NCBI RefSeq assembly: GCF_003852235.1
Contig: NZ_CP027732.1
Location: 682,001 to 746,000, forward strand
Direction of reading: 5' to 3'
Length of the DNA stretch: 64,000 nt
From: Pseudomonas sp. R4-35-07
GTDB taxonomy: Bacteria > Pseudomonadota > Gammaproteobacteria > Pseudomonadales > Pseudomonadaceae
Shown here: positions 1 through 64,000 of the stretch, piece by piece
Numbering within the stretch: position 1 is the first letter of the stretch
Layout of the letters: every line of letters starts with the position of its first letter
Translations under genes and position numbers: made by a program
The notes under the pieces: generated by a model
Told to the model about the DNA's origin: nothing
The model's database searches: none
Seen by the model: the letters and a program-made list of their open reading frames with translations, nothing else

Positions 1-472
1 CCGCCGCGTGCAGCGCCGCAGTTGCGCCGACAAACCCCGCCGCATACGCCCAGGGGCTGGACATGTCCGGTAACTCCAAGCCATGGGCCACGCCGTGAAA
101 CAGGGCAAACAACGCCGTCACACCCACCGCCACGAACAACGGCGGCCGTACCGCCAGCGCCACCGCCAGGCCCAGCGCCAGCACCGACGCAGCAATCCCG
201 CTTTCCAGCGCCGGCAATTGCAGGCCTTCAAACCCCAGCATGCCGCCAATCAACATGGTGCCGACGAAGGCGCAAGGCAGGGCCCAGCGTGCATTGCCTT
301 TTTGCTGCGCCGCCCACAGCCCGACCGCAACCATGGCCAGCAAGTGATCGAGACCGCCCAGCGGGTGGCTGATGCCGGCAACCAGGCCATTGTCGCCGTG
401 ACCCGGGTGAGCAAACGCGAGGGCGGGGGCCAGCAGCAACGCGGCGGCGGCGAACAGTTTCTTGAGGTTCAT
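1..472 (-). CDS. HupE/UreJ family metal-transport membrane protein (3' end outside the window)
   Basis: The reading frame is open from an ATG at 472 to the window edge, so about 157 N-terminal residues are visible. It begins with a signal-like segment (MNLKKLF...ALAFA) followed by HPGHGD. A His/Asp pattern, HPLGGLDHLLAM, is typical of HupE/UreJ proteins, and several hydrophobic helices follow, with a later FHGVAHG motif. Members of this family sit in hydrogenase or urease clusters and are thought to move nickel across the membrane. The gene starts 20 bases after ureG ends on the same strand, which supports a role in supplying nickel to urease. The C-terminus cannot be judged. Confidence 0.9.
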   Translation of the reverse strand, partial: MNLKKLFAAAALLLAPALAFAHPGHGDNGLVAGISHPLGGLDHLLAMVAVGLWAAQQKGNARWALPCAFVGTMLIGGMLGFEGLQLPALESGIAASVLALGLAVALAVRPPLFVAVGVTALFALFHGVAHGLELPDMSSPWAYAAGFVGATAALHAA

Positions 473-492
473 ATACAGGCTCCGTAGGGGGA

Positions 493-1107
493 TCAGGCAG
501 CGGTCAGCAGGCCTTGGCGTTCGATAAAGGCGACGATTTCATCCAGGCCGACGCCGGTTTTCTGGTTGCTGAACACAAAAGGTTTGCCATTGCGCATGCG
601 TTGAGTGTCGCTGTTCATCAACTCCAGCGAGGCACCCACCAGCGGCGCGAGGTCGATCTTGTTGATCACCAGCAGGTCGGATTTGCAAATACCGGGCCCG
701 CCCTTGCGCGGGAGTTTGTCGCCGGCGGACACATCGATCACATAGATGGTCAGGTCTGACAGCTCGGGGCTGAATGTCGCCGACAGGTTGTCGCCGCCGG
801 ACTCCACCAGAATCAGGTCCAGGCCGGGAAAACGCCGGTTGAGTTGGTCCACCGCCTCCAGGTTGATCGAGGCATCTTCGCGGATGGCGGTGTGCGGGCA
901 GCCGCCGGTTTCCACGCCGATGATGCGCTCCGGCGCCAGGGCCTGGTTGCGCACCAGGAAATCGGCGTCTTCGCGGGTGTAGATGTCGTTGGTGACCACC
1001 GCCAGGTTGTAGCGGTCGCGTAGCGCCAGGCACAGGGCCAGGGTCAGGGCCGTCTTGCCGGAGCCTACCGGGCCGCCGATGCCGACGCGCAGGGGTTGTG
1101 TGTTCAT
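493..1107 (-). CDS. ureG: Urease accessory GTPase UreG
   Basis: UreG is the SIMIBI-class GTPase that couples GTP hydrolysis to nickel insertion into the urease active site, working with UreD, UreF and UreE. The P-loop GGPVGSGKT lies at about residues 11-19. Other family marks are the CPH metal-binding motif in [11 protein letters not shown], the ESGGDNL segment and the NKIDL guanine-specificity motif. I chose the ATG at 1107 (MNTQPLRV), giving 204 residues, the usual UreG length. A longer in-frame extension upstream overlaps the end of ureF and has no support. The order is ureE-ureF-ureG-hupE on one strand. Confidence 0.97.
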
Positions 1108-1129
1108 GTCAGGTTCTCCAAAAACAGTC

Positions 1130-1804
1130 TCAGGAACGGAACAGGCGGCTGTACTGGCGTTCATGAGCCATGCACGCCAAAGACAGGCCAAAGGCGGCGC
1201 TGCCCAGATGATCGGGTTCGATGCGGTCGGCCTCCTGCTGTGCCTGTTGCAGCAGCGGCAGCAGCTCGCTGGTCAGGCGCTGCGCGGCTTGCTGGCCCAG
1301 GGGCAGGGTTTTCATCAGCACGGCCAGTTGATTTTCCAGCCAGCTCCATAGCCAGGCGGCGAGCGCGTCGTCGGGGCTGATGGCCCAGGCCCGCGCGGCC
1401 AGCGCCCAGCCAAGGGCGAGATGGGGTTCAGGGTGTTGGGCAAGAAAGTCACGGGCGGCGGCGTCCAGTTCCGGCAAGCCATTGAGCAGTTGCTGCAGGG
1501 AGTAACCCATCTGCCGGCTCTCCTGATACAGCTCGCGGGTTTCGCGGCTGGCACGGTGTTCTTCACACAGCTGCGCCAGGCGTGGCCACGCCTGTTCAGT
1601 GGCCGCGCGGCAATGGGCGAGCAGCAACGGCGCTTCGAAACGCGCGAGGTTGAGCAGCAATTGATCGCTGATCCAGCGCCGCGCGCTGGCGGCATTGTTG
1701 ACGCGGCCGTTGTCCACGGCCATTTCCAGTCCCTGGGAATAGCTGTAGCCACCAATCGGCAACTGCGGACTGGCCAGGCGCAACAGCGCCCAGGCTGGGT
1801 TCAT
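1130..1804 (-). CDS. ureF: Urease accessory protein UreF
   Basis: UreF bridges UreD and UreG in the urease activation complex and gates GTPase activity during nickel delivery. The protein has 224 residues, is largely alpha-helical and Leu/Ala-rich, and begins with the typical [23 protein letters not shown] N-terminal signature around residues 7-25. Its start overlaps the end of ureE by four bases (an ATGA-type junction), which indicates translational coupling. The gap to ureG is 22 bases. Confidence 0.96.
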
Positions 1805-2301
1805 AGACGCACGCCGAACTGATGCAGTTTGGGCGCATAGTTGAAGGCTTCATCGCCATGCCGCGAATGATGATGGCCACCGCCGTAGGCCCCGTGTTCA
1901 GGCTGGAAGGGCGCCTCAATGGTGTGCACGTCGGCGCCCAGCTGCTCAAGCATGGCCTTGAGCACGTAGTCATCGAGCAGGCGCAGCCAGCCATCGCCGA
2001 CCTGCAGGGCCACATGGCGGTTGCCAAGGTGATAGGCGGCGCGGGTCAGTTCAAACGCGTTGCGGCAGGTGACATGCAGCAGTTGTTCAGGGCGCGCGCA
2101 GACACGTACGACGCGTCCGTCTTCAGCTTGTAGGAATTCGCCATCATGCAGCGGCGGTTGCCCACGCTCCAGAAACAGGCCGACGTCTTCACCCTCGGCA
2201 CTGAAACAGCGCAGGCGGCTTTTGCTGCGGGCTTCGAAGTTCAGCAGCAGTTCGGCGGCCCAGAGGGCTTGCGGGGCGATTCGGCGGTGGATCACCAGCA
2301 T
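1801..2301 (-). CDS. ureE: Urease accessory nickel metallochaperone UreE
   Basis: UreE binds Ni(II) and delivers it to the UreG-UreF-UreD complex. The protein has 166 residues, with an N-terminal peptide-binding domain and a C-terminal metal-binding domain containing GNRHVALQV. The tail has a His cluster (GGGHHHSRHGD), shorter than the poly-His tail of Klebsiella UreE. The ATG at 2301 has a GGAAG ribosome binding site eight bases upstream. This is the first gene of the ureEFG-hupE block. No sigma-54 site was found upstream, unlike the urt-ure block, so the two halves may be regulated differently. Confidence 0.96.
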   Translation of the reverse strand: MLVIHRRIAPQALWAAELLLNFEARSKSRLRCFSAEGEDVGLFLERGQPPLHDGEFLQAEDGRVVRVCARPEQLLHVTCRNAFELTRAAYHLGNRHVALQVGDGWLRLLDDYVLKAMLEQLGADVHTIEAPFQPEHGAYGGGHHHSRHGDEAFNYAPKLHQFGVRL

Positions 2302-2631
2302 CAGAAAGCTTCCGGCTATGAGCGATAAGGGAGCTAGAGCAAGGGGCTTGCCAACCCGGCAAGCGCGTAGGAATTTCCTGTCAGCAGGGCGCTAGCGCCA
2401 CAAGGCAGGGCACTCGCCGAGTGCATCTGTGTTGCGATTTGGTGCGCTTAAGCTGGTTTTAGCACCGAAAAAGGGCATTTTGCGTGGTGAACGGTCGTGT
2501 GTTGCATGAAACTTCTTTCATCCAATTCTTCGTTGCGTTTTTAAGGATTTATCCCACAAGGCTACGGGAATCGGCCTTCGCGGAGTTACATGGGGGTTGT
2601 TTAAGATTCGCGCCGTGTTTAATTCACTGCG
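2302..2631. other. Intergenic region between divergent ureE and the NlpC/P60 gene
   Basis: No gene is visible in these 330 bases. Two perfect short hairpins lie here: a 7-bp stem GCTTGCC/GGCAAGC at 2346-2364 and a 6-bp stem GCACTC/GAGTGC at 2410-2424. Neither is followed by a T run on the strand where a terminator would be useful. The promoters of ureE (minus) and the NlpC/P60 gene (plus) must lie here, but I could not assign -35/-10 boxes with confidence. Confidence 0.5.
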
Positions 2632-3138
2632 ATGTTCATCATGTTCAAGTCACTTATCTGTTCCGTCATTGTCAGCCTGTCGTGCCTTGTCTCGTCAGCC
2701 TCGGCCACTCTTCAACAGCCGCCCACCTTTGTTTCCAAGCCCGCATCGTCCTCGGTCGACGATGTGATCGACCGGGCCCATCAATTGCTCGGCACACCCT
2801 ACAAGTGGGGCGGTACGTCTACCGAGCAAGGGTTCGATTGCAGCAGTTTCCTGGTCTATCTGTTCAAGACCGAAGCGAATATTCAGCTTCCGCGCACCAC
2901 GGCTGCGATGCACCGTTCCACCGCCGCGACCATCAAGCGCACTGCGTTGAAGCCGGGCGACGCGGTCTTTTTCAAAGGCAACGGGCAGGGGCGGGTGAGT
3001 CACGTCGGGCTGTATATCGGCGAAGGCAAATTCATCCATTCACCGCGTACCGGCAAAAATGTGCGTATCGATTCGTTGAGCAATACCTATTGGAGCAAGA
3101 ACTACACCACGGCCAAGCGCTTTCATACGGCCGGCTGA
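2632..3138 (+). CDS. NlpC/P60 family cell-wall endopeptidase
   Basis: This is a small exported cysteine peptidase expected to cut peptide bonds in peptidoglycan stem peptides. It has 168 residues with an N-terminal signal segment (about residues 5-26, ending SSASA). A single NlpC/P60 domain fills the rest. The likely catalytic triad is visible: Cys70 in FDCSSF, His124 in RVSHVGLYIG and His136 in FIHSPR. The LLGTPYKWGG segment precedes the nucleophile as in the family. The start could also be the ATG at 2641. It is a lone plus-strand gene, convergent with the desT-type regulator four bases downstream. Confidence 0.9.
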   Translation: MFIMFKSLICSVIVSLSCLVSSASATLQQPPTFVSKPASSSVDDVIDRAHQLLGTPYKWGGTSTEQGFDCSSFLVYLFKTEANIQLPRTTAAMHRSTAATIKRTALKPGDAVFFKGNGQGRVSHVGLYIGEGKFIHSPRTGKNVRIDSLSNTYWSKNYTTAKRFHTAG

Positions 3139-3142
3139 GGCA

Positions 3143-3775
3143 TTACTCGGTGCTGCCCAGGCCTTGCCAATGCTTGAGGCCGATAAAGATGAAGCGCAAT
3201 TGCTGGGTGATCTTCGCCTGGGGCGTGAGATGGGCAGGCAACGCGTGGGCGGGTGGGTCGATGATGTCGGGCAGGGTGGCGAACACGCTTTTGACGATGA
3301 GGTCAGCCATTACGTGCAAACCTTCGGCATCCAGGTGTTGCAGCTTGGGCATCAGCGTGAGGTCGGCCGCCAGGTCGCGGGTGATGTCTTCGCGCAGGGC
3401 GCCGATGGCTTGGCGCACTGCCAGGCAACCGCCATATTGTTCGCGGGCCAGGAACAGGAATTGGGAACGGTTGGCCGAGACCACATCGAGAAAGATCCGC
3501 ACGGACGCATCGATGATCCCGCCCATCACGAATTCATTGTGGCGCACCAGTCGAATCGTGGCGCGGAAGGTCTGGCCGACTTCACTGACCAATACGAGCC
3601 CAAGCTCGTCCATGTCGGCGAAATGGCGATAGAACCCGGTGGGTACGATACCCGCGGCCTTCGCCACTTCGCGCAGGCTCAGGCTGCCAAACCCACGGCC
3701 ACACTCCATCAGATGGCGGGCAGCGTCCATCAAGGCGAGGCGGGTCTGTTGCTTCTGTTCGGCGCGGGGCAGCAT
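3143..3775 (-). CDS. desT: TetR-family regulator of unsaturated fatty acid metabolism, DesT/FabR type
   Basis: The N-terminus carries a TetR helix-turn-helix (LSLREVAKAAGIVPTGFYRHF, about residues 30-50). The overall sequence resembles FabR of E. coli and especially DesT of P. aeruginosa, which senses the saturated/unsaturated acyl-CoA ratio and represses acyl-CoA desaturase genes. From memory, desT neighbours ureE in PAO1 as well, which supports orthology. I chose the ATG at 3775 (MLPRAEQ), giving 210 residues; a frame extension to 3820 has no ribosome binding site. The desaturase and oxidoreductase genes that accompany desT in PAO1 are not in this window. Confidence 0.82.
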   Translation of the reverse strand: MLPRAEQKQQTRLALMDAARHLMECGRGFGSLSLREVAKAAGIVPTGFYRHFADMDELGLVLVSEVGQTFRATIRLVRHNEFVMGGIIDASVRIFLDVVSANRSQFLFLAREQYGGCLAVRQAIGALREDITRDLAADLTLMPKLQHLDAEGLHVMADLIVKSVFATLPDIIDPPAHALPAHLTPQAKITQQLRFIFIGLKHWQGLGSTE

Positions 3776-3881
3776 GAGCGGATGGGCTTTGTCGGCGAGT
3801 ACAGCGACGCACTCTAGCAAAACCGCTTTGCCGGCGTCGAACTTGGCGGGGGCGAGACGTGACGCGGTCTATATAAAAGCG

Positions 3882-3910
3882 AAAGCCCGATCGACAGACC
3901 GGGCTTTTTT
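3882..3910 (-). terminator. Intrinsic terminator after the exported repeat-protein gene
   Basis: An 8-bp inverted repeat (AAAGCCCG at 3882-3889 with CGGGCTTT at 3900-3907) lies 17 bases past the stop of the minus-strand gene. Read on the minus strand, the stem is followed by a T-rich stretch. A plus-strand reading also gives T6, so it could act in both directions. Confidence 0.75.
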
Positions 3911-3926
3911 ATGGGCCACCATGGGC

Positions 3927-4298
3927 TTAGCTCTGTGCTTGATGCAGTTCTTCCAGACGGTCGGCACCGCCTTCAGCAAGACCTTGGGTGTAGGCGCGAT
4001 CATTGGCTTGTTCAGCACCGCCTTCTACCAGACCTTTTTCTTGCAGGCGGTCGTTGCCACCTTCGGTCAGGCCTTCGGTGTAGGCGCGTTTGTTGGCCTG
4101 TTCCGAACCGTTTTCAGCGACAGCGCCTTTGGCGTAGTCACGGTTTTCGTCTTCTTGCGAACCGCTGCGCGCCAGGGTCTGGCTGGACTGCACGGCTTGA
4201 GCTTTGTTCTGTGGGGTGGCCTGTTCGGCGGCTGGCAGGGCAAAGGCACTGGAAGCCAGGATGGATAACAGGACGGTAGCGAGTACTTGGCGTTTCAT
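3927..4298 (-). CDS. Small exported protein with internal repeats, function unknown
   Basis: The ATG at 4298 has an AAGGAG ribosome binding site, giving 123 residues. The first 20 form a clear Sec signal peptide (MKRQVLATVLLSILASSAFA). The mature part is polar and acidic and consists of imperfect repeats. RAYTEGLTEGGNDRLQE and RAYTQGLAEGGADRLEE are near-identical, and NRDYAKGAVAENG and EKGLVEGGAEQAN are weaker copies. There are no cysteines or membrane segments after the signal. I do not recognise the family. It has its own terminator and a long upstream region, so it is probably transcribed alone. Confidence 0.8.
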   Translation of the reverse strand: MKRQVLATVLLSILASSAFALPAAEQATPQNKAQAVQSSQTLARSGSQEDENRDYAKGAVAENGSEQANKRAYTEGLTEGGNDRLQEKGLVEGGAEQANDRAYTQGLAEGGADRLEELHQAQS

Positions 4299-4656
4299 GA
4301 GGGTTGCTCCTTGGGAGGGCGATAAAGTGGGTACAGGGCTAATGCTACTCTTGATAAGTCGATATAAAAGTTCATAAAGACAATGGTAATAATCAACAGA
4401 ATTGATTGTTCCCACGAGAGGCTCTAGAACGCGCCTCTCAAGCACGCGGTTTTGCACCGGGGTGGGTATTTTCGACACGAACCTGGGTAACAATGGTGCG
4501 TCGTTGATGATCAACCTTGTCTGTTTGATCAGGAAAATCGCTTTTTTCGGCTAAATCGGCCGTTGCGTTAAACCCCCCGGGCACTTTGCCAGTCGTAGTC
4601 CTATAAGCTGTGTCAAAGGCTGTTGCCCAGCCAGTCGTATTCAGGAGTCCTGTGCA
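4299..4656. other. Divergent promoter region between the exported repeat protein and the AsmA gene
   Basis: No convincing gene was found in these 358 bases. The reading frames crossing it have no ribosome binding site and are extensions or shadows. AT-rich stretches at about 4340-4410 suit promoter DNA for the minus-strand gene. AGGAG at about 4641 serves the AsmA start at 4657. Confidence 0.5.
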
Positions 4657-6723
4657 ATGACGCGCACTCGAAAAATTGTCGCTTGGAGCTGCGCCAGCTT
4701 CGTTCTGTTGATTGCCATCGCGGTATTGGTCCTGGTGTTCTTCGACTGGAACCGCATCAAGCCCCCCCTCAATGCCAAGGTCTCCGAAGAGTTGCACCGC
4801 CCGTTCGCCATCAATGGCAACCTGGCGGTGGTGTGGCAGCGTGAGCCCGACGAAGGCGGCTGGCGCGCGTGGGTGCCGTGGCCCCATGTGATTGCCGAAG
4901 ACCTGAGCCTGGGTAACCCCGACTGGTCCAAGCAGCCGCAGATGGTCACGCTGAAGAAAGTCGAGTTGCGTATTTCGCCATTGACCTTGCTGGCACAACG
5001 CGTGGTGATCCCGCGTATCGACCTCACCGAACCGAGCGCCGACCTGCAGCGCCTGGCTGACGGCCGGGCCAACTGGACCTTCAAGTTCGACCCCAAGGAC
5101 CCCGACGCCGAGCCTTCCAGCTGGGTGGTGGACATCGGCGCCATCGGCTTCGACAAGGGCCACGTCACCCTCGACGACCAGACCCTCAAGACCCGCCTCG
5201 ATGTGATCATCGACCCGCTGGGCAAACCGATTCCTTTCGGTGAAATCGTCGGTGACGCCGATGCCAAAAAGGTCTTGGAGAAAGGCTCGGCGCCGCAGGA
5301 CTATGCGTTCGGCCTCAAGGTCAAAGGCCAGTACCATGGCCAGGCGCTCGCCGGCACCGGCAAGATCGGCGGGTTGCTCGCCTTGCAGGACGCGGCCAAG
5401 CCTTTCCCGCTGCAGGCCCAGGTTCAGATCGCCGACACCCGCATCGCCCTGGCCGGCACCCTGACCGACCCGCTTAACCTCGGCGCCCTCGACCTGCGCC
5501 TGAAGCTGTCGGGCAGCAGCCTCGGCAATCTCTACCCGTTGACTGGCGTGACACTGCCCGATTCGCCGGCGTACTCAACCGACGGTCATTTGATCGCCAA
5601 GCTGCACGAAGCCAGCGGCGCTTCATTTCGTTATGAAAACTTCAACGGCAAGATCGGCAACAGCGACATCCACGGCAACCTCGCCTACGTTGCCAGCCAG
5701 CCACGGCCCAAGCTCAGCGGCGCGCTGGTATCCAACCAACTGCTGATGGATGACCTGGCACCCTTGATCGGCGCCGACTCCAACGCCAAGCAAAAAGCCC
5801 GTGGCGGCGAAAGCAAACAACCGGCCACTAAAGTGTTACCGGTGGAAGAGTTCCGCACCGAGCGCTGGCGCGAGATGGATGCCGACGTGGAATTCACCGG
5901 CAAACGCATTGTGCACAGCGCCGACCTGCCTTTCACCGACCTCTATACGCACCTGGTGCTCAATGATGGTGAGCTGAGCCTCGAGCCCCTGCGCTTCGGC
6001 GTGGCCGGCGGCAAGCTCGATGCGCAGATCCGCTTGAACGGCCGCACCACGCCGATGGAAGGCCGCGCGAAACTCACGGCGCGTAACTTCAAGCTCAAAC
6101 AGCTGTTCCCGACCTTTGAGCCGATGAAAACCAGCTTTGGTGAACTCAACGGCGACGCCGATATTGCCGGGCGCGGCAACTCCGTGGCGGCGCTGCTGGG
6201 CACGGCCAACGGTGACCTGAAGATGCTGATCAACGACGGCGCCATCAGCCGTGGCCTGATGGAAATCGCCGGCCTTAACGTGGGCAACTACGTGGTGGGG
6301 CGCCTGTTTGGCGACAAGGAAGTGAAGATCAACTGCGCGGCGGCGGACTTCGGCATCAAGACCGGTTTGGCGACGACACGCTTGTTTGTGTTCGATACCG
6401 AGAACGCGATCATCTACGTCGATGGCACAGCAAATATGGCGACCGAGCAGTTGGACCTGACCATTACGCCGGAGTCCAAGGGCTTTCGTCTGTTCTCCCT
6501 GCGCTCGCCGTTATATGTGAACGGGCCGTTCATCAAGCCCAATGCCGGCGTGAAAGCCATCCCCCTGGCGCTGCGCGGCGCGGGCATGGTCGCCCTGGGT
6601 GTAATCGCCGGCCCGGCTGCCGGGTTGCTCGCACTGGTCGCCCCAAGTGGCGGCGAGCCGAATGCGTGCGCACCATTGTTGCAACAGATGCGAGAAGGCA
6701 AGGCGCCGAAAACCGTGAAGTAA
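4657..6723 (+). CDS. AsmA family protein (inner-membrane-anchored, envelope lipid homeostasis)
   Basis: AsmA-like proteins are anchored in the inner membrane and reach into the periplasm. The family is linked to outer-membrane assembly and phospholipid transport between membranes. The protein has 688 residues, with one N-terminal transmembrane helix (about residues 8-30) followed by a long beta-rich periplasmic part. The C-terminal AsmA region is recognisable (LNGDADIAGRGNSVAALLG around 510, then a conserved LFSLRSPLYVNG segment). A hydrophobic Gly/Ala-rich stretch lies near residues 640-665. It stands alone, followed by a REP doublet and the convergent ferritin-like gene. Confidence 0.9.
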   Translation: MTRTRKIVAWSCASFVLLIAIAVLVLVFFDWNRIKPPLNAKVSEELHRPFAINGNLAVVWQREPDEGGWRAWVPWPHVIAEDLSLGNPDWSKQPQMVTLKKVELRISPLTLLAQRVVIPRIDLTEPSADLQRLADGRANWTFKFDPKDPDAEPSSWVVDIGAIGFDKGHVTLDDQTLKTRLDVIIDPLGKPIPFGEIVGDADAKKVLEKGSAPQDYAFGLKVKGQYHGQALAGTGKIGGLLALQDAAKPFPLQAQVQIADTRIALAGTLTDPLNLGALDLRLKLSGSSLGNLYPLTGVTLPDSPAYSTDGHLIAKLHEASGASFRYENFNGKIGNSDIHGNLAYVASQPRPKLSGALVSNQLLMDDLAPLIGADSNAKQKARGGESKQPATKVLPVEEFRTERWREMDADVEFTGKRIVHSADLPFTDLYTHLVLNDGELSLEPLRFGVAGGKLDAQIRLNGRTTPMEGRAKLTARNFKLKQLFPTFEPMKTSFGELNGDADIAGRGNSVAALLGTANGDLKMLINDGAISRGLMEIAGLNVGNYVVGRLFGDKEVKINCAAADFGIKTGLATTRLFVFDTENAIIYVDGTANMATEQLDLTITPESKGFRLFSLRSPLYVNGPFIKPNAGVKAIPLALRGAGMVALGVIAGPAAGLLALVAPSGGEPNACAPLLQQMREGKAPKTVK

Positions 6724-6748
6724 TAACCGACTGCACCTGAAACCAAAT

Positions 6749-6837
6749 GTGGGAGGGGGCTTGCTCCCGATTGCGGTGTATCAGCCAATCAATCTTTGAC
6801 TGAGACACTGCCATCGGGGGCAAGCCCCCTCCCACAG
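6749..6837. repeat. REP doublet (REPIN), GTGGGAGGGGGCTTGC type
   Basis: Two inverted REP units (TGTGGGAGGGGGCTTGCTCC and its complement ending CCCCCTCCCACA) flank a short spacer. It lies between the convergent ends of the AsmA and ferritin-like genes. Confidence 0.93.
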
Positions 6838-6857
6838 TGGTATTGCGGTGTTACGGG

Positions 6858-7388
6858 TTACAGACCCTGCAGAATATCCGCCATGTCATCGGCGTGTTCT
6901 TCTTCCTGGGCCAGGATGTCTTCGAAGATGCGACGGGTAGTCGGGTCTTTATCGCCGATGTACTGAATGATCTCGCGATAGCTGTCCACCGCGATGCGCT
7001 CGGCCACCAGGTCTTCGTAGACCATTTCCTTCAGCGAGTTGCCCGCCACGTATTGTGCGTGGGAGTTCTTCGACAACAGGTCGGGGTTGAACTCCGGCTC
7101 GCCGCCCAGTTGCACGATGCGTTCGGCGAGTTTGTCGGCGTGTTCGGCTTCCTGGGTGGCGTGCTCCAGGAACTCGTCGGCGGCGACGCTGGCTTTCAGG
7201 CCGCTGGCCATGAAGTAATGACGCTTGTAGCGCAACACGCAGACCAGCTCTGTGGCCAACGATGCGTTGAGCAGGCGGATGATTTCTTCGCGGTCGGCGT
7301 CATAGCCTTCGGTCACGGCACCGTTTTCGACGTTCTGGCGGGCGCGGCTGCGCAGGGTCGCAACGTCAGTCAAGTGTGCTTCAGTCAT
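6858..7388 (-). CDS. Ferritin-like (bacterioferritin-type) di-iron protein
   Basis: The 176-residue four-helix-bundle protein carries the carboxylate and His pattern of a ferritin-like di-iron centre. It has ATELVCVLRYKRHYF on helix A, ATQEAEHADKLAER on helix B, VYEDLVAERIAVDSYRE on helix C and LAQEEEHADDMADIL on helix D. It resembles the PAO1 probable bacterioferritin PA4880 as I remember it. The N-terminal 35 residues are an extension before the bundle. It may store or detoxify iron. It lacks the obvious heme-binding methionine context of classical Bfr, so the name is kept general. Confidence 0.85.
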   Translation of the reverse strand: MTEAHLTDVATLRSRARQNVENGAVTEGYDADREEIIRLLNASLATELVCVLRYKRHYFMASGLKASVAADEFLEHATQEAEHADKLAERIVQLGGEPEFNPDLLSKNSHAQYVAGNSLKEMVYEDLVAERIAVDSYREIIQYIGDKDPTTRRIFEDILAQEEEHADDMADILQGL

Positions 7389-7492
7389 CTCAATCTCCTG
7401 GGGCTAATCCGGTACGCCACGCTCTGCCGGCGTGATCGCTCCAGGTTGTGAGTCGCGCAAGGGGCGAAAAGTTTTATCGGATTTAACCGGAT

Positions 7493-7510
7493 GTGTCATG
7501 AGCACTTCAT
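7493..7510 (+). promoter_or_regulatory. Possible Pho box upstream of psiF
   Basis: GTGTCAT at 7493 and ACTTCAT at 7504 form two heptamers with the 11-base period of PhoB sites (consensus CTGTCAT). The first matches 6 of 7 positions and the second 4 of 7. A further CTGGCAT at 7514 matches 6 of 7 but is one base out of phase. The match is weak; the main support is that psiF is phosphate-starvation inducible in E. coli. Confidence 0.3.
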
Positions 7511-7621
7511 GTACTGGCATCGCGGCGACTGGAATATCCATGGCCGGTGAAGTTGTAACGAGTTTTGACTACACTGCGCTGTAGGCCGCGCCCTTCGGCA
7601 CGGTAACCGGGAGAAAACTCC

Positions 7622-7921
7622 ATGAAGATGCTGCGTATTCCGTTGATCATGATGAGCCTGCTGCTGTGTTCCCAAGGTTTTGCCGCCACCGCCCAGCAAA
7701 ACAAAATGACCACCTGCAATGCCGAAGCCTCTACCAAGACCCTCAAGGGCGACGAGCGCAAGGCCTTCATGAAGACCTGCCTGTCGGCCCCGGCGGCCAA
7801 TGACGCCAAGACCCTGACCCCGCAGCAGCAGAAGATGAAGGATTGCAACGCGTCGGCGAAAACCAAGGCGTTGGCCGGTGATGCGCGTAAAACCTTCATG
7901 AGTACTTGCCTGAAGAATTGA
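7622..7921 (+). CDS. psiF: PsiF-family small exported protein
   Basis: The 99-residue protein has a signal peptide of about 22 residues (ending GFAA). It has two PsiF repeats, each with a Cys near both ends: TTCNAEASTKTLKGDERKAF...TCL and DCNASAKTKALAGDARKTF...TCL. PsiF was defined as phosphate-starvation inducible in E. coli; its molecular role is not known. The two Cys pairs probably form disulfides in the periplasm. The start ATG at 7622 has GGGAG at a good distance. A type-2 REP pair follows. Confidence 0.9.
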   Translation: MKMLRIPLIMMSLLLCSQGFAATAQQNKMTTCNAEASTKTLKGDERKAFMKTCLSAPAANDAKTLTPQQQKMKDCNASAKTKALAGDARKTFMSTCLKN

Positions 7922-7965
7922 TAGCCCCAGGCCATAGAAGGCTGCGACACTCGTACACAGCCCCC

Positions 7966-8066
7966 TGTAGGAGCGAGCTTGCTCGCGAAGAACTCAATTA
8001 CCCCCGCGTTTATTCAGAATAAACGCGCTATCGTTGGCGACCTTCGCGAGCAAGCTCGTTCCTGCA
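7966..8066. repeat. REP doublet of a second type (TAGGAGCGAGCTTGCTCGCG)
   Basis: Two inverted copies (TGTAGGAGCGAGCTTGCTCG... and ...CGAGCAAGCTCGTTCCTGCA) flank about 50 bases that themselves contain CGCGTTTATTCAGAATAAACGCG, a near-perfect palindrome. It lies between psiF and the AI-2E-family gene. Confidence 0.9.
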
Positions 8067-8097
8067 CATCCTTTAACGCCGTTCGTTTTGAGGCTGT

Positions 8098-9111
8098 ATG
8101 CCAACGTTTTCTCAGCGTCATGTGTTGTTGCTGTCCAGCTACATCATCATTTTCGGCGGGTTGCTGCTGGTGCTGCCGCTGAAACTGCTGCCCAGCCTGC
8201 TGGCTGGCCTGTTGGTCTATGAACTGGTCAACATGCTTACGCCCCAGCTGCAGCGGCTGATCGAGGGGCGGCGTGCGCGCTGGCTGGCGGTGGCCTTGCT
8301 GGGTACCTTGATCGTCAGCGTGCTCACGCTGATCTTCGCCGGCGCGATCAGCTTCCTGCTGCACGAAGCGGAAAACCCCGGCGCCTCGCTGGATAAATTC
8401 ATGCACGTGGTCGATCGCGCACGCGGCCAGTTACCGCCGTCCATCGATGCCTATCTGCCCGCCAGCGCCGCCGAATTCCGCGTGGCCATCGGCGACTGGC
8501 TGAGCAAACACCTGAGCGAACTGCAACTGGTCGGCAAAGACGCGGCCCACATGTTCGTCACCTTGCTGATTGGCATGGTGCTCGGCGCGATTATCGCCTT
8601 GCAGCGCGTGCCCGACCTGACCAAGCGCAAACCCCTGGCCGCCGCGTTGTTCGACCGCCTGCACCTGTTGGTCCAGGCCTTTCGCAACATCGTCTTCGCC
8701 CAGATCAAGATCGCCGCGCTCAACACAGCTTTCACTGCCGTGTTCCTCGCCGTAGTGCTGCCGCTGTGTGGCATTCACCTGCCGCTGACCAAAACCCTGA
8801 TCGTGTTGACCTTCCTGCTCGGCCTGCTGCCGGTGATCGGCAACCTGATGTCCAACACCCTGATCACGATTGTCGCGTTGTCGCTGTCGATTTGGGTCGC
8901 GGTGGCGGCGCTGGGGTATCTGATCGTGATCCACAAGGTCGAGTACTTTCTCAACGCACGCATCGTCGGTGGGCAGATCAGTGCCAAGTCGTGGGAGTTG
9001 CTGTTGGCGATGTTGGTGTTTGAAGCGGCATTTGGGCTGCCGGGGGTGGTGGCGGGGCCGATTTATTATGCGTATCTGAAGAGTGAGCTGAAGCTCGGTG
9101 GGATGGTTTAG
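8098..9111 (+). CDS. AI-2E family (PerM/TqsA-type) membrane permease
   Basis: The 337-residue polytopic protein has about seven or eight hydrophobic helices: two near the N-terminus, one near residues 60-85, and a cluster from about 150 to the end. Its central soluble loop is amphipathic. The C-terminal LPVIGNLMSNTLITIVALS region matches the family. Members have been linked to autoinducer-2 export or to ion/proton antiport, so the substrate is uncertain. It is not linked to any quorum-sensing gene here. It stands alone between two repeat elements. Confidence 0.85.
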   Translation: MPTFSQRHVLLLSSYIIIFGGLLLVLPLKLLPSLLAGLLVYELVNMLTPQLQRLIEGRRARWLAVALLGTLIVSVLTLIFAGAISFLLHEAENPGASLDKFMHVVDRARGQLPPSIDAYLPASAAEFRVAIGDWLSKHLSELQLVGKDAAHMFVTLLIGMVLGAIIALQRVPDLTKRKPLAAALFDRLHLLVQAFRNIVFAQIKIAALNTAFTAVFLAVVLPLCGIHLPLTKTLIVLTFLLGLLPVIGNLMSNTLITIVALSLSIWVAVAALGYLIVIHKVEYFLNARIVGGQISAKSWELLLAMLVFEAAFGLPGVVAGPIYYAYLKSELKLGGMV

Positions 9112-9135
9112 GTTTTGTGTTGCCTGGGCTGACGC

Positions 9136-9211
9136 CATCGGGAGCAAGCCCCCTCCCACATTTCTGAATGTATTCACAAATCAAAATGTGGGAGGGGGCT
9201 TGCTCCCGATG
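9136..9211. repeat. REP doublet in the outward orientation
   Basis: This is the same REP family as at 6749, but with the units turned the other way: CATCGGGAGCAAGCCCCCTC first, then the GTGGGAGGGGGCTTGC unit, separated by about 25 bases. It lies between the convergent AI-2E-family and Hsp70-like genes. Confidence 0.9.
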
Positions 9212-9237
9212 GGCGCGCCGCGGATTCAAGTTACAAC

Positions 9238-10506
9238 TCAGTTGCCGTAGCGCTTGCTGGCCTCAATCGCCAACCCACTGCCAATACTGCCAAAGATATT
9301 GCCTTCCACATGCCGCGCATTCGGCAGCATCGCCGAGATGCTGTGGCGCAGTGCCGGGATCCCGCTGGAACCACCGGTGAAGAACACCGTGTCCACCTGA
9401 GCCACATCCACCGAGGCGTCGTTGAGCAGTTGGGTCACGCTGTTGCGCACACGCTCCAGCAGGCCATCGATGGCCGATTCAAACAGGTTGCGGCTCAGTT
9501 CCACGCTCAAGCCAGGCTCAACCCGGTCCAGCAACACCAGGCGGCTGTCTTCATGGGTCAGCTGGATCTTGGTCTCTTCCACTTCCATCGCCAGCCAGTG
9601 CCCGGCACGCTGTTCGATCAGCTTGAACAGGCGGTCGATGCCGCCGGTGTCTTCGATGTCGTAGCGCATGCTGCTCAGGGCCAGCTGGGATTTCTGCGAG
9701 TACACCGAGTTGATGGTGTGCCAGGTAGCCAGGTTCATGTGGTGGCTGGTCGGCATGTAGGCGCCGCTTTTCATGCGGCTGCCGTAGCCGAACAGCGGCA
9801 TCATGCCTTGCAGGCTGAGCTGCTTGTCGAAGTCGGTACCGCCGATGTGCACGCCACCGGTGGCGAGGATATCGCTCTGGCGGTTGTCGTTGTGACGACG
9901 GTCCGGTGACAGGCGCACCAGGGAGAAGTCGGAGGTACCGCCGCCGATATCGACGATCAGCACCAGTTCTTCTTTTTCGATGGTCGACTCGTAGTCGAAC
10001 GCGGCGGCAATCGGTTCGTACTGGAACGAGATGTCCTTGAAGCCGATTTTGCGGGCCACGTCGACCAGGGTGTTTTCCGCTTCCTGGTCGGCCATCGGGT
10101 CGTCATCGACGAAAAACACCGGGCGCCCCAGCACCACTTCTTCGAACTCGCGGCCGGCGGTGGCTTCGGCGCGGCTCTTGAGCTGGCCGATGAACAGCGC
10201 CAGCAGGTCGGTGAACGGCATCGCCGTGCCCAATACGCTGGTGTCGTGCTTGATCAGCTTGGAACCCAGCAGGCTCTTGAGCGAGCGCATCAAGCGGCCT
10301 TCGTAGTTCTCCAGGTATTCGTGCAGCGCCAGGCGACCGTACACCGGGCGGCGTTCCTCGAAGTTGAAGAACACCACCGACGGCAGGGTGATCTTGTCGT
10401 CCTCCAGCGCGATAAGCGTCTCCTCGCCGGGGCGGATCCAGCCGACGGTGGAGTTGGACGTGCCGAAGTCGATGCCGCAGGCACGGGCTGGGGATGGGTT
10501 TTTCAT
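9238..10506 (-). CDS. Hsp70-family protein (YegD-like)
   Basis: The 422-residue protein consists mainly of an Hsp70/actin-type ATPase domain. The phosphate-1 motif is CGIDFGTSNSTVGW near the N-terminus. VDIGGGTSDFSLVRLS is the phosphate-2 motif, and FFTGGSSGIPALR near residue 370 is the adenosine motif. It lacks the substrate-binding beta-sandwich and lid of DnaK, as E. coli YegD does. The start at 10506 (MKNPSPARAC) fits the conserved N-terminus; the frame continues upstream without support. It is divergent from the DnaJ/CbpA-type gene, which suggests a chaperone partnership. Confidence 0.87.
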   Translation of the reverse strand: MKNPSPARACGIDFGTSNSTVGWIRPGEETLIALEDDKITLPSVVFFNFEERRPVYGRLALHEYLENYEGRLMRSLKSLLGSKLIKHDTSVLGTAMPFTDLLALFIGQLKSRAEATAGREFEEVVLGRPVFFVDDDPMADQEAENTLVDVARKIGFKDISFQYEPIAAAFDYESTIEKEELVLIVDIGGGTSDFSLVRLSPDRRHNDNRQSDILATGGVHIGGTDFDKQLSLQGMMPLFGYGSRMKSGAYMPTSHHMNLATWHTINSVYSQKSQLALSSMRYDIEDTGGIDRLFKLIEQRAGHWLAMEVEETKIQLTHEDSRLVLLDRVEPGLSVELSRNLFESAIDGLLERVRNSVTQLLNDASVDVAQVDTVFFTGGSSGIPALRHSISAMLPNARHVEGNIFGSIGSGLAIEASKRYGN

Positions 10507-10591
10507 GTCGATCGGGTTCCGGTTGCAAAACGGCCGCGCAGTGTATGCCAGTCGACGCCGGATGCGTAGGCCGACCATCCGTTAAATAGCG

Positions 10592-10619
10592 CTTGAAAGC
10601 GCGCGATTCGCCCCCACAT
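10592..10619 (+). promoter_or_regulatory. Sigma-32 (RpoH) heat-shock promoter for the DnaJ/CbpA-type gene
   Basis: CTTGAAA at 10592-10598 and CCCCACAT at 10612-10619 are separated by 13 bases. This matches the sigma-32 consensus (CTTGAAA, 13-14 bases, CCCCATNT) almost exactly. Transcription would start at about 10626, some 117 bases before the ATG at 10743. Confidence 0.8.
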
Positions 10620-10742
10620 CTGGTGCATACGGCAAGTGCCTGTAAAACTCCGACGCACCCCAGGCCGCAAGACTCAACACGTGCAAACCAGCGCACCTTG
10701 TGTCCGGGCTGTGCGATCTCGTTTAAGGATGGTGAACCACCG

Positions 10743-11681
10743 ATGGATTTCAAAGACTACTACAAGATTCTGGGTGTCGAGCCGAGCGCCGACGACAAGG
10801 AAATCAAAGCCGCCTATCGCAAGCTCGCGCGCAAATATCACCCGGACGTGAGCAAGGAAAAAGACGCCGAAGCCAAGTTCAAGGACGCGTCCGAAGCCTA
10901 TGAAGCCCTCAAGAGCGCGGACAAGCGGGCCGAGTACGACGAACTGCGCAAATATGGCCAGCACGGTCAGCCGTTCCAGGGGCCACCTGGCTGGCAGAGC
11001 CGTGGCGGTTTTGGCGGTGGCGCGGGCACTGAGGATTTTTCGGACTTCTTCAGCTCGATCTTCGGCGCGCGCAGCGACGGCTTCGGCGGCGGCCAACGCC
11101 GCCCTGCCGGACGCAAGGGCCAGGACGTTGAGATGCAGCTGTCGGTGTCCCTCGAGGAGACGCTGTCCACCGAGTCCAAGCAGATCAGCTTCCAGGTGCC
11201 TCAGTACGATGCTTCGGGCCGGCACGTGAGCAATACGGTCAAGAGCCTGAACGTGAAGATCCCGGCCGGTGTGGCCGACGGTGAACGCATCCGCCTCAAG
11301 GCCCAGGGCGCGCCCGGTATTGGCGGCGGTGCCAACGGTGATCTGTACCTGATCATCAAGTTCGCGCCCCACGCCAAGTTCGAAGTGGATGGCGAAAACC
11401 TGGTGATCAACCTGCCGCTGGCGCCGTGGGAATTGGCGCTGGGCACGGAAGTCACGGTGCCGACGCTGACCGGCAAGATCAACCTCAAGGTGCCCGCCGG
11501 CAGCCAGAACGGCCAGCGCATGCGCGCCAAGGGCCATGGGTTGCTGAACAAGGCTGGCCAGCGAGGTTTCCTGTTCGTGCAACTCAAGGCGGTGATGCCG
11601 CCGGCAGGTAGCGACGAGGTGAAAGCGTTGTGGCAGGAGCTGGCCAAGAAAGCCAACTTCAATCCGCGCGAGAGCTTCTAA
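10743..11681 (+). CDS. cbpA: DnaJ-type co-chaperone, curved-DNA-binding CbpA class
   Basis: The 312-residue protein has an N-terminal J domain with the HPD motif ([11 protein letters not shown], about residues 30-40). A Gly/Phe-rich linker follows, then two DnaJ C-terminal beta domains. The zinc-finger Cys repeats of true DnaJ are absent, so it belongs to the CbpA class. Such proteins stimulate Hsp70 ATPase and some bind curved DNA. The start is the ATG at 10743 ([11 protein letters not shown]) with AAGGAT upstream; a longer upstream frame is not needed. Its promoter is sigma-32 type. Confidence 0.9.
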
Positions 11682-11691
11682 GCTGCCTTAA

Positions 11692-11791
11692 TGTAGGAGC
11701 GAGCTTGCTCGCGAAGAACGTCAACGATAACGCGTACAACCTGAATAAACGCGGCGTCCTTGAGTGCTTCGCGAGCAAGCTCGCTCCTACA
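11692..11791. repeat. REP doublet of the TAGGAGCGAGCTTGCTCGCG type
   Basis: This is an inverted pair of the same family as at 7966, with about 55 bases between the units. It separates the convergent DnaJ/CbpA-type gene and ureC. Confidence 0.92.
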
Positions 11792-11809
11792 GTTACAGTG
11801 AGGCGGTTG

Positions 11810-13510
11810 TTAGAACAGGAAATAGCGCTGCGCCATCGGCAGTACTTCAGCCGGTTCACACCACAGCAATACACCATCGGCCTTGACCTGATACGTCTGT
11901 GGGTCCACTTCGATATCCGGCAGGTAATCGTTATGGATCAGGTCGCTCTTCTGCACCTCGCGACAGCCCTTGACCACCGCAATCTGTTTTTTCAAACCCA
12001 GGGCCTCGGGCAGGCCGGCCTTCTGCGCTGCCTGGCTGATAAAGGTCAGGCTGGTGGCATGCAGTGCGCTGCCGAAGCTGGCGAACATCGGCCGGTAGTG
12101 CACCGGCTGCGGTGTGGGAATCGAAGCGTTGGCATCGCCCATCAGGCTGGAGGCAATCGCGCCGCCCTTGAGGATCAGCGTGGGTTTGATCCCGAAGAAC
12201 GCCGGGCGCCACAGCACCAGATCGGCCCATTTGCCAACTTCGATGGAGCCGACAATATGGCTGATGCCATGGGTGATCGCCGGGTTGATGGTGTACTTGG
12301 CGATATAGCGCTTGGCGCGAAAGTTGTCGTTGCCCGGGCCGTCACCGGGCAGGGCGCCACGCTGTTTTTTCATCTTGTCGGCGGTCTGCCAGGTGCGGGT
12401 GATCACTTCGCCGACGCGGCCCATGGCCTGGCTGTCGGAACTGATCATCGAAAACGCACCGAGGTCGTGCAGGATATCTTCGGCGGCAATGGTCTCGCGA
12501 CGGATGCGGCTTTCGGCGAAGGCCACGTCTTCGGCGATGCTCGGGTCCAGGTGGTGGCAGACCATCAGCATGTCCAGGTGTTCGTCGATGGTGTTGCGGG
12601 TGAACGGCCGCGTCGGGTTGGTGGAACTGGGCAGCACGTTCGGCAAGCCGCAGGCCTTGATGATGTCCGGCGCATGTCCGCCACCGGCACCCTCGGTGTG
12701 ATAGGTGTGAATGGTGCGGCCCTTGAGCGCGGCGAGGGTGGTTTCGACGAAGCCGGATTCGTTGAGGGTGTCGCTGTGGATTGCCACCTGCACGTCGTAT
12801 TCATCGGCGACGCTCAGGCAGTTATCGATGCTGGCGGGCGTGGTGCCCCAGTCTTCGTGCAGCTTCAAGCCAATGGCGCCGGCCTTGACCTGTTCGATCA
12901 ACGGCTCGGGCAGGCTCGCGTTGCCCTTGCCGGTAAAGCCGATGTTCATCGGGAACGAATCACTGGCCTGCAGCATGCGCGCCAGGTGCCAAGGCCCTGA
13001 GGTGCAGGTGGTGGCGTTGGTGCCGGTGGCAGGTCCTGTGCCGCCGCCAATCATAGTGGTGACGCCGCTGGTCAGCGCCTCTTCGATCTGCTGCGGGCAG
13101 ATGAAATGCACATGGGAGTCGATACCGCCGGCGGTGAGGATCATGCCTTCGCCGGCGATCACTTCGGTGCTGGCGCCGATGGCCATGGTCACGCCGGGCT
13201 GGATGTCGGGGTTGCCGGCTTTGCCAATGGCGTGGATGCGGCCGTTCTTCAGGCCCACGTCGGCCTTGACGATGCCCCAGTGGTCGATGATCAGCGCGTT
13301 GGTGATCAGGGTGTCGACCACTTCATGGGCGAGCAACTGGCTTTGGCCCTGACCGTCACGGATCACCTTGCCGCCGCCGAATTTCACTTCTTCGCCATAG
13401 ACGGTGAAGTCCTGCTCCACTTCGACGAACAACTCGGTGTCGGCCAGGCGGACCTTGTCGCCAACGGTGGGGCCATACATGTCGGCGTAGGCTTGTCTGG
13501 AAATCTTCAT
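11810..13510 (-). CDS. ureC: Urease catalytic subunit alpha UreC
   Basis: UreC holds the di-nickel active site that hydrolyses urea to ammonia and carbamate. The 566-residue protein has all active-site ligands: [10 protein letters not shown] (the two N-terminal His), GLKLHEDWG (the carbamylated Lys and a following His), [10 protein letters not shown] (His), [12 protein letters not shown] (His), [16 protein letters not shown] (catalytic His in the flap) and SSDSQAMGR (Asp). The start is the ATG at 13510 ([13 protein letters not shown]). It is the last gene of the urt-ureDAB-C run. A 120-base repeat separates it from ureB. Confidence 0.99.
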
Positions 13511-13522
13511 GTGTGTGTCCTC

Positions 13523-13633
13523 GATCGTTCCCACGCTTTGCGTGGGAATGCATCCTGTGACGCTCTGCGTCACGATGTTAAGAGCGGACGCGGAGCGTCC
13601 ATGACGGCATTCCCACGCGGAGCGTGGGAACGA

Positions 13634-13636
<3 letters not shown>
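13523..13636. repeat. Long palindromic repeat with GATCGTTCCCACGC ends
   Basis: The element begins GATCGTTCCCACGC and ends GCGTGGGAACGATC. Each half contains nested palindromes (TTCCCACGC.GCGTGGGAA and GACGCTCTGCGTC). Copies or parts recur at 17038, 27989, 36691, 41006 and 46545. Here its outer end supplies the stop codon of ureB. Confidence 0.92.
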
Positions 13637-14990
<1,354 letters not shown>

Positions 14991-14999
14991 TGCCGCGCC

Positions 15000-15302
15000 T
15001 CACGCAATGGGTTGATGAACGGTGACCAGCTTGGTGCCGTCCGGGAAGGTGGCTTCCACCTGGATGTCCGGGATCATTTCCGGGATGCCTTCCATCACTT
15101 GCTCACGGCTGAGCAGGGTCGTGCCGTAGTGCATCAGGTCGGCGACGGTGCGGCCATCGCGGGCGCCTTCCATCAGCGCGGCGGAAATATAGGCGATGGT
15201 TTCCGGGTAGTTAAGCTTCACCCCACGCGCCAGGCGGCGTTCGGCTACCAGGCCGGCGGTGAAGATCAGCAGTTTGTCTTTTTCCCGTGGGGTCAAATCC
15301 AT
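15000..15302 (-). CDS. ureA: Urease gamma subunit UreA
   Basis: UreA is the smallest structural urease subunit. It has exactly 100 residues and starts [23 protein letters not shown], the family hallmark. [22 protein letters not shown] and the C-terminal [14 protein letters not shown] are also present. It lies nine bases before the phosphinothricin-type acetyltransferase gene. A REP doublet separates it from ureD. Confidence 0.99.
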
Positions 15303-15348
15303 GGTTCAGTCCGTCGTGAAATACATTCATAAATACAAGGAGATCAAG

Positions 15349-15437
15349 TGTGGGAGGGGGCTTGCTCCCGATAGCGGTGGGTCAGTAGCAGATGCATTGC
15401 CTGACACTCAGCTATCGGGAGCAAGCCCCCTCCCACA
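15349..15437. repeat. REP doublet (GTGGGAGGGGGCTTGC type) between ureD and ureA
   Basis: This is an inward-facing pair of REP units with about 40 bases between them, inside the predicted ureDABC transcript. A folded doublet here could tune stability between ureD and ureA mRNA segments. Confidence 0.93.
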
Positions 15438-15446
15438 GTTTGATCT

Positions 15447-16286
15447 TCATGTGCTCCAGATTCTGGGTGATACCGCTTCGCGGCCCAATACGGCGGGGCG
15501 CAACAGCCGCCACAATTCAATCAACCATCCCCGCGCCAGCAGCGCTTCACTGGCCAGGCAGCGCGCAACCAGCAAACCGGGCAGTTGGGTCAAATCGCCG
15601 CGCACCGCGTGGGGCAGTGAGCGGCAGTGTTCGAGCAATTGAGCATCGATTTCACCGGTCACCAGGAGTGTGGCAAACACCGGTTGCCCATCCAGCCCGA
15701 TAGGCGAATCCAGCAACCCATCGCCGCCCACAATGCGCTGGCGCTCATGCCAGAGCAACTGGCCGTCGCGACGGATATCAAGGTGCGATTGAAAGTGGCC
15801 GAGGTCGAACCGCTCGCCGCTGGCCGGGCGCCCGAGGGCGACCACGTCCCAGTAGAACAACCGCGCATCGCCGTGCAGGTCGATGCGCGTGCTGAGTTCG
15901 GCCTGGGCAGCGCTGAATACGATGGTTTCCTGGGGCAGCCACTCCAGGGTCGCGCCGGCCTCCACGCGCAAATTCAACTGTTGAAACGCCGGGCCGCTGG
16001 CGCGGTACCACTTGGCCGCGCCGGGGCTGGTCAGTTGCGCCCAGGCGCCTTGGGCAACCTGCGCGCTGATGTCGAGGCGATCACCGCCGGCAATGCCGCC
16101 CGGCGGGTGCACGATGATGTGCTGGCACACCTCGGGGCCTTCGGCGTACAGGTGTTTTTGCACGCGCAGCGGGCCGAGGTGGCGGCGCAGCACCGGGCGT
16201 GTGGTGTCGCCGAAACGCGCATAGCCGAGTTCCAGCTCGGCGCGCCAGCTGGGGGTGAACAGGGCAGGGGTAACGGGCAGGTTCAT
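15447..16286 (-). CDS. ureD: Urease accessory protein UreD (UreH)
   Basis: UreD is the scaffold that docks on apo-urease and channels nickel from UreG/UreF. The 279-residue protein starts [20 protein letters not shown]. It carries the family stretches [27 protein letters not shown] and [11 protein letters not shown]. It begins only 31 bases after urtE ends, on the same strand. There is no room for a separate strong promoter, so urea import and urease assembly are probably co-transcribed. Confidence 0.97.
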
Positions 16287-16317
16287 GGTTTTGTGCTTAT
16301 CGTTAGGACGCTACAGA

Positions 16318-17016
16318 TTAGATGGTTACCAGCCCGCGTACACCTTCGCTTTGCATATTTTCACCCCGGCCCTGCTGCACGATTTCTCCACGGGACATCA
16401 CCAGGTACTGGTCGGCCAGTTCAGCGGCGAAGTCGTAGAACTGCTCCACCAAGAGAATCGCCATGTCACCGCGTGCCGCGAGTTTCTTGATCACCGCGCC
16501 GATTTCCTTGATCACCGAGGGCTGAATGCCTTCGGTGGGCTCATCGAGAATCAACAACCGCGGGCGACTCGCCAAGGCGCGGCCGATGGCCAACTGTTGC
16601 TGCTGGCCGCCGGACAAATCCCCTCCGCGCCGGTGCTTCATCTGCAGCAACACCGGGAACAGCTCGTAGATAAAGGCCGGCACTTCCTTGGCTTGGGCAC
16701 CGGGGAAGCGCGAAAGGCCCATCAGCAGGTTTTCTTCCACCGTCAGCCGGCCGAAAATTTCCCGGCCCTGGGGCACGTAGGCAATGCCAGCATGTACGCG
16801 CTGATGCGGCTTGAACCCGGTGATCGGCTTGCCCTCCCAATTCACCGCGCCTTCCTTGGCCGGCAGCAGGCCCATCAGGCACTTGAGCAGGGTGGTCTTG
16901 CCCACGCCATTACGCCCGAGCAGGCAGGTGACTTCGCCGATCTGCACGTCAAACGACAGACCGCGCAGGATATGGCTACCGCCGTAGTACTGGTGCAGCT
17001 TGTCGACTTGCAGCAT
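16318..17016 (-). CDS. urtE: Urea ABC transporter ATP-binding protein UrtE
   Basis: UrtE is one of two ATPases of the high-affinity urea importer, of the LivF type. It has 232 residues starting MLQVDKLHQYYGG. The Walker A motif is GRNGVGKTTLL (about residues 33-43), the signature LSGGQQQQLAIGRAL and the Walker B LLILDEPTEGIQPS. The upstream in-frame extension to 17067 runs into a repeat and was not used. A partial repeat separates it from urtD. Confidence 0.96.
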   Translation of the reverse strand: MLQVDKLHQYYGGSHILRGLSFDVQIGEVTCLLGRNGVGKTTLLKCLMGLLPAKEGAVNWEGKPITGFKPHQRVHAGIAYVPQGREIFGRLTVEENLLMGLSRFPGAQAKEVPAFIYELFPVLLQMKHRRGGDLSGGQQQQLAIGRALASRPRLLILDEPTEGIQPSVIKEIGAVIKKLAARGDMAILLVEQFYDFAAELADQYLVMSRGEIVQQGRGENMQSEGVRGLVTI

Positions 17017-17037
17017 TCTCAAACCTCCTAATGAAAC

Positions 17038-17088
17038 GACGCGGAGCGTCCAGGGCGGCATTCCCACGCGGAGCGTGGGAACGATCAG
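17038..17088. repeat. Half copy of the GATCGTTCCCACGC palindromic repeat
   Basis: Only the right half is present (GACGCGGAGCGTC followed by TTCCCACGCGGAGCGTGGGAACGATCAG across 17038-17088). It sits between urtD and urtE within the predicted operon. Confidence 0.85.
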
Positions 17089-17093
17089 CGCGC

Positions 17094-17915
17094 TCAGCGA
17101 CCGAGGTAGACCTCGATCACCCGCTCATTTTCCTGCACCTGCTCCAGCGACCCCTCGGCCAACACGCTGCCCTGGTGCAACACGGTGACGTGGTCGGCAA
17201 TCGAGCCGACAAAGCCCATGTCGTGCTCCACCACCATCAACGAATGCTTGCCCGCCAGGCCCTTGAACAGTTCGGCGGTGAATTCGGTTTCGGCATCGGT
17301 CATGCCCGCCACCGGTTCGTCCAGCAGCAACAGTTGCGGGTCCTGCATCAGCAGCATGCCGATCTCCAGGAACTGCTTCTGCCCGTGGGACAGCAACCCG
17401 GCCGCGCGCTGTGCCGAGGCCGTGAGGCGGATGGTGTCGAGCACCTCATCGATGCGGTCTTTCTGTTCGCCGCTCAAGCGCGCGCGCAGGCTGGCCCAGA
17501 CGGACTTGTCGGTCTTCTGCGCCAACTCGAGGTTTTCGAACACCGTGAGGGCTTCGAACACCGTGGGTTTCTGGAACTTGCGGCCGATACCCGCCTGGGC
17601 GATCTGCACTTCGCTCATGCCGGTCAGGTCCAGGGTTTCGCCGAACCAGGCCTTGCCGTGGCTGGGCCGGGTCTTGCCGGTGATCACATCCATCAGCGTG
17701 GTCTTGCCTGCACCGTTGGGGCCGATGATGCAGCGCAGCTCGCCGACGCCGATGTACAGGTTGAGGTCGTTCAAGGCCTTGAAGCCATCGAAGCTGACGC
17801 TGATGTCCTCCAGGGTCAGGATGGTGCCGTGGCGGGTGTTCAGGCCTTTGCCCGCAGCCTGGCCGATACCGATGGCCTCGCGGCCGCTGCCCGCGTCGAA
17901 AATAGGTTCAAGCAT
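17094..17915 (-). CDS. urtD: Urea ABC transporter ATP-binding protein UrtD
   Basis: UrtD is the LivG-type ATPase of the urea importer. The Walker A is GPNGAGKTTLMD, the signature LSHGQKQFLEIG (His replaces Gly, as is usual in UrtD) and the Walker B LLLLDEPVAGMTD. I chose the ATG at 17915 (MLEPIFDAGSG), giving 273 residues, because AGGA lies at the right distance. An ATG at 17927 overlapping the urtC stop is an alternative that adds four residues. Confidence 0.95.
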   Translation of the reverse strand: MLEPIFDAGSGREAIGIGQAAGKGLNTRHGTILTLEDISVSFDGFKALNDLNLYIGVGELRCIIGPNGAGKTTLMDVITGKTRPSHGKAWFGETLDLTGMSEVQIAQAGIGRKFQKPTVFEALTVFENLELAQKTDKSVWASLRARLSGEQKDRIDEVLDTIRLTASAQRAAGLLSHGQKQFLEIGMLLMQDPQLLLLDEPVAGMTDAETEFTAELFKGLAGKHSLMVVEHDMGFVGSIADHVTVLHQGSVLAEGSLEQVQENERVIEVYLGR

Positions 17916-17923
17916 GACGTTCC

Positions 17924-18991
17924 TCATTTCTTCAGCAGGCCGATAACGCCCTTGGGCAGGTACAGGGTGACGAGAATGAACAACGCCCCGAGGAAGAACA
18001 GCCAGTATTCCGGAAAGGCCACGGTGAACCAGCTCTTCATGCCATTGACCACGCCGGCGCCGAGCAACGGGCCGATCAAGGTGCCGCGCCCGCCCAGGGC
18101 CACCCACACGGCGGCTTCGATGGAGTTGGTCGGCGACATTTCGCTGGGGTTGATGATGCCCACTTGCGGCACATACAACGCCCCCGCCAAGCCGCACAAC
18201 ACTGCGCTCAATACCCACACGAACAGCTTGAAGCCGCGCGGGTCATAGCCGCAGAACATCAGACGGTTTTCCGCATCACGCAACGCGGTGAGCACCCGGC
18301 CGAACTTGCTCTGGGCCAGGCGCCAGCCGAGGTACAGGCTCGTCACCAGCAGCAGCACCGTGGCCACGAACAACACCGCCCGCGTGCCCGGCTCGGTGAT
18401 GCCGAAGCCCAAGATGCTGCGGAAATTGGTAAAGCCGTTGTTGCCGCCGAACCCGGTCTCGTTGCGAAAGAACAGCAGCATCCCGGCAAAGGTCAGGGCC
18501 TGGGTCATGATCGAGAAATACACGCCCTTGATCCGCGAGCGGAAGGCGAAGAAGCCGAACACCAGGGCCAGCAGCCCTGGCGCCAGCACCACCAGGCACA
18601 GCGCCCACCAGAAGTGTTGGGTACCCGCCCAGTACCAGGGCAATTCGGTCCACGACAAAAAGGTCATGAACGCCGGCAACGCATCGCCGGACGCCTGGCG
18701 CATCAGGTACATGCCCATCGCATAACCGCCTAGGGCGAAGAACAAACCGTGGCCCAGGGACAACATCCCGGCGTAGCCCCACACCAGGTCGAGCGCCAGG
18801 GCGACGATGGCATAGCAGAGGATCTTGCCCACCAGCGTCAAGGTGTAGGCGGAGATATGAAAGACGTTTTCCGCCGGCAACAGCGACAGCAACGGCAGCG
18901 CCAGCAGCACCGCGAGCAGGATCGCGCCGACGGTGATCGTCACCTTGGGGCCGGCTTTCTGTGCGGCCGTAAGCATCAATGGCTGGTTCAT
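17924..18991 (-). CDS. urtC: Urea ABC transporter permease UrtC
   Basis: UrtC is the LivM-type inner-membrane permease. It has 355 residues and about ten hydrophobic helices. Conserved parts include DLVWGYAGMLSLGHGLFFALGGYAMGMYL and the EAA-like RDAENRLMFCGYDPRGFKLFVWVLSA region. The start overlaps the urtB stop by one base (TGATG), indicating coupled translation. Confidence 0.96.
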   Translation of the reverse strand: MNQPLMLTAAQKAGPKVTITVGAILLAVLLALPLLSLLPAENVFHISAYTLTLVGKILCYAIVALALDLVWGYAGMLSLGHGLFFALGGYAMGMYLMRQASGDALPAFMTFLSWTELPWYWAGTQHFWWALCLVVLAPGLLALVFGFFAFRSRIKGVYFSIMTQALTFAGMLLFFRNETGFGGNNGFTNFRSILGFGITEPGTRAVLFVATVLLLVTSLYLGWRLAQSKFGRVLTALRDAENRLMFCGYDPRGFKLFVWVLSAVLCGLAGALYVPQVGIINPSEMSPTNSIEAAVWVALGGRGTLIGPLLGAGVVNGMKSWFTVAFPEYWLFFLGALFILVTLYLPKGVIGLLKK

Positions 18992-20493
18992 CAGTCGATC
19001 ACCCGTCCTTTCAGTGCGAAGAGTCCTTGCGGGCGTTTCTGGATAAACAGAATGATCAGCGCGAGGATCAGGATCTTGCCGAGCACGGCGCCGATCTGCG
19101 GTTCAAGAATCTTGTTGGCGATGCCCAGGCCGAAGGCCGCCGTGACGCTGCCGGCAAGCTGGCCCACACCGCCAAGCACCACCACCAGGAACGAGTCGAT
19201 GATGTAGCTCTGGCCCAGGTCCGGGCCGACGTTGCCGATCTGGCTCAGGGCGACGCCGCCCAGCCCCGCGATGCCGGAGCCCAAGCCAAAGGCGAGCATG
19301 TCCACCCGCCCGGTCGGCACACCGCAGCAGGCGGCCATGTTGCGGTTCTGGGTGACGGCGCGCACGTTGAGACCCAGGCGCGTCTTGTTCAGCAACAGCC
19401 AGGTCAGCAGCACCACGAACAGCGCAAAGGCAATGATCACCAGGCGGTTGTACGGCAGCACAAGATTGGGCAGCACCTGAATACCCCCGGACAGCCAGGC
19501 GGGGTTGGACACTTCGACGTTCTGTGCGCCGAATACCAACCGCACCAGTTGGATCAGCATCAGGCTGATGCCCCAGGTGGCGAGCAGGGTTTCCAGCGGG
19601 CGGCCATACAGGTGACGAATCACCGTACGCTCCAGCGCCATGCCGATGGCGGCCGTGACAAAGAACGCCACCGGCAGCGCGATCAGCGGGTAGAACTCGA
19701 TGGCCTGGGGCACGTAGCGCTGCATCAGCAACTGCACGACATAGGTGGAATAGGCGCCGAGCATCAGCATTTCGCCGTGGGCCATATTGATCACCCCCAG
19801 CAGGCCGAAGGTGATCGCCAGGCCCAGGGCCGCGAGCAGCAGAATCGAGCCCAGCGACATGCCGCTGAAGGCTTGGCCGAGGATTTCCCCGACCATCAAT
19901 TTGCGTTTGACCTGGGCCAGGCTGGTTTCGGCGGCGGTGTGCACGGTGGCATCGGTTTCGACGCCGGGCGCGAGCAACGTCTCCAGGCGCGTGCGGGCCA
20001 ACGGGTCGCCCGTGCTGCCGAGCAAGCGCACGGCGGCCAGGCGCACCACCGGGTCGCTGTCGACCAATTGCAGGTTGGCCAGGGCCAGGCTGAGGGCGCT
20101 GTGCACTTGCTCATCGGGCTCGGTGGCGAGCTGCTGGTCGAGGAATTTAAGCTGGGCCGGCACCGCGCTTTTTTGCAGGGTACGCGCCGCATCAAGGCGT
20201 ACCTTGGGATCGGCCGCGAGCAGTCGCTGGCTGGCCTGTACATTCTCGATCAGGCCGCGCAGGCGGTTGTTCAGGCGTACGGTCTTGGTTTCACCGTTGA
20301 CGGTGAGTTGGCCTTGTTGCAGGGCGTCCACCAGTTCGATGCGCGCCGGGTCTGGCTGGGCGGCCCAGTCCTGAAGGCGCTTGGCTTGCTGCGCCGGGTT
20401 GGCGTTGATGAAGTCTTCGGCATCGCTGGCGTGTGCGGCCAAAGGCAGCAACAACAGCAAGGCGAGTAAATAGCGATTGAGGGCAGCGGGCAT
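18991..20493 (-). CDS. urtB: Urea ABC transporter permease UrtB with long periplasmic N-terminal domain
   Basis: UrtB is the LivH-type permease. The ATG at 20493 has AGGA nine bases upstream, giving 500 residues. The N-terminal ~200 residues follow a signal peptide (ending AAHA). They are helical and HEAT-like, with repeats such as DPKVRLDAARTL and DPVVRLAAVRLLG. The C-terminal ~300 residues carry the permease helices, with GLLGVINMAHGEMLMLGAY. The extra domain is a normal feature of UrtB compared with LivH. Confidence 0.96.
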   Translation of the reverse strand: MPAALNRYLLALLLLLPLAAHASDAEDFINANPAQQAKRLQDWAAQPDPARIELVDALQQGQLTVNGETKTVRLNNRLRGLIENVQASQRLLAADPKVRLDAARTLQKSAVPAQLKFLDQQLATEPDEQVHSALSLALANLQLVDSDPVVRLAAVRLLGSTGDPLARTRLETLLAPGVETDATVHTAAETSLAQVKRKLMVGEILGQAFSGMSLGSILLLAALGLAITFGLLGVINMAHGEMLMLGAYSTYVVQLLMQRYVPQAIEFYPLIALPVAFFVTAAIGMALERTVIRHLYGRPLETLLATWGISLMLIQLVRLVFGAQNVEVSNPAWLSGGIQVLPNLVLPYNRLVIIAFALFVVLLTWLLLNKTRLGLNVRAVTQNRNMAACCGVPTGRVDMLAFGLGSGIAGLGGVALSQIGNVGPDLGQSYIIDSFLVVVLGGVGQLAGSVTAAFGLGIANKILEPQIGAVLGKILILALIILFIQKRPQGLFALKGRVID

Positions 20494-20522
20494 AAACAAG
20501 TGTCCTAGTCATGCACGGACAG

Positions 20523-20611
20523 TGTGGGAGGGGGCTTGCTCCCGATAGCGGTGGTTCAGTGCCAGATGCATTGCCTGGCACACTGCTATCGGGAGCAAGC
20601 CCCCTCCCACA
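20523..20611. repeat. REP doublet between urtA and urtB
   Basis: This inward-facing GTGGGAGGGGGCTTGC pair lies just after the urtA stop. A REP fold directly behind the binding-protein gene is a common way to keep that transcript segment more abundant than the permease segment. Confidence 0.93.
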
Positions 20612-20629
20612 TTTGGCCTGTGGTGGGGC

Positions 20630-21895
20630 TTAGTTGCTCTTCACGGCGTAATCGGGCTTTTTGTCATTGCCCGGAATGTACGGGCTCCACGGTTGTGCAC
20701 GGATCGGCTCATTGGTCTGCCACACCACCGAGAACTGCCCGTCAGCCTGGATTTCGCCGATCATCACCGGCTTGTGCAGGTGGTGGTTGGTCTTGTCCAT
20801 GGTCAGGGTGAAACCGGACGGTGCGGCGAAGGTCTGGCCGGCCAGGGCTTCACGCACTTTGTCGACATCGGTGGACTTGGCCTTTTCCGCCGCCTGCGCC
20901 CACATGTGGATGCCCACGTAGGTGGCTTCCATCGGGTCGTTGGTCACGGCCTTGTCTGCGCCTGGCAGGTTGTGTTTCTTGGCGTAGGCTTTCCAGTCGG
21001 CCACGAACTTCTGGTTCACCGGGTTCTCCACCGACTGGAAGTAGTTCCAGGCCGCGAGGTTGCCCACCAGTGGCTTGGTGTCGATGCCGCGTAGCTCTTC
21101 TTCACCCACGGAGAACGCCACTACCGGTACCTCGGTCGCCTTCAGGCCCTGGTTGGCCAGTTCCTTGTAGAACGGCACGTTGGAGTCGCCGTTCACGGTG
21201 GAAATCACTGCGGTCTTGCCGCCGGCGGAGAACTTCTTGATGTTGGCGACGATGGTCTGGTAATCGCTGTGGCCGAACGGGGTGTAGACCTCTTCGATGT
21301 CTTTGTCCGCCACGCCTTTGGAATGCAGGAACGAGCGCAGGATCTTGTTGGTGGTGCGCGGGTACACATAGTCGGTGCCCAGCAGGAAGAAGCGCTTGGC
21401 GCCGCCGCCTTCTTCGCTCATCAGGTACTCCACCGCCGGGATCGCCTGCTGGTTCGGCGCCGCGCCGGTGTAGAACACATTCGGCGACATCTCTTCGCCT
21501 TCGTATTGCACCGGGTAGAACAGTAGGCCGTTGAGCTCTTCGAACACCGGCAAGACCGATTTACGCGACACCGAGGTCCAGCAACCGAACACCACGGCGA
21601 CCTTGTCCTGGGTCAGCAACTGGCGGCCTTTTTCAGCGAACAGCGGCCAGTTGGACGCGGGGTCGACCACCACCGGCTCAAGCATTTTGCCGTTCACACC
21701 GCCCTTGGCGTTGATCTCGTCGATGGTCATCAGCGCCATGTCCTTGAGCGAGGTTTCGGAGATCGCCATGGTCCCGGACAACGAGTGCAGGATGCCGACC
21801 TTGATGGTCTCGGCGGCCTGGAGGGTCCAGGTCATGCCCATGGCGGCAATGGATGCCGACAAAGTGAAAGCCTTGATCAAGCTGCGACGCTTCAT
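20630..21895 (-). CDS. urtA: Urea ABC transporter substrate-binding protein UrtA
   Basis: UrtA is the periplasmic urea-binding protein of the importer. It has 421 residues from the ATG at 21895, with an RR-containing signal region (MKRRSLIKAFTLSASIAAMG...LQAAE). The mature part is a type I periplasmic-binding (Peripla_BP_5) fold starting TIKVGILHSLSGTMAISE. GCWTSVSRKSVLP and FYPVQYEGEE are typical of UrtA. It is the first gene of the operon, 42 bases downstream of the predicted sigma-54 start site. Confidence 0.97.
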   Translation of the reverse strand: MKRRSLIKAFTLSASIAAMGMTWTLQAAETIKVGILHSLSGTMAISETSLKDMALMTIDEINAKGGVNGKMLEPVVVDPASNWPLFAEKGRQLLTQDKVAVVFGCWTSVSRKSVLPVFEELNGLLFYPVQYEGEEMSPNVFYTGAAPNQQAIPAVEYLMSEEGGGAKRFFLLGTDYVYPRTTNKILRSFLHSKGVADKDIEEVYTPFGHSDYQTIVANIKKFSAGGKTAVISTVNGDSNVPFYKELANQGLKATEVPVVAFSVGEEELRGIDTKPLVGNLAAWNYFQSVENPVNQKFVADWKAYAKKHNLPGADKAVTNDPMEATYVGIHMWAQAAEKAKSTDVDKVREALAGQTFAAPSGFTLTMDKTNHHLHKPVMIGEIQADGQFSVVWQTNEPIRAQPWSPYIPGNDKKPDYAVKSN

Positions 21896-21947
21896 GGTGC
21901 GATCTCCGTAAAACCGATAGTTTTTGTTGGGCAGATACACACGACTT

Positions 21948-21963
21948 TGCAAGGGCTGTGCCT
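21948..21963 (-). promoter_or_regulatory. Sigma-54 (RpoN) promoter of the urtABCDE-ureDAB-C operon
   Basis: Read on the minus strand the sequence is AGGCACAGCCCTTGCA. The -24 GG and the -12 GC have the exact spacing of the consensus TGGCACG-N4-TTGCA; the mismatches are the first base and the base after GGCAC. The start site would be near 21937. A 7-bp palindrome (TGTGCCT/AGGCACA, 21958-21979) overlaps the -24 element. Confidence 0.78.
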
Positions 21964-22017
21964 GCTACGCGAGGCACAGGATTACAGGCGGGTTCGGGAG
22001 GCGCTCAGGCACAGTGG

Positions 22018-22034
22018 CGCACCAGCATGGCGCC
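22018..22034. promoter_or_regulatory. NtrC-type enhancer site upstream of the urt promoter
   Basis: The 17 bases CGCACCAGCATGGCGCC fit the NtrC dyad TGCACCA-N3-TGGTGCA, with GCACCA and ATGG..GC conserved and three of the dyad bases changed. It lies about 80-90 bases upstream of the predicted start site, a normal distance for NtrC. Confidence 0.6.
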
Positions 22035-22091
22035 ACATTCCGTTGTGGAGTGCACGGCAAGCTTCAAAACAGGGCGTTGCGCAATCCACTA

Positions 22092-23453
22092 CTAAGCGGT
22101 GACGCTGACCCGAGACAGGAGCAGGCGGTCCAGCACCCACACCACGATCAGCGAAGCGCCCACCAACGGGAAAATGATTGCCAGGCCGAGCATGATCGCC
22201 ATGGCGGTTTTCCATCTGGGCAAATCATGACGCAGGGGCGGCACACCCAGCCCGCCCTGCGGCCGACGCTTCCACCAGATCACCACGCCACTCACCGCGC
22301 TGAGCAGGATCATCAGGCAGATCACCAGCACGATCAGCTGGTTGACCCAGCCGAACATCTTGCCTTCGTGCAGCATCACGCCGGTTTCGGTGGCGCGTGC
22401 GACGCCGTTGTAATGGTCCCAGCGCACGTCGGCGAGCACCTTGCCGGTGTACTGGTCCACATGCAGCGTGGCGTCGTTACGTGGGTCGTCGGCGAACACC
22501 GCGACAGTGAACACGCCCGTGGCCGTGGTGGGGAAGGTGATGCTGTAACCGGGCTCGACCTGGCGCGCCGTGGCCAGGTCGACCACCTGTTGCAGGCTGA
22601 CGATGGGCGCGGCGGGGCCTGCATGCATGGCGCCGTGGTTCATGTGTTCGGCATGATCGCCCGACATCGGCATCGGTGTGTTTTCCATCGCCCAGGGCAC
22701 GGTTTGCTGGCTGGCGGTATTGAGGCTGCGCGCCTGCTGGTCCGATTGCGGCACGTTGTTCCACATCGCTGACGGGAAGGTGTTCCACAGGTCGGCGTAT
22801 TGCTTGCCCCAGAACCCTGTCCAGGTCATGCCGCTGAGCAGCATCACCAGCAGGAATGCCGCGCCCCAGAAACCGGCGACGGCGTGCAGGTCGCGCCAGA
22901 ACAACCGTCCTCGGCTGCCCAGGCGTGGCCATAACACGCCCGCCGATGACTGACCGCGCGGCCACCACAGGTACAGGCCGGACACCACCAGCATCACGCC
23001 CCAACCGGCAGCGAGCTCAATCAGGCGGTCACCCGTGGTGCCGATCATCAGCTCGCCATGCAGGGCGCGGGCGATGGCTTGCAGGTTGTTCTTGGCGTCC
23101 TGCTCACCGAGCACGGTGCCGCGATACGGGTCAACGAATACAGTGATTTCGCGGCCTTGGTGTTGCATCACGAACTGCGCGCTGCTGGTGGCGTCGGCGG
23201 GCGGCAGGTATTTGCTGATCGCGGCCTGAGGGTAAGCGGCCTTGGCCCGTTGCAGTTGCTCGTCGGCGCTCAGTGCCTGCGCGGCGGCGGGCACTTTGAG
23301 CAGGTCGCCGTACATCAGGGGATCGAGCTGGGGTTTGAACAGGTAGATGATGCCGGTCAGGGCCAGCAGCACCATGAAGGGGGCGACGAAGAGCCCGGCG
23401 TAGAAGTGCCAGCGCCAGGCCAGGTTGTAGAAGGAGATTTTTTGAGTGGTCAT
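22092..23453 (-). CDS. PepSY-domain membrane protein with a His/Met-rich loop
   Basis: The 453-residue inner-membrane protein begins MTTQKISFYNLAWRWHFYAGLF, the usual PepSY-associated start. It has four to five transmembrane helices (about residues 18-38, 170-190, 200-225, 345-375 and 400-435) and two PepSY-like periplasmic segments. Between them lies a loop rich in Met and His (MPMSGDHAEHMNHGAMHAG, about residues 260-280) that could bind copper. It is the last gene of the copper cluster, downstream of the TonB-dependent copper receptor. PepSY proteins of this kind are often linked to metal or siderophore reduction, but its reaction is unknown. Confidence 0.85.
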   Translation of the reverse strand: MTTQKISFYNLAWRWHFYAGLFVAPFMVLLALTGIIYLFKPQLDPLMYGDLLKVPAAAQALSADEQLQRAKAAYPQAAISKYLPPADATSSAQFVMQHQGREITVFVDPYRGTVLGEQDAKNNLQAIARALHGELMIGTTGDRLIELAAGWGVMLVVSGLYLWWPRGQSSAGVLWPRLGSRGRLFWRDLHAVAGFWGAAFLLVMLLSGMTWTGFWGKQYADLWNTFPSAMWNNVPQSDQQARSLNTASQQTVPWAMENTPMPMSGDHAEHMNHGAMHAGPAAPIVSLQQVVDLATARQVEPGYSITFPTTATGVFTVAVFADDPRNDATLHVDQYTGKVLADVRWDHYNGVARATETGVMLHEGKMFGWVNQLIVLVICLMILLSAVSGVVIWWKRRPQGGLGVPPLRHDLPRWKTAMAIMLGLAIIFPLVGASLIVVWVLDRLLLSRVSVTA

Positions 23454-23497
23454 CGAGGGCTCCGCAAGGCTTTGGTTTATTTGTGTCAGTTACACCG

Positions 23498-23606
23498 CCA
23501 TCGGGGGCAAGTTGAATCGTCGCACCGCCCCTCCCACACTTGACTGTGTTCACAAGGCTCAATCTGTGAACCCGATCCAATGTGGGAGGGGGCTTGCCCC
23601 CGATGC
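23498..23606. repeat. REP pair, outward orientation, with one interrupted unit
   Basis: The right unit is a normal GTGGGAGGGGGCTTGCCCCC copy. In the left unit, CATCGGGGGCAAG is followed by about 15 foreign bases (TGAATCGTCGCACCG) before the closing CCCTCCCACA, so its hairpin is broken. Confidence 0.8.
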
Positions 23607-23608
23607 TT

Positions 23609-25669
23609 TTAGAAGCTCATATCCACCTTGGTCCAGAGGGTGCGCCCCGGCTCCTTGATGGCTTGCGGGTCGCTTGCCGGGTAACCGAACCCGGCGTTGC
23701 CGGCCAGGTTCAAATGCTCGGCGTACGCCTTGCCGAATAGGTTGTCGACACCGGTACTGACCTTGAAGTTTTTATTGATGCGGTACGCCGCGTTCAGTGA
23801 GAACACACCAAAGCCGCCGCTCTTGTCGAAGTCCTTGCCGACCACATTGCCCTTGTTCGGGTCGATACGGTTTTGCGCCGCGACCACGCGCCACAAGGCC
23901 CCGGCGCTCCAATCAGCTTCGCTGTAGGTCAGGCCCAGGCGCGCATCCAGCGGCGGCATCTGTGGCAGTGCCTTGCCGTCGCTGCTGTTCTTGCCCCAGG
24001 CGTAGGCGAGGCTGGCGTCGGCTTTCCAGTGTTGCGTCAGTGTGTAGGCCGCACCCAGTTCACCGCCCATGATGCGCGCGTCGACATTGCGCGCCTGGGA
24101 GGTGGTGCCCATCATGCCGGGCCGGTAGTCGAACAGGATGAAGTCGCGCACCTGGCCGACGTAAGCCGAGGCCCAGGCTTGCAGGTCGGCGGTTTTGTAT
24201 TGCGCGCCGACATCCAGCTGGGTGGTCTTCTCGGGCTTTACGCCGTCGAAGGCATTGTCCGAGCCGACCGCGCCGGTGTTGGGGGAAAACAGCTCCCAGT
24301 AATCCGGGAAGCGTTCGGCGTGACCCACGCCTGCATACAGCGTGGTGGGGGTGTCCGCCAGGTCGTGCTCGTAGCGCACAAAGCCGGACGGCAAGGTATC
24401 GGCGCGGGTGTCGCCGGCGGTCGGGTTGGGGCGCGACATCATTCCCGAGCCAGTGCGTTGGCGAAAATCCTTGGCCGAGGCGCGGTCCAGGCGTGCGCCG
24501 GTGATCAGGCGGTCGCGGTCGGCGGCGTACCAGGTCAGCTCGCCAAATACGCCGTAGTTGTGGAAGTTGGCGTCCTTGTCGCGCGGCAGGTCCTTGTAGG
24601 TGTCGACGCCCATGCTGCTGCGCGCGCGGTGTTCGTTGGTCTGCGCGTCCAGGCCGCCGATCAACTGCACATCGGCCCAGCGCCACGTGGCCTTGACCCT
24701 TGCACCGAGGGTGCGGCGGTCGACGTTGGAGGCCATGGGCCCGGCCATCATGCCGGTGCCGGACGGTACGCGCAGGCTGTAGTTGTCCATCACGTGGTCG
24801 GCGTAGTTGTAGTAGACCTGGGCCTCAAGCTTATCCAGCACCTCGCCGAGGTTGGACTTCTCGAAGCGCAGCCCCAGGCTTTCGCGCAGGAACTGCGACC
24901 CGTCCATGCCGCGCCCGGCGTAACGTGCCTCGCCATCGCCACGGCCGGCGGTGAGCTCGAGCAGCGTATCCGCGTCGGGGGTGAAGCCGACAGCGACGTC
25001 GCCGTTCCATTTGTCATAGCGCGACGCGACCGTGTCGTTGTTGCCGTCCTTGTAATCGTCGGCATGGGCCTGGTTGCCGATCACCCGCACATAGCCCAGC
25101 GGCCCGCCGGCAGCGGCATCGATGACCTTGTCGAAACGGCCGTTGGAACCGGCCAATACGCTGGCGTTGAGCCGCGTGCCCAGCTCGCCGAAGTGTTCCG
25201 GTTCACGCTCGAACAGCACGGTGCCGGCCGACGCACCGGGGCCCCACAGCACGGTTTGCGGGCCCTTGATCACGGTGAGCTTGTCGTAGGTTTCCGGCGA
25301 GATGTACGAGGTGGGCGCATCCATCCGGCCTGGGCAGGCACCGAGCATCATGCCTCCGTTGGTGAGGATATTCAGGCGCGAGCCGAACATGCCGCGCAGC
25401 ACCGGGTCGCCATTGGTGCCGCCGTTGCGTACCAGGGCGAAACCGGGGATGGTCTTGAGGTAGTCGCCACCATCGCTGGCGGGCACTGGCTGGCGTGGGT
25501 CTTTCGGGTTGGTGACCACGGTGAGTGGCGAGCTGGGGGCGATCGCGGTGATCACCGTAGGGCTCAATTCGTGTTCGTCCGCGTGGGCCTGCGGAGCAAG
25601 CAGTGCGCCGCACAGTACGGCAAAAGCAGGGGCAACCCCCAAACGGGTGTCGGCAGAAAACCTGGACAT
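23609..25669 (-). CDS. oprC: TonB-dependent copper receptor, OprC type
   Basis: This outer-membrane 22-strand barrel with a plug domain belongs to the OprC/NosA group that takes up copper. It has 686 residues with a signal peptide ending near AQAHADEH. The plug holds the copper-binding signature GACPGRMDAP, with Cys112 and Met116 corresponding to the CxxxM site of OprC. The C-terminus ends in an aromatic residue (DMSF), as outer-membrane barrels do. The start is the ATG at 25669 (MSRFSAD), with GGA upstream; an earlier start at 25684 lacks a site. It lies downstream of the PCu(A)C and DUF2946 genes. Confidence 0.93.
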   Translation of the reverse strand: MSRFSADTRLGVAPAFAVLCGALLAPQAHADEHELSPTVITAIAPSSPLTVVTNPKDPRQPVPASDGGDYLKTIPGFALVRNGGTNGDPVLRGMFGSRLNILTNGGMMLGACPGRMDAPTSYISPETYDKLTVIKGPQTVLWGPGASAGTVLFEREPEHFGELGTRLNASVLAGSNGRFDKVIDAAAGGPLGYVRVIGNQAHADDYKDGNNDTVASRYDKWNGDVAVGFTPDADTLLELTAGRGDGEARYAGRGMDGSQFLRESLGLRFEKSNLGEVLDKLEAQVYYNYADHVMDNYSLRVPSGTGMMAGPMASNVDRRTLGARVKATWRWADVQLIGGLDAQTNEHRARSSMGVDTYKDLPRDKDANFHNYGVFGELTWYAADRDRLITGARLDRASAKDFRQRTGSGMMSRPNPTAGDTRADTLPSGFVRYEHDLADTPTTLYAGVGHAERFPDYWELFSPNTGAVGSDNAFDGVKPEKTTQLDVGAQYKTADLQAWASAYVGQVRDFILFDYRPGMMGTTSQARNVDARIMGGELGAAYTLTQHWKADASLAYAWGKNSSDGKALPQMPPLDARLGLTYSEADWSAGALWRVVAAQNRIDPNKGNVVGKDFDKSGGFGVFSLNAAYRINKNFKVSTGVDNLFGKAYAEHLNLAGNAGFGYPASDPQAIKEPGRTLWTKVDMSF

Positions 25670-25762
25670 GAAAAATTCCATCAATCAATCGTAAACGACA
25701 CGGCCAGCAGCCTGCGGCTGTCTGTTTAAAGTCGGCCGGTGTGAAGTAACGCGATGTTGGGC

Positions 25763-26152
25763 TTACGAGGCGATGGGCGGCGCGCGACTGCGGGCGCCGG
25801 GGAAGATGCTTTGCCGGGCATGGCCCAGGCGCGGGGCGGGGGGAAGGGCGTTGGCGGGCGGCGGGGCGTCGAGGGCGATGAAGGACACGCCGCCGGGCAG
25901 GGCCGGGCAACTGAAGAGCAGGCTGCAATAGCCGCACTTTTCCCAGAGCACGTGGTGCTCGTCGGGGGGGTTGGTGGGCTTGGGCTCGCCATGGCAGCTC
26001 GGCATGTCCATCGACATACCGGCGTGATGATCCATCGGCATCGCTTGGGAAATCAGCGGGCCGATAAAGATCATCAGCATGGCGAACAGGCTGATCCAAC
26101 TGCCACGCATCAGGCGTGGGCGTGGAGACAACCTGGCGCGAGAGGCGCCCAT
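25763..26152 (-). CDS. DUF2946 protein, copper cluster
   Basis: The 129-residue protein has one N-terminal hydrophobic segment (about residues 19-38) and a following region rich in metal ligands. MPMDHHAGMSMDMPSCHGE gives Met, His and Cys, and EKCGYCSLLF is a CxxC motif. The C-terminus is Pro/Ala-rich and basic. DUF2946 genes sit beside copper receptors and PCu(A)C in pseudomonads; the function is unproven, but copper binding is plausible. It starts 10 bases after the PCu(A)C gene ends. Confidence 0.83.
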   Translation of the reverse strand: MGASRARLSPRPRLMRGSWISLFAMLMIFIGPLISQAMPMDHHAGMSMDMPSCHGEPKPTNPPDEHHVLWEKCGYCSLLFSCPALPGGVSFIALDAPPPANALPPAPRLGHARQSIFPGARSRAPPIAS

Positions 26153-26162
26153 CGAGGTCAGC

Positions 26163-26645
26163 CTATTGGGCGTGCTGATGCGCGTGGGCGGCCACCGGCG
26201 GCGTTTTCTGCACCGATACGTTCACGTCGACCTTGCCGGCCTTCTCAAAGGTCAGGGTCAGCGGGAACTGCTTGCCGTCGGCCAACAGGCTGCGGTCCTT
26301 GAGGCCCAGCAGCATGACGTGGTAAGCCATCGGCGCGAAGGTCAGCTCGCCCTTGGCCGGCACGGCGACGCTGGGCACTTGTTGCATCTTCATCAGGTCG
26401 CCTTGCATCACATGCTCGTGCAACTCGGCTTTTTCGGCGACGCTGGTTTCGACGCTGAGCAGGCGGTCCGGGGAAGCGCCGGTGTTATGAATCACGAAGT
26501 ACGCCGCAACGGTGGGCGCATTCGGCGGCAATTCCTGGGACCAGGGATCGCTGACCAACAGGTCGCCGACCTTGTAGTCATCGGCATTGGCGGCACTGAA
26601 CACCGGCAGCAGCAACGCCGCCAGAAGCAGGGAAGATTTGAGCAT
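26163..26645 (-). CDS. Periplasmic copper chaperone PCu(A)C
   Basis: The 160-residue secreted protein has a signal peptide of about 21 residues (ending SAANA). The copper-binding motif is exact: His76, ten residues, Met87, 21 residues, His109-x-Met111. A His-rich tail (AAHAHQHAQ) adds further ligands. PCu(A)C hands Cu(I) to periplasmic targets such as cytochrome oxidase assembly. The ATG at 26645 was chosen because the signal peptide begins there; an in-frame extension upstream overlaps the neighbouring gene. Confidence 0.93.
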   Translation of the reverse strand: MLKSSLLLAALLLPVFSAANADDYKVGDLLVSDPWSQELPPNAPTVAAYFVIHNTGASPDRLLSVETSVAEKAELHEHVMQGDLMKMQQVPSVAVPAKGELTFAPMAYHVMLLGLKDRSLLADGKQFPLTLTFEKAGKVDVNVSVQKTPPVAAHAHQHAQ

Positions 26646-26692
26646 GGCAGTTCTCCAGAACAGTTCTAAACGCAGTTCACTTGCGAAGCAGA

Positions 26693-27085
26693 TCAGACCG
26701 TTGGAGAGGCGCGGGGGTTGAGGCTCGGCCATTGCTGGCGTGGCGTGGGGTTTTGCAGTGCAGGCGCCGGCAGGCTGCGCAGGGCCTCGAACCGTGTGAC
26801 ATACAGCTGCGGCACATGCCCCGGCAACGCTACCCACGATGCCGAACCTGAGCAACACCAGCAATGCTGCATGGCAGAGTGATCATCCGGCGCCGGGGGA
26901 ACCTCCAGCGTGCTTAGGGCTAGCGTCTTCAAGCTGGCGCCGTTGGAAGAGCAGAAACTGCCCCACATCAACCGCTTGACCGGGTCATCCACCTGCTGCA
27001 TCGCACCGGCTAGCGGCATGGCAAACGCATTGAACAGCACTGCAAGGCAGGCGATCCAGGCAATTGCAAAGCGTTGACGGGCCAT
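26693..27085 (-). CDS. Second DUF2946 protein, first gene of the copper cluster
   Basis: The 130-residue protein has a signal-anchor (MARQRFAIAWIACLAVLFNAFAM) and a Cys cluster in SAMQHCWCCSGSASW. The HCWCC motif and the WGSFCSS segment are possible copper ligands. It differs from the other DUF2946 protein downstream, so the cluster holds two diverged members around PCu(A)C. The gap to the PCu(A)C start is 47 bases. Confidence 0.8.
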   Translation of the reverse strand: MARQRFAIAWIACLAVLFNAFAMPLAGAMQQVDDPVKRLMWGSFCSSNGASLKTLALSTLEVPPAPDDHSAMQHCWCCSGSASWVALPGHVPQLYVTRFEALRSLPAPALQNPTPRQQWPSLNPRASPTV

Positions 27086-27108
27086 GGCGGATAATCCGTA
27101 GGGTTAAA

Positions 27109-27135
27109 CGATCAGGCGGGTATTTAGCCTGATCG
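27109..27135 (-). terminator. Probable terminator of the toxin-antitoxin operon
   Basis: A perfect 9-bp stem (CGATCAGGC with GCCTGATCG, 9-base loop) lies about 48 bases past the antitoxin stop. Read on the minus strand, the stem is followed by TTTAA only, so the U tract is weak. It could also be an operator for the copper cluster, which starts 24 bases further on. Confidence 0.55.
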
Positions 27136-27182
27136 GGGGGGATAAGTAAAAAGGGGCGGTGTGGTTTGGTGTCGCAGTGCTA

Positions 27183-27470
27183 TCAGATCGCCGTGGCGTG
27201 AAGCTTGAGGCCCAACGCCTTCATGACCTTCATGATAGTCGCGAACTCGGGATTGCCGGCGCTGGAGAGGGCTTTGTACAGACTTTCTCGTCCGAGGCCG
27301 GCATCGCGGGCTACCTGCGTCATGCCTTGGGCGCGGGCGATGTTGTTAAGAGCTGAACGAATCAGCACACCGTCACCGGCATCTTCTTCGAAGGAGGCTT
27401 CAAGATATTCAGCCATGTCCTCCGGGGTCTTGAGATGCTCGGCTATGTCAAAATCCTTAAATTGAGTCAT
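27183..27470 (-). CDS. HigA-type antitoxin (addiction module antidote protein)
   Basis: The 95-residue protein has a C-terminal helix-turn-helix (GMTQVARDAGLGRESLYKALS, about residues 49-69), followed by NPEFATIMKVMKALGLKL, the signature of this antidote family. The N-terminal part (DIAEHLKTPEDMAEYLEASFEE) is acidic and likely wraps the toxin. It starts three bases after the toxin gene ends. The toxin-first order is the HigBA type. It probably represses its own operon. Confidence 0.9.
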   Translation of the reverse strand: MTQFKDFDIAEHLKTPEDMAEYLEASFEEDAGDGVLIRSALNNIARAQGMTQVARDAGLGRESLYKALSSAGNPEFATIMKVMKALGLKLHATAI

Positions 27471-27473
27471 GAG

Positions 27474-27776
27474 TCACTGCTCCTTTCCAAATTGATCTGC
27501 AATGTGTTTTGCACGCTGGATATCGCGTTTTTGCGTCGATTTATCGCCACCTATCAACAGCAGGTAAACCAGCTCACCTATGCGCGTGAAATACACCCGG
27601 TAGCCTGGGCCATAGTGGATGCGCATTTCCGATACGCCATGCCCTACGGTTTCGCAGTCTCCAAAATTGCCCCTCATCGCGTTATCCAATCTGACCAGCA
27701 CACGACCACGGGCGGGTCTGCCGCGTGACGAATCTAGCCACTCCTGAAACTCGTCGGATCTCTTGAATCGAATCAT
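27474..27776 (-). CDS. RelE/ParE-superfamily toxin (HigB-like)
   Basis: The 100-residue basic protein has RGRVLVRLDNAMRGNFGDCETVG, SEMRIHYGPGYRVYF and LLIGGDKSTQKRDIQRAKHIAD, matching addiction-module killer proteins of the RelE/ParE superfamily. Such toxins cut mRNA at the ribosome or target gyrase; which applies here cannot be told. I chose the ATG at 27776 (MIRFKRSDEF); the frame runs much further upstream but through a repeat without a start signal. Confidence 0.9.
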   Translation of the reverse strand: MIRFKRSDEFQEWLDSSRGRPARGRVLVRLDNAMRGNFGDCETVGHGVSEMRIHYGPGYRVYFTRIGELVYLLLIGGDKSTQKRDIQRAKHIADQFGKEQ

Positions 27777-27988
27777 CTTTGATCGTATTTCTTGGGATAC
27801 AAGATGGCAAGTTGCGACGCGCTGCAAAGGCAGTGCATCCCCATCGCGGGCGCTGAGGCAAAGCCGCGAGAGCGGAGGGTAGAGCGCAGGGTTTTGGCTG
27901 AGCCAGCCAGCGGGTTCGGAAGGGTTTGTAAGATGAATCGACTTATTGATGGCGTAGACAAACAACCAGAGTTTTTCCAATAAGCGTT

Positions 27989-28039
27989 CGATCGTTCCCA
28001 CGCTCTGCGTGGGAATGCCGCCCAGGACGCTCTGCGTCT
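27989..28039. repeat. Left half of the GATCGTTCCCACGC palindromic repeat
   Basis: CGATCGTTCCCACGCTCTGCG and the nested GACGCTCTGCGTC palindrome are present, but the right half is missing. The bases from 27777 to this point hold no convincing gene; the toxin promoter should lie there. Confidence 0.8.
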
Positions 28040-28160
28040 GCTCAAACAGAAATTTCCGACAAGGATTTGAGGTTGTCTCTAGGAAACTCAATCTCTAGTC
28101 TCCGTACACCGCTGCAAACTCAGCGGTCGGGCGTCGCGGCTCGGATTTCTATGGACGCTG

Positions 28161-28194
28161 AGCGTCATCGTCTGCTTTCAGTTGGCGCTTTTTT
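28161..28194 (+). terminator. Possible regulated terminator within the leader
   Basis: AGCGTC (28161-28166) can pair with GGCGCT (28184-28189), and T6 follows at 28189-28194. Two competing pairings share these strands. GACGC/GCGTC at 28154-28166 uses the left arm. GGCGCT with AGCGCT at 28209-28214 uses the right arm. The stems are short, so this is a suggestion. Confidence 0.35.
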
Positions 28195-28319
28195 ATCGTC
28201 TACTGTGCAGCGCTATGGCGGCTGTGCGCGGGATACCTTCGGGTATGCCGGGTTTCCTTAGGTCCGGTCCGCGAACCTGCGTACAGCTGCCACCCCATCG
28301 CGTCGCGGCGATCAATGGC

Positions 28320-28341
28320 AGCTCCACTTTCCTAAGGAGCT
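28320..28341 (+). promoter_or_regulatory. Hairpin that sequesters the ribosome binding site of the DUF3077-like gene
   Basis: AGCTCC at 28320-28325 pairs with GGAGCT at 28336-28341, covering the AGGAG that lies seven bases before the ATG at 28347. This competes with the upstream TCCTTAGG pairing, so both predicted states hide the site. Confidence 0.6.
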
Positions 28342-28346
28342 TCACA

Positions 28347-28595
28347 ATGATCAAACCCACCCCCAATCCCCCCATCCGGCTGTTCACCGTGGCCGACGGC
28401 ATCAGCACCGAAGACCTGCTGGTCAACCTCAGCGAAACACTCGCCTCGGCCAATGCGCTGAGTTGCGACATTGCCTTTAACCTGGAAGGCGCACCACGCG
28501 AGGAATTGCTGGGCGTTGCGCAGTTGATCGAGCTGGCGCAGTTGTTGGCTGATCGTGTGAACGATGTCGGGCAGGCCACAGCGGCAGGCAGCTGA
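28347..28595 (+). CDS. Small DUF3077-like protein of unknown function
   Basis: The 82-residue protein starts MIKPTPNPPIRLFTVADGIS, continues with an amphipathic helical part (TEDLLVNLSETLASANALSC) and ends in another helix (LLGVAQLIELAQLLADRVND). No signal peptide or membrane segment is present. From memory it resembles DUF3077, a family restricted to pseudomonads and usually present in several copies. The ATG at 28347 has AAGGAG, which is buried in RNA structure. The function is unknown. Confidence 0.75.
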   Translation: MIKPTPNPPIRLFTVADGISTEDLLVNLSETLASANALSCDIAFNLEGAPREELLGVAQLIELAQLLADRVNDVGQATAAGS

Positions 28596-28609
28596 TAACC
28601 CAGTCCAAA

Positions 28610-28698
28610 TGTGGGAGGGGGCTTGCCCCCGATTGCAGTGGATCAGCCAATAAGTCTGTGTCTGACACGCCGCACTCGGGGGCAAGCCCCCTCCCACA
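28610..28698. repeat. REP doublet after the DUF3077-like gene
   Basis: This inward-facing GTGGGAGGGGGCTTGCCCCC pair lies between the convergent DUF3077-like gene and cobK. Confidence 0.93.
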
Positions 28699-28713
28699 TT
28701 GGACCGGTGTGGT

Positions 28714-29433
28714 TCAGTGAGCGTGGATGGCCTCTAAGGCCGCTGCCACTGTGATGAACTCCCGATCCACCGCCGCCAACATCGGCCGCTTCAACACCAA
28801 CACCGGCACCCCCCGTTCCCGCGCCACTTCCAGCTTCGGCTCGGTGGCTGTGCTGCCACTGTTCTTGCTGATCAGCACATCAATCCGGTGCCGTTCAAAC
28901 AGCGCACGCTCGTCTTCAATCAGGAACGGCCCACGTGCGCCAATCACTTCACAGCGCGCATTGCCCGGATACACCTCCAGCGCGCGCAGCGTCCAGAACT
29001 GTTCGGCGGGGATTTCGTCGAGATGCTGCAACGGTTCGCGACCCAAGGTGAAGAGGGGACGATTGAACGGTTTGAGTGCTTCGGTCAGCTCGGCCCAATC
29101 ACTGACCTCACGCCAATCGTCACCGGCCTGCGGCCGCCATGCCGGTCGGCGCAACGCCCAGCAGGGCACACCGCACAACTGCGCCGCCCGCGCCGCGTTC
29201 TGGCTGATCTGCGCTGCATAAGGATGGGTCGCGTCGAGGATCAGGCTGATCCCCGCATCCTGAACAAACTGCGCCAAGCCCTCAGCGCCACCGTAACCGC
29301 CGACCCGCACTTGGCAGGTCAGATCGGTCGGCACACGTCCCACGCCCGCCAGGCTGTAGATATGTTCCGGCCCTAACGTTCGCGCGATGGCCAGCGCTTC
29401 GGTCACGCCGCCCAGCAGCAGAATCCGTTTCAT
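28714..29433 (-). CDS. cobK: Precorrin-6A reductase CobK
   Basis: CobK reduces the macrocycle of precorrin-6A with NADPH in aerobic cobalamin synthesis. The 239-residue protein starts [20 protein letters not shown], the family nucleotide-binding N-terminus. It has [18 protein letters not shown] and the C-terminal [31 protein letters not shown] signature. Its start overlaps the cobL stop by four bases, so the two are coupled. Confidence 0.95.
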
Positions 29434-30635
29434 AGCGGCTTGACCACTTCCAGCAAGGTAATCGGCAATGCCTGGCGCCAGGTATCGAACTCGCCCAGCG
29501 GCTGGGCCTGGGCCACATGGATGCGCGTGAGTTCGCCGCCATGCTCGGCGCGCCAGTTCATCAGGGTCATTTCACTTTGCAGGGTTACGGCGTTGGCGAC
29601 GAGTCGACCGCCGGGGCGCAGCTGTTGCCAACAGCTGTCGAGCACGCCGTCGCGGGTGACGCCGCCGCCGATGAAGATGGCGTCGGGTGTCGGCAAGCCA
29701 TGCAAGGCGTCCGGGGCGGTGCCGCGTACCAGGTGCAGGCCGGGCACGCCGAGGGCGTCGCGATTGTGTTCGATCAAGTTTTGGCGGCCTGCGTCGGCTT
29801 CAATCGCCAGTGCGCGGCAACTGGGATGAGTGCGCATCCATTCGATACCGATGGAACCGCTGCCCGCACCTACATCCCACAGCAGCTCGCCCGGCATGGG
29901 GGCCAGGCGCGCGAGGGTCATGGCGCGCACATCGCGCTTGGTCAGTTGGCCGTCGTGCTTAAAGGCGCTATCCGGCAAGCCTGCCAGGCGCGACAGGCGT
30001 GGCGTGTCGGGCGAGGCCAGGCACTCGATGGCGACCAGGTTCAGATCGGCGGCCGAGTGGTGCTGCCAATCCTCGGCCAGGCCGTCGATACGTCGCTCAC
30101 TCGCCCCGCCCAAGTGTTCAAACACGCTCAATCGGCTCGGCCCGAACCCTGCCTCGGTCAACACAGCCGCGATCAACGCAGGGCTGCCACCGTCATTACT
30201 CAGCACTAACAAACGCACACCGCTGGCCAGATGCGCGTTGATTGCCGCGACGGGCCGAGCCACCACGGATAACGTCACCACGTCCTGTAACGGCCAGCCC
30301 AAACGCGCGGCTGCAAGGGATACCGACGACGGCGCGGGCACAATCAGCAACTCTTGCGCCGCAATCTGTCGCGCCAGGCTGGCGCCCACGCCATAGAACA
30401 TCGGATCGCCACTGGCCAATACGCACACCGGTTCTCCGCGCCGCGCCAGTACCGGTTCCAGGGAGAACGGGCTCGGCCACAACTCGCGCTCACCGCGAAT
30501 GCACACCGGCAGCAGGTCCAACTGGCGCTGCGCCCCTATAATCCGCGTGGCGCGCAACAAGGCGTGCCGGGCGTTTCTGCCCAGGCCCTTGAAGCCGTCT
30601 TCACCGATGCCTATTACCGTCAGCCAGGGCGACAT
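29430..30635 (-). CDS. cobL: Precorrin-6Y C5,15-methyltransferase (decarboxylating) CobL
   Basis: CobL methylates precorrin-6Y at C5 and C15 and decarboxylates the acetate side chain. The 401-residue protein is bifunctional. The N-terminal half (CbiE-like) has [13 protein letters not shown] and [15 protein letters not shown]. The C-terminal half (CbiT-like) has the SAM site [17 protein letters not shown] and a later [15 protein letters not shown]. It is divergent from cobG across 95 bases. No cobalamin riboswitch was visible in that gap. Confidence 0.95.
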
Positions 30636-30730
30636 ATCAATTCCTTGAGCGACATCCGACGGGCAGGCTTTTCATGCCGTCGGACAAAGCAGGCATAATA
30701 CCGCGCCTTTACCCGTCAACCGGAAGCCCC

Positions 30731-32020
30731 GTGAAGCCAACGCCCGCTCTGAATACCTTGCGCCCCTCGGCTTGTCCGGGGTTGTTGCGCATCGTCCAGG
30801 CGTTGGACGGCGGTATTTGTCGGATCAAACTGGCCGGTGGCTCGATCACCGCGGCCCAGGCCAACGCCGTGGCGGACGCTGCCCAGGCGTACGCGGGCGG
30901 GGTGATCGAGGCGACCAACCGCGCCAACCTGCAGATTCGCGGGATCGGCGCCGAGCAGGAGGCCTTGATCGCGATGCTGCTGGCGGCAGGCCTCGGCCCG
31001 AGCAATGCGGGCGGTGATGACGTGCGCAACCTGATGCTCAGCCCCAGCGCCGGCATCGACCCACAGATGCTGTTCGACACACGCCCCCTGGCCGGGCAGA
31101 TCCTCGCCACCCTGGAAAACCATCCACGCTTTCATGAGCTGTCGGCCAAATTCGCCGTGCAGCTGGATGGCTTCGAGGCCTTGGCGATGCTCGAACATCA
31201 TCACGATCTGTGGCTGTCGGCCTTCGAACAGGCGGGTGAAACCCTGCTCGCGTTCGGCCTGGCCGGCTGTCCTGGCCTGAATGCACCGTTGGCCGCTGTG
31301 CGCTTGGACCAAGGCCATGCGCTGGTGGTGGCCGTGCTCGAAGCCTTTCTCGACCTGGCCACGCCGGAACAAACGCGCATGCGCCATCTGGCTGTGGATA
31401 ACTTACTGAGCCGCCTGCGCCTGCCGCTACTGCCTGCGGATGGCTTCAACCGCCCGGCCAGCAGCGCTTCGGGCCATCTGGGCAGTTATCCACAGCGCCA
31501 GCAAGACCGGTTCTATGTCACCGCCGCCGCGCCATTGGGCCGCCTGGATTCGGCGATGCTCAAGGGCGCCGCACAGCTGGCCTGCGAGTATGGCGACGCC
31601 ACCTTGCGGTTCACCCCTTGGCAGGGCGTGCTGCTGCCTAACCTCACACAGCCAGGCGTGGTGACCGAACAGTTGGTGCAACTGGGCTTTCTCTGCGCCG
31701 CCGACCAACCCCTGGCGCGCCTGATCGCCTGCACCGGTTCCAGCGGCTGCGGCAAAGGCTTGTCGGATACCAAAACCGACGCCGTGCAATTGGCCGGCCT
31801 GCGACCGGGTCACGCTGTTCACTTGTCCGGCTGCCCGCGCTCCTGCGCCGCCGCACACACTGCGCCGGTCACCTTGCTGGCGGTGAGCCCCGGCCACTAC
31901 GACCTCTATTTTCGCGACGCTGCTCATCCAGGTTTTGGCCGGCTGCACGCGCGCACTCTTTCTATTGACGCGGCGGGCGCCTTGCTGCGCGCTCGCCCAC
32001 GGAGCAACACCGATGATTGA
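30731..32020 (+). CDS. cobG: Precorrin-3B synthase CobG
   Basis: CobG is the oxygen-dependent enzyme that makes precorrin-3B in the aerobic cobalamin route. It resembles sulfite and nitrite reductases. The siroheme/iron-sulfur motif is visible as CTGSSGC and SGCPRSC (about residues 335-380). The GTG at 30731 (VKPTPALNTLRPSACPG) gives 429 residues and was preferred to an upstream ATG at 30674 that falls in the promoter region; the ribosome binding site (GGAAG) is modest. It overlaps cobH by eight bases. Confidence 0.92.
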   Translation: MKPTPALNTLRPSACPGLLRIVQALDGGICRIKLAGGSITAAQANAVADAAQAYAGGVIEATNRANLQIRGIGAEQEALIAMLLAAGLGPSNAGGDDVRNLMLSPSAGIDPQMLFDTRPLAGQILATLENHPRFHELSAKFAVQLDGFEALAMLEHHHDLWLSAFEQAGETLLAFGLAGCPGLNAPLAAVRLDQGHALVVAVLEAFLDLATPEQTRMRHLAVDNLLSRLRLPLLPADGFNRPASSASGHLGSYPQRQQDRFYVTAAAPLGRLDSAMLKGAAQLACEYGDATLRFTPWQGVLLPNLTQPGVVTEQLVQLGFLCAADQPLARLIACTGSSGCGKGLSDTKTDAVQLAGLRPGHAVHLSGCPRSCAAAHTAPVTLLAVSPGHYDLYFRDAAHPGFGRLHARTLSIDAAGALLRARPRSNTDD

Positions 32021-32639
32021 TTACATCCGCGACGGTCAGGAGATCTATCGCAACTCCTTCGCCATCATTCGCGCGGAGGCGAACCTGGCGCGTATCCCGG
32101 CGGATCTGGAGAAACTCGCGGTGCGGGTGATTCATGCATGCGGCATGGTCGAGGCCATCGACGGCCTGCAATTTTCCGACGGCGCAGGCAAGGCCGGGCG
32201 CGACGCGCTCGCGGCGGGCGCACCGATTTTATGCGATGCGCGGATGGTCTCCGAAGGCGTGACCCGTGCGCGCCTGCCGGCCAACAACAAGGTGATCTGC
32301 ACCCTGCGTGACGACAGCGTGCCGGAGCTGGCGCGCGAGCTTGGCAACACACGCTCCGCCGCTGCCCTGGAACTTTGGCGCCCGCATTTGGCCGGCAGCG
32401 TGGTAGTGATCGGCAACGCACCGACCGCCTTGTTCTACCTGTTGGAAATGCTCGACGCCGGCGCGCCGAAACCGGCGTTGATCCTTGGTTTTCCGGTGGG
32501 TTTCGTCGGTGCCGCCGAATCCAAGGCGATGCTCGCCGCCGACAGCCGGGGTGTGCCGTTCGTGATCATGCAGGGCCGCCTGGGTGGCAGCGCCATGGCC
32601 GCCGCCGCCGTCAATGCGCTCGCCACGGAGGTTGAATAA
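32013..32639 (+). CDS. cobH: Precorrin-8X methylmutase CobH
   Basis: CobH moves the methyl group from C11 to C12 of precorrin-8X to give hydrogenobyrinate. The 208-residue protein starts [23 protein letters not shown]. It has [10 protein letters not shown], with the His expected to protonate the ring, as well as [12 protein letters not shown] and [17 protein letters not shown]. The ATG overlaps the cobG end; the stop overlaps the cobI start (TAATG). Confidence 0.96.
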
Positions 32640-33370
32640 TGCCTGCACGCGGACGTCTGATCGGCCTGGGTGTAGGCCCCGGCGACCCGGAACTGATCAC
32701 CCTCAAGGCCCTGCGCCTGCTGCGCGAATCGCCGGTGGTGGCGTACTTCGTGGCCAAGGGCAAGAAGGGCAATGCCTTCGGCATCATCGAAGACCACCTG
32801 GTGCCCCAGCAAACCCTGATGCCGCTGGTGTACCCGGTGACCACCGAGGCGCTGCCGGCGCCGCTGTCCTATGAGCAAGTGATCAGCGATTTCTACGACA
32901 CGGCCAGCGTCGACGTGGCCGCGCACCTGGATGCCGGCCGCGATGTGGCGGTGATCTGCGAAGGCGACCCGTTCTTCTACGGCTCCTACATGTACCTGCA
33001 TGACCGCCTCGCCGAACGCTATGAGGCGCAGGTCATCCCGGGCGTGTGTTCGATGCTGGGCGGTGCTTCGGTATTGGGCGCGCCGCTGGTGTATCGCAAT
33101 CAGAGCCTGTCGGTGCTCTCTGGCGTGTTGCCCCACGATGACCTAAAACGCCGGCTGGCGGATGCGGATGCGGCGGTGATCATGAAGCTGGGGCGCAACT
33201 TTCCCAAGGTGCGCCAGGTATTGGAAGAACTCGGTCTGGCCGGGCGCGCGCTGTACGTGGAGCGCGCCACTATGGCCAATCAGAAAATTGTGCCGCTGGA
33301 TCAGGTGGAGCCGATGTCGTCGCCGTATTTCTCGTTGATCATCGTGCCCGGTGAACGGTGGCAAGGTTGA
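32639..33370 (+). CDS. cobI: Precorrin-2 C20-methyltransferase CobI
   Basis: CobI transfers a methyl group from SAM to C20 of precorrin-2. The 243-residue protein shows the tetrapyrrole methyltransferase motifs [37 protein letters not shown] and [16 protein letters not shown]. The start overlaps the cobH stop, and the stop overlaps the cobJ start (TGATG). Confidence 0.96.
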
Positions 33371-35007
33371 TGAGCCCGGCGATTGTCATTCTGGGCCAGG
33401 GCAGCCTGGCGACCGCGCGCAGGATCCAGCAACTTTACCCGGCTGCGCTGATCCATGGCCTGGACGGTCGGGTTGAGGGTGCAGACCAACGCTACAGCGA
33501 ATTCGGCGCCACCCTGCGCCAGCTCTACCAGCAAGGCACGCCGCTGATTGCGCTGTGCGCCGCCGGTATCGTCATCCGCACCCTCGCGCCGCTCTTGCTC
33601 GAAAAAGGCGCGGAGCCGGCCGTGCTGGCCGTCGCCGAAGACGGCAGCGCCGTGGTGCCGCTACTGGGCGGCCTGGGCGGCGTGAATGTGATGGCGCGGG
33701 AGATTGCCGCCGCGTTGGGCGTGGCAGCGGCGATCACCACCAGTGGCGAGTTGCGGTTCGGCACCTGCCTGCTCAACCCGCCCACGGGCTATGCGTTGGC
33801 GGACCTGGAGCTGGGCAAGCGCTTTGTCTCGGACCTGCTGGCCGGTGAAAGCGTGCGCATCGAAGGCGCGGCGCCCTGGCTGGAGCAGGCCAATTTGCCG
33901 CAGGATCCGCAGGCACGCCTGGCGATTCATGTGGGCAGTGCCGAGCGTACGCCTGCCGCCAACGAATTGCTGATCTACCCGAAGACGGTGTGCGTCACCT
34001 GCAAGCCCGGTGCGCACCTGGCGGCACGTGTGCGCACGGCCTTGCAGGAGGCGGGCGTTGCCGTGCAAGCGCTGGCGTGCCTGCTGGCGAGCGACACGCA
34101 GATGGCCGAAGCCTCGTTGCATGAGGCCGCGTCGGAGTTGGGTGTGCCGCTGCGGTTTGCCAAGCTTGAGCCGCACGCGGACATCACCCTCAGCGTGGCC
34201 GAGCAGCCGGTGGATGTGTCACAGGTAGGCCGCCCGCGTGGCCGTCTCGCCGTGATCGGCCTTGGCCCTGGCGCCGCTGACTTGATGGTGCCGGCCGTCA
34301 AGGCCGAGTTGGCGCGCTGCACCGATGTGCTGGGCTACGAAACCTACGTGCGCATGGCCGGGCCGTTCCGTGACGACCAGGTGCAGCATTGCACGGACAA
34401 CCGCGAAGAAATGCAACGCGCACGTCACGCCTTCGAACTGGCCGCCCAAGGGCGCTCGGTGGTGGTGGTGTCGTCTGGCGACCCCGGTGTATTCGCCATG
34501 GCCGCTGCGGTGATCGAGGCGTTGCATGAGTCCAGTGACCCAGCCTGGCATCAGGTCGACCTGCAGATCCTGCCTGGCGTCTCGGCTTCCCTGGCCACCG
34601 CTGCCCAGGCGGGCGCGCCGCTGGGGCATGATTTCTGTGTGATGTCGCTGTCGGATAACCTCAAGCCCTGGTCGATCATCGAAAAGCGTCTGGAGCTCGC
34701 GTCCCAGGCCGACCTGGCGCTGGCGTTCTACAACCCGATTTCCCGTGCGCGCCCGTGGCAACTGGGGCGTGCGCTGGAGATCGTCGCGCAGCACCGCACG
34801 CCTGAAACACCGGTGGTACTGGGCCGTGATATCGGTCGCCCCGGCCAGACACTGCGCGTCACCACGCTGGGCCAGCTCACCCCGGACCAGGTGGATATGC
34901 GCACCATGGTGCTGGTCGGCTCGTCCACCACCTGCACCTTTGCGCGTGCCGGCGGCGGGGAGTGGGTGTACACACCGCGCTGGTACGGCGGTAAACCCGC
35001 CTCCTGA
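33370..35007 (+). CDS. cobJ: CbiG-like domain fused to precorrin-3B C17-methyltransferase CobJ
   Basis: The 545-residue protein has two parts. Residues 1 to about 285 resemble CbiG, which opens the delta-lactone in the anaerobic pathway: AIVILGQGSLATARRI, CAAGIVIRTLAPLL, LLGGLGGVNVMAREIAAAL. Residues from about 292 to the end are the CobJ methyltransferase: AVIGLGPGAADLMVPA, VVVVSSGDPGVFAMAAAV, LPGVSASLATAAQAGAPLGHDF and LAFYNPISRARPWQ. In the aerobic pathway, ring contraction is done by CobG plus CobJ. The N-terminal domain may be a facilitator. I chose the ATG at 33370 (MSPAIV), overlapping the cobI stop. Confidence 0.93.
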   Translation: MSPAIVILGQGSLATARRIQQLYPAALIHGLDGRVEGADQRYSEFGATLRQLYQQGTPLIALCAAGIVIRTLAPLLLEKGAEPAVLAVAEDGSAVVPLLGGLGGVNVMAREIAAALGVAAAITTSGELRFGTCLLNPPTGYALADLELGKRFVSDLLAGESVRIEGAAPWLEQANLPQDPQARLAIHVGSAERTPAANELLIYPKTVCVTCKPGAHLAARVRTALQEAGVAVQALACLLASDTQMAEASLHEAASELGVPLRFAKLEPHADITLSVAEQPVDVSQVGRPRGRLAVIGLGPGAADLMVPAVKAELARCTDVLGYETYVRMAGPFRDDQVQHCTDNREEMQRARHAFELAAQGRSVVVVSSGDPGVFAMAAAVIEALHESSDPAWHQVDLQILPGVSASLATAAQAGAPLGHDFCVMSLSDNLKPWSIIEKRLELASQADLALAFYNPISRARPWQLGRALEIVAQHRTPETPVVLGRDIGRPGQTLRVTTLGQLTPDQVDMRTMVLVGSSTTCTFARAGGGEWVYTPRWYGGKPAS

Positions 35008-35028
35008 AAACACCTCGGCGGTGGTCCG

Positions 35029-35085
35029 AAAGCTCCGAATGACTCAAGGATTTTCCTGTAGTCGTCCGGGGCTTTTTCTTTTTTT
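35029..35085 (+). terminator. Intrinsic terminator of the cobGHIJ operon
   Basis: AAAGCTCCG (35029-35037) pairs with CGGGGCTTT (35067-35075) over nine positions with one G-U. A long T-rich tract (T5CT7) follows to 35085. The 29-base loop is large, but the U tract is strong. Confidence 0.65.
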
Positions 35086-35244
35086 CACGGCGAAACCATG
35101 AAGCCCTTCGTGCATGCCGCGCTATTGCTGGACGGCGCGCTTAGCCGAGCCGCGCCAAGGGATGTTTGTCGTCTGGAAAGCCTGTCGGTCAGTGGACTAG
35201 TGTGGTTACAAGCCCCGAGTCGGGGTGTACGTGGAGAATTGGAA

Positions 35245-36024
35245 ATGGAGCGACATCACAGAAGGATCAACAGTACCAAAAGGCGCAAGTTGATTGCCGC
35301 CTACAAATTGCCGGGTGCGCCAGGCACGCACGCGGCTTTACCGCTGGACACCGAAGATGACTGCAATGCGGCGGTGGTCAACAACGGCGTGATTTCCTTT
35401 GCCGAGGGGTTGTCCGGGCTTAACCGCGAGTACATCCGCAAAAGCTACCTGTTGGCCAGCAGTTATGTGAGCGATGTATTAAAGGTTCATCGGGGCACCG
35501 AGGCCTGGTACGACGAATTTATCAAGGTCATGGTCAGCCTCGGCTGGTTGCCGTTGCGTAGCAGTTTTGAGCGAGTTTCACGCGTCGGCGAGGGGCTGAC
35601 GGTGCAACTGGCAGCACTGAATATCATCGGCGCGGTGCTCGCTTCGATGTCGTTGTCGGGGCCGCTGCTCAGCCTGCTGCCGAAACTGGCTGCGGATGCG
35701 CTGGAAGCCTTGAAGCAACAGCCGGCGTCGTTCGATTTGTTCAAGCGCAACAGCAGCGTGCACCAGGGCGGTGACTTTGGCGTGGCGTCCTGCGCGCAAA
35801 CCAATGGCGAAGTGATGATGGTGCTGGTGACCTACAGCAGCCGTGGCGTGAGTAAACAGGTGGGTTTGCCGTTCCTTGAATGGGACAGCTCATCGTTCGA
35901 GGCCTTCAGCGGGCAGACCTGTCTGGTGCTGAATACCTCGGTGGTCAACGAGAAGACCCTTCAACTGATGCGTGACAGCGCGGGCGACAAGGTGCAGTCG
36001 GCCATTGCCAAATACCGGATCTAG
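35245..36024 (+). CDS. Hypothetical 259-residue protein
   Basis: I do not recognise a characterised family. The ATG at 35245 (MERHHRRINSTKRRK) has GGAG nine bases upstream; an earlier ATG at 35098 is in frame but has a poor context. The N-terminus is basic. The middle holds DDCNAAVVNNGVISFAEGLSG, TEAWYDEFIKVMVSLGW and a hydrophobic helix pair (AALNIIGAVLASMSLSGPLLSLLPKL, about residues 125-150). The C-terminus is beta-rich (GDFGVASCAQ, VMMVLVTYSS, LEWDSSSFEAFSGQTCLVLN). There is no signal peptide. I have a vague memory of similar proteins in other pseudomonads. It ends overlapping the convergent MarC gene by four bases. Confidence 0.8.
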   Translation: MERHHRRINSTKRRKLIAAYKLPGAPGTHAALPLDTEDDCNAAVVNNGVISFAEGLSGLNREYIRKSYLLASSYVSDVLKVHRGTEAWYDEFIKVMVSLGWLPLRSSFERVSRVGEGLTVQLAALNIIGAVLASMSLSGPLLSLLPKLAADALEALKQQPASFDLFKRNSSVHQGGDFGVASCAQTNGEVMMVLVTYSSRGVSKQVGLPFLEWDSSSFEAFSGQTCLVLNTSVVNEKTLQLMRDSAGDKVQSAIAKYRI

Positions 36025-36617
36025 GTCACCAGATAACCGCGCACCCCGGTAAAGATAATTTGCGCGGCCAGGGCACACACGAACAACCCCATCAACCGGC
36101 TGACAATCTGCAAGCCCTGGTCGCCGAGAATGCGTTCGATCCGATTGGACAGGTACAGCACCACGCCCACGGTAAGGCTGGCCAGGGCGATGCTGAGGAT
36201 GGCGGTGAGCTTGTCGTCCCAGTGGGGCTGGCTTACCCCCATCACCAGCAGCGCGCCGATGGTGCCGGGGCCGACCGTCAGCGGGATGGTCAGCGGTACG
36301 ATGGTCACGTCCTGCTGCACGTTATCGGTCTGCACCGCCGACTTGCCTTGGGCCATGCCCAGGGCAGAGATAAACAGCACGCTGCCGGCACCGATGCGGA
36401 AGGCATCCACGGTGATACCGAACACACTGAAAATCACCCGACCGAACAGGTACAGCAGCACGCTCGATACCAGCGTCGCCAGCGCGACTTTCCACGCCAG
36501 GCGCCGCCGCTCCTTGCTGGAATAACCACGGGTCAGGCTGATAAAGCAGGACAGCACAAAGAACGGGCTATAGAGCACCAGCATCTTCAGGTAAACGCTG
36601 AACAACACATGGAGCAT
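36021..36617 (-). CDS. MarC/UPF0056 family membrane protein
   Basis: The 198-residue protein has six predicted transmembrane helices and no signal peptide. It contains LYSPFFVLSCFISLTRGYS near the N-terminus and the family hallmark VPLTIPLTVGPGTIGALLVMG in the middle. MarC was once linked to multiple antibiotic resistance in E. coli, later disproved; the substrate is unknown, and a neutral amino acid role has been suggested for relatives. The 3' end overlaps the unknown plus-strand gene tail to tail. Confidence 0.9.
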   Translation of the reverse strand: MLHVLFSVYLKMLVLYSPFFVLSCFISLTRGYSSKERRRLAWKVALATLVSSVLLYLFGRVIFSVFGITVDAFRIGAGSVLFISALGMAQGKSAVQTDNVQQDVTIVPLTIPLTVGPGTIGALLVMGVSQPHWDDKLTAILSIALASLTVGVVLYLSNRIERILGDQGLQIVSRLMGLFVCALAAQIIFTGVRGYLVT

Positions 36618-36676
36618 GAGGGGCGGCTCGCGGGTGGTGGAAGTGTGGAGGAGTCTATCAGGCGCCAGAGATCAAA

Positions 36677-36820
36677 TGTGGGAGGGGGCTGATCGTTCCC
36701 ACGCGCTGATCGTTCCCACGCTCCGCGTGGGAATGCATCCGGTGACGCTCCGCGTCACGCCAGGAGCAAGACGCAGAGCGTCCCCGGCGACGTTTCCACG
36801 CGGAGCGTGGGAACGATCAG
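36677..36820. repeat. Composite repeat: REP fragment joined to the GATCGTTCCCACGC element
   Basis: A truncated REP unit (TGTGGGAGGGGGCT, 36677-36690) runs directly into GATCGTTCCCACGC. That start is repeated again at 36708, and the element then continues to the closing GCGTGGGAACGATC at 36818. The retS stop codon follows three bases after the element. Confidence 0.85.
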
Positions 36821-39592
36821 TCAGGAGGGCGCGTGCTCTGGCCGTTGTTGGCGCTGCGCCACCCAGAATTCCACCAGTTCACGCAACTGCGACAGCTCCA
36901 CTGGCTTGGCCATATGCCCATCCATCCCGGCCTGGCGCGCACGTTCCTTGTGTTCCGAAAGAATGTGCGCGGTCAGCGCTACCACCGGCGTGCGTACGCG
37001 TTGGTGGCTGACTTCCCACGCGCGCAGTTGCTGGGTGGCGGAGAAACCATCGAGGATCGGCATTTCACAGTCCATCAACACCAGGTCATAGCGCTGGGCT
37101 TTCATCGCTTCCAACGCTTCTTCGCCGTTGCTGGCGGTGTCCGGGTTGAGGTTGAGCTTGCCGAGCATGCCACGTATCACTTTGGTGGAGATGCTGTTGT
37201 CTTCGGCCACCAGGATGCGGAAGTCGCTGGGCACCGTAATCACTGCCGGGGCGGCTGGAGCGGGGCGAGGGTGGGTCAAGCCTTTGCTGCGTTGGGCCAG
37301 TTCGTCGGCCAGGGTGGTCTTGAGCGTATAGCCGGCCACCGGTTTGGCCAGGATGCGTTTGATCCCGCAGTTGCGCGCGATGATCTTGCTCGGCGCGTTG
37401 CTGATGCCCGTGAGCATGATCAGCAGGATATCGTGGTTCAGGCTCGGGTCTTCCTTGATCTTCGCCGCCAGTTGCATGCCGGTCATGCCGGGCATGTTCT
37501 GGTCCAGGAGCACCACGTCGAAGTAATCGCGCAGGTGCGCCTTGGTACGCAACAGGGCCAGGGCCTCCTTGCCGGAAGCCACGGCGCTGACGTTCAGGCC
37601 CCAGGCCGAGCATTGCTGCAACAGCACCTTGCGGCAGGTGTCGTTGTCGTCCACCACCAGTACGCGTGCGTCCTTGAGCGGGCCGTCGAGATCGGAGGTC
37701 GGGTGCTCGAGGCGTTCCGGGTCCAGCGGCAGGGTCAGCCACAGCGTGCTGCCTTGGTGACTGCCGCTCTTGATACCGAACTCGCCGTTCATCAACAGGA
37801 TCAACTGACGCGCGATAACCAGGCCCAGATGGCCACTCAAGCGTGTCGCCGAGAGGAAGTTCTTGCTGTGCAGTTCACTGTGCAGCAGGGCGTCGCGTTC
37901 GGCGGCTTCCATCGGTACGCCGCTGTCTTGTACCGCAATGCGCAGGCGCGGCACGGTGCTGCGTTCGTCGAGGGCCACGACGATCAGCACTTCGCCCTCG
38001 TCGGTTTTGTGCAGGGCGTTTTCCAGCAGGCTCAGCAACGCCTGGCGCAGGCGTGTCGGATCACCGCTGATCACGCGCGGCACCTGGGGCTGGATGAAAC
38101 TGATCAGCTCGACATTCTGCTGCTCGGCCTTGGCGCGGAAGATGCTCAGGCAGTCGTCGATCAGCGCGTTGAGGTCGAACTGCACATCATCGAGTTCGAT
38201 CTGTCCCGACTCGAGCTTGGAGATGTCGAGGATTTCGTTGATCAGCGTGAGCAACTCGTTACCGGCGCTGTGGATGGTCTGCACATAGTCGCGTTGTTTC
38301 ACCGACAACGGCGTGCCCAGCAGCAACTCAGTCATGCCCAGCACGCCGTTCATGGGGGTGCGGATTTCGTGGCTGATCTTCGCCAGGAATTCGGCCTTGG
38401 CGGCAATTTCGGCGTTGCTGGCGGCCAGGTCGCGGCTGAGGCTGAAGCGGGTTTCGACAATAGCGCGCTGGCGCTCGCCGAGGGCCAGGCTCATCAACAG
38501 GCCGCTGAGGCAGATAAACGTGAGCAGGGTCACGATCAGGCCTTGCGGCGCCACCAGCGTGAGGCCGAGCAGGGCGGGCAGAATGATCAGCGTGCCGATG
38601 TTGAACACCACCATGCCGGCCACGAACAGGCGCGCCGGGCGATAGCCTCTTTGCCAGTGATAGGCCGAGACGAACAGCATGCTCAGGCCGGCCAGCGCGA
38701 CCAGGGCGTAGGTGATGATGTTCAGTGGCAGGGTGTTGACGAACAACAGCAGCAGGCCACACAGCACGATCAACAAGATGTCGGCCATCAACAGTTTGTT
38801 CAGCGGGTGTGGGCCCAGGGGCATGAAGAAACGGTAGGCAAACATCAGCCCGCACGGCGCGGTCAGCAGCAGCGCGAGGTAGGCGCCTGGGGTCTGGATC
38901 GCATGCCAGTTCGGCAGCCACGGCCCCACCACGTTGAGCAACAGCGCCAGGCTGAGCATCAACAGCACTTCGCAGGCCGCCAGCCACAGGCTGCTGCGCG
39001 AGCGGTGGTAGGCGAAGCGTGTGAGGTTATGCAGGATCAGCATCAGCAGCACGCCGAACAACAGGCCATAGAGCAGCGTCTGGTTCTGGTTGGCGGCGGC
39101 CAGTACGGCGGGTTCCAGCGTGATGTAAGGGCGTAGCTCGTGCTCCGACACCAGGCGCAGGTACACCTCGAGCGGGCGCTGGCTCTGCGGCATCGGGAGC
39201 ATGAAGTCACTGCTCGGCAGCGGGCGCTCGGCCTGGGGCTGGCGCGTGCCGGTGGTTTGTTGTTCCACCAGGGTATCGCCATCCAGCACATACAGGCTCA
39301 GGTGCGACAGGTCCGGCGCGAACACCCGCAGCACTTGTTCATGCTTGCCGGGTTGCAGCTTGAAGCGTACCCACAACGCACCGTCCGGCTGCGCGGCGGT
39401 AATCCGGTCCAGTTCGATGGGGCTGAATTGATTGGTGTAGCGGGCGGAGCGGATATCGCTCAGTTGCAGGTCGGCCTGTTCATCGAGCAATACTGCCCAA
39501 CCACTGCCTTGCGCAGCGGCTTGAGCCGGGGCCAGGCAGAGCAAGGTCAGCAGGCTGACTGTAAAAGCTAAGGCGATCCTGAGCCAGCGCAA
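36821..39592 (-). CDS. retS: Hybrid sensor kinase RetS
   Basis: RetS controls the switch between planktonic/virulent and biofilm modes by binding GacS and blocking the Gac/Rsm cascade. The predicted 923-residue protein has a signal peptide (about 1-27). A periplasmic 7TMR-DISMED2 domain covers about 30-170 and seven transmembrane helices about 180-375. The HisKA domain has SHEIRTP (His408), followed by an ATPase domain and two receiver domains ([11 protein letters not shown]... and [11 protein letters not shown]...). The ATP-binding boxes are degenerate (QDSGVPMEA in place of DTGxGI; SGHLGL in place of GTGLGL). The TTG at 39592 after GAAGGGA was chosen as start; this is uncertain. Its position beside purD matches PAO1. 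Confidence 0.88.
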
Positions 39593-39653
39593 GGCGAAGT
39601 CCCTTCGTAGGTGAATGCACGGGTTAACTATGCGCGGGGGGCATGAGTACGGC

Positions 39654-39670
39654 AAGGGCCAGAGGCCCTT
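39654..39670 (-). terminator. Short hairpin between purD and retS
   Basis: AAGGGCC and GGCCCTT form a 7-bp stem with a 3-base loop 23 bases after the purD stop. There is no T run, so it is at most a weak terminator or an mRNA-stabilising hairpin. Confidence 0.4.
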
Positions 39671-39692
39671 ACCTACCCGAACGGATAGCTAC

Positions 39693-40985
39693 TCAGTTGC
39701 TCTCGCCACGTTCACGGGCAATGGCGCGGTAACCGATGTCGGTGCGATAGAAGCAGCCTTTCCAGTCGATTTTCGCGGCCAGCTTGTACGCCTGTTGCTG
39801 CGCGGCGTCGACACTGGCGCCCATGGCGGTGGCGCACAGCACGCGGCCACCGGCGGTGACGACCTGGCCGTCCTTCAGCGCAGTGCCAGCATGGAACACC
39901 TTGCCTTCCAGCGCTGCCGCCGCCTCCAGGCCCTCGATCACATCGCCCTTGGCGTAATCGGCAGGGTAACCGCCGGCCGCCAGCACGATACCGACGCTCG
40001 GGCGTGGGTCCCACTGCGCTTCGACCTTGTCCAGGGCCTGGGCCAGCGCGGCTTCCACCAGCAGCACCAGGCTCGACTGCAGGCGCAGCATCACCGGCTG
40101 GGTTTCCGGGTCGCCAAAGCGGCAGTTGAACTCGATGACTTTCGGGTTACCAGCTTTGTCGATCATCAGGCCGGCGTAGAGGAAGCCGGTGTAGACGTTG
40201 CCTTCGTCGGCCATGCCGCGCACGGTCGGCCAGATCACCAGGTCCATGACGCGCTGGTGCACGTCGGCGGTGACCACCGGCGCCGGGGAATAAGCTCCCA
40301 TGCCGCCGGTGTTCGGGCCGCTGTCGCCGTTGCCGACGCGCTTGTGGTCCTGGCTGGTGGCCATTGGCAGTACGTTCTTGCCGTCGACCATCACGATGAA
40401 GCTGGCTTCTTCGCCGTCGAGGAATTCTTCGATTACCACGCGCGAACCGGCGTCACCAAAGGCGTTGCCGGCGAGCATGTCGCGCACGGCATCCTCGGCT
40501 TCCTGCAGGGTCATGGCGACGATCACGCCTTTACCCGCAGCGAGGCCGTCGGCCTTGATCACGATCGGCGCGCCTTTTTCACGCAGGTAAGCCAGGGCCG
40601 GCTCGATCTCGGTGAAGTTCTGGTAGTCGGCAGTCGGGATCTTGTGGCGCGCCAGGAAATCCTTGGTGAAAGCTTTCGAACCTTCCAATTGAGCGGCGCC
40701 GGCGGTCGGCCCGAAGCAATCCAGGCCACGGTTGCGAAACAAGTCGACGACGCCGGCCACCAGCGGCACTTCCGGGCCGACGATGGTCAGGGAGACATTG
40801 TTCTCGGCGAAATCTGCCAGTTGCTCAAGGGCCAGCACGTCGATAGCGACGTTTTCGCACTTGGCTTCAATGGCGGTACCGGCATTACCCGGTGCGACGA
40901 AAACTTTCTGGACGCGTGGGTCCTGGGCAACTTTCCAGGCCAGGGCGTGTTCACGGCCACCGCTGCCAATGATCAAAACATTCAT
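39693..40985 (-). CDS. purD: Phosphoribosylamine-glycine ligase PurD
   Basis: PurD joins phosphoribosylamine and glycine with ATP in purine synthesis. The 430-residue ATP-grasp protein starts MNVLIIGSGGREHALAWK. It has VGPEVPLVAGVVD, the ATP-grasp loop PIVIKADGLAAGKGVIVA, GPNTGGMGAYSPAP and IEFNCRFGDPETQPVM. The ATG is at 40985; the frame upstream runs into a repeat. It follows purH on the same strand with a 113-base repeat between them. Confidence 0.98.
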   Translation of the reverse strand: MNVLIIGSGGREHALAWKVAQDPRVQKVFVAPGNAGTAIEAKCENVAIDVLALEQLADFAENNVSLTIVGPEVPLVAGVVDLFRNRGLDCFGPTAGAAQLEGSKAFTKDFLARHKIPTADYQNFTEIEPALAYLREKGAPIVIKADGLAAGKGVIVAMTLQEAEDAVRDMLAGNAFGDAGSRVVIEEFLDGEEASFIVMVDGKNVLPMATSQDHKRVGNGDSGPNTGGMGAYSPAPVVTADVHQRVMDLVIWPTVRGMADEGNVYTGFLYAGLMIDKAGNPKVIEFNCRFGDPETQPVMLRLQSSLVLLVEAALAQALDKVEAQWDPRPSVGIVLAAGGYPADYAKGDVIEGLEAAAALEGKVFHAGTALKDGQVVTAGGRVLCATAMGASVDAAQQQAYKLAAKIDWKGCFYRTDIGYRAIARERGESN

Positions 40986-41005
40986 TTCAAAAACCTCGTT
41001 AGCAT

Positions 41006-41112
41006 GATCGTTCCCACGCTCTGCGTGGGAATGCAACACGGGACGCTCCGCGTCCCAAAGCGTGACGCAGAGCGCCACAAGAGGCATTCCCACGCGGAGC
41101 GTGGGAACGATC
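41006..41112. repeat. GATCGTTCCCACGC palindromic repeat between purH and purD
   Basis: This is a full-length copy with both ends and the nested GACGCTCCGCGTC palindrome. Its outer edge lies two bases from the purH stop codon, which reads from a GATCA end duplication. Confidence 0.92.
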
Positions 41113-41114
41113 GA

Positions 41115-42722
41115 TCAGTGGCGGAAGTGGCGCATGCCAGTGAAGACCATGGCGATGCCAGCTTCGTCGGCAGCAGCGATGACTTCAGCATCACGCATCG
41201 AACCGCCCGGTTGAATCACGGCGGTCACACCGGCTTTCGCGGCGTTATCCAGACCATCACGGAACGGGAAGAACGCATCGGAAGCCATTACCGAACCGGC
41301 TACCTGCAAGCCGGCGTGTTCGGCCTTGATCGCAGCGATACGTGCCGAGTTCACGCGGCTCATCTGGCCGGCGCCGACACCGATGGTCTGGCGGTTCTTG
41401 GCGTAGACGATGGCGTTGGACTTAACGTACTTGGCGACTTTCCAGGCGAAGATCAGGTCGTTGATCTCCTGCTCGGTCGGCGCGCGTTTGGTCACGACCT
41501 TAAGGTCTTGGCTGCCGATCATGCCGATGTCGCGGCTCTGCACCAGCAAGCCGCCATTGACGCGCTTGTAGTCCCAGGCTGCGGCGCGTTCAGCCGACCA
41601 TTCGCCGCAGGCCAGCAGGCGCACGTTGGCCTTGGCGGCGACGATGGCGCGGGCTTCTTCACTGACGGACGGGGCGATGATCACTTCGACGAACTGACGC
41701 TCGACGATGGCCTTGGCCGTCTCGGCATCCAGTTCACGGTTGAAGGCAATGATGCCGCCGAATGCCGATTCGGTGTCGGTGGCGTAGGCCAGTTCGTACG
41801 CCTGGCGGATCCCGCCTTCCGCGTCCGGGCTCACGGCCACGCCGCACGGGTTGGCGTGCTTGACGATCACGCAGGCCGGTTTGACGAAGCTTTTCACGCA
41901 TTCCAGCGCGGCGTCGGTGTCGGCCACGTTGTTGTAGGACAGTTCTTTGCCTTGCAGCTGGGTGGCGGTGGCGATGCCCACTTCGGCCGGCTTGGCCTCA
42001 ACGTAGAACGCCGCGCTCTGGTGCGGGTTCTCGCCGTAGCGCATTTCCTGGGCCTTGATGAACTGGCTGTTGAAGGTGCGTGGGAACTGGCTGCGGCCTT
42101 CGGTGCTCAGGACGTCGGCGGCCTGGTTCACGGTGCCCATGTAGTTGGCGATCATGCCGTCGTAGGCGGCGGTGTGTTCGAACGCCTTGAGCATCAGGTC
42201 AAACCGCTGGGCGTAGGTCAGGCCACCGGCTTTGAGGCTGTCGAGCACTTGGGTGTAGTCGCTGGCGTTGACCACGATGGCCACGTCTTTGTGGTTCTTG
42301 GCTGCCGAGCGAACCATGGTCGGGCCGCCGATATCGATGTTTTCGATGGCGGTCGGCAAGTCGCAGCCTGGCTTGTTGATGGTGGCTTCGAACGGGTAGA
42401 GGTTAACGGCGACCAGGTCGATCGGCTTGATGCCGTGCTCGTTCATGATGGCGTCGTCGATACCGCGACGGCCAAGGATGCCGCCGTGGATTTTCGGGTG
42501 CAGGGTCTTGACCCGACCGTCCATCATTTCCGCGAAACCGGTGTAGTCCGCGACTTCTACTGCGGCCACGCCGTTGTCCTGCAGCAGTTTGAAGGTCCCG
42601 CCCGTGGAGAGGATTTCCACGCCAAGGAGCTGCAAGCTCCGGGCAAATTCGAGGATCCCGGTCTTGTCGGAAACACTGATCAAGGCGCGGCGGATCGGCA
42701 GGCGGGTAGTCTGGTCGGTCAT
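41115..42722 (-). CDS. purH: Bifunctional AICAR transformylase/IMP cyclohydrolase PurH
   Basis: PurH performs the last two steps of IMP synthesis. The 535-residue protein starts [23 protein letters not shown]. The N-terminal cyclohydrolase part (to about 200) has [10 protein letters not shown] and [12 protein letters not shown]. The transformylase part has [15 protein letters not shown] and the catalytic [11 protein letters not shown], ending in [13 protein letters not shown] and FTGMRHFRH. It lies downstream of fis, with an intrinsic terminator in the gap. Confidence 0.98.
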
Positions 42723-42754
42723 CTCAATTTCCATCAAAAGCAAAGGAGTCAGCA

Positions 42755-42787
42755 AAAAAGGCGACCGTTTTTACGCGGGCGCCTTTC
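42755..42787 (-). terminator. Intrinsic terminator between fis and purH
   Basis: Read on the minus strand, AAAGGCG...CGCCTTT forms a 7-bp stem extended by an inner CCG/CGG helix, and T6 follows. It ends the dusB-fis transcript or acts as an attenuator for purH, whose ATG lies only 32 bases downstream. Confidence 0.85.
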
Positions 42788-42803
42788 TGGTTTGATTGAA
42801 TGC

Positions 42804-43124
42804 TTACAGCAAATCGTATTGCTTGAGCTTTTTGCGCAACGTGCCCCGGTTGAGGCCCAGCAGCTCACTGGCTTTGGTCTGGTTGCCCTTGACGTAGTTC
42901 ATCACGCTTTCGAGCAGGGGCGCCTCGACTTCGGAGAGCACCAGGTTGTACACGTCCGTGACGGAAGCGCCCTCGAGGTGGGCGAAATAATTGTGCAGCG
43001 CCTTCTCGACACTCCCGCGAAGGGTCTGGCCTTCTTCGCTCGGCGTGTTGAGGTGCTGTTTCAAATTGACGTTGTCGCTCACGGGTGCTGTTCCACTCAC
43101 TAAAGTCTCGGTCATCATCGTCAT
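42804..43124 (-). CDS. fis: Nucleoid-associated protein Fis
   Basis: Fis is a DNA-bending regulator active in fast growth. The 106-residue protein ends with the canonical helix-turn-helix ([27 protein letters not shown]). The middle [33 protein letters not shown] forms the dimer core. The ATG at 43124 overlaps the dusB stop in an ATGA junction, the classic dusB-fis arrangement. MMTETL two codons in is another possible start. Confidence 0.97.
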
Positions 43125-44134
43125 GCGGCCACCCCTTCTCCATCCCCTGTTCCCAGGCTCTTGTCACGTTCGGCGAAGAACTCACGAACGGTGGCGACCT
43201 GTGCCTGCGTTTCATCCAAACGGTTGAACTGAGCGCGAAATTCCCTGGCGCCCGGCAAGGTGGCGAGGTACCAGCCGACATGCTTGCGAGCAATGCGTAC
43301 GCCCATCACATCCCCATAGAAGGTGTGCAGGGCGGCCAGATGCTCTAGCAGAATACGTTCCACCTCGGTCAGTCCCGGTGCCGGCAATACGTCGCCGGTA
43401 CGCAGGTAATGCTCGATCTCACGGAAAATCCATGGCCGCCCCTGGGCGGCCCGGCCGATCAACACGCCGTCGGCACCGGTTGCGTGCAGAACGCGCCGGG
43501 CTTTCTCGGCTGAATCGATATCGCCATTGGCAAACACCGGCATCGACACCGCCTGCTTGATTGCGGCAATGGTGTCGTACTCGGCTTCCCCGGTGTAAAG
43601 GTCGGCGCGGGTGCGGCCATGCACCGCCAGCGCTGCAATACCTGCCTGTTCGGCGATCTTCGCCACCGTCAGGCCATTCTTGTTGTCCCGGTCCCAGCCG
43701 GTCCGAATCTTCAGGGTCACCGGCACATCGACTGCGGCGACAACGGCCTGCAGGATCTCGGCAACCAACTGCTCATCTTTCAGCAGGGCGGAGCCTGCGG
43801 CCTTGTTGCAGACCTTCTTGGCCGGGCAGCCCATGTTGATATCGATGATCTGCGCGCCCAGCTCCACATTGGCCCGAGCCGCATCCGCCAGCATCTGCGC
43901 ATCACCCCCGGCGATCTGCACCGAGCGTGGCTCGGGATCACCTTCGTGGATCATGCGCATCCGCGACTTGCGGGTGTTCCACAAACTCATGTCGCTGGTG
44001 ACCATTTCAGAGACTACTAGACCCGCGCCCAAACGTTTGCAGAGCTGACGAAAGGGCTGGTCCGTGACGCCCGCCATCGGGGCGAGGATCAAGCCGTTGT
44101 GCAATGTATATGGGCCGATGCGTACCGCCGACAT
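43121..44134 (-). CDS. dusB: tRNA-dihydrouridine synthase DusB
   Basis: DusB is a flavoenzyme that reduces uridine in tRNA to dihydrouridine. The 337-residue protein starts [25 protein letters not shown]. It has the FMN barrel motifs [37 protein letters not shown] (catalytic Cys), LAVHGRTR and [14 protein letters not shown]. It is co-transcribed with fis. Confidence 0.97.
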
Positions 44135-44319
44135 AGGACTTCCCTGTTGTGGGGCCGGATCATTAGAGTTCGAAAAAGGGTTGGCATGATACCCGCTCTC
44201 GATGACTGGATAAAGGCTGAATTGGATAAAATCTGAACAGTTATTTTTTTATCGCCAGTGGTTTGGTTGACGTCGGCGCAGTCAATAAACCGCCGTCAAA
44301 CCTCGGTGCTGGCGCAGCT

Positions 44320-45540
44320 TCACTCGGGCGAATGGAAGCTCAGGCTGTAGTTCACCGCTTTGCTGCCGGGGTCAAGGATGTCCAGGGAGATGTGGATCGG
44401 TGTCTGCGACGGCATTTCACTGACCCCGGCCAACTCGCCGCTGAGGTACTCGGCGGGCTTGAAGCGCCGACTGGCGATCAGGCCGCCGTTCAAGTCGGCA
44501 AAGCGCAGCTCCAGCTGCGGAAAGGGCTGGGAGAATGTCGCGCGGTTGTAGATGATCGCATCCACCACCAGCGCCCCAGCGAACTCCGGATGGCTGCGCA
44601 CCACCAGGTTGCTGCTCTTGATGTGGGCGATGTCGACCCGTGATGGCACAGTGCAGCCCAATTTCGGGCACAGTTGCTGGAACCACGGACGGTAGGCGTC
44701 CTGGCGGGCCAGTTCGTCGAATTGGTAGGCGATGTACTGGCCTGCCAGGCCTGCGGCGGCGAGCAGTACCAGCACGATCCAGGTCAGGCGGCGGCCCAGG
44801 CCTGACGGACGCTTCTGCGCATACAGGTGCAGCGGGTCGTCTTCCAGGTCCTGGAACACCTCGTCGACATTGGCCTCGGCACGCGCCCGCTTGCGCCGGG
44901 CGTGGGGGCGGTCGTCGGTGGCTTGCGCCGCTGGCGTCAGGGGCGTGAAGGGTGGATCGGGATCGTCGTCCGGATTCGAGCGCAGCGGCGGTTCGTCGTC
45001 ATCGAGATCGTCGCGGTGAAACGACAGGGACGGCTCGGTGCGCTCGCTCGGCTCCGGCTCCGGCTCGGCTTCGGCGGGCAGGGCGCGCTCTTGCGGCGGC
45101 TCGCTGAATAGGCTGGCGGCCCACTTTTCTTCCTCGGCCTTGACTGTATTGCGGCTGGCGCTGAGGGCATCTTCCTTGTGCCGACGCTCGGCACCGGGCT
45201 GGCGGCGGTCCGCGCCGGCGGGCTGGGTGTGCTGAATTTCGCGGCGCTCGAGCTTGGCCAGTTCCTCGTCCAGGTCCAGGTTGTCCAGGTCCAGCTCTTG
45301 GGCTGTCCACTGTTTCTGGCTGATTGCGCGCGGCGGCTCAGACGTGGGTTCATCAGCGCCGAACTGTTCAGGTTGCGCTGCCGGCACCGAGGCTCGCTGC
45401 TCCAGCAACTGGCGCGCAGCGTTGAACACCTGCAGGCAGGAGCCGCAGCGCACCACGCCACGGGCCACGCTCAATTGAGCGTGGTTGACGCGAAAGCGTG
45501 CTTGGCAATGCGGGCACTGGGTGACGAAACTGTCGCTCAT
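44320..45540 (-). CDS. Zinc-ribbon/DUF3426 membrane protein
   Basis: The 406-residue protein begins with an MJ0042-type zinc ribbon (TQCPHCQARFRVNHAQL...VRCGSCLQVFNA; CxxC twice). A long acidic, low-complexity linker follows (about 60-245), then one transmembrane helix (LTWIVLVLLAAAGLAGQYIAYQ, about 255-276). The C-terminal DUF3426 domain contains CPKLGCTVPSRVDIAHIKSSNLVVRSHPEFAGAL. Its function is unknown. The start at 45540 lies 30 bases after prmA ends, the usual neighbour. Confidence 0.9.
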   Translation of the reverse strand: MSDSFVTQCPHCQARFRVNHAQLSVARGVVRCGSCLQVFNAARQLLEQRASVPAAQPEQFGADEPTSEPPRAISQKQWTAQELDLDNLDLDEELAKLERREIQHTQPAGADRRQPGAERRHKEDALSASRNTVKAEEEKWAASLFSEPPQERALPAEAEPEPEPSERTEPSLSFHRDDLDDDEPPLRSNPDDDPDPPFTPLTPAAQATDDRPHARRKRARAEANVDEVFQDLEDDPLHLYAQKRPSGLGRRLTWIVLVLLAAAGLAGQYIAYQFDELARQDAYRPWFQQLCPKLGCTVPSRVDIAHIKSSNLVVRSHPEFAGALVVDAIIYNRATFSQPFPQLELRFADLNGGLIASRRFKPAEYLSGELAGVSEMPSQTPIHISLDILDPGSKAVNYSLSFHSPE

Positions 45541-45570
45541 GCGGCCATCCGATTCAGACAAGCGCTCATT

Positions 45571-46449
45571 CTAGCGCCGACGACCGCTGATGCGTACCCA
45601 GCCGTCACGGTTGGCGATGGGGTCCAGCTCGAAATCCCTGGCGTAGGCGGCGGCGACCTCTTCACCTTGCTCGGCGAGAATGCCCGACAGTGCCAGGCGC
45701 CCGCCTGGCTTGACCAGGCTCGACAACTGCGGCGCCAGCGACACCAACGGCCCGGCGAGGATGTTGGCGACCAGCACATCGGCCTGTACCTGGGGCAGGT
45801 CCTCAGGCAGATAAAGTGGGAATTTGCCTTCAAGAATGTGGTTGCGCCCGGCGTTATCGCGGGAGGCTTCCAGGGCCTGCACGTCGATATCGGTGCCCAC
45901 GGCCTGCTCGGCGCCCAGCAGCAGCGCGGCGATGGCCAGGATTCCCGAGCCGCATCCGAAGTCGAGCACGTTGCAGTCGCTCAGATCCTGGCCGTCCAGC
46001 CATTCCAGGCACAGCGCGGTGGTGGGGTGAGTGCCGGTGCCGAACGCCAGGCCCGGGTCCAGCAGCAGGTTGACCGCATCCGGCTCGGGGGCGGCGTGCC
46101 AGCTGGGTACGATCCACAGGCGCTGGCCGAAACGCATGGGCTGGAAATTGTCCATCCAGCTGCGTTCCCAATCCTGGTCTTCGATCACTTCGCTGTGATG
46201 CTCCGGCAGCGGGGCGCCGGTGAGCAACTCCAGATGGGCCAGTACGCTGGCGGCCTCGGTGCCGTCTTCGAACAGGGCCAGCAAGTGGGTGTGGGACCAC
46301 AGCGGGGTGGTGTTGAGTTCCGGTTCGAAGATCGGCTGGTCTTCAGCGTCCATGAAGGTCACCGACACAGCGCCGACTTCGAGGAAAGCGTCTTCGTAGG
46401 TTTCGGCTTGTTCTGGGCTGATGGCGAGACGGACTTGCAGCCAAGGCAT
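45571..46449 (-). CDS. prmA: Ribosomal protein L11 methyltransferase PrmA
   Basis: PrmA trimethylates ribosomal protein L11. The 292-residue protein starts [20 protein letters not shown]. An N-terminal substrate-recognition domain is followed by a class I methyltransferase domain with [19 protein letters not shown], the SAM loop [21 protein letters not shown] and the NPPF-like [11 protein letters not shown]. The start at 46449 agrees with the family; an extension to 46506 lacks support. Confidence 0.97.
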
Positions 46450-46544
46450 GGCGGGCACCTTTGAAAAAATGAGTGTGCAGCGGGATGGGGCTGCGAAAGC
46501 GCGCAAGTTTACGCGAGCGAACAGCAGAAGACGACATTACTGAC

Positions 46545-46665
46545 GATCGTTCCCACGCTCGGCGTGGGAATGCTGCTCTGGACGCTCCGCGTCCGTGACG
46601 CGGAGCGTCACAAGATGCGTTCCCACGCCGAGCGTGGGAACGATCAGTCAAGCCCCCCTCCCACA
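46545..46665. repeat. GATCGTTCCCACGC palindromic repeat joined to a REP remnant
   Basis: A full copy of the long element (46545-46647) is followed at once by CAAGCCCCCCTCCCACA, the tail of a REP unit. The composite mirrors the one at 36677. Confidence 0.87.
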
Positions 46666-46692
46666 GGTGGTTGGTGTGTGGCTGCCAGAAAC

Positions 46693-46716
46693 AACAAAGC
46701 CGCCCGAAGGCGGCTA
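46693..46716 (-). terminator. Intrinsic terminator of the aroQ-accB-accC operon
   Basis: On the minus strand, GCCGCC-TTCG-GGCGGC forms a 6-bp stem with a UUCG tetraloop (46699-46714), followed by TTTGTTGTTT. It starts 18 bases past the accC stop. Confidence 0.88.
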
Positions 46717-46731
46717 TGTTGGGTGGAGCAC

Positions 46732-48093
46732 TTACTGGTTGGCCAGCTTGTGTTCCAGGTAGTGAATGTTCACACCACCTTCGCAGAAGCCTTCATCACG
46801 CACCAGGTCCCGATGCAGCGGGATGTTGGTCTTGATGCCGTCGACCACGATTTCGTCCAGGGCGTTGCGCATGCGGGCCATGGCCTCGTCGCGGGTCGCG
46901 CCCCAGGTGATCAGCTTGCCGATCAGCGAGTCGTAGTTGGACGGAACCTTGTAGCCGCTGTACAGGTGCGAATCCACACGTACGCCGTTGCCGCCGGGCG
47001 CGTGGAAGTGCTTGACCAGGCCTGGGCTCGGCATAAAGGTTTGCGGGTCTTCGGCGTTGATCCGGCACTCCAGGGAGTGGCCGTGGATCTTCACGTCTTC
47101 CTGGGTGAAGGACAGCACGTTGCCGGCGGCGATGCTGAGCATCTCCTTGACGATATCGATACCGGTGACCATCTCCGACACCGGGTGCTCTACCTGCACG
47201 CGAGTGTTCATCTCGATGAAGTAGAAACGGCCGTTCTCGTAGAGGAACTCGAAAGTACCGGCGCCACGGTAGTTGATGTCGATGCACGCCTTGACGCAGC
47301 GCGCCAGGACTTCCTGGCGGGCTTTCTCGTCCAGGCCGGGTGCCGGGGCTTCTTCCAATACCTTCTGGTGACGACGCTGCAGCGAGCAATCGCGGTCGCC
47401 CAGGTGGATCGCATGGCCCTGGCCGTCGGACAGTACCTGCACTTCCACGTGACGTGGGTTGGTCAGGTACTTCTCCAGGTAGACCATCGGGTTGCCGAAC
47501 CAGGCAGCCGCTTCGGAGCGGGTCTGCTTGGCGGCTTCGATCAGTTCTTCTTCCTTGTGCACCACGCGCATGCCGCGACCACCACCGCCACCGGCGGCCT
47601 TGATGATCACCGGGTAGCCGACTTCACGACCGATGCGCAGAGCGGTTTCCTCGTCTTCCGGCAGCGGGCCGTCGGAGCCGGGAACGGTAGGCACGCCGGC
47701 GGCGATCATGGCGTCCTTGGCCGAGACCTTGTCGCCCATCAGGCGAATGGTTTCGGCTTTCGGGCCGATGAAGGCAAACCCGGATTTTTCCACCTGTTCG
47801 GCGAAATCGGCGTTTTCCGCGAGGAAGCCGTAGCCTGGGTGAATGCCATCGGCGCCGGTCACTTCGGCGGCAGCGATGATGTTCGAGACTTTCAGGTACG
47901 AGTTGGTCGCCAGGGGCGGGCCGATGCAGATGCTCTCGTCCGCCAGTTTCACGTGCATCAATTCGGTATCGGCCGTCGAGTAAACAGCGACGGTCTTGAT
48001 GCCCTCTTCCTTACAGGCGCGCAGGATACGCAGCGCGATCTCGCCGCGGTTGGCGATCAGGACTTTTTGCAGTTTCTTCGCAGGTTTCAACAT
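46732..48093 (-). CDS. accC: Acetyl-CoA carboxylase, biotin carboxylase subunit AccC
   Basis: AccC carboxylates biotin on AccB with ATP and bicarbonate, the first step of fatty acid synthesis. The 453-residue ATP-grasp protein has [31 protein letters not shown], the ATP loop [34 protein letters not shown] and [20 protein letters not shown]. The ATG at 48093 has GGAG eight bases upstream; it adds a few residues (MLKPAKKLQ) compared with the PAO1 protein. It follows accB by 17 bases. Confidence 0.98.
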
Positions 48094-48110
48094 CGAAGGC
48101 GCTCCGCGGT

Positions 48111-48572
48111 TCAAACGATGGTGAACAGCGGCTGGTCGTACTCAACCGGCTGACCGTTTTCTACCAGGATGGATTCGATGACGCCGGCTTTTTCAGCCGT
48201 GATGTGGTTCATCATCTTCATCGCTTCAACGATGCAGATGGTGTCGCCCACTTTCACGGTCTTGCCCACTTCAACGAAGGCTGGCGAGGTCGGTGCCGGG
48301 GTGCGGTAGAAAGTACCGACCATTGGCGACTTGACCACGAAACCGTTCAGCGCAGGGGCTGCTGGCGCCGCAGGCGCGGCGGCGGCTGGAGCGGCTGCAG
48401 GTGCGGCAGCGGCCGGAGCCGGCGCTTGCATCTGTGGCGCGTAGAACTGTTGAGCCGGGGTCTTGCTGTGACGGCTGATCCGTACGGACTCTTCGCCTTC
48501 CTTGATTTCTAGCTCGTCGATACCGGATTCTTCCAGCAGTTCGATCAGTTTCTTAACTTTACGGATATCCAT
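48111..48572 (-). CDS. accB: Biotin carboxyl carrier protein AccB
   Basis: AccB carries the biotin that shuttles CO2 from AccC to the carboxyltransferase. The 153-residue protein starts [23 protein letters not shown]. It has a flexible Ala/Pro linker (about 50-75) and the biotinyl domain with [10 protein letters not shown], where the central Lys is biotinylated. It stands between aroQ and accC, the standard order. Confidence 0.98.
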
Positions 48573-48596
48573 GAATCATCAACTCCCAAGGGTCGG

Positions 48597-49052
48597 TCAG
48601 GGGCGTTTAGCCTGTTCTTCAACGTGTTCCAGGGCGGCCTCCAGGGCCAGTCGGTAACCGCTGGCGCCAAGGCCGCAGATCACTCCTACCGCTACATCGG
48701 AGAAGTAAGAGTGATGGCGGAAAGCTTCGCGTTTGTGCACGTTCGATAAATGCACTTCGATGAATGGGATGCTCACCGCCAGCAGCGCGTCACGTAATGC
48801 AACGCTTGTGTGCGTAAAAGCGGCGGGATTGATCAGAATGAAATCCACGCCTTCGCCACGCGCGGCATGGATGCGATCAATCAATTCATACTCGGCATTG
48901 CTTTGCAGGTAGAGCAAATGGTGGCCGGCGACACGGGCCCGCTGTTCCAGATCGAGGTTGATCTGATCCAGGGTCACTGCCCCGTAGACGCCCGGTTCAC
49001 GGGTGCCGAGCAGGTTCAGGTTGGGTCCGTGAAGAACCAGTAAGGTCGCCAT
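48597..49052 (-). CDS. aroQ: Type II 3-dehydroquinate dehydratase AroQ
   Basis: AroQ dehydrates 3-dehydroquinate in the shikimate pathway. The 151-residue protein has [19 protein letters not shown] (catalytic Tyr in the flexible loop), [53 protein letters not shown]. The ATG at 49052 is preceded by AAGGAACAG. The gene is 24 bases upstream of accB, and the two are probably co-transcribed. Confidence 0.97.
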
Positions 49053-49215
49053 CGGCTGTTCCTTGTTATTGGTGGGGTACGGCAGAACCCGGCGACTATG
49101 CCGCAAAGCCTTTGTGACTGTCCAGTTCTATGCAGTAGCCAGCACGATTAGCGAGGATTGCGCGAAATTTGTGACTGAGGCCTGATATCTGGTCATGAAG
49201 CCCATGGAGATCAAA

Positions 49216-49305
49216 TGTGGGAGGGGGCTTGCTCCCGATTGCGGTGTATCAGTCAACACATGCAGTGGCTGACACACTGCTATCGGGGGCAAGCCCCCTC
49301 CCACA
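49216..49305. repeat. REP doublet between aroQ and the chemoreceptor gene
   Basis: This inward-facing GTGGGAGGGGGCTTGC pair occupies most of the 282-base gap. The aroQ promoter should lie in the rest, but no clear boxes were assigned. Confidence 0.93.
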
Positions 49306-49334
49306 TTTCGATCTTCACTGGGCGCAAGGTCCGG

Positions 49335-51308
49335 TCAGACCCGGAAGGCTTTCACAGCCGTATTGAGCTGCCCACCCAGCACCAGCAGATGCTCGCCCTG
49401 GCTGCGTCCCTGGCCGATACGCCGCAGGTTGTCTTCACCCAGTTGGTGAATTCTTTCGCTGTTGTCGCGAATCTCACTCACGGCCCCGCTTTGCTGTGCT
49501 GTCACGTCAGCGATGCGTACGGCGGTCGCGGAGATGGTCTGGATCGCCCCGACGATTTTATCCAGCGCGCCGTCGGCGGCCTGGGCTTGCTCGGCGGTGG
49601 CTTCGGCGTGTTCGACCTGCGCCCGCATGCCTTGCACCGATTGGTGGGCGGCGGTTTGCAGGCCGGCGATCAGGCCCTGGATTTCGGCGGTGGCGCCGGC
49701 GGTACGCTGGGCCAGGGAGCGCACTTCATCGGCGACCACCGCAAAACCGCGTCCGGCCTCACCGGCGCGAGCCGCTTCGATCGCTGCGTTGAGCGCCAGC
49801 AAGTTGGTCTGGTCGGCGATCGAGCGGATCACCGTGAGTACGCCGCCGATGGTCGCGGACTCTGCGGCGAGTTTCTCGATCATCTGCGCATTTTGCTGCA
49901 CTTCACCCACCAGGGCATGCAACCCGGCCAGGCTCAGGCCGATCACCCGCTGGCCTTGTTCCACGGCGACGCCGGCACTGCGACTCGCGCCTGCAGCCTG
50001 GCTGGCATCACCCGCCACTTGCTGGATGGTCGCCTCCAGTTCGCCCAGGGAGTCACGAATCTGCGCGGTGTCCCCGGCCTGGCGTTCGGCGCCGTCGTGC
50101 AAACCGCTGCTCAGTTCGGCCAGGGTGCGGCTGCTGCCGGCGACTTCTTCGGCATTGCCGCGGATCGTGCCGACGAGGTCCACCAGATAAGCGCGCAGGC
50201 GATTCAGCGAGGCTTCGATGTCGCGCAGTTCGCGGTTGGTCCTGCCCAAGGCGATCGGCTGGCTGAAGTTGCCTTCGGCCCAGGTGGACAGCGCCGGGGC
50301 GAGGTGGGTCAGCACCCGCGCCAGGCGGCGTTGCAGGGTATCGATCAACAGTGCGATCAGCAGGATCAGGCCAATCATCAGCCCCTGCATCAGGCGCACT
50401 TCGCCCTGGATGTTGGCGTGCTGTGCGCGCACCACCGGCTCCAGGCCGGCGATGGCTTGTCGCACGCGGGTGATCTTGATGTGTGTGGCGGCGGCGAGGT
50501 CGGTGCGTTGCTGGATCTGTTCGCGGGTGCGCTTGAGTTCGGCGGGGTAGCGAGTCAACAGGCTGTTGAGTTCACGCTTGAGGTCGACGCCGGTGTCCTG
50601 GGCTTCGGTTTTTTCAGCGTTTTCCAGGCCCATCAACGCGGAAAAATCGTCGCTGCTGGAGTCGGCACTGGCCTTCACCCCGAGCAAAGGCAACTGCGCC
50701 AACAGGTCGGCCTGGGTACGAATGTTGGTGATTTCACGCTCGACATCATCCGCCAATTCGGCGCGACCGCTGCTCACCAGTTTGTCCCGTGCCAGGGACA
50801 GCTTGCCCAGGTGTTGCGCGGCGGCCAGCAGTGGCGGCAGATAGCGCGCCGCGTCCGGGGCATTCACGGCGCTGGCGTACTGGCTCAGTTGCTCCAGGTT
50901 CGCCCCCAGCTCGCGTTCGGCCTGCAATAACAGCGCTTGCGGGTCGCCGGCCAGTTTGCCGGCGGCGAGCAGGTCGGTTTTGCTGAAAGCGTCCAGGTCC
51001 GTAAGACTGGGGCGCAGGTTCTGGGCCAACTCTGGCGGCAATGAATCGAGCTGCTGCTGCAGGCTTTCCAGGCTCTGGCCGGCGCTGCTCAAACGCAGGG
51101 CATCGCCGCTGGCCAGGTAGTCGTCGATATTGCGTGCGACCTGATTCTCGAAGGCCTGGGACAGCCCCAGATAGCGCTCCATCAACAGGTACGGGCGCTC
51201 CAGTGCTCGTTGCGACCACCACAGCGTCGCCCCAAGTGCCAGGCACACGGCCACCAACAAAAGGGTATTGAGATTGGTCAGCAGCTTCAGGCGCATGCGT
51301 GGTTTCAA
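49335..51308 (-). CDS. Methyl-accepting chemotaxis protein (CtpL-like)
   Basis: The 657-residue protein has an N-terminal transmembrane helix (about 9-30), a long helical periplasmic region of about 310 residues and a second helix (about 345-365). HAMP and signalling domains follow, with the highly conserved hairpin tip [18 protein letters not shown]. The periplasmic domain is the helical-bimodular type. By position it matches PAO1 CtpL (PA4844), a receptor for inorganic phosphate chemotaxis, but the ligand is not shown here. An alternative start is the ATG at 51299. Confidence 0.9.
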
Positions 51309-51349
51309 CCGACAGCAAAAGATAAGTGCCTGAAGTTATTGCGTTTACA

Positions 51350-53020
51350 TTACAAAGTTATGACCGAATCAGTGGATTCCGGTGAAAAGATGGCACTTTG
51401 CTTTGATGTGCGAGCGGCTTGCACGCGGTTACGTCCGGCATGCTTGGCGCGGTACAGCGCCTCATCGGCCTGGGCGGCCATCGTCAGGCTGTCGGAACCG
51501 TCGCACAGCTCCACCAGCCCGGCGCTGAAGGTGCACCATAAATCCTGGGGTTGGGCCGGGTAGTGGATTTCCGCAAAACGCCCACGAATTTCGTCCAGCA
51601 CTTTGCAGGCCGATTCGAGGTCGGTGTCGGGCATCACGATGGCGAATTCTTCACCGCCATAGCGGCCAATATAGTCGCTCTTGCGCAAACGCTGCTTGAG
51701 AAACAACGCCAGGCTTTTGATCACGCGGTCGCCCATGGGGTGACCGTGGCTGTCATTGACCCGCTTGAAGTGGTCAATATCGAGCATGGCAAAGCTCAGC
51801 GGCTTGTTCTCGCGGCGGGCGCGGAAGCTGCAGTCTTCGAGCAATTGCAGGATATGCGTGTGGTTGTACAGCCCGGTCAGGCTGTCGCGCACCATCCGCG
51901 CTTTCAAATTGCGCGCACGCGCCGCACGGTTGCGCACGGTGGTGATCAGGTGGCGCGGCTTGATCGGCTTGGTCAGGAAGTCGTCACCGCCTTCGCTCAT
52001 TGCATCCAGCTGTTTGTCCAGGTCGTCTTCGGCCGACAGGTAGATGATCGGTACGCTGACATAACGGTCGTTGTGACGAATCACCTTGGCCAACTCGGTG
52101 CCGGTGCAGGCGGGCATGTACATGTCGAGGATGATCAGGTCGGGCTGGAAGTCGGCCAGTTCGGCCATGGCCCGGATCGGCTCGATCAACGTGCGGGTGA
52201 CGATGCCGGCGCTGTTGAGCAGACGCTCGGTGTGCAACGCCTGGGCGCGGGAGTCGTCAATGATCAGCACTTTATACGGCTCATATTGAGCCACGCAGGT
52301 CAGCACTTCGATCTTTTCCAGCAGGCTCGAGGCCTCCAGCGTGCCGGTCAGGAATTCTTCACCGCCGGCGCGCACGGCGGCCAGGCGGGTCGGGGTGTCG
52401 GTTTCATGCAGGCTGAAAAACAGCAGCGGCAGCTTTTGCTCCAGGCCTTCCTGGGCTTCGGCAGCCAGTTTCAGGCCTAGGCCGGTGCCGCAGAAATCCA
52501 CGTCCATTACGATGGCCGACGGCAGGCGCTCGGCCATGGCGGCGCGAAAGGCTGCGACGCTGTCCAGGGACTGGGCGCTCATGCCAAAGAATTCCAACTG
52601 CTTGGCCAGGCGCTCGGCGCGGTTGTGGTCGGCCAGCATCACGTAGATCGGCTTGCGCATCGGCGGCAGCAGGGTTTGTTCCAGCTGATCGCCCTGGCGC
52701 AGCCCGGTGCGCGACAAGCGCTGCATCAAGCGATTGAGCTCGGTGATCAATTGGCTGCTCAGGCGCCCGCGGTTTTCATCCACCGCTTTGAGGGACTCGC
52801 CAATGTGCTGGGCCAGTTGGCGGTGTTCGGGCTGTTCGAAACGCTCGGCAAAGCGTTGCAGGCGCAGATTGGCTTCATTGAGCTCGGAGAAATCCGCGTT
52901 GGACCATTCGCTACGCTGCAGGCGCTGCCAGATCTCAAGAATTTGACGTGCCTGATGAATTACCCGCTGGGCAAAGTGCTGCTTGAGACGCTCGCGGCTG
53001 GGGTCTTCTGACTCGGTCAT
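51350..53020 (-). CDS. gcbA: GcbA-type diguanylate cyclase response regulator
   Basis: The enzyme makes cyclic di-GMP; GcbA promotes surface attachment in P. fluorescens. From the ATG at 53020 it has 556 residues. An N-terminal helical part is followed by a first receiver domain (PIYVMLADHNR...VMDVDFCG), a second receiver (KVLIIDDSRAQ...ILDMYMPACTG) and a GGDEF domain with RYGGEEF. An RxxD inhibitory site (RKSD) lies five residues before the active site. No start has a good ribosome binding site; the frame is open to 53101 and MHPHSSQDM (53044) is another option. Confidence 0.9.
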   Translation of the reverse strand: MTESEDPSRERLKQHFAQRVIHQARQILEIWQRLQRSEWSNADFSELNEANLRLQRFAERFEQPEHRQLAQHIGESLKAVDENRGRLSSQLITELNRLMQRLSRTGLRQGDQLEQTLLPPMRKPIYVMLADHNRAERLAKQLEFFGMSAQSLDSVAAFRAAMAERLPSAIVMDVDFCGTGLGLKLAAEAQEGLEQKLPLLFFSLHETDTPTRLAAVRAGGEEFLTGTLEASSLLEKIEVLTCVAQYEPYKVLIIDDSRAQALHTERLLNSAGIVTRTLIEPIRAMAELADFQPDLIILDMYMPACTGTELAKVIRHNDRYVSVPIIYLSAEDDLDKQLDAMSEGGDDFLTKPIKPRHLITTVRNRAARARNLKARMVRDSLTGLYNHTHILQLLEDCSFRARRENKPLSFAMLDIDHFKRVNDSHGHPMGDRVIKSLALFLKQRLRKSDYIGRYGGEEFAIVMPDTDLESACKVLDEIRGRFAEIHYPAQPQDLWCTFSAGLVELCDGSDSLTMAAQADEALYRAKHAGRNRVQAARTSKQSAIFSPESTDSVITL

Positions 53021-53317
53021 ATCCTGACTACTGTGCGGGTGCATGCTGAGGTCGACTGATGGCTCTATGCTAGCATCTCTTTTCTGCTGCATGAGTGTCA
53101 TACGTCAATTAAGTACGTGTCTGCGGTATTCATTTTTTGACCTCGTGGTCGCGCTGTGTAAAAAGCGTGCATCCTTTATAGTCCAACCTTCGGTATGCGC
53201 CAATTTGGTTTAAAAGCCCGCACCGATGGGCACGATGGGGTAGGGTTGTGGTCGGAATGTTTGACCGCACCCGGACAATTGATGTGCATGAACTCAAGTG
53301 ATTGAAAGGATATCGCC

Positions 53318-54385
53318 ATGCTGGACTGGAAAAACCGCGAAGGCAGTGCCAAAGGCCCCGCCCCTGAGCCCAAGTCGGCCAACCGCAGCTACGTTCGCAA
53401 CCTGCTGATGAGCCGCGCCTTGCTCAGCGTGATCTGCTTGTACTTGCTGGTCACCGGTGGCCTGGGTTGGTATTGGAGCCAGGAACCGGCGCTGTTCCCG
53501 GTCCAGCAAAACGCCCAGCTGGCCGCCGAGAAGGAAGGCAAGCAGATGGTGATCGGCTACACCACCGTCGAAACCCTGAAAACCGTGGTCGGCACTTTGC
53601 TGAACAAGCCAGGTGGCTACATTTCTAATGACCGTTTCCCGCCAGGCCTGTGGATGGACAACATGCCCAGCTGGGAGTACGGCGTGCTGGTGCAGGTGCG
53701 TGACCTGACCCGTGCCCTGCGCAAAGACTTCGCCCGTTCCCAGTCGCAGTCGGCAGAAGACGCTGACCTGGCCAAGGCCGAGCCGCGTTTCAACTTCGAC
53801 AACAAGAGCTGGGTGCTGCCGTCCAGCGAGTCGGAATACCAGGAAGGCATCAACTCCCTGAATCGCTACGAAGCACGCCTGTCCGACCCGAACCAGAAGG
53901 GCGCGCTGTTCTATTCCCGCGCCGACAACCTGAATAACTGGCTGGGCGATGTCGCCACCCGCCTGGGTTCGCTGTCGCAGCGCCTGTCGGCCAGCGTGGG
54001 CCGGGTCAAGCTGAACACCGCGCTGAAAACTGAAGCGCTGGCGCCGGGTGAAGTGCCGCAGGTCGATGAGGAAGTGGTGGAAACCCCCTGGATGCAGATC
54101 GACAACGTGTTCTACGAGGCCCGTGGCCAAGCGTGGGCGCTGTCCCACCTGCTGCGCGCCATCGAAGTCGATTTCGCCGATGTGCTGGCCAAGAAAAACG
54201 CCACCGTCAGCGTGCGCCAGATCATTCGTGAGCTGGAGGCCTCGCAGGAACCGGTTTGGAGCCCGATGATTCTCAATGGCAGTGGCTTCGGGGTACTGGC
54301 GAACCATTCGCTGGTAATGGCCAACTACATTTCCCGGGCCAACGCTGCGGTGATCGATTTGCGTCAGCTTCTCAACCAGGGTTGA
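53318..54385 (+). CDS. DUF2333 family membrane-anchored protein
   Basis: The 355-residue protein has one N-terminal transmembrane helix (ALLSVICLYLLVTGGLGWYW, about 34-53). A mostly helical periplasmic part follows, with GYTTVETLKTVVGTLLNKPGGYISNDRFPPG, the DUF2333 signature. Its function is unknown. The ATG at 53318 has AAGGAT upstream. Its stop overlaps the start of the Nudix gene (TGATG). Confidence 0.92.
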   Translation: MLDWKNREGSAKGPAPEPKSANRSYVRNLLMSRALLSVICLYLLVTGGLGWYWSQEPALFPVQQNAQLAAEKEGKQMVIGYTTVETLKTVVGTLLNKPGGYISNDRFPPGLWMDNMPSWEYGVLVQVRDLTRALRKDFARSQSQSAEDADLAKAEPRFNFDNKSWVLPSSESEYQEGINSLNRYEARLSDPNQKGALFYSRADNLNNWLGDVATRLGSLSQRLSASVGRVKLNTALKTEALAPGEVPQVDEEVVETPWMQIDNVFYEARGQAWALSHLLRAIEVDFADVLAKKNATVSVRQIIRELEASQEPVWSPMILNGSGFGVLANHSLVMANYISRANAAVIDLRQLLNQG

Positions 54386-54924
54386 TGATGGACGCTACTC
54401 AAAGGGAGGCCGCCCACCGGGTAGCCTCCGATGCTGAACTGATCTGTTGGGTCGACGAGCAGGACAACCTGCTCGGCCACCTGGTCAGGTCCGATCTTCG
54501 CCGGCGTGGCTTGATCGGCCGTTGCACCTTCATATTCCTGTTCAATACCAAGGGTGAGTTGTGCGTGCATCGGCGCACCCTGAGCAAAGCGCTGTATCCA
54601 GGGTTCTGGGACACGGCCGCGGGCGGGATGGTCGCGGCAGGGGAAACCTATGCCGATTCGGCGGCCCGTGAGCTTGCAGAAGAACTCGGCGTCAGCGGCG
54701 TGGAATTGACCGAACATGACCATTTCTATTTCGAAGACGGCGACAGCAGGCTTTGGTGCACCTCCTACTCTGCGGTATGGGACGGGCCACTGTGCCTGCA
54801 GCCCGAAGAAGTCATGGAAGCGCGCTTCCTGCCGGTTGAAACGGTGTTGAGCGAGGCGAAACACAAGTCTTACTGCCCGGACGCTCAAGAGGGCCTGCGG
54901 CGCTATCTGGCGTTGCGTCGCTAA
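54385..54924 (+). CDS. Nudix hydrolase
   Basis: The 179-residue protein has a complete Nudix box, GGMVAAGETYADSAARELAEELG (about residues 80-102), with the REL..EE metal-binding core. It begins MMDATQREAAHRVASDAELICWVDE, typical of the YfcD/IDI-like group, which includes isopentenyl diphosphate isomerase relatives. The substrate is not known. The start overlaps the DUF2333 stop; a second ATG follows at once. Confidence 0.92.
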   Translation: MMDATQREAAHRVASDAELICWVDEQDNLLGHLVRSDLRRRGLIGRCTFIFLFNTKGELCVHRRTLSKALYPGFWDTAAGGMVAAGETYADSAARELAEELGVSGVELTEHDHFYFEDGDSRLWCTSYSAVWDGPLCLQPEEVMEARFLPVETVLSEAKHKSYCPDAQEGLRRYLALRR

Positions 54925-55012
54925 AGTTGCATGAAATGGCGCCATTTGGCCCTTAGCAACTTGGCTTTTTGCCGTTACACTGCGCCACTTTTCATCCCCT
55001 AGAGGATTGCCG

Positions 55013-55384
55013 GTGGCCAAGAAAGCCGCATCCTTCGCCGCCCTGGGTGGCCTGGTATTTTCCACCGACGCAGGTCGACACTGCCCGGACTGTCGTCAGC
55101 CCGTGGATTCGTGCACCTGCAAAAACACCCTGATTCCCGAAGGCGACGGCATTGCCCGCGTACGCCGCGAGAGCAAAGGCCGTGGCGGCAAGACGGTGAC
55201 CACCATCACCGGCGTGCCGCTGGCCGAAGACGCGCTCAAGGAGCTTGCCACCGCGCTGAAAAAGCGCTGCGGCACGGGTGGCGCGTTGAAAGACGGGGTC
55301 ATCGAAATCCAGGGCGATCACGTCGAACTGCTGTTGGCCGAGTTGATCAAGCTCGGTTACAAGGCCAAGAAGTCCGGCGGCTGA
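55013..55384 (+). CDS. Sui1/YciH-type translation factor
   Basis: The 123-residue protein has a short N-terminal part with CPDC...CTC (two CxC/CxxC pairs, a possible zinc site). A SUI1/eIF1 domain follows (VRRESKGRGGKTVTTITGVPL, KKRCGTGGALKDGVIEIQGDHVELL). YciH affects start-codon fidelity in E. coli. The GTG at 55013 has AGGA six bases upstream and was chosen over the TTG at 55007. Confidence 0.93.
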   Translation: MAKKAASFAALGGLVFSTDAGRHCPDCRQPVDSCTCKNTLIPEGDGIARVRRESKGRGGKTVTTITGVPLAEDALKELATALKKRCGTGGALKDGVIEIQGDHVELLLAELIKLGYKAKKSGG

Positions 55385-55526
55385 AAGCCTCTTCCCAACC
55401 TGTGTCTAAACTCTGTCCTGCAAGCGAGGTCTACCTCCCTCACAGGCAAATCGTCATTTTCATTCTTTAGACTGCGCCAGCCTCCGCTTGAGGTGGCGCC
55501 TTCGCCTTCATTTATAGGGGACTTCG

Positions 55527-57440
<1,914 letters not shown>

Positions 57441-57463
57441 TAGCAGCTGATATAGCTCTAAAA

Positions 57464-57553
57464 ATGTGGGAGGGGGCTTGCCCCCGATAGCAGTGGATCA
57501 GTCAGAGCATTAGTGGCTGACACACCGCAATCGGGAGCAAGCCCCCTCCCACA
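57464..57553. repeat. REP doublet after speA
   Basis: This inward-facing GTGGGAGGGGGCTTGCCCCC pair lies between the convergent speA and MATE genes. Confidence 0.93.
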
Positions 57554-57569
57554 TTTGGATTGCATTTCT

Positions 57570-58913
57570 TCAGTTGGCGCCCAGCCACAGTCCTTGCCGA
57601 TTCAACCGCCACGCAATCGCCCACAGCGTCAAACTGCGCACTGCCATGAACACCAGGAAGGTTATCCACAACCCGTGGTTACCCAACCCCTGCAGTGCCC
57701 AGGCGATCGGCAGCACCAACAGCACCGTCAGCAACATCCCATTGCGCATTTCCCGCGCCCGCGTTGCGCCGATAAACAGCCCATCCAGTAAATAACTCCA
57801 CACCGCAATCAACGGCAATACCGCGAGGTAGGGCAGGTAGATATCGGCGGTTTCGCGCACGCTGGGGATATCCGTCTGCATGGCGATAAACACATGGCCG
57901 CCGAAGGTAAAGAGCAATGCGAAGCCCAGGCTGGCGATCAATGACCAGCCACAGGCCACCACCAATGAACGTCTCAACGCCTGGCGATCATGCGCACCGA
58001 TGGCGTGGCCGCACAGGGCTTCCACCGCGTGGGCCAGGCCGTCCAAAGCGTGAGCAGTCAGCAGAAGGCCGTTGAGCAACAGCGCATTGGCCGCCACGGT
58101 GGCATCGCCCAGGCGCGCACCTTGTACGGTGATCATGAAAAACACCGATTGCAACGCCAGGCTGCGGATAAAGATGTCGCGGTTCACCGCCAGCAGCGGG
58201 CGCCAGCTTTCCCATCGCTTCAATGCGGCCCAGGCGATATAACCGGGGTAGGCGCGCAGGGCTTTTTGCGTGAGGGCCAGGCCGAGCAGGGCGCCGGTCC
58301 ACTCGGCGATCACCGAGGCCCGGGCCGAACCGACCACGCCCCAGTCCAGGCCGAGTACGAACCACAGGTTCAGCGCGATATTGACCAGGTTGGTGGTCAG
58401 CAGAATCGCCAGCGGCGCACGGGCGTTCTGGGTGCCGAGGAACCAGCCGACCAGCGCATAACTGGCCAGTGCCGCAGGCAGACCAAACAGGCGCGTATGG
58501 AAGAATTCGCGGGTCAGCTGGTTCAGTTCGGCGGAGGGCTGCATCCACTCCAGGGCCAGGTGGCTCAGCGGAATACCCACGGTGCCGAGCAACATCGCCA
58601 ACCCCAGCGCCAGCAACAAACCCTGCAGCAGGATCTGGCGCAAGGCCGCGCCGTCATTACGCCCGGCGGCCTGGGCGGCAAAACCGGTGGAGCCCATGCG
58701 CAGGAAACCCATGGCCCAGGCGAGAAAGGTATACAGGCTGGCCCCGACGGCCACGGCGCCCAGTTGGTGAGCGTGGGGCAGGTGGCCGATGACCATGCTG
58801 TCGACCAGGGCTACCAGCGGCACGGAGATATTCGACAGGATCATCGGCGCGGCCAGGGCCCAGACACGGCGATGGGTGGGGCGGTGGCGCCAGTCGGCGA
58901 GCAGGGTGGTCAT
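57570..58913 (-). CDS. MATE family efflux transporter (DinF-like)
   Basis: The 447-residue protein has 12 predicted transmembrane helices. It begins HRRVWALAAPMILSNISVPLVALVDSMVIGHL, the MATE N-terminal signature, and has the internal repeat typical of the fold. MATE proteins expel cationic drugs using sodium or protons; the closest subfamily looks like DinF. The ATG at 58913 follows AAGGAGCC; the frame upstream to 58937 is not needed. Confidence 0.9.
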   Translation of the reverse strand: MTTLLADWRHRPTHRRVWALAAPMILSNISVPLVALVDSMVIGHLPHAHQLGAVAVGASLYTFLAWAMGFLRMGSTGFAAQAAGRNDGAALRQILLQGLLLALGLAMLLGTVGIPLSHLALEWMQPSAELNQLTREFFHTRLFGLPAALASYALVGWFLGTQNARAPLAILLTTNLVNIALNLWFVLGLDWGVVGSARASVIAEWTGALLGLALTQKALRAYPGYIAWAALKRWESWRPLLAVNRDIFIRSLALQSVFFMITVQGARLGDATVAANALLLNGLLLTAHALDGLAHAVEALCGHAIGAHDRQALRRSLVVACGWSLIASLGFALLFTFGGHVFIAMQTDIPSVRETADIYLPYLAVLPLIAVWSYLLDGLFIGATRAREMRNGMLLTVLLVLPIAWALQGLGNHGLWITFLVFMAVRSLTLWAIAWRLNRQGLWLGAN

Positions 58914-58970
58914 GAAGGCTCCTTGGTGGAGCGGCATTGTACCCGGCCCTTAGTCGCACAGCAGATCCAA

Positions 58971-59059
58971 TGTGGGAGGGGGCTTGCCCCCGATGGCGGT
59001 ATATCAGCAAAAAATTTGTTGCCTGACACTCTGCTATCGGGGGCAAGCCCCCTCCCACA
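58971..59059. repeat. REP doublet upstream of the alpha-2-macroglobulin gene
   Basis: This inward-facing GTGGGAGGGGGCTTGCCCCC pair lies in the 297-base divergent gap between the MATE and macroglobulin genes. The promoter of the latter is probably between 59060 and 59200; TATATAGTT at about 59169 is a possible -10 region. Confidence 0.92.
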
Positions 59060-59210
59060 TTTTGATCACCTATGTGTGAGATTTGGCTGGAGCTTGAGTC
59101 CGTCGAGAACCCGCCCCACCCTCTGTCGGTCAATGTGATCGCCGCCACAGCGGCCTGGCCGGCGCTGATATATAGTTCACCCCCCGGTTTCCTCTGACGA
59201 CGAGTGCCCC

Positions 59211-62200
59211 ATGCTTAACAAAGGATTGTTCCTGGCCTGCGCGCTGGCCCTGCTGAGCGCCTGCGATTCTTCCGATAAACCGTCTGCGCCCTCCGCCCCA
59301 GCGGCGAGCGTGGCGTCCAAGCCGGCCAAGGCGGCGGTGGATGTGGCGGCGTTGAAGCAGCGCTACGCCGGGCGCGAGTTGAGTGTGGTGGACGTGTCCG
59401 AGGTGCAGTTGGATGGGGCCAGCACCTTGTCGGTGAGTTTCTCCATTCCCCTGGACCCGGATCAGAAGTTCGCCGACAAAGTCCATCTGGTGGACAGCAC
59501 CTCGGGCAAGGTCGATGGCGCCTGGGAACTCTCCGACAACTTGATGGAATTGCGCCTGCGTCACCTGGAGCCGCAGCGCAAGCTGGTGCTCACGGTGGAC
59601 CCCGGTGTCAGAGCGGTGAATAACAACCTGCTGCCCGCCGAGTACAGCGCCCGCCTGGAAACCCGTGACCTGCAAGCTACCGTCGGCTTCGCCAGCCGCG
59701 GCACGTTGCTGCCCACGCGCCTGGCCGAAGGCTTGCCGGTGATCGCGCTGAACGTCGACAAGATTGACGTCGAATTCTTCCGCATCAAGCCCGAGTCCCT
59801 GCCGTCGTTCCTGGCGCAGTGGGGGCGCAATACCAGCCTGCAAAGTTACGAGTCCCGCGAATTGCTGCCGATGGCCGATCTGGTCTACGGCGGGCGTTTC
59901 GACTTGAACCCGGCGCGCAACACCCGCGAAACCCTGTTGCTGCCGATTGCCGGCCTCAAGCAATTGCAGCAGCCCGGTGTGTACCTGGCGGTGATGCGCG
60001 CCTCAGGCACCTACAACTATTCGCAACCGGCCACGTTGTTTACCTTGAGCGATATCGGCCTGTCGGTGCACCGCTACGCCAATCGCCTGGATGTGTTTAC
60101 CCAGGCGCTGGAAGGTGGCAAGGCGCTGAACGGCGTCGAGCTGGAAATTCTCGATGCCGAAGGCCGTGTGCTCGGCCAGGGCAAGACCGAAGACGGTGGC
60201 CACGCCGAGTTGCCGCTGCCGAAAAAAGCCCAGGTGCTGCTGGCCAAGCAAGGCGAACAGACCAGCTTATTGCGCCTCGACAGCGCCGCGCTGGACCTGG
60301 CCGAGTTCGACATCGCTGGCCAGCCGTCCCATCCGCTGCAGTTTTTTGTGTTCGGCCCGCGTGACTTGTACCGCCCCGGCGAAACCGTGCTGCTCAACGC
60401 GCTGTTGCGCGACAAGGACGGCAACGCCGTCAAGCCGCAACCGGTGAGCGTCGAAGTGCGCCGCCCGGATGAGCAGGTCAGCCGCAAGTTCGTGTGGGAC
60501 GCCGACGCTTCCGGCCTCTATCAATACGCGCTGCAACTGGCCGGCGAAGCGCCGACCGGGCGGTGGCAGTTGGTGTTCGACCTGGGCGATGGCAAGCCGC
60601 AGCTGTATGAATTCCTCGTCGAAGACTTCCTGCCCGAGCGCCTGGCGCTGGAACTCAAGGGCAGTGACACCGCGCTGAGCCCGGCGGATGACCCGGTCAT
60701 CCAGGTCAACGGCCGTTATCTGTACGGCGCGCCGGCCTCGGGCAACCGGGTCAGTGGGCAGGTTTATGTGCGCCCGCTGCGTGAGGCGGTCAAAGCCCTG
60801 CCGGGCTTCCAGTTCGGTTCGGTCACCGAAGAAGAGCTGAGCCAGGATTTCGAACTGGACGAAAGCACGCTCGACGCCAAGGGCCAGGAAGAACTGACCC
60901 TGGAAAGCAAATGGGCCGAGGCCAAGTCGCCGCTGCAACTGATCGTGCAAGCCAGCCTGCAAGAGTCGGGCGGGCGGCCGATCACCCGGCGCCTGGTACA
61001 GCCGATCTGGCCGGCCGAGCAGTTGCCGGGCCTGCGCGGGCTGTTTGACGGCACTGAAACCAACGGCGACGGCCCGGCGGAATTTGAAGTCGTGGTGGCC
61101 AACCAGGACGGCCAGAAACTCGCCGCGCAGAACCTCAAGGTGCGTCTGGTGCGTGAGCGCCGCGACTACTACTGGAACTACTCCGACAACGATGGCTGGA
61201 GCTATCACTACAACGAGAAATTCCTCAACCTCGACGAACAGACCCTCGACATCAAGGCCGGCGATACCGCCAAGGTCAGCTTCCAGGTGGAGTGGGGCCC
61301 TTATCGCGTGGAGGTCGAAGACCCGCAGACCGGCCTGATCAGCAGCCTGCGCTTCTGGGCCGGCTACCAGGCCCAGGACAACACCGAAGGCGGCGCCGTG
61401 CGCCCCGACCAGGTCAAGCTGGCGCTGGATAAACCCGCCTATGGCGATGGCGACACCGCCAATGTCACCGTCACCCCGCCGGCTGCCGGCAAAGGCTACT
61501 TGCTGGTGGAGTCTGCCGAAGGGCCGTTGTGGTGGCAGGAAATCGACGTGCCGGCCGAAGGCAAAAGCTTCGCCGTGAAGCTCGACCCGAAATGGTCGCG
61601 GCATGATTTGTACGTGAGCGCACTGGTAATCCGTCCAGGCGAGCGCAAAGCCAATATCACCCCCAAGCGCGCGGTGGGCCTGCTGCACCTGCCTTTGGAT
61701 CGTACCCAGCGCAAGCTTGGCCTCACGCTGACCGCGCCGGAAAAAATGCGCCCCAAACAACCGCTGACGGTGAAGATCGCCGCCAGGAATGCCGACGGCA
61801 GTGTGCCCAAGCAGGTGCATGTGCTGGTGGCCGCGGTGGACGTGGGCATTCTCAATATCACCGAATACCCCACACCCGATCCGTACGCCAGCCTGTTCGG
61901 CCGCAAGGCCTACGGCGTGGACCAGTTCGACATCTACGGCCAGTTGATCGAAGCCGGGCAGGGCCGCCTGGCCAGCCTGGCGTTCGGTGGCGATGCGGCA
62001 CTGGCCAAGGGCGGCAAGCGCCCGGACACCAGCGTGACCATCGTCGCCCTGCAAAGCGCGCCGGTCACCCTCAACGAAAAGGGCGAGGGCGAAGTCAGCG
62101 TCAATATTCCGGATTTCAACGGCGAACTGCGCCTGATGGCCCAGGCCTGGAGCGATGATCGCTATGGCATGGCCGAAGCCAAGACGGTCATCGCCGCGCC

Positions 62201-64000
62201 GCTGATCGCCGAGCTGTCGGCGCCGCGCTTCCTGGCCGGGGGTGACCAGACCACCTTGGCGCTGGACCTGTCTAACTTGTCCGGCAAGGCGCAGAAACTC
62301 GAGGTGCAACTGACCGCCGAAGGGCAACTTGAACTGGCCGGTAACGGCGCGCAAACCGTCGAGCTGAAACAAGGCCAGCGCACCACCCTGCGTATCCCGG
62401 TGAAAGCCTGGGGCGGCCTGGGGCAGGGCAAAGTGAAGGTCACGGTCAATGGCCTGGACCTGCCCGGTGAAAACCTGCCGCCGTTCAGCCGTGAATGGAC
62501 CCTGGGCGTGCGCCCTGCTTACCCGGCGTTGCTCAAGCATTACCGCGCCGTGCTCAAGGACCAGCCGTGGAGCTTGCCGGCAGGCACCCTAGAGCAGTTC
62601 GACAGCTCGGGACGCGAGGCGTTGTTGAGCCTGTCCAGCCGGCCGCCGTTGAACCTCGGCGCGCAGATCAGTGCGCTCAAGGCTTACCCCTACGGCTGCC
62701 TGGAACAAACCGCCAGCGGTCTGTACCCCTCGCTCTATGCCGACGACGCGCTGCTCAAACGCCTGAGTATCAAGGGCGAGCCGGATGCCGAGCGTAAACG
62801 CAAGATCGAGCTGGGCATCGAACGCCTGCTGGGCATGCAGCGCTACAACGGTAGCTTCGGTTTGTGGGGCGCTGACGGCGAGGAAGAATATTGGCTGACC
62901 GCCTACGTCACCGACTTCCTGCTGCGCGCCCGCGACCAGGGCTTTGCCGTACCGGCCGAGGCGCTGAAGAAAGCCAGCGAGCGTCTGCTGCGCTACGTGC
63001 AGGAGCGCAACCTGATCGAAGTCGACTACAGCGACAACGCCGACCACACCCGTTTCGCCGTGCAGGCCTACGCCGGCATGGTCCTGGCGCGCAGTCAGCA
63101 GGCGCCGCTGGGGGCCTTGCGCAGCATCTTCGAACGCCGCAGCGATGCGCGTTCCGGCTTGCCGCTGGTGCAGCTGGCCATCGCCCTGCAGAAAATGGGC
63201 GACCAGCCGCGTGCGGACCAGGCGTTGCTCGCGGGCCTGGCGGCGCAGCGCAGCGCCAAGGAATGGTTGGCCGACTACGGCAGCCCATTGCGCGACCAGG
63301 CGATGATCCTGGCCTTGCTGGAAGAAAATGACCTGGCCAAGGGCAAGCGCGAGGAACGTTTGTTTACCCTGGCGGACCAGTTGGCGGCCAGCCCGTATCT
63401 GTCGACCCAGGAGCGTAACTCACTGTTCCTCGCTGGGCGCCTTGGGCTCGCCCAGCCAGAGGCGAGCTGGCAGGTGTCGCTGACCGGCAGTGGCGCGGTG
63501 CGCGAACTGAACAATCAGCAATCGACGCTGCAACTGGATGACAAGCTGCTGTCCAGCGACTTGACCCTGAGCAACCAGGGCGAAACGCCGGTGTACCAGC
63601 AACTGACCCTTTCCGGTTATCCACAAGTGCCACCGGCAGCGGGCGGCGAGAATCTGAGCATCCGTCGCGAATACCTGGGCATGAACGGCCAGCCGCTGAA
63701 CCTGCACAGCCTTAACAGCGGTGATTTGGTGTTGGTGCACCTGGCGGTCAGCGCCAAGCAACGGGTGCCGGACGCCCTGGTGGTCGACCTGCTGCCCGCC
63801 GGCCTGGAACTGGAAAACCAGAACCTGGCGCAAAGCGCGGCCAGCCTGGAGAACGCCAGCAGCCAGGTGAAGGAATGGCGCGAATCGATGCAGAACGCCT
63901 CGCTCAAGCATCAGGAGTTTCGTGATGACCGTTATGTGGCGGCCATGAACCTGAATGGCTATGGGACGACGCACTTGCTCTATCTGGCGCGGGCTGTAAC
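59211..64000 (+). CDS. Bacterial alpha-2-macroglobulin lipoprotein with thioester (3' end outside the window)
   Basis: The frame is open from the ATG at 59211 to the window edge (1,596 residues). It starts with a lipoprotein signal (LLSAC, about residue 18, with Asp next, a +2 residue that often keeps lipoproteins in the inner membrane). Long macroglobulin and bait regions follow. The thioester motif YGCLEQ has Cys1163 and Gln1166. Such YfhM-type proteins trap foreign proteases in the periplasm and usually pair with the penicillin-binding protein PbpC, whose gene would lie beyond the window. The Trp/Tyr-rich segment YYWNYSDNDGWSYHYNE is around residue 655. Confidence 0.95.
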   Translation, partial: MLNKGLFLACALALLSACDSSDKPSAPSAPAASVASKPAKAAVDVAALKQRYAGRELSVVDVSEVQLDGASTLSVSFSIPLDPDQKFADKVHLVDSTSGKVDGAWELSDNLMELRLRHLEPQRKLVLTVDPGVRAVNNNLLPAEYSARLETRDLQATVGFASRGTLLPTRLAEGLPVIALNVDKIDVEFFRIKPESLPSFLAQWGRNTSLQSYESRELLPMADLVYGGRFDLNPARNTRETLLLPIAGLKQLQQPGVYLAVMRASGTYNYSQPATLFTLSDIGLSVHRYANRLDVFTQALEGGKALNGVELEILDAEGRVLGQGKTEDGGHAELPLPKKAQVLLAKQGEQTSLLRLDSAALDLAEFDIAGQPSHPLQFFVFGPRDLYRPGETVLLNALLRDKDGNAVKPQPVSVEVRRPDEQVSRKFVWDADASGLYQYALQLAGEAPTGRWQLVFDLGDGKPQLYEFLVEDFLPERLALELKGSDTALSPADDPVIQVNGRYLYGAPASGNRVSGQVYVRPLREAVKALPGFQFGSVTEEELSQDFELDESTLDAKGQEELTLESKWAEAKSPLQLIVQASLQESGGRPITRRLVQPIWPAEQLPGLRGLFDGTETNGDGPAEFEVVVANQDGQKLAAQNLKVRLVRERRDYYWNYSDNDGWSYHYNEKFLNLDEQTLDIKAGDTAKVSFQVEWGPYRVEVEDPQTGLISSLRFWAGYQAQDNTEGGAVRPDQVKLALDKPAYGDGDTANVTVTPPAAGKGYLLVESAEGPLWWQEIDVPAEGKSFAVKLDPKWSRHDLYVSALVIRPGERKANITPKRAVGLLHLPLDRTQRKLGLTLTAPEKMRPKQPLTVKIAARNADGSVPKQVHVLVAAVDVGILNITEYPTPDPYASLFGRKAYGVDQFDIYGQLIEAGQGRLASLAFGGDAALAKGGKRPDTSVTIVALQSAPVTLNEKGEGEVSVNIPDFNGELRLMAQAWSDDRYGMAEAKTVIAAPLIAELSAPRFLAGGDQTTLALDLSNLSGKAQKLEVQLTAEGQLELAGNGAQTVELKQGQRTTLRIPVKAWGGLGQGKVKVTVNGLDLPGENLPPFSREWTLGVRPAYPALLKHYRAVLKDQPWSLPAGTLEQFDSSGREALLSLSSRPPLNLGAQISALKAYPYGCLEQTASGLYPSLYADDALLKRLSIKGEPDAERKRKIELGIERLLGMQRYNGSFGLWGADGEEEYWLTAYVTDFLLRARDQGFAVPAEALKKASERLLRYVQERNLIEVDYSDNADHTRFAVQAYAGMVLARSQQAPLGALRSIFERRSDARSGLPLVQLAIALQKMGDQPRADQALLAGLAAQRSAKEWLADYGSPLRDQAMILALLEENDLAKGKREERLFTLADQLAASPYLSTQERNSLFLAGRLGLAQPEASWQVSLTGSGAVRELNNQQSTLQLDDKLLSSDLTLSNQGETPVYQQLTLSGYPQVPPAAGGENLSIRREYLGMNGQPLNLHSLNSGDLVLVHLAVSAKQRVPDALVVDLLPAGLELENQNLAQSAASLENASSQVKEWRESMQNASLKHQEFRDDRYVAAMNLNGYGTTHLLYLARAV

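Follow-up and report, generated by a model that had tools for sequence, protein, structure and literature searches.

What is the strongly structured leader that precedes a small gene in the chromosome of Pseudomonas sp. R4-35-07, and how might it govern that gene? The locus lies in a 64,000-nucleotide stretch of contig NZ_CP027732.1 (positions 682,001 to 746,000; hereafter the window, whose numbering is used unless the genome is named). The initial annotation, made from the sequence alone, had taken the leader for a nameless RNA, perhaps a riboswitch or thermosensor, a view it proposed to give up if an Rfam family matched. Two such families did: an Rfam search placed a C4 antisense RNA (RF01695) at 28211..28297 on the plus strand (81.7 bits against a cut-off of 45, E 1.8e-14) and, 5' of it, a c4-a1b1 target element (RF03163) at 28095..28147 on the same strand (48.8 bits against a cut-off of 46.7). 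We identify the structured leader as a C4 antisense RNA with its own a1/b1 target element in front of it, of the kind known from phage P1. We saw no sign of ligand or temperature sensing, and no further Rfam family, riboswitches and known cis-regulatory elements included, passed its cut-off at the locus; with E values up to 1 allowed, the additional matches were isrK and one miRNA (a chance match). The elements of the locus are as follows.

28073-28078 and 28096-28101, plus strand: weak promoter-like pair, TTGTCT and TAGTCT, 17 bases apart, read by eye.
28109..28126, plus strand: 5' hairpin of the leader in the predicted fold, the first helix of RF03163.
28133..28140, plus strand: a1 site GTCGCGGC, whose TCGCGG is complementary to CCGCGA of a'.
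28149..28154, plus strand: possible degenerate b1, CTATGG, weak.
28160..28194, plus strand: terminator-like hairpin (28160-28167 with 28183-28190) followed by a T run, in the interval from a1/b1 to C4, predicted fold.
28216-28292, plus strand: C4 helices, within the RF01695 match.
28252..28263, plus strand: b' loop of C4, from the Rfam model alignment and pairing comparison.
28269..28275, plus strand: a' strand of C4, CCGCGAA, from pairing comparison.
28302..28309, plus strand: a2 site GTCGCGGC, eight bases identical to a1.
28320..28341, plus strand: local hairpin over the ribosome site, read from the sequence and from local folds.
28331..28338, plus strand: b2 site CCTAAGGA, overlapping the Shine-Dalgarno site at 28334-28339.
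28347..28595, plus strand: DUF6124 gene (PF19619), 82 aa, with its ATG at 28347.

Much of the anatomy originally read from the sequence was borne out. The 17-bp helix formed by 28216-28232 and 28276-28292 is fully paired, with three G-U pairs, and corresponds to helix 1 of the Rfam C4 model; the UUCG-capped hairpin is present, and so is the second hairpin, although Rfam gives the latter five pairs and a 12-base loop rather than the eight pairs claimed, the extra pairs being weaker and lying inside the loop. Within that loop, TCCTTAGG (28255-28262) is the exact complement of b2 over the ribosome site, as had been proposed. Pairing in the window thus spans eight bases for b' with b2 and six for a' with each of a1 and a2, while the longest pairing of b' within the 110 bases upstream of C4 is five; in some orthologues, clear b1 matches of 7-9 bases are found. 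Folding of 28101-28360 gave z = -5.03, a value as low as none of 200 shuffles reached. Across 55 distinct relatives, 98.9% of helix cells were paired and both-side changes occurred in 10 of 27 helix pairs (88 cells, whereas shuffling gave 17.6 on average and slid controls 0-13). Its view that the plus-strand RNA is what selection maintains also found support, given that C4s in three other genomes scored 61.5-95.1 bits against 20.5-27.2 bits for opposite-strand matches (E up to 0.01). Finally, the GG at the start of helix 1 is invariant in an alignment of the 14 C4s of this genome, which fits the RNase P processing site described in the available part of PMC5320573.

The gene behind the leader had been called DUF3077-like, and some of its relatives carry that label in UniRef; in Pfam, it matches DUF6124 (PF19619, 81.6 bits against a cut-off of 27), and DUF3077 (PF11275) was not reported for it at E 0.001, at E 5 or in the genome search. 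The 82-residue protein is predicted to form two helices (pLDDT 87.0). Structural searches gave no informative match, no NCBIfam or PHROG family matched, and a relationship to P1 Icd was undetectable (hhalign probability 0.1). Its nearest named relative in our scan came from Pseudomonas aylmerensis (98% over residues 1-79), and PFLU_0601 of Pseudomonas fluorescens SBW25 is related at 84%.

That scan, which used the window protein as query, returned 344 relatives; from these, 80 Pseudomonas loci were carried forward and searched with a C4 model built from the 14 C4s of the own genome. We found 64 C4s at 62 of the 80 DUF6124 loci, upstream and on the strand of the gene, and so the suggestion that similar leaders stand before related genes elsewhere was correct. 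Of the 18 loci lacking a C4, 10 had an a1/b1 element over cut-off shortly 5' of the gene. As in the window, cobK lay downstream at 20 of the 80 loci, 17 of them with a C4; given that this neighborhood is common to so many loci, the site looks inherited with the chromosome. The cobK site holds 18 modules with 15 distinct b' loops. With G-U pairs allowed, b'/b2 runs within a module averaged 10.13 bases, against 6.58 for the b2 of other copies (0 of 20000 permutations), and thus loop and target change together in one orthologous gene. We consider this co-change the strongest single piece of evidence. By eye in the alignment, TAGTCT of the promoter-like pair was exact in 15 of the 18 cobK-site copies, had one mismatch in two and was missing in L103; a consensus scan of the window leader reported neither promoter-like nor terminator-like elements. 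Several cobK-site loci also carry copies of an Antidote-like gene found in the window at 27183-27470 on the minus strand (PF21716, 104.9 bits), and the adjacent reading frame upstream of it is presumably RelE/HigB-like.

The 14 own modules and the 64 from the 80-locus search, minus one duplicate of these 78, gave 77 distinct modules in which own pairings could be compared with those to other modules' targets. The longest a'/a2 pairing averaged 6.53 bases with the own target and 3.47 with others, and the longest b'/b2 pairing 7.35 and 4.42, respectively; the corresponding values for the two upstream-site pairings were 6.57 versus 4.41 and 6.47 versus 5.03 (0 of 5000 permutations in each case). 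Because the modules are related, the tests were rerun on a set thinned to a single module for each distinct element (17 a', 50 b'), and the outcome was again 0 of 5000 each, although such permutation controls account for relatedness only in part. Two control windows within the genes showed no own-pairing effect, with 4959 and 1005 of 5000 permutations reaching the observed value, or 3086 and 396 with one module per element. Three further genomes gave 0 of 3000 permutations in each of four tests. A duplex-energy comparison in the 14 own modules was less favorable: just three of 14 antisense strands had their own a2/b2 target in first place (12 of 14 for the upstream target), although the mean still beat all 20000 permutations. 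Together with the cobK site, the permutation tests on the 77 modules uphold the claim that the loop pairs with the ribosome site of the small gene. The hairpin at 28320-28341, likewise anticipated, is of a common type: in local 42-base folds, GGA was wholly paired in 64 of 76 modules, a count that stands without a shuffled comparison (one of the 77 modules lacked a clear site and was left out). Membership in the C4 family, the pairings with their co-variation and the position before the gene are established here.

From this architecture, we infer a module built like the P1 c4-icd-ant leader, in which C4 probably pairs with a2/b2 and keeps translation of DUF6124 low. A single transcript would carry a1/b1, C4, a2, b2 and the DUF6124 gene, and C4 would act within it or after excision as an RNA of about 77 bases, a step that in P1 involves RNase P. 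Pairing of a' with a2 and of the b' loop with b2, covering the Shine-Dalgarno site, would then lower translation, whereas pairing with a1/b1 may soak up C4 or affect termination before it; the local hairpin may present b2 and partly hide the ribosome site by itself. Transcription, processing, repression and a gene that is off by default are parts of this model that we deduce from sequence; C4 most likely blocks translation at b2, the action that the P1 record gives for icd-ant. Two features of the window fit the model less well, namely the degenerate b1 and an a'/a2 pairing of six bases rather than seven. The 18 of 80 DUF6124 loci that lack a C4, and the unequal C4 and DUF6124 counts of some genomes, also speak against it.

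A tentative alternative, to which we give somewhat less than even weight, is that the terminator lying between a1/b1 and C4 is the main point of control. In an IsrK-like mode, a short leader RNA would switch translation on by acting in trans on the read-through transcript; in a P4 CI-like mode, pairing of C4 with the upstream site would promote termination. The short and read-through forms of IsrK, and also P4 CI, are described in the accessible portion of PMC4825925. The terminator-like hairpin with its T run in the window agrees with such control, as does the TTTTT that 51 of 77 modules have no more than 80 bases ahead of C4, although the other 26 modules have no such run. The terminator scan missed the hairpin at 28160-28190, its loop limit being shorter than the hairpin loop. 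The 92-base fold containing the hairpin was unremarkable overall (z -0.81, 41 of 200 shuffles equally low), the 5' arm was lost, by eye, in five of 18 cobK-site copies, and the isrK model (RF01394) remained below its cut-off in the window (41 against 50 bits). We retain repression of DUF6124 through a2/b2 as the probable main mechanism, while the hairpin and the T runs leave room for an additional IsrK- or P4-like layer.

The window module is one of many. On its single contig of 5.84 Mb, the own genome carries 14 C4s that pass the cut-off, 15 a1/b1 matches (five over cut-off), three DUF3077 matches and 15 matches to DUF6124, two of which are fragments of a single split gene. Eleven of the 14 C4s stand before a gene that passes the DUF6124 or DUF3077 cut-off, two stand before ORFs with sub-threshold DUF6124 scores (17.2 and 25.9 bits), and the last, M4963, is followed by a short ORF and then a gene matching QslA, a family of LasR antiactivators (38.7 bits against a cut-off of 25). 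The QslA-matching frame, near position 4963616 of the genome (L047:754-1281, 176 aa), matches in its C-terminal part (PDB 4ng2, E 1.2e-6); if real, M4963 would be a C4 switch before a quorum-sensing type of regulator. In module M4757 (L046), the short ORF after C4 runs into the beginning of the DUF3077 gene, suggesting translational coupling of the two. Among 29 genomes, C4 was present in 20, comprising 18 of 19 in the genus (own included) and two of 10 outside it with one copy each, and DUF6124 in 14, all of them among the 19 of the genus. The other 18 genomes of the genus carried 0-42 C4 copies, while in a class-wide draw C4 occurred in six of 114 genomes, the five besides our own having 1-3 copies, and therefore the observed C4 expansion lies in this genus. 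Counts of C4 and DUF6124 do not match in some genomes (38 versus 2 in G009, 41 versus 15 in G006, 10 versus 1 in G003); given that C4s outnumber DUF6124 there, genes other than DUF6124 must follow many C4s.

Pairing codes were compared within four genomes with 14 (own), 32 (G029), 28 (G031) and 21 (G030) modules. These have 10, 16, 14 and 14 distinct a' seven-mers and 14, 31, 28 and 21 distinct b' loops, respectively, and the a'/b' combination was private within its genome for all 95 modules, none being repeated. Pairing of b' with its own b2 averaged 9.09 bases (at least 8 in 78 of 95), compared with 5.70 when b2 came from a different module with the same a' (at least 8 in 16 of 146) and 5.72 for the remaining modules (at least 8 in 229 of 2202). 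Private codes may have arisen because insulation is selected for, or because b' drifts fast and is compensated, and these data do not separate the two readings. We see about an even chance that some Pseudomonas chromosomes hold tens of vertically inherited C4 switches, each with a code selected to be distinct and each controlling one small helical protein gene alone, a naturally insulated set derived from a phage immunity system.

Some leaders have the target element without the antisense RNA, and C4 RNAs of certain loci might also control such leaders elsewhere in the genome. In three genomes, we counted 25 a1/b1 leaders without a C4, 10 of which contain an exact seven-base match to an a' of the same genome; such a match turned up in 7 of 242 coding windows, in 9 of 500 shuffled leaders and in 1 of 25 reversed ones. 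Nevertheless, b' runs mostly did not favor the a'-matching C4 over other C4s, and a match in a may be a relic of common descent. Because the a'-matching leaders mostly do not match b', we do not claim a trans network and regard it as unlikely. Leaders of this kind in the own genome precede small helical-looking proteins at L060, L061 and L062 (genome positions 325037, 217211 and 3197867), for which no Pfam family was found up to E 10. DUF6124 genes without a C4 occur there too: one (L058:1499-1903, genome from 3584298) lies directly 5' of a PrrF small RNA (161.7 bits), and the other (L059, genome 4479377) is split into two frames behind its leader.

Given that C4 is best known from phages, the locus could also be a decaying phage remnant without present function. 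Part of the leader is common to five phage records, and the four examined all have a C4 over cut-off; one of these, EU982300, from a P. fluorescens strain, has a C4 and a DUF6124 relative at one record end. We nonetheless judge a remnant very improbable: the cobK neighborhood recurs at 20 of 80 related loci, 17 of them with a C4, loop changes there are compensated, and a DUF6124 relative occurred in one of 50,697 phage records and none of 72,556 plasmid records, with no PHROG match. The four Pseudomonas phage records with a C4 are those of phiAH14b, vB_Pae_U10, Phipami28 and DVM-2008 (L338, L339, L340 and L341); two are also over cut-off for a1/b1 and isrK, and in three the C4 lies inside annotated reading frames. 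The a' seven-mer of phage P1, CTGTCAA, is found as well in two chromosomal modules of the P. lactis genome G030 (L309 and L311); in a bolder extension of the insulated-set reading, chromosomal C4s might also recognize the leaders of incoming phages and act in exclusion. Elsewhere in the window, a 5' ureB small RNA (RF02514) matches at 13078-13361 on the plus strand (104.5 bits against a cut-off of 40), and a large inverted repeat, GGGAGGGGGCTTGCCCCC ... GGGGGCAAGCCCCCTCCC, occupies 28612-28703 directly 3' of the DUF6124 gene; it resembles a terminator or the REP elements of Pseudomonas.

Neither C4 nor its occurrence in many copies is new. A c4 antisense RNA is listed for Proteobacteria and phages in the accessible part of Weinberg 2010 (PMC2864571), and the available text of PMC5320573 cites C4 predictions in Pseudomonadales and reports expression and apparent processing of many C4-like sRNAs (Group 1) that differ in a' on one Acinetobacter baumannii chromosome, the precedent for multi-copy C4. 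Our literature search, which covered titles and abstract starts from largely open-access journals, returned no description of a DUF6124-linked C4 family in Pseudomonas, and the DUF6124 link, the conserved cobK site and the private codes were absent from the literature so found. A common Pseudomonas family now has a defined antisense mechanism attached to it, and setting the switch offers a way to test what the family does; many parallel antisense RNAs with unshared codes in one cell offer a natural case for how regulators stay insulated after duplication.

The closest known system is c4-icd-ant of P1/P7, with which the Pseudomonas modules share the fold, the order a1, b1, C4, a2, b2 over the start site, and the complementarity of a' to a1 and a2 and of b' to b2. 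In the annotation of the P1 record, the series a1, b1, c4, a2, b2 ends with icd, and the P1 leader passes both Rfam cut-offs (C4 68.8 bits); CTGTCAA in its c4 complements a1 and a2, TCACTAAC complements b2, and b1 is one base off b2. The a'/a2 pairing is seven bases in P1 and six in the window, where b1 is degenerate; icd-ant is replaced by DUF6124, and the Pseudomonas modules are chromosomal, at a conserved site, in many copies per genome and with private codes. The A. baumannii Group 1 RNAs are likewise multi-copy, chromosomal and variable in a', but their targets are unsettled in the available part of PMC5320573, whereas in Pseudomonas the targets follow immediately downstream and change in step with the loops. 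IsrK of Salmonella Gifsy-1 has, according to the accessible portion of PMC4825925, a similar leader RNA, terminator and structured region before small genes, and the overlapping short ORF of M4757 resembles its orf45-anrP; the window differs in its sub-threshold isrK score and in having DUF6124 rather than anrP or antQ. P4 CI with seqA and seqC, which we compare by its description in that same portion, is also an antisense RNA with complementary sites both up- and downstream; it acts by premature termination, whereas in the window b2 covers the ribosome site.
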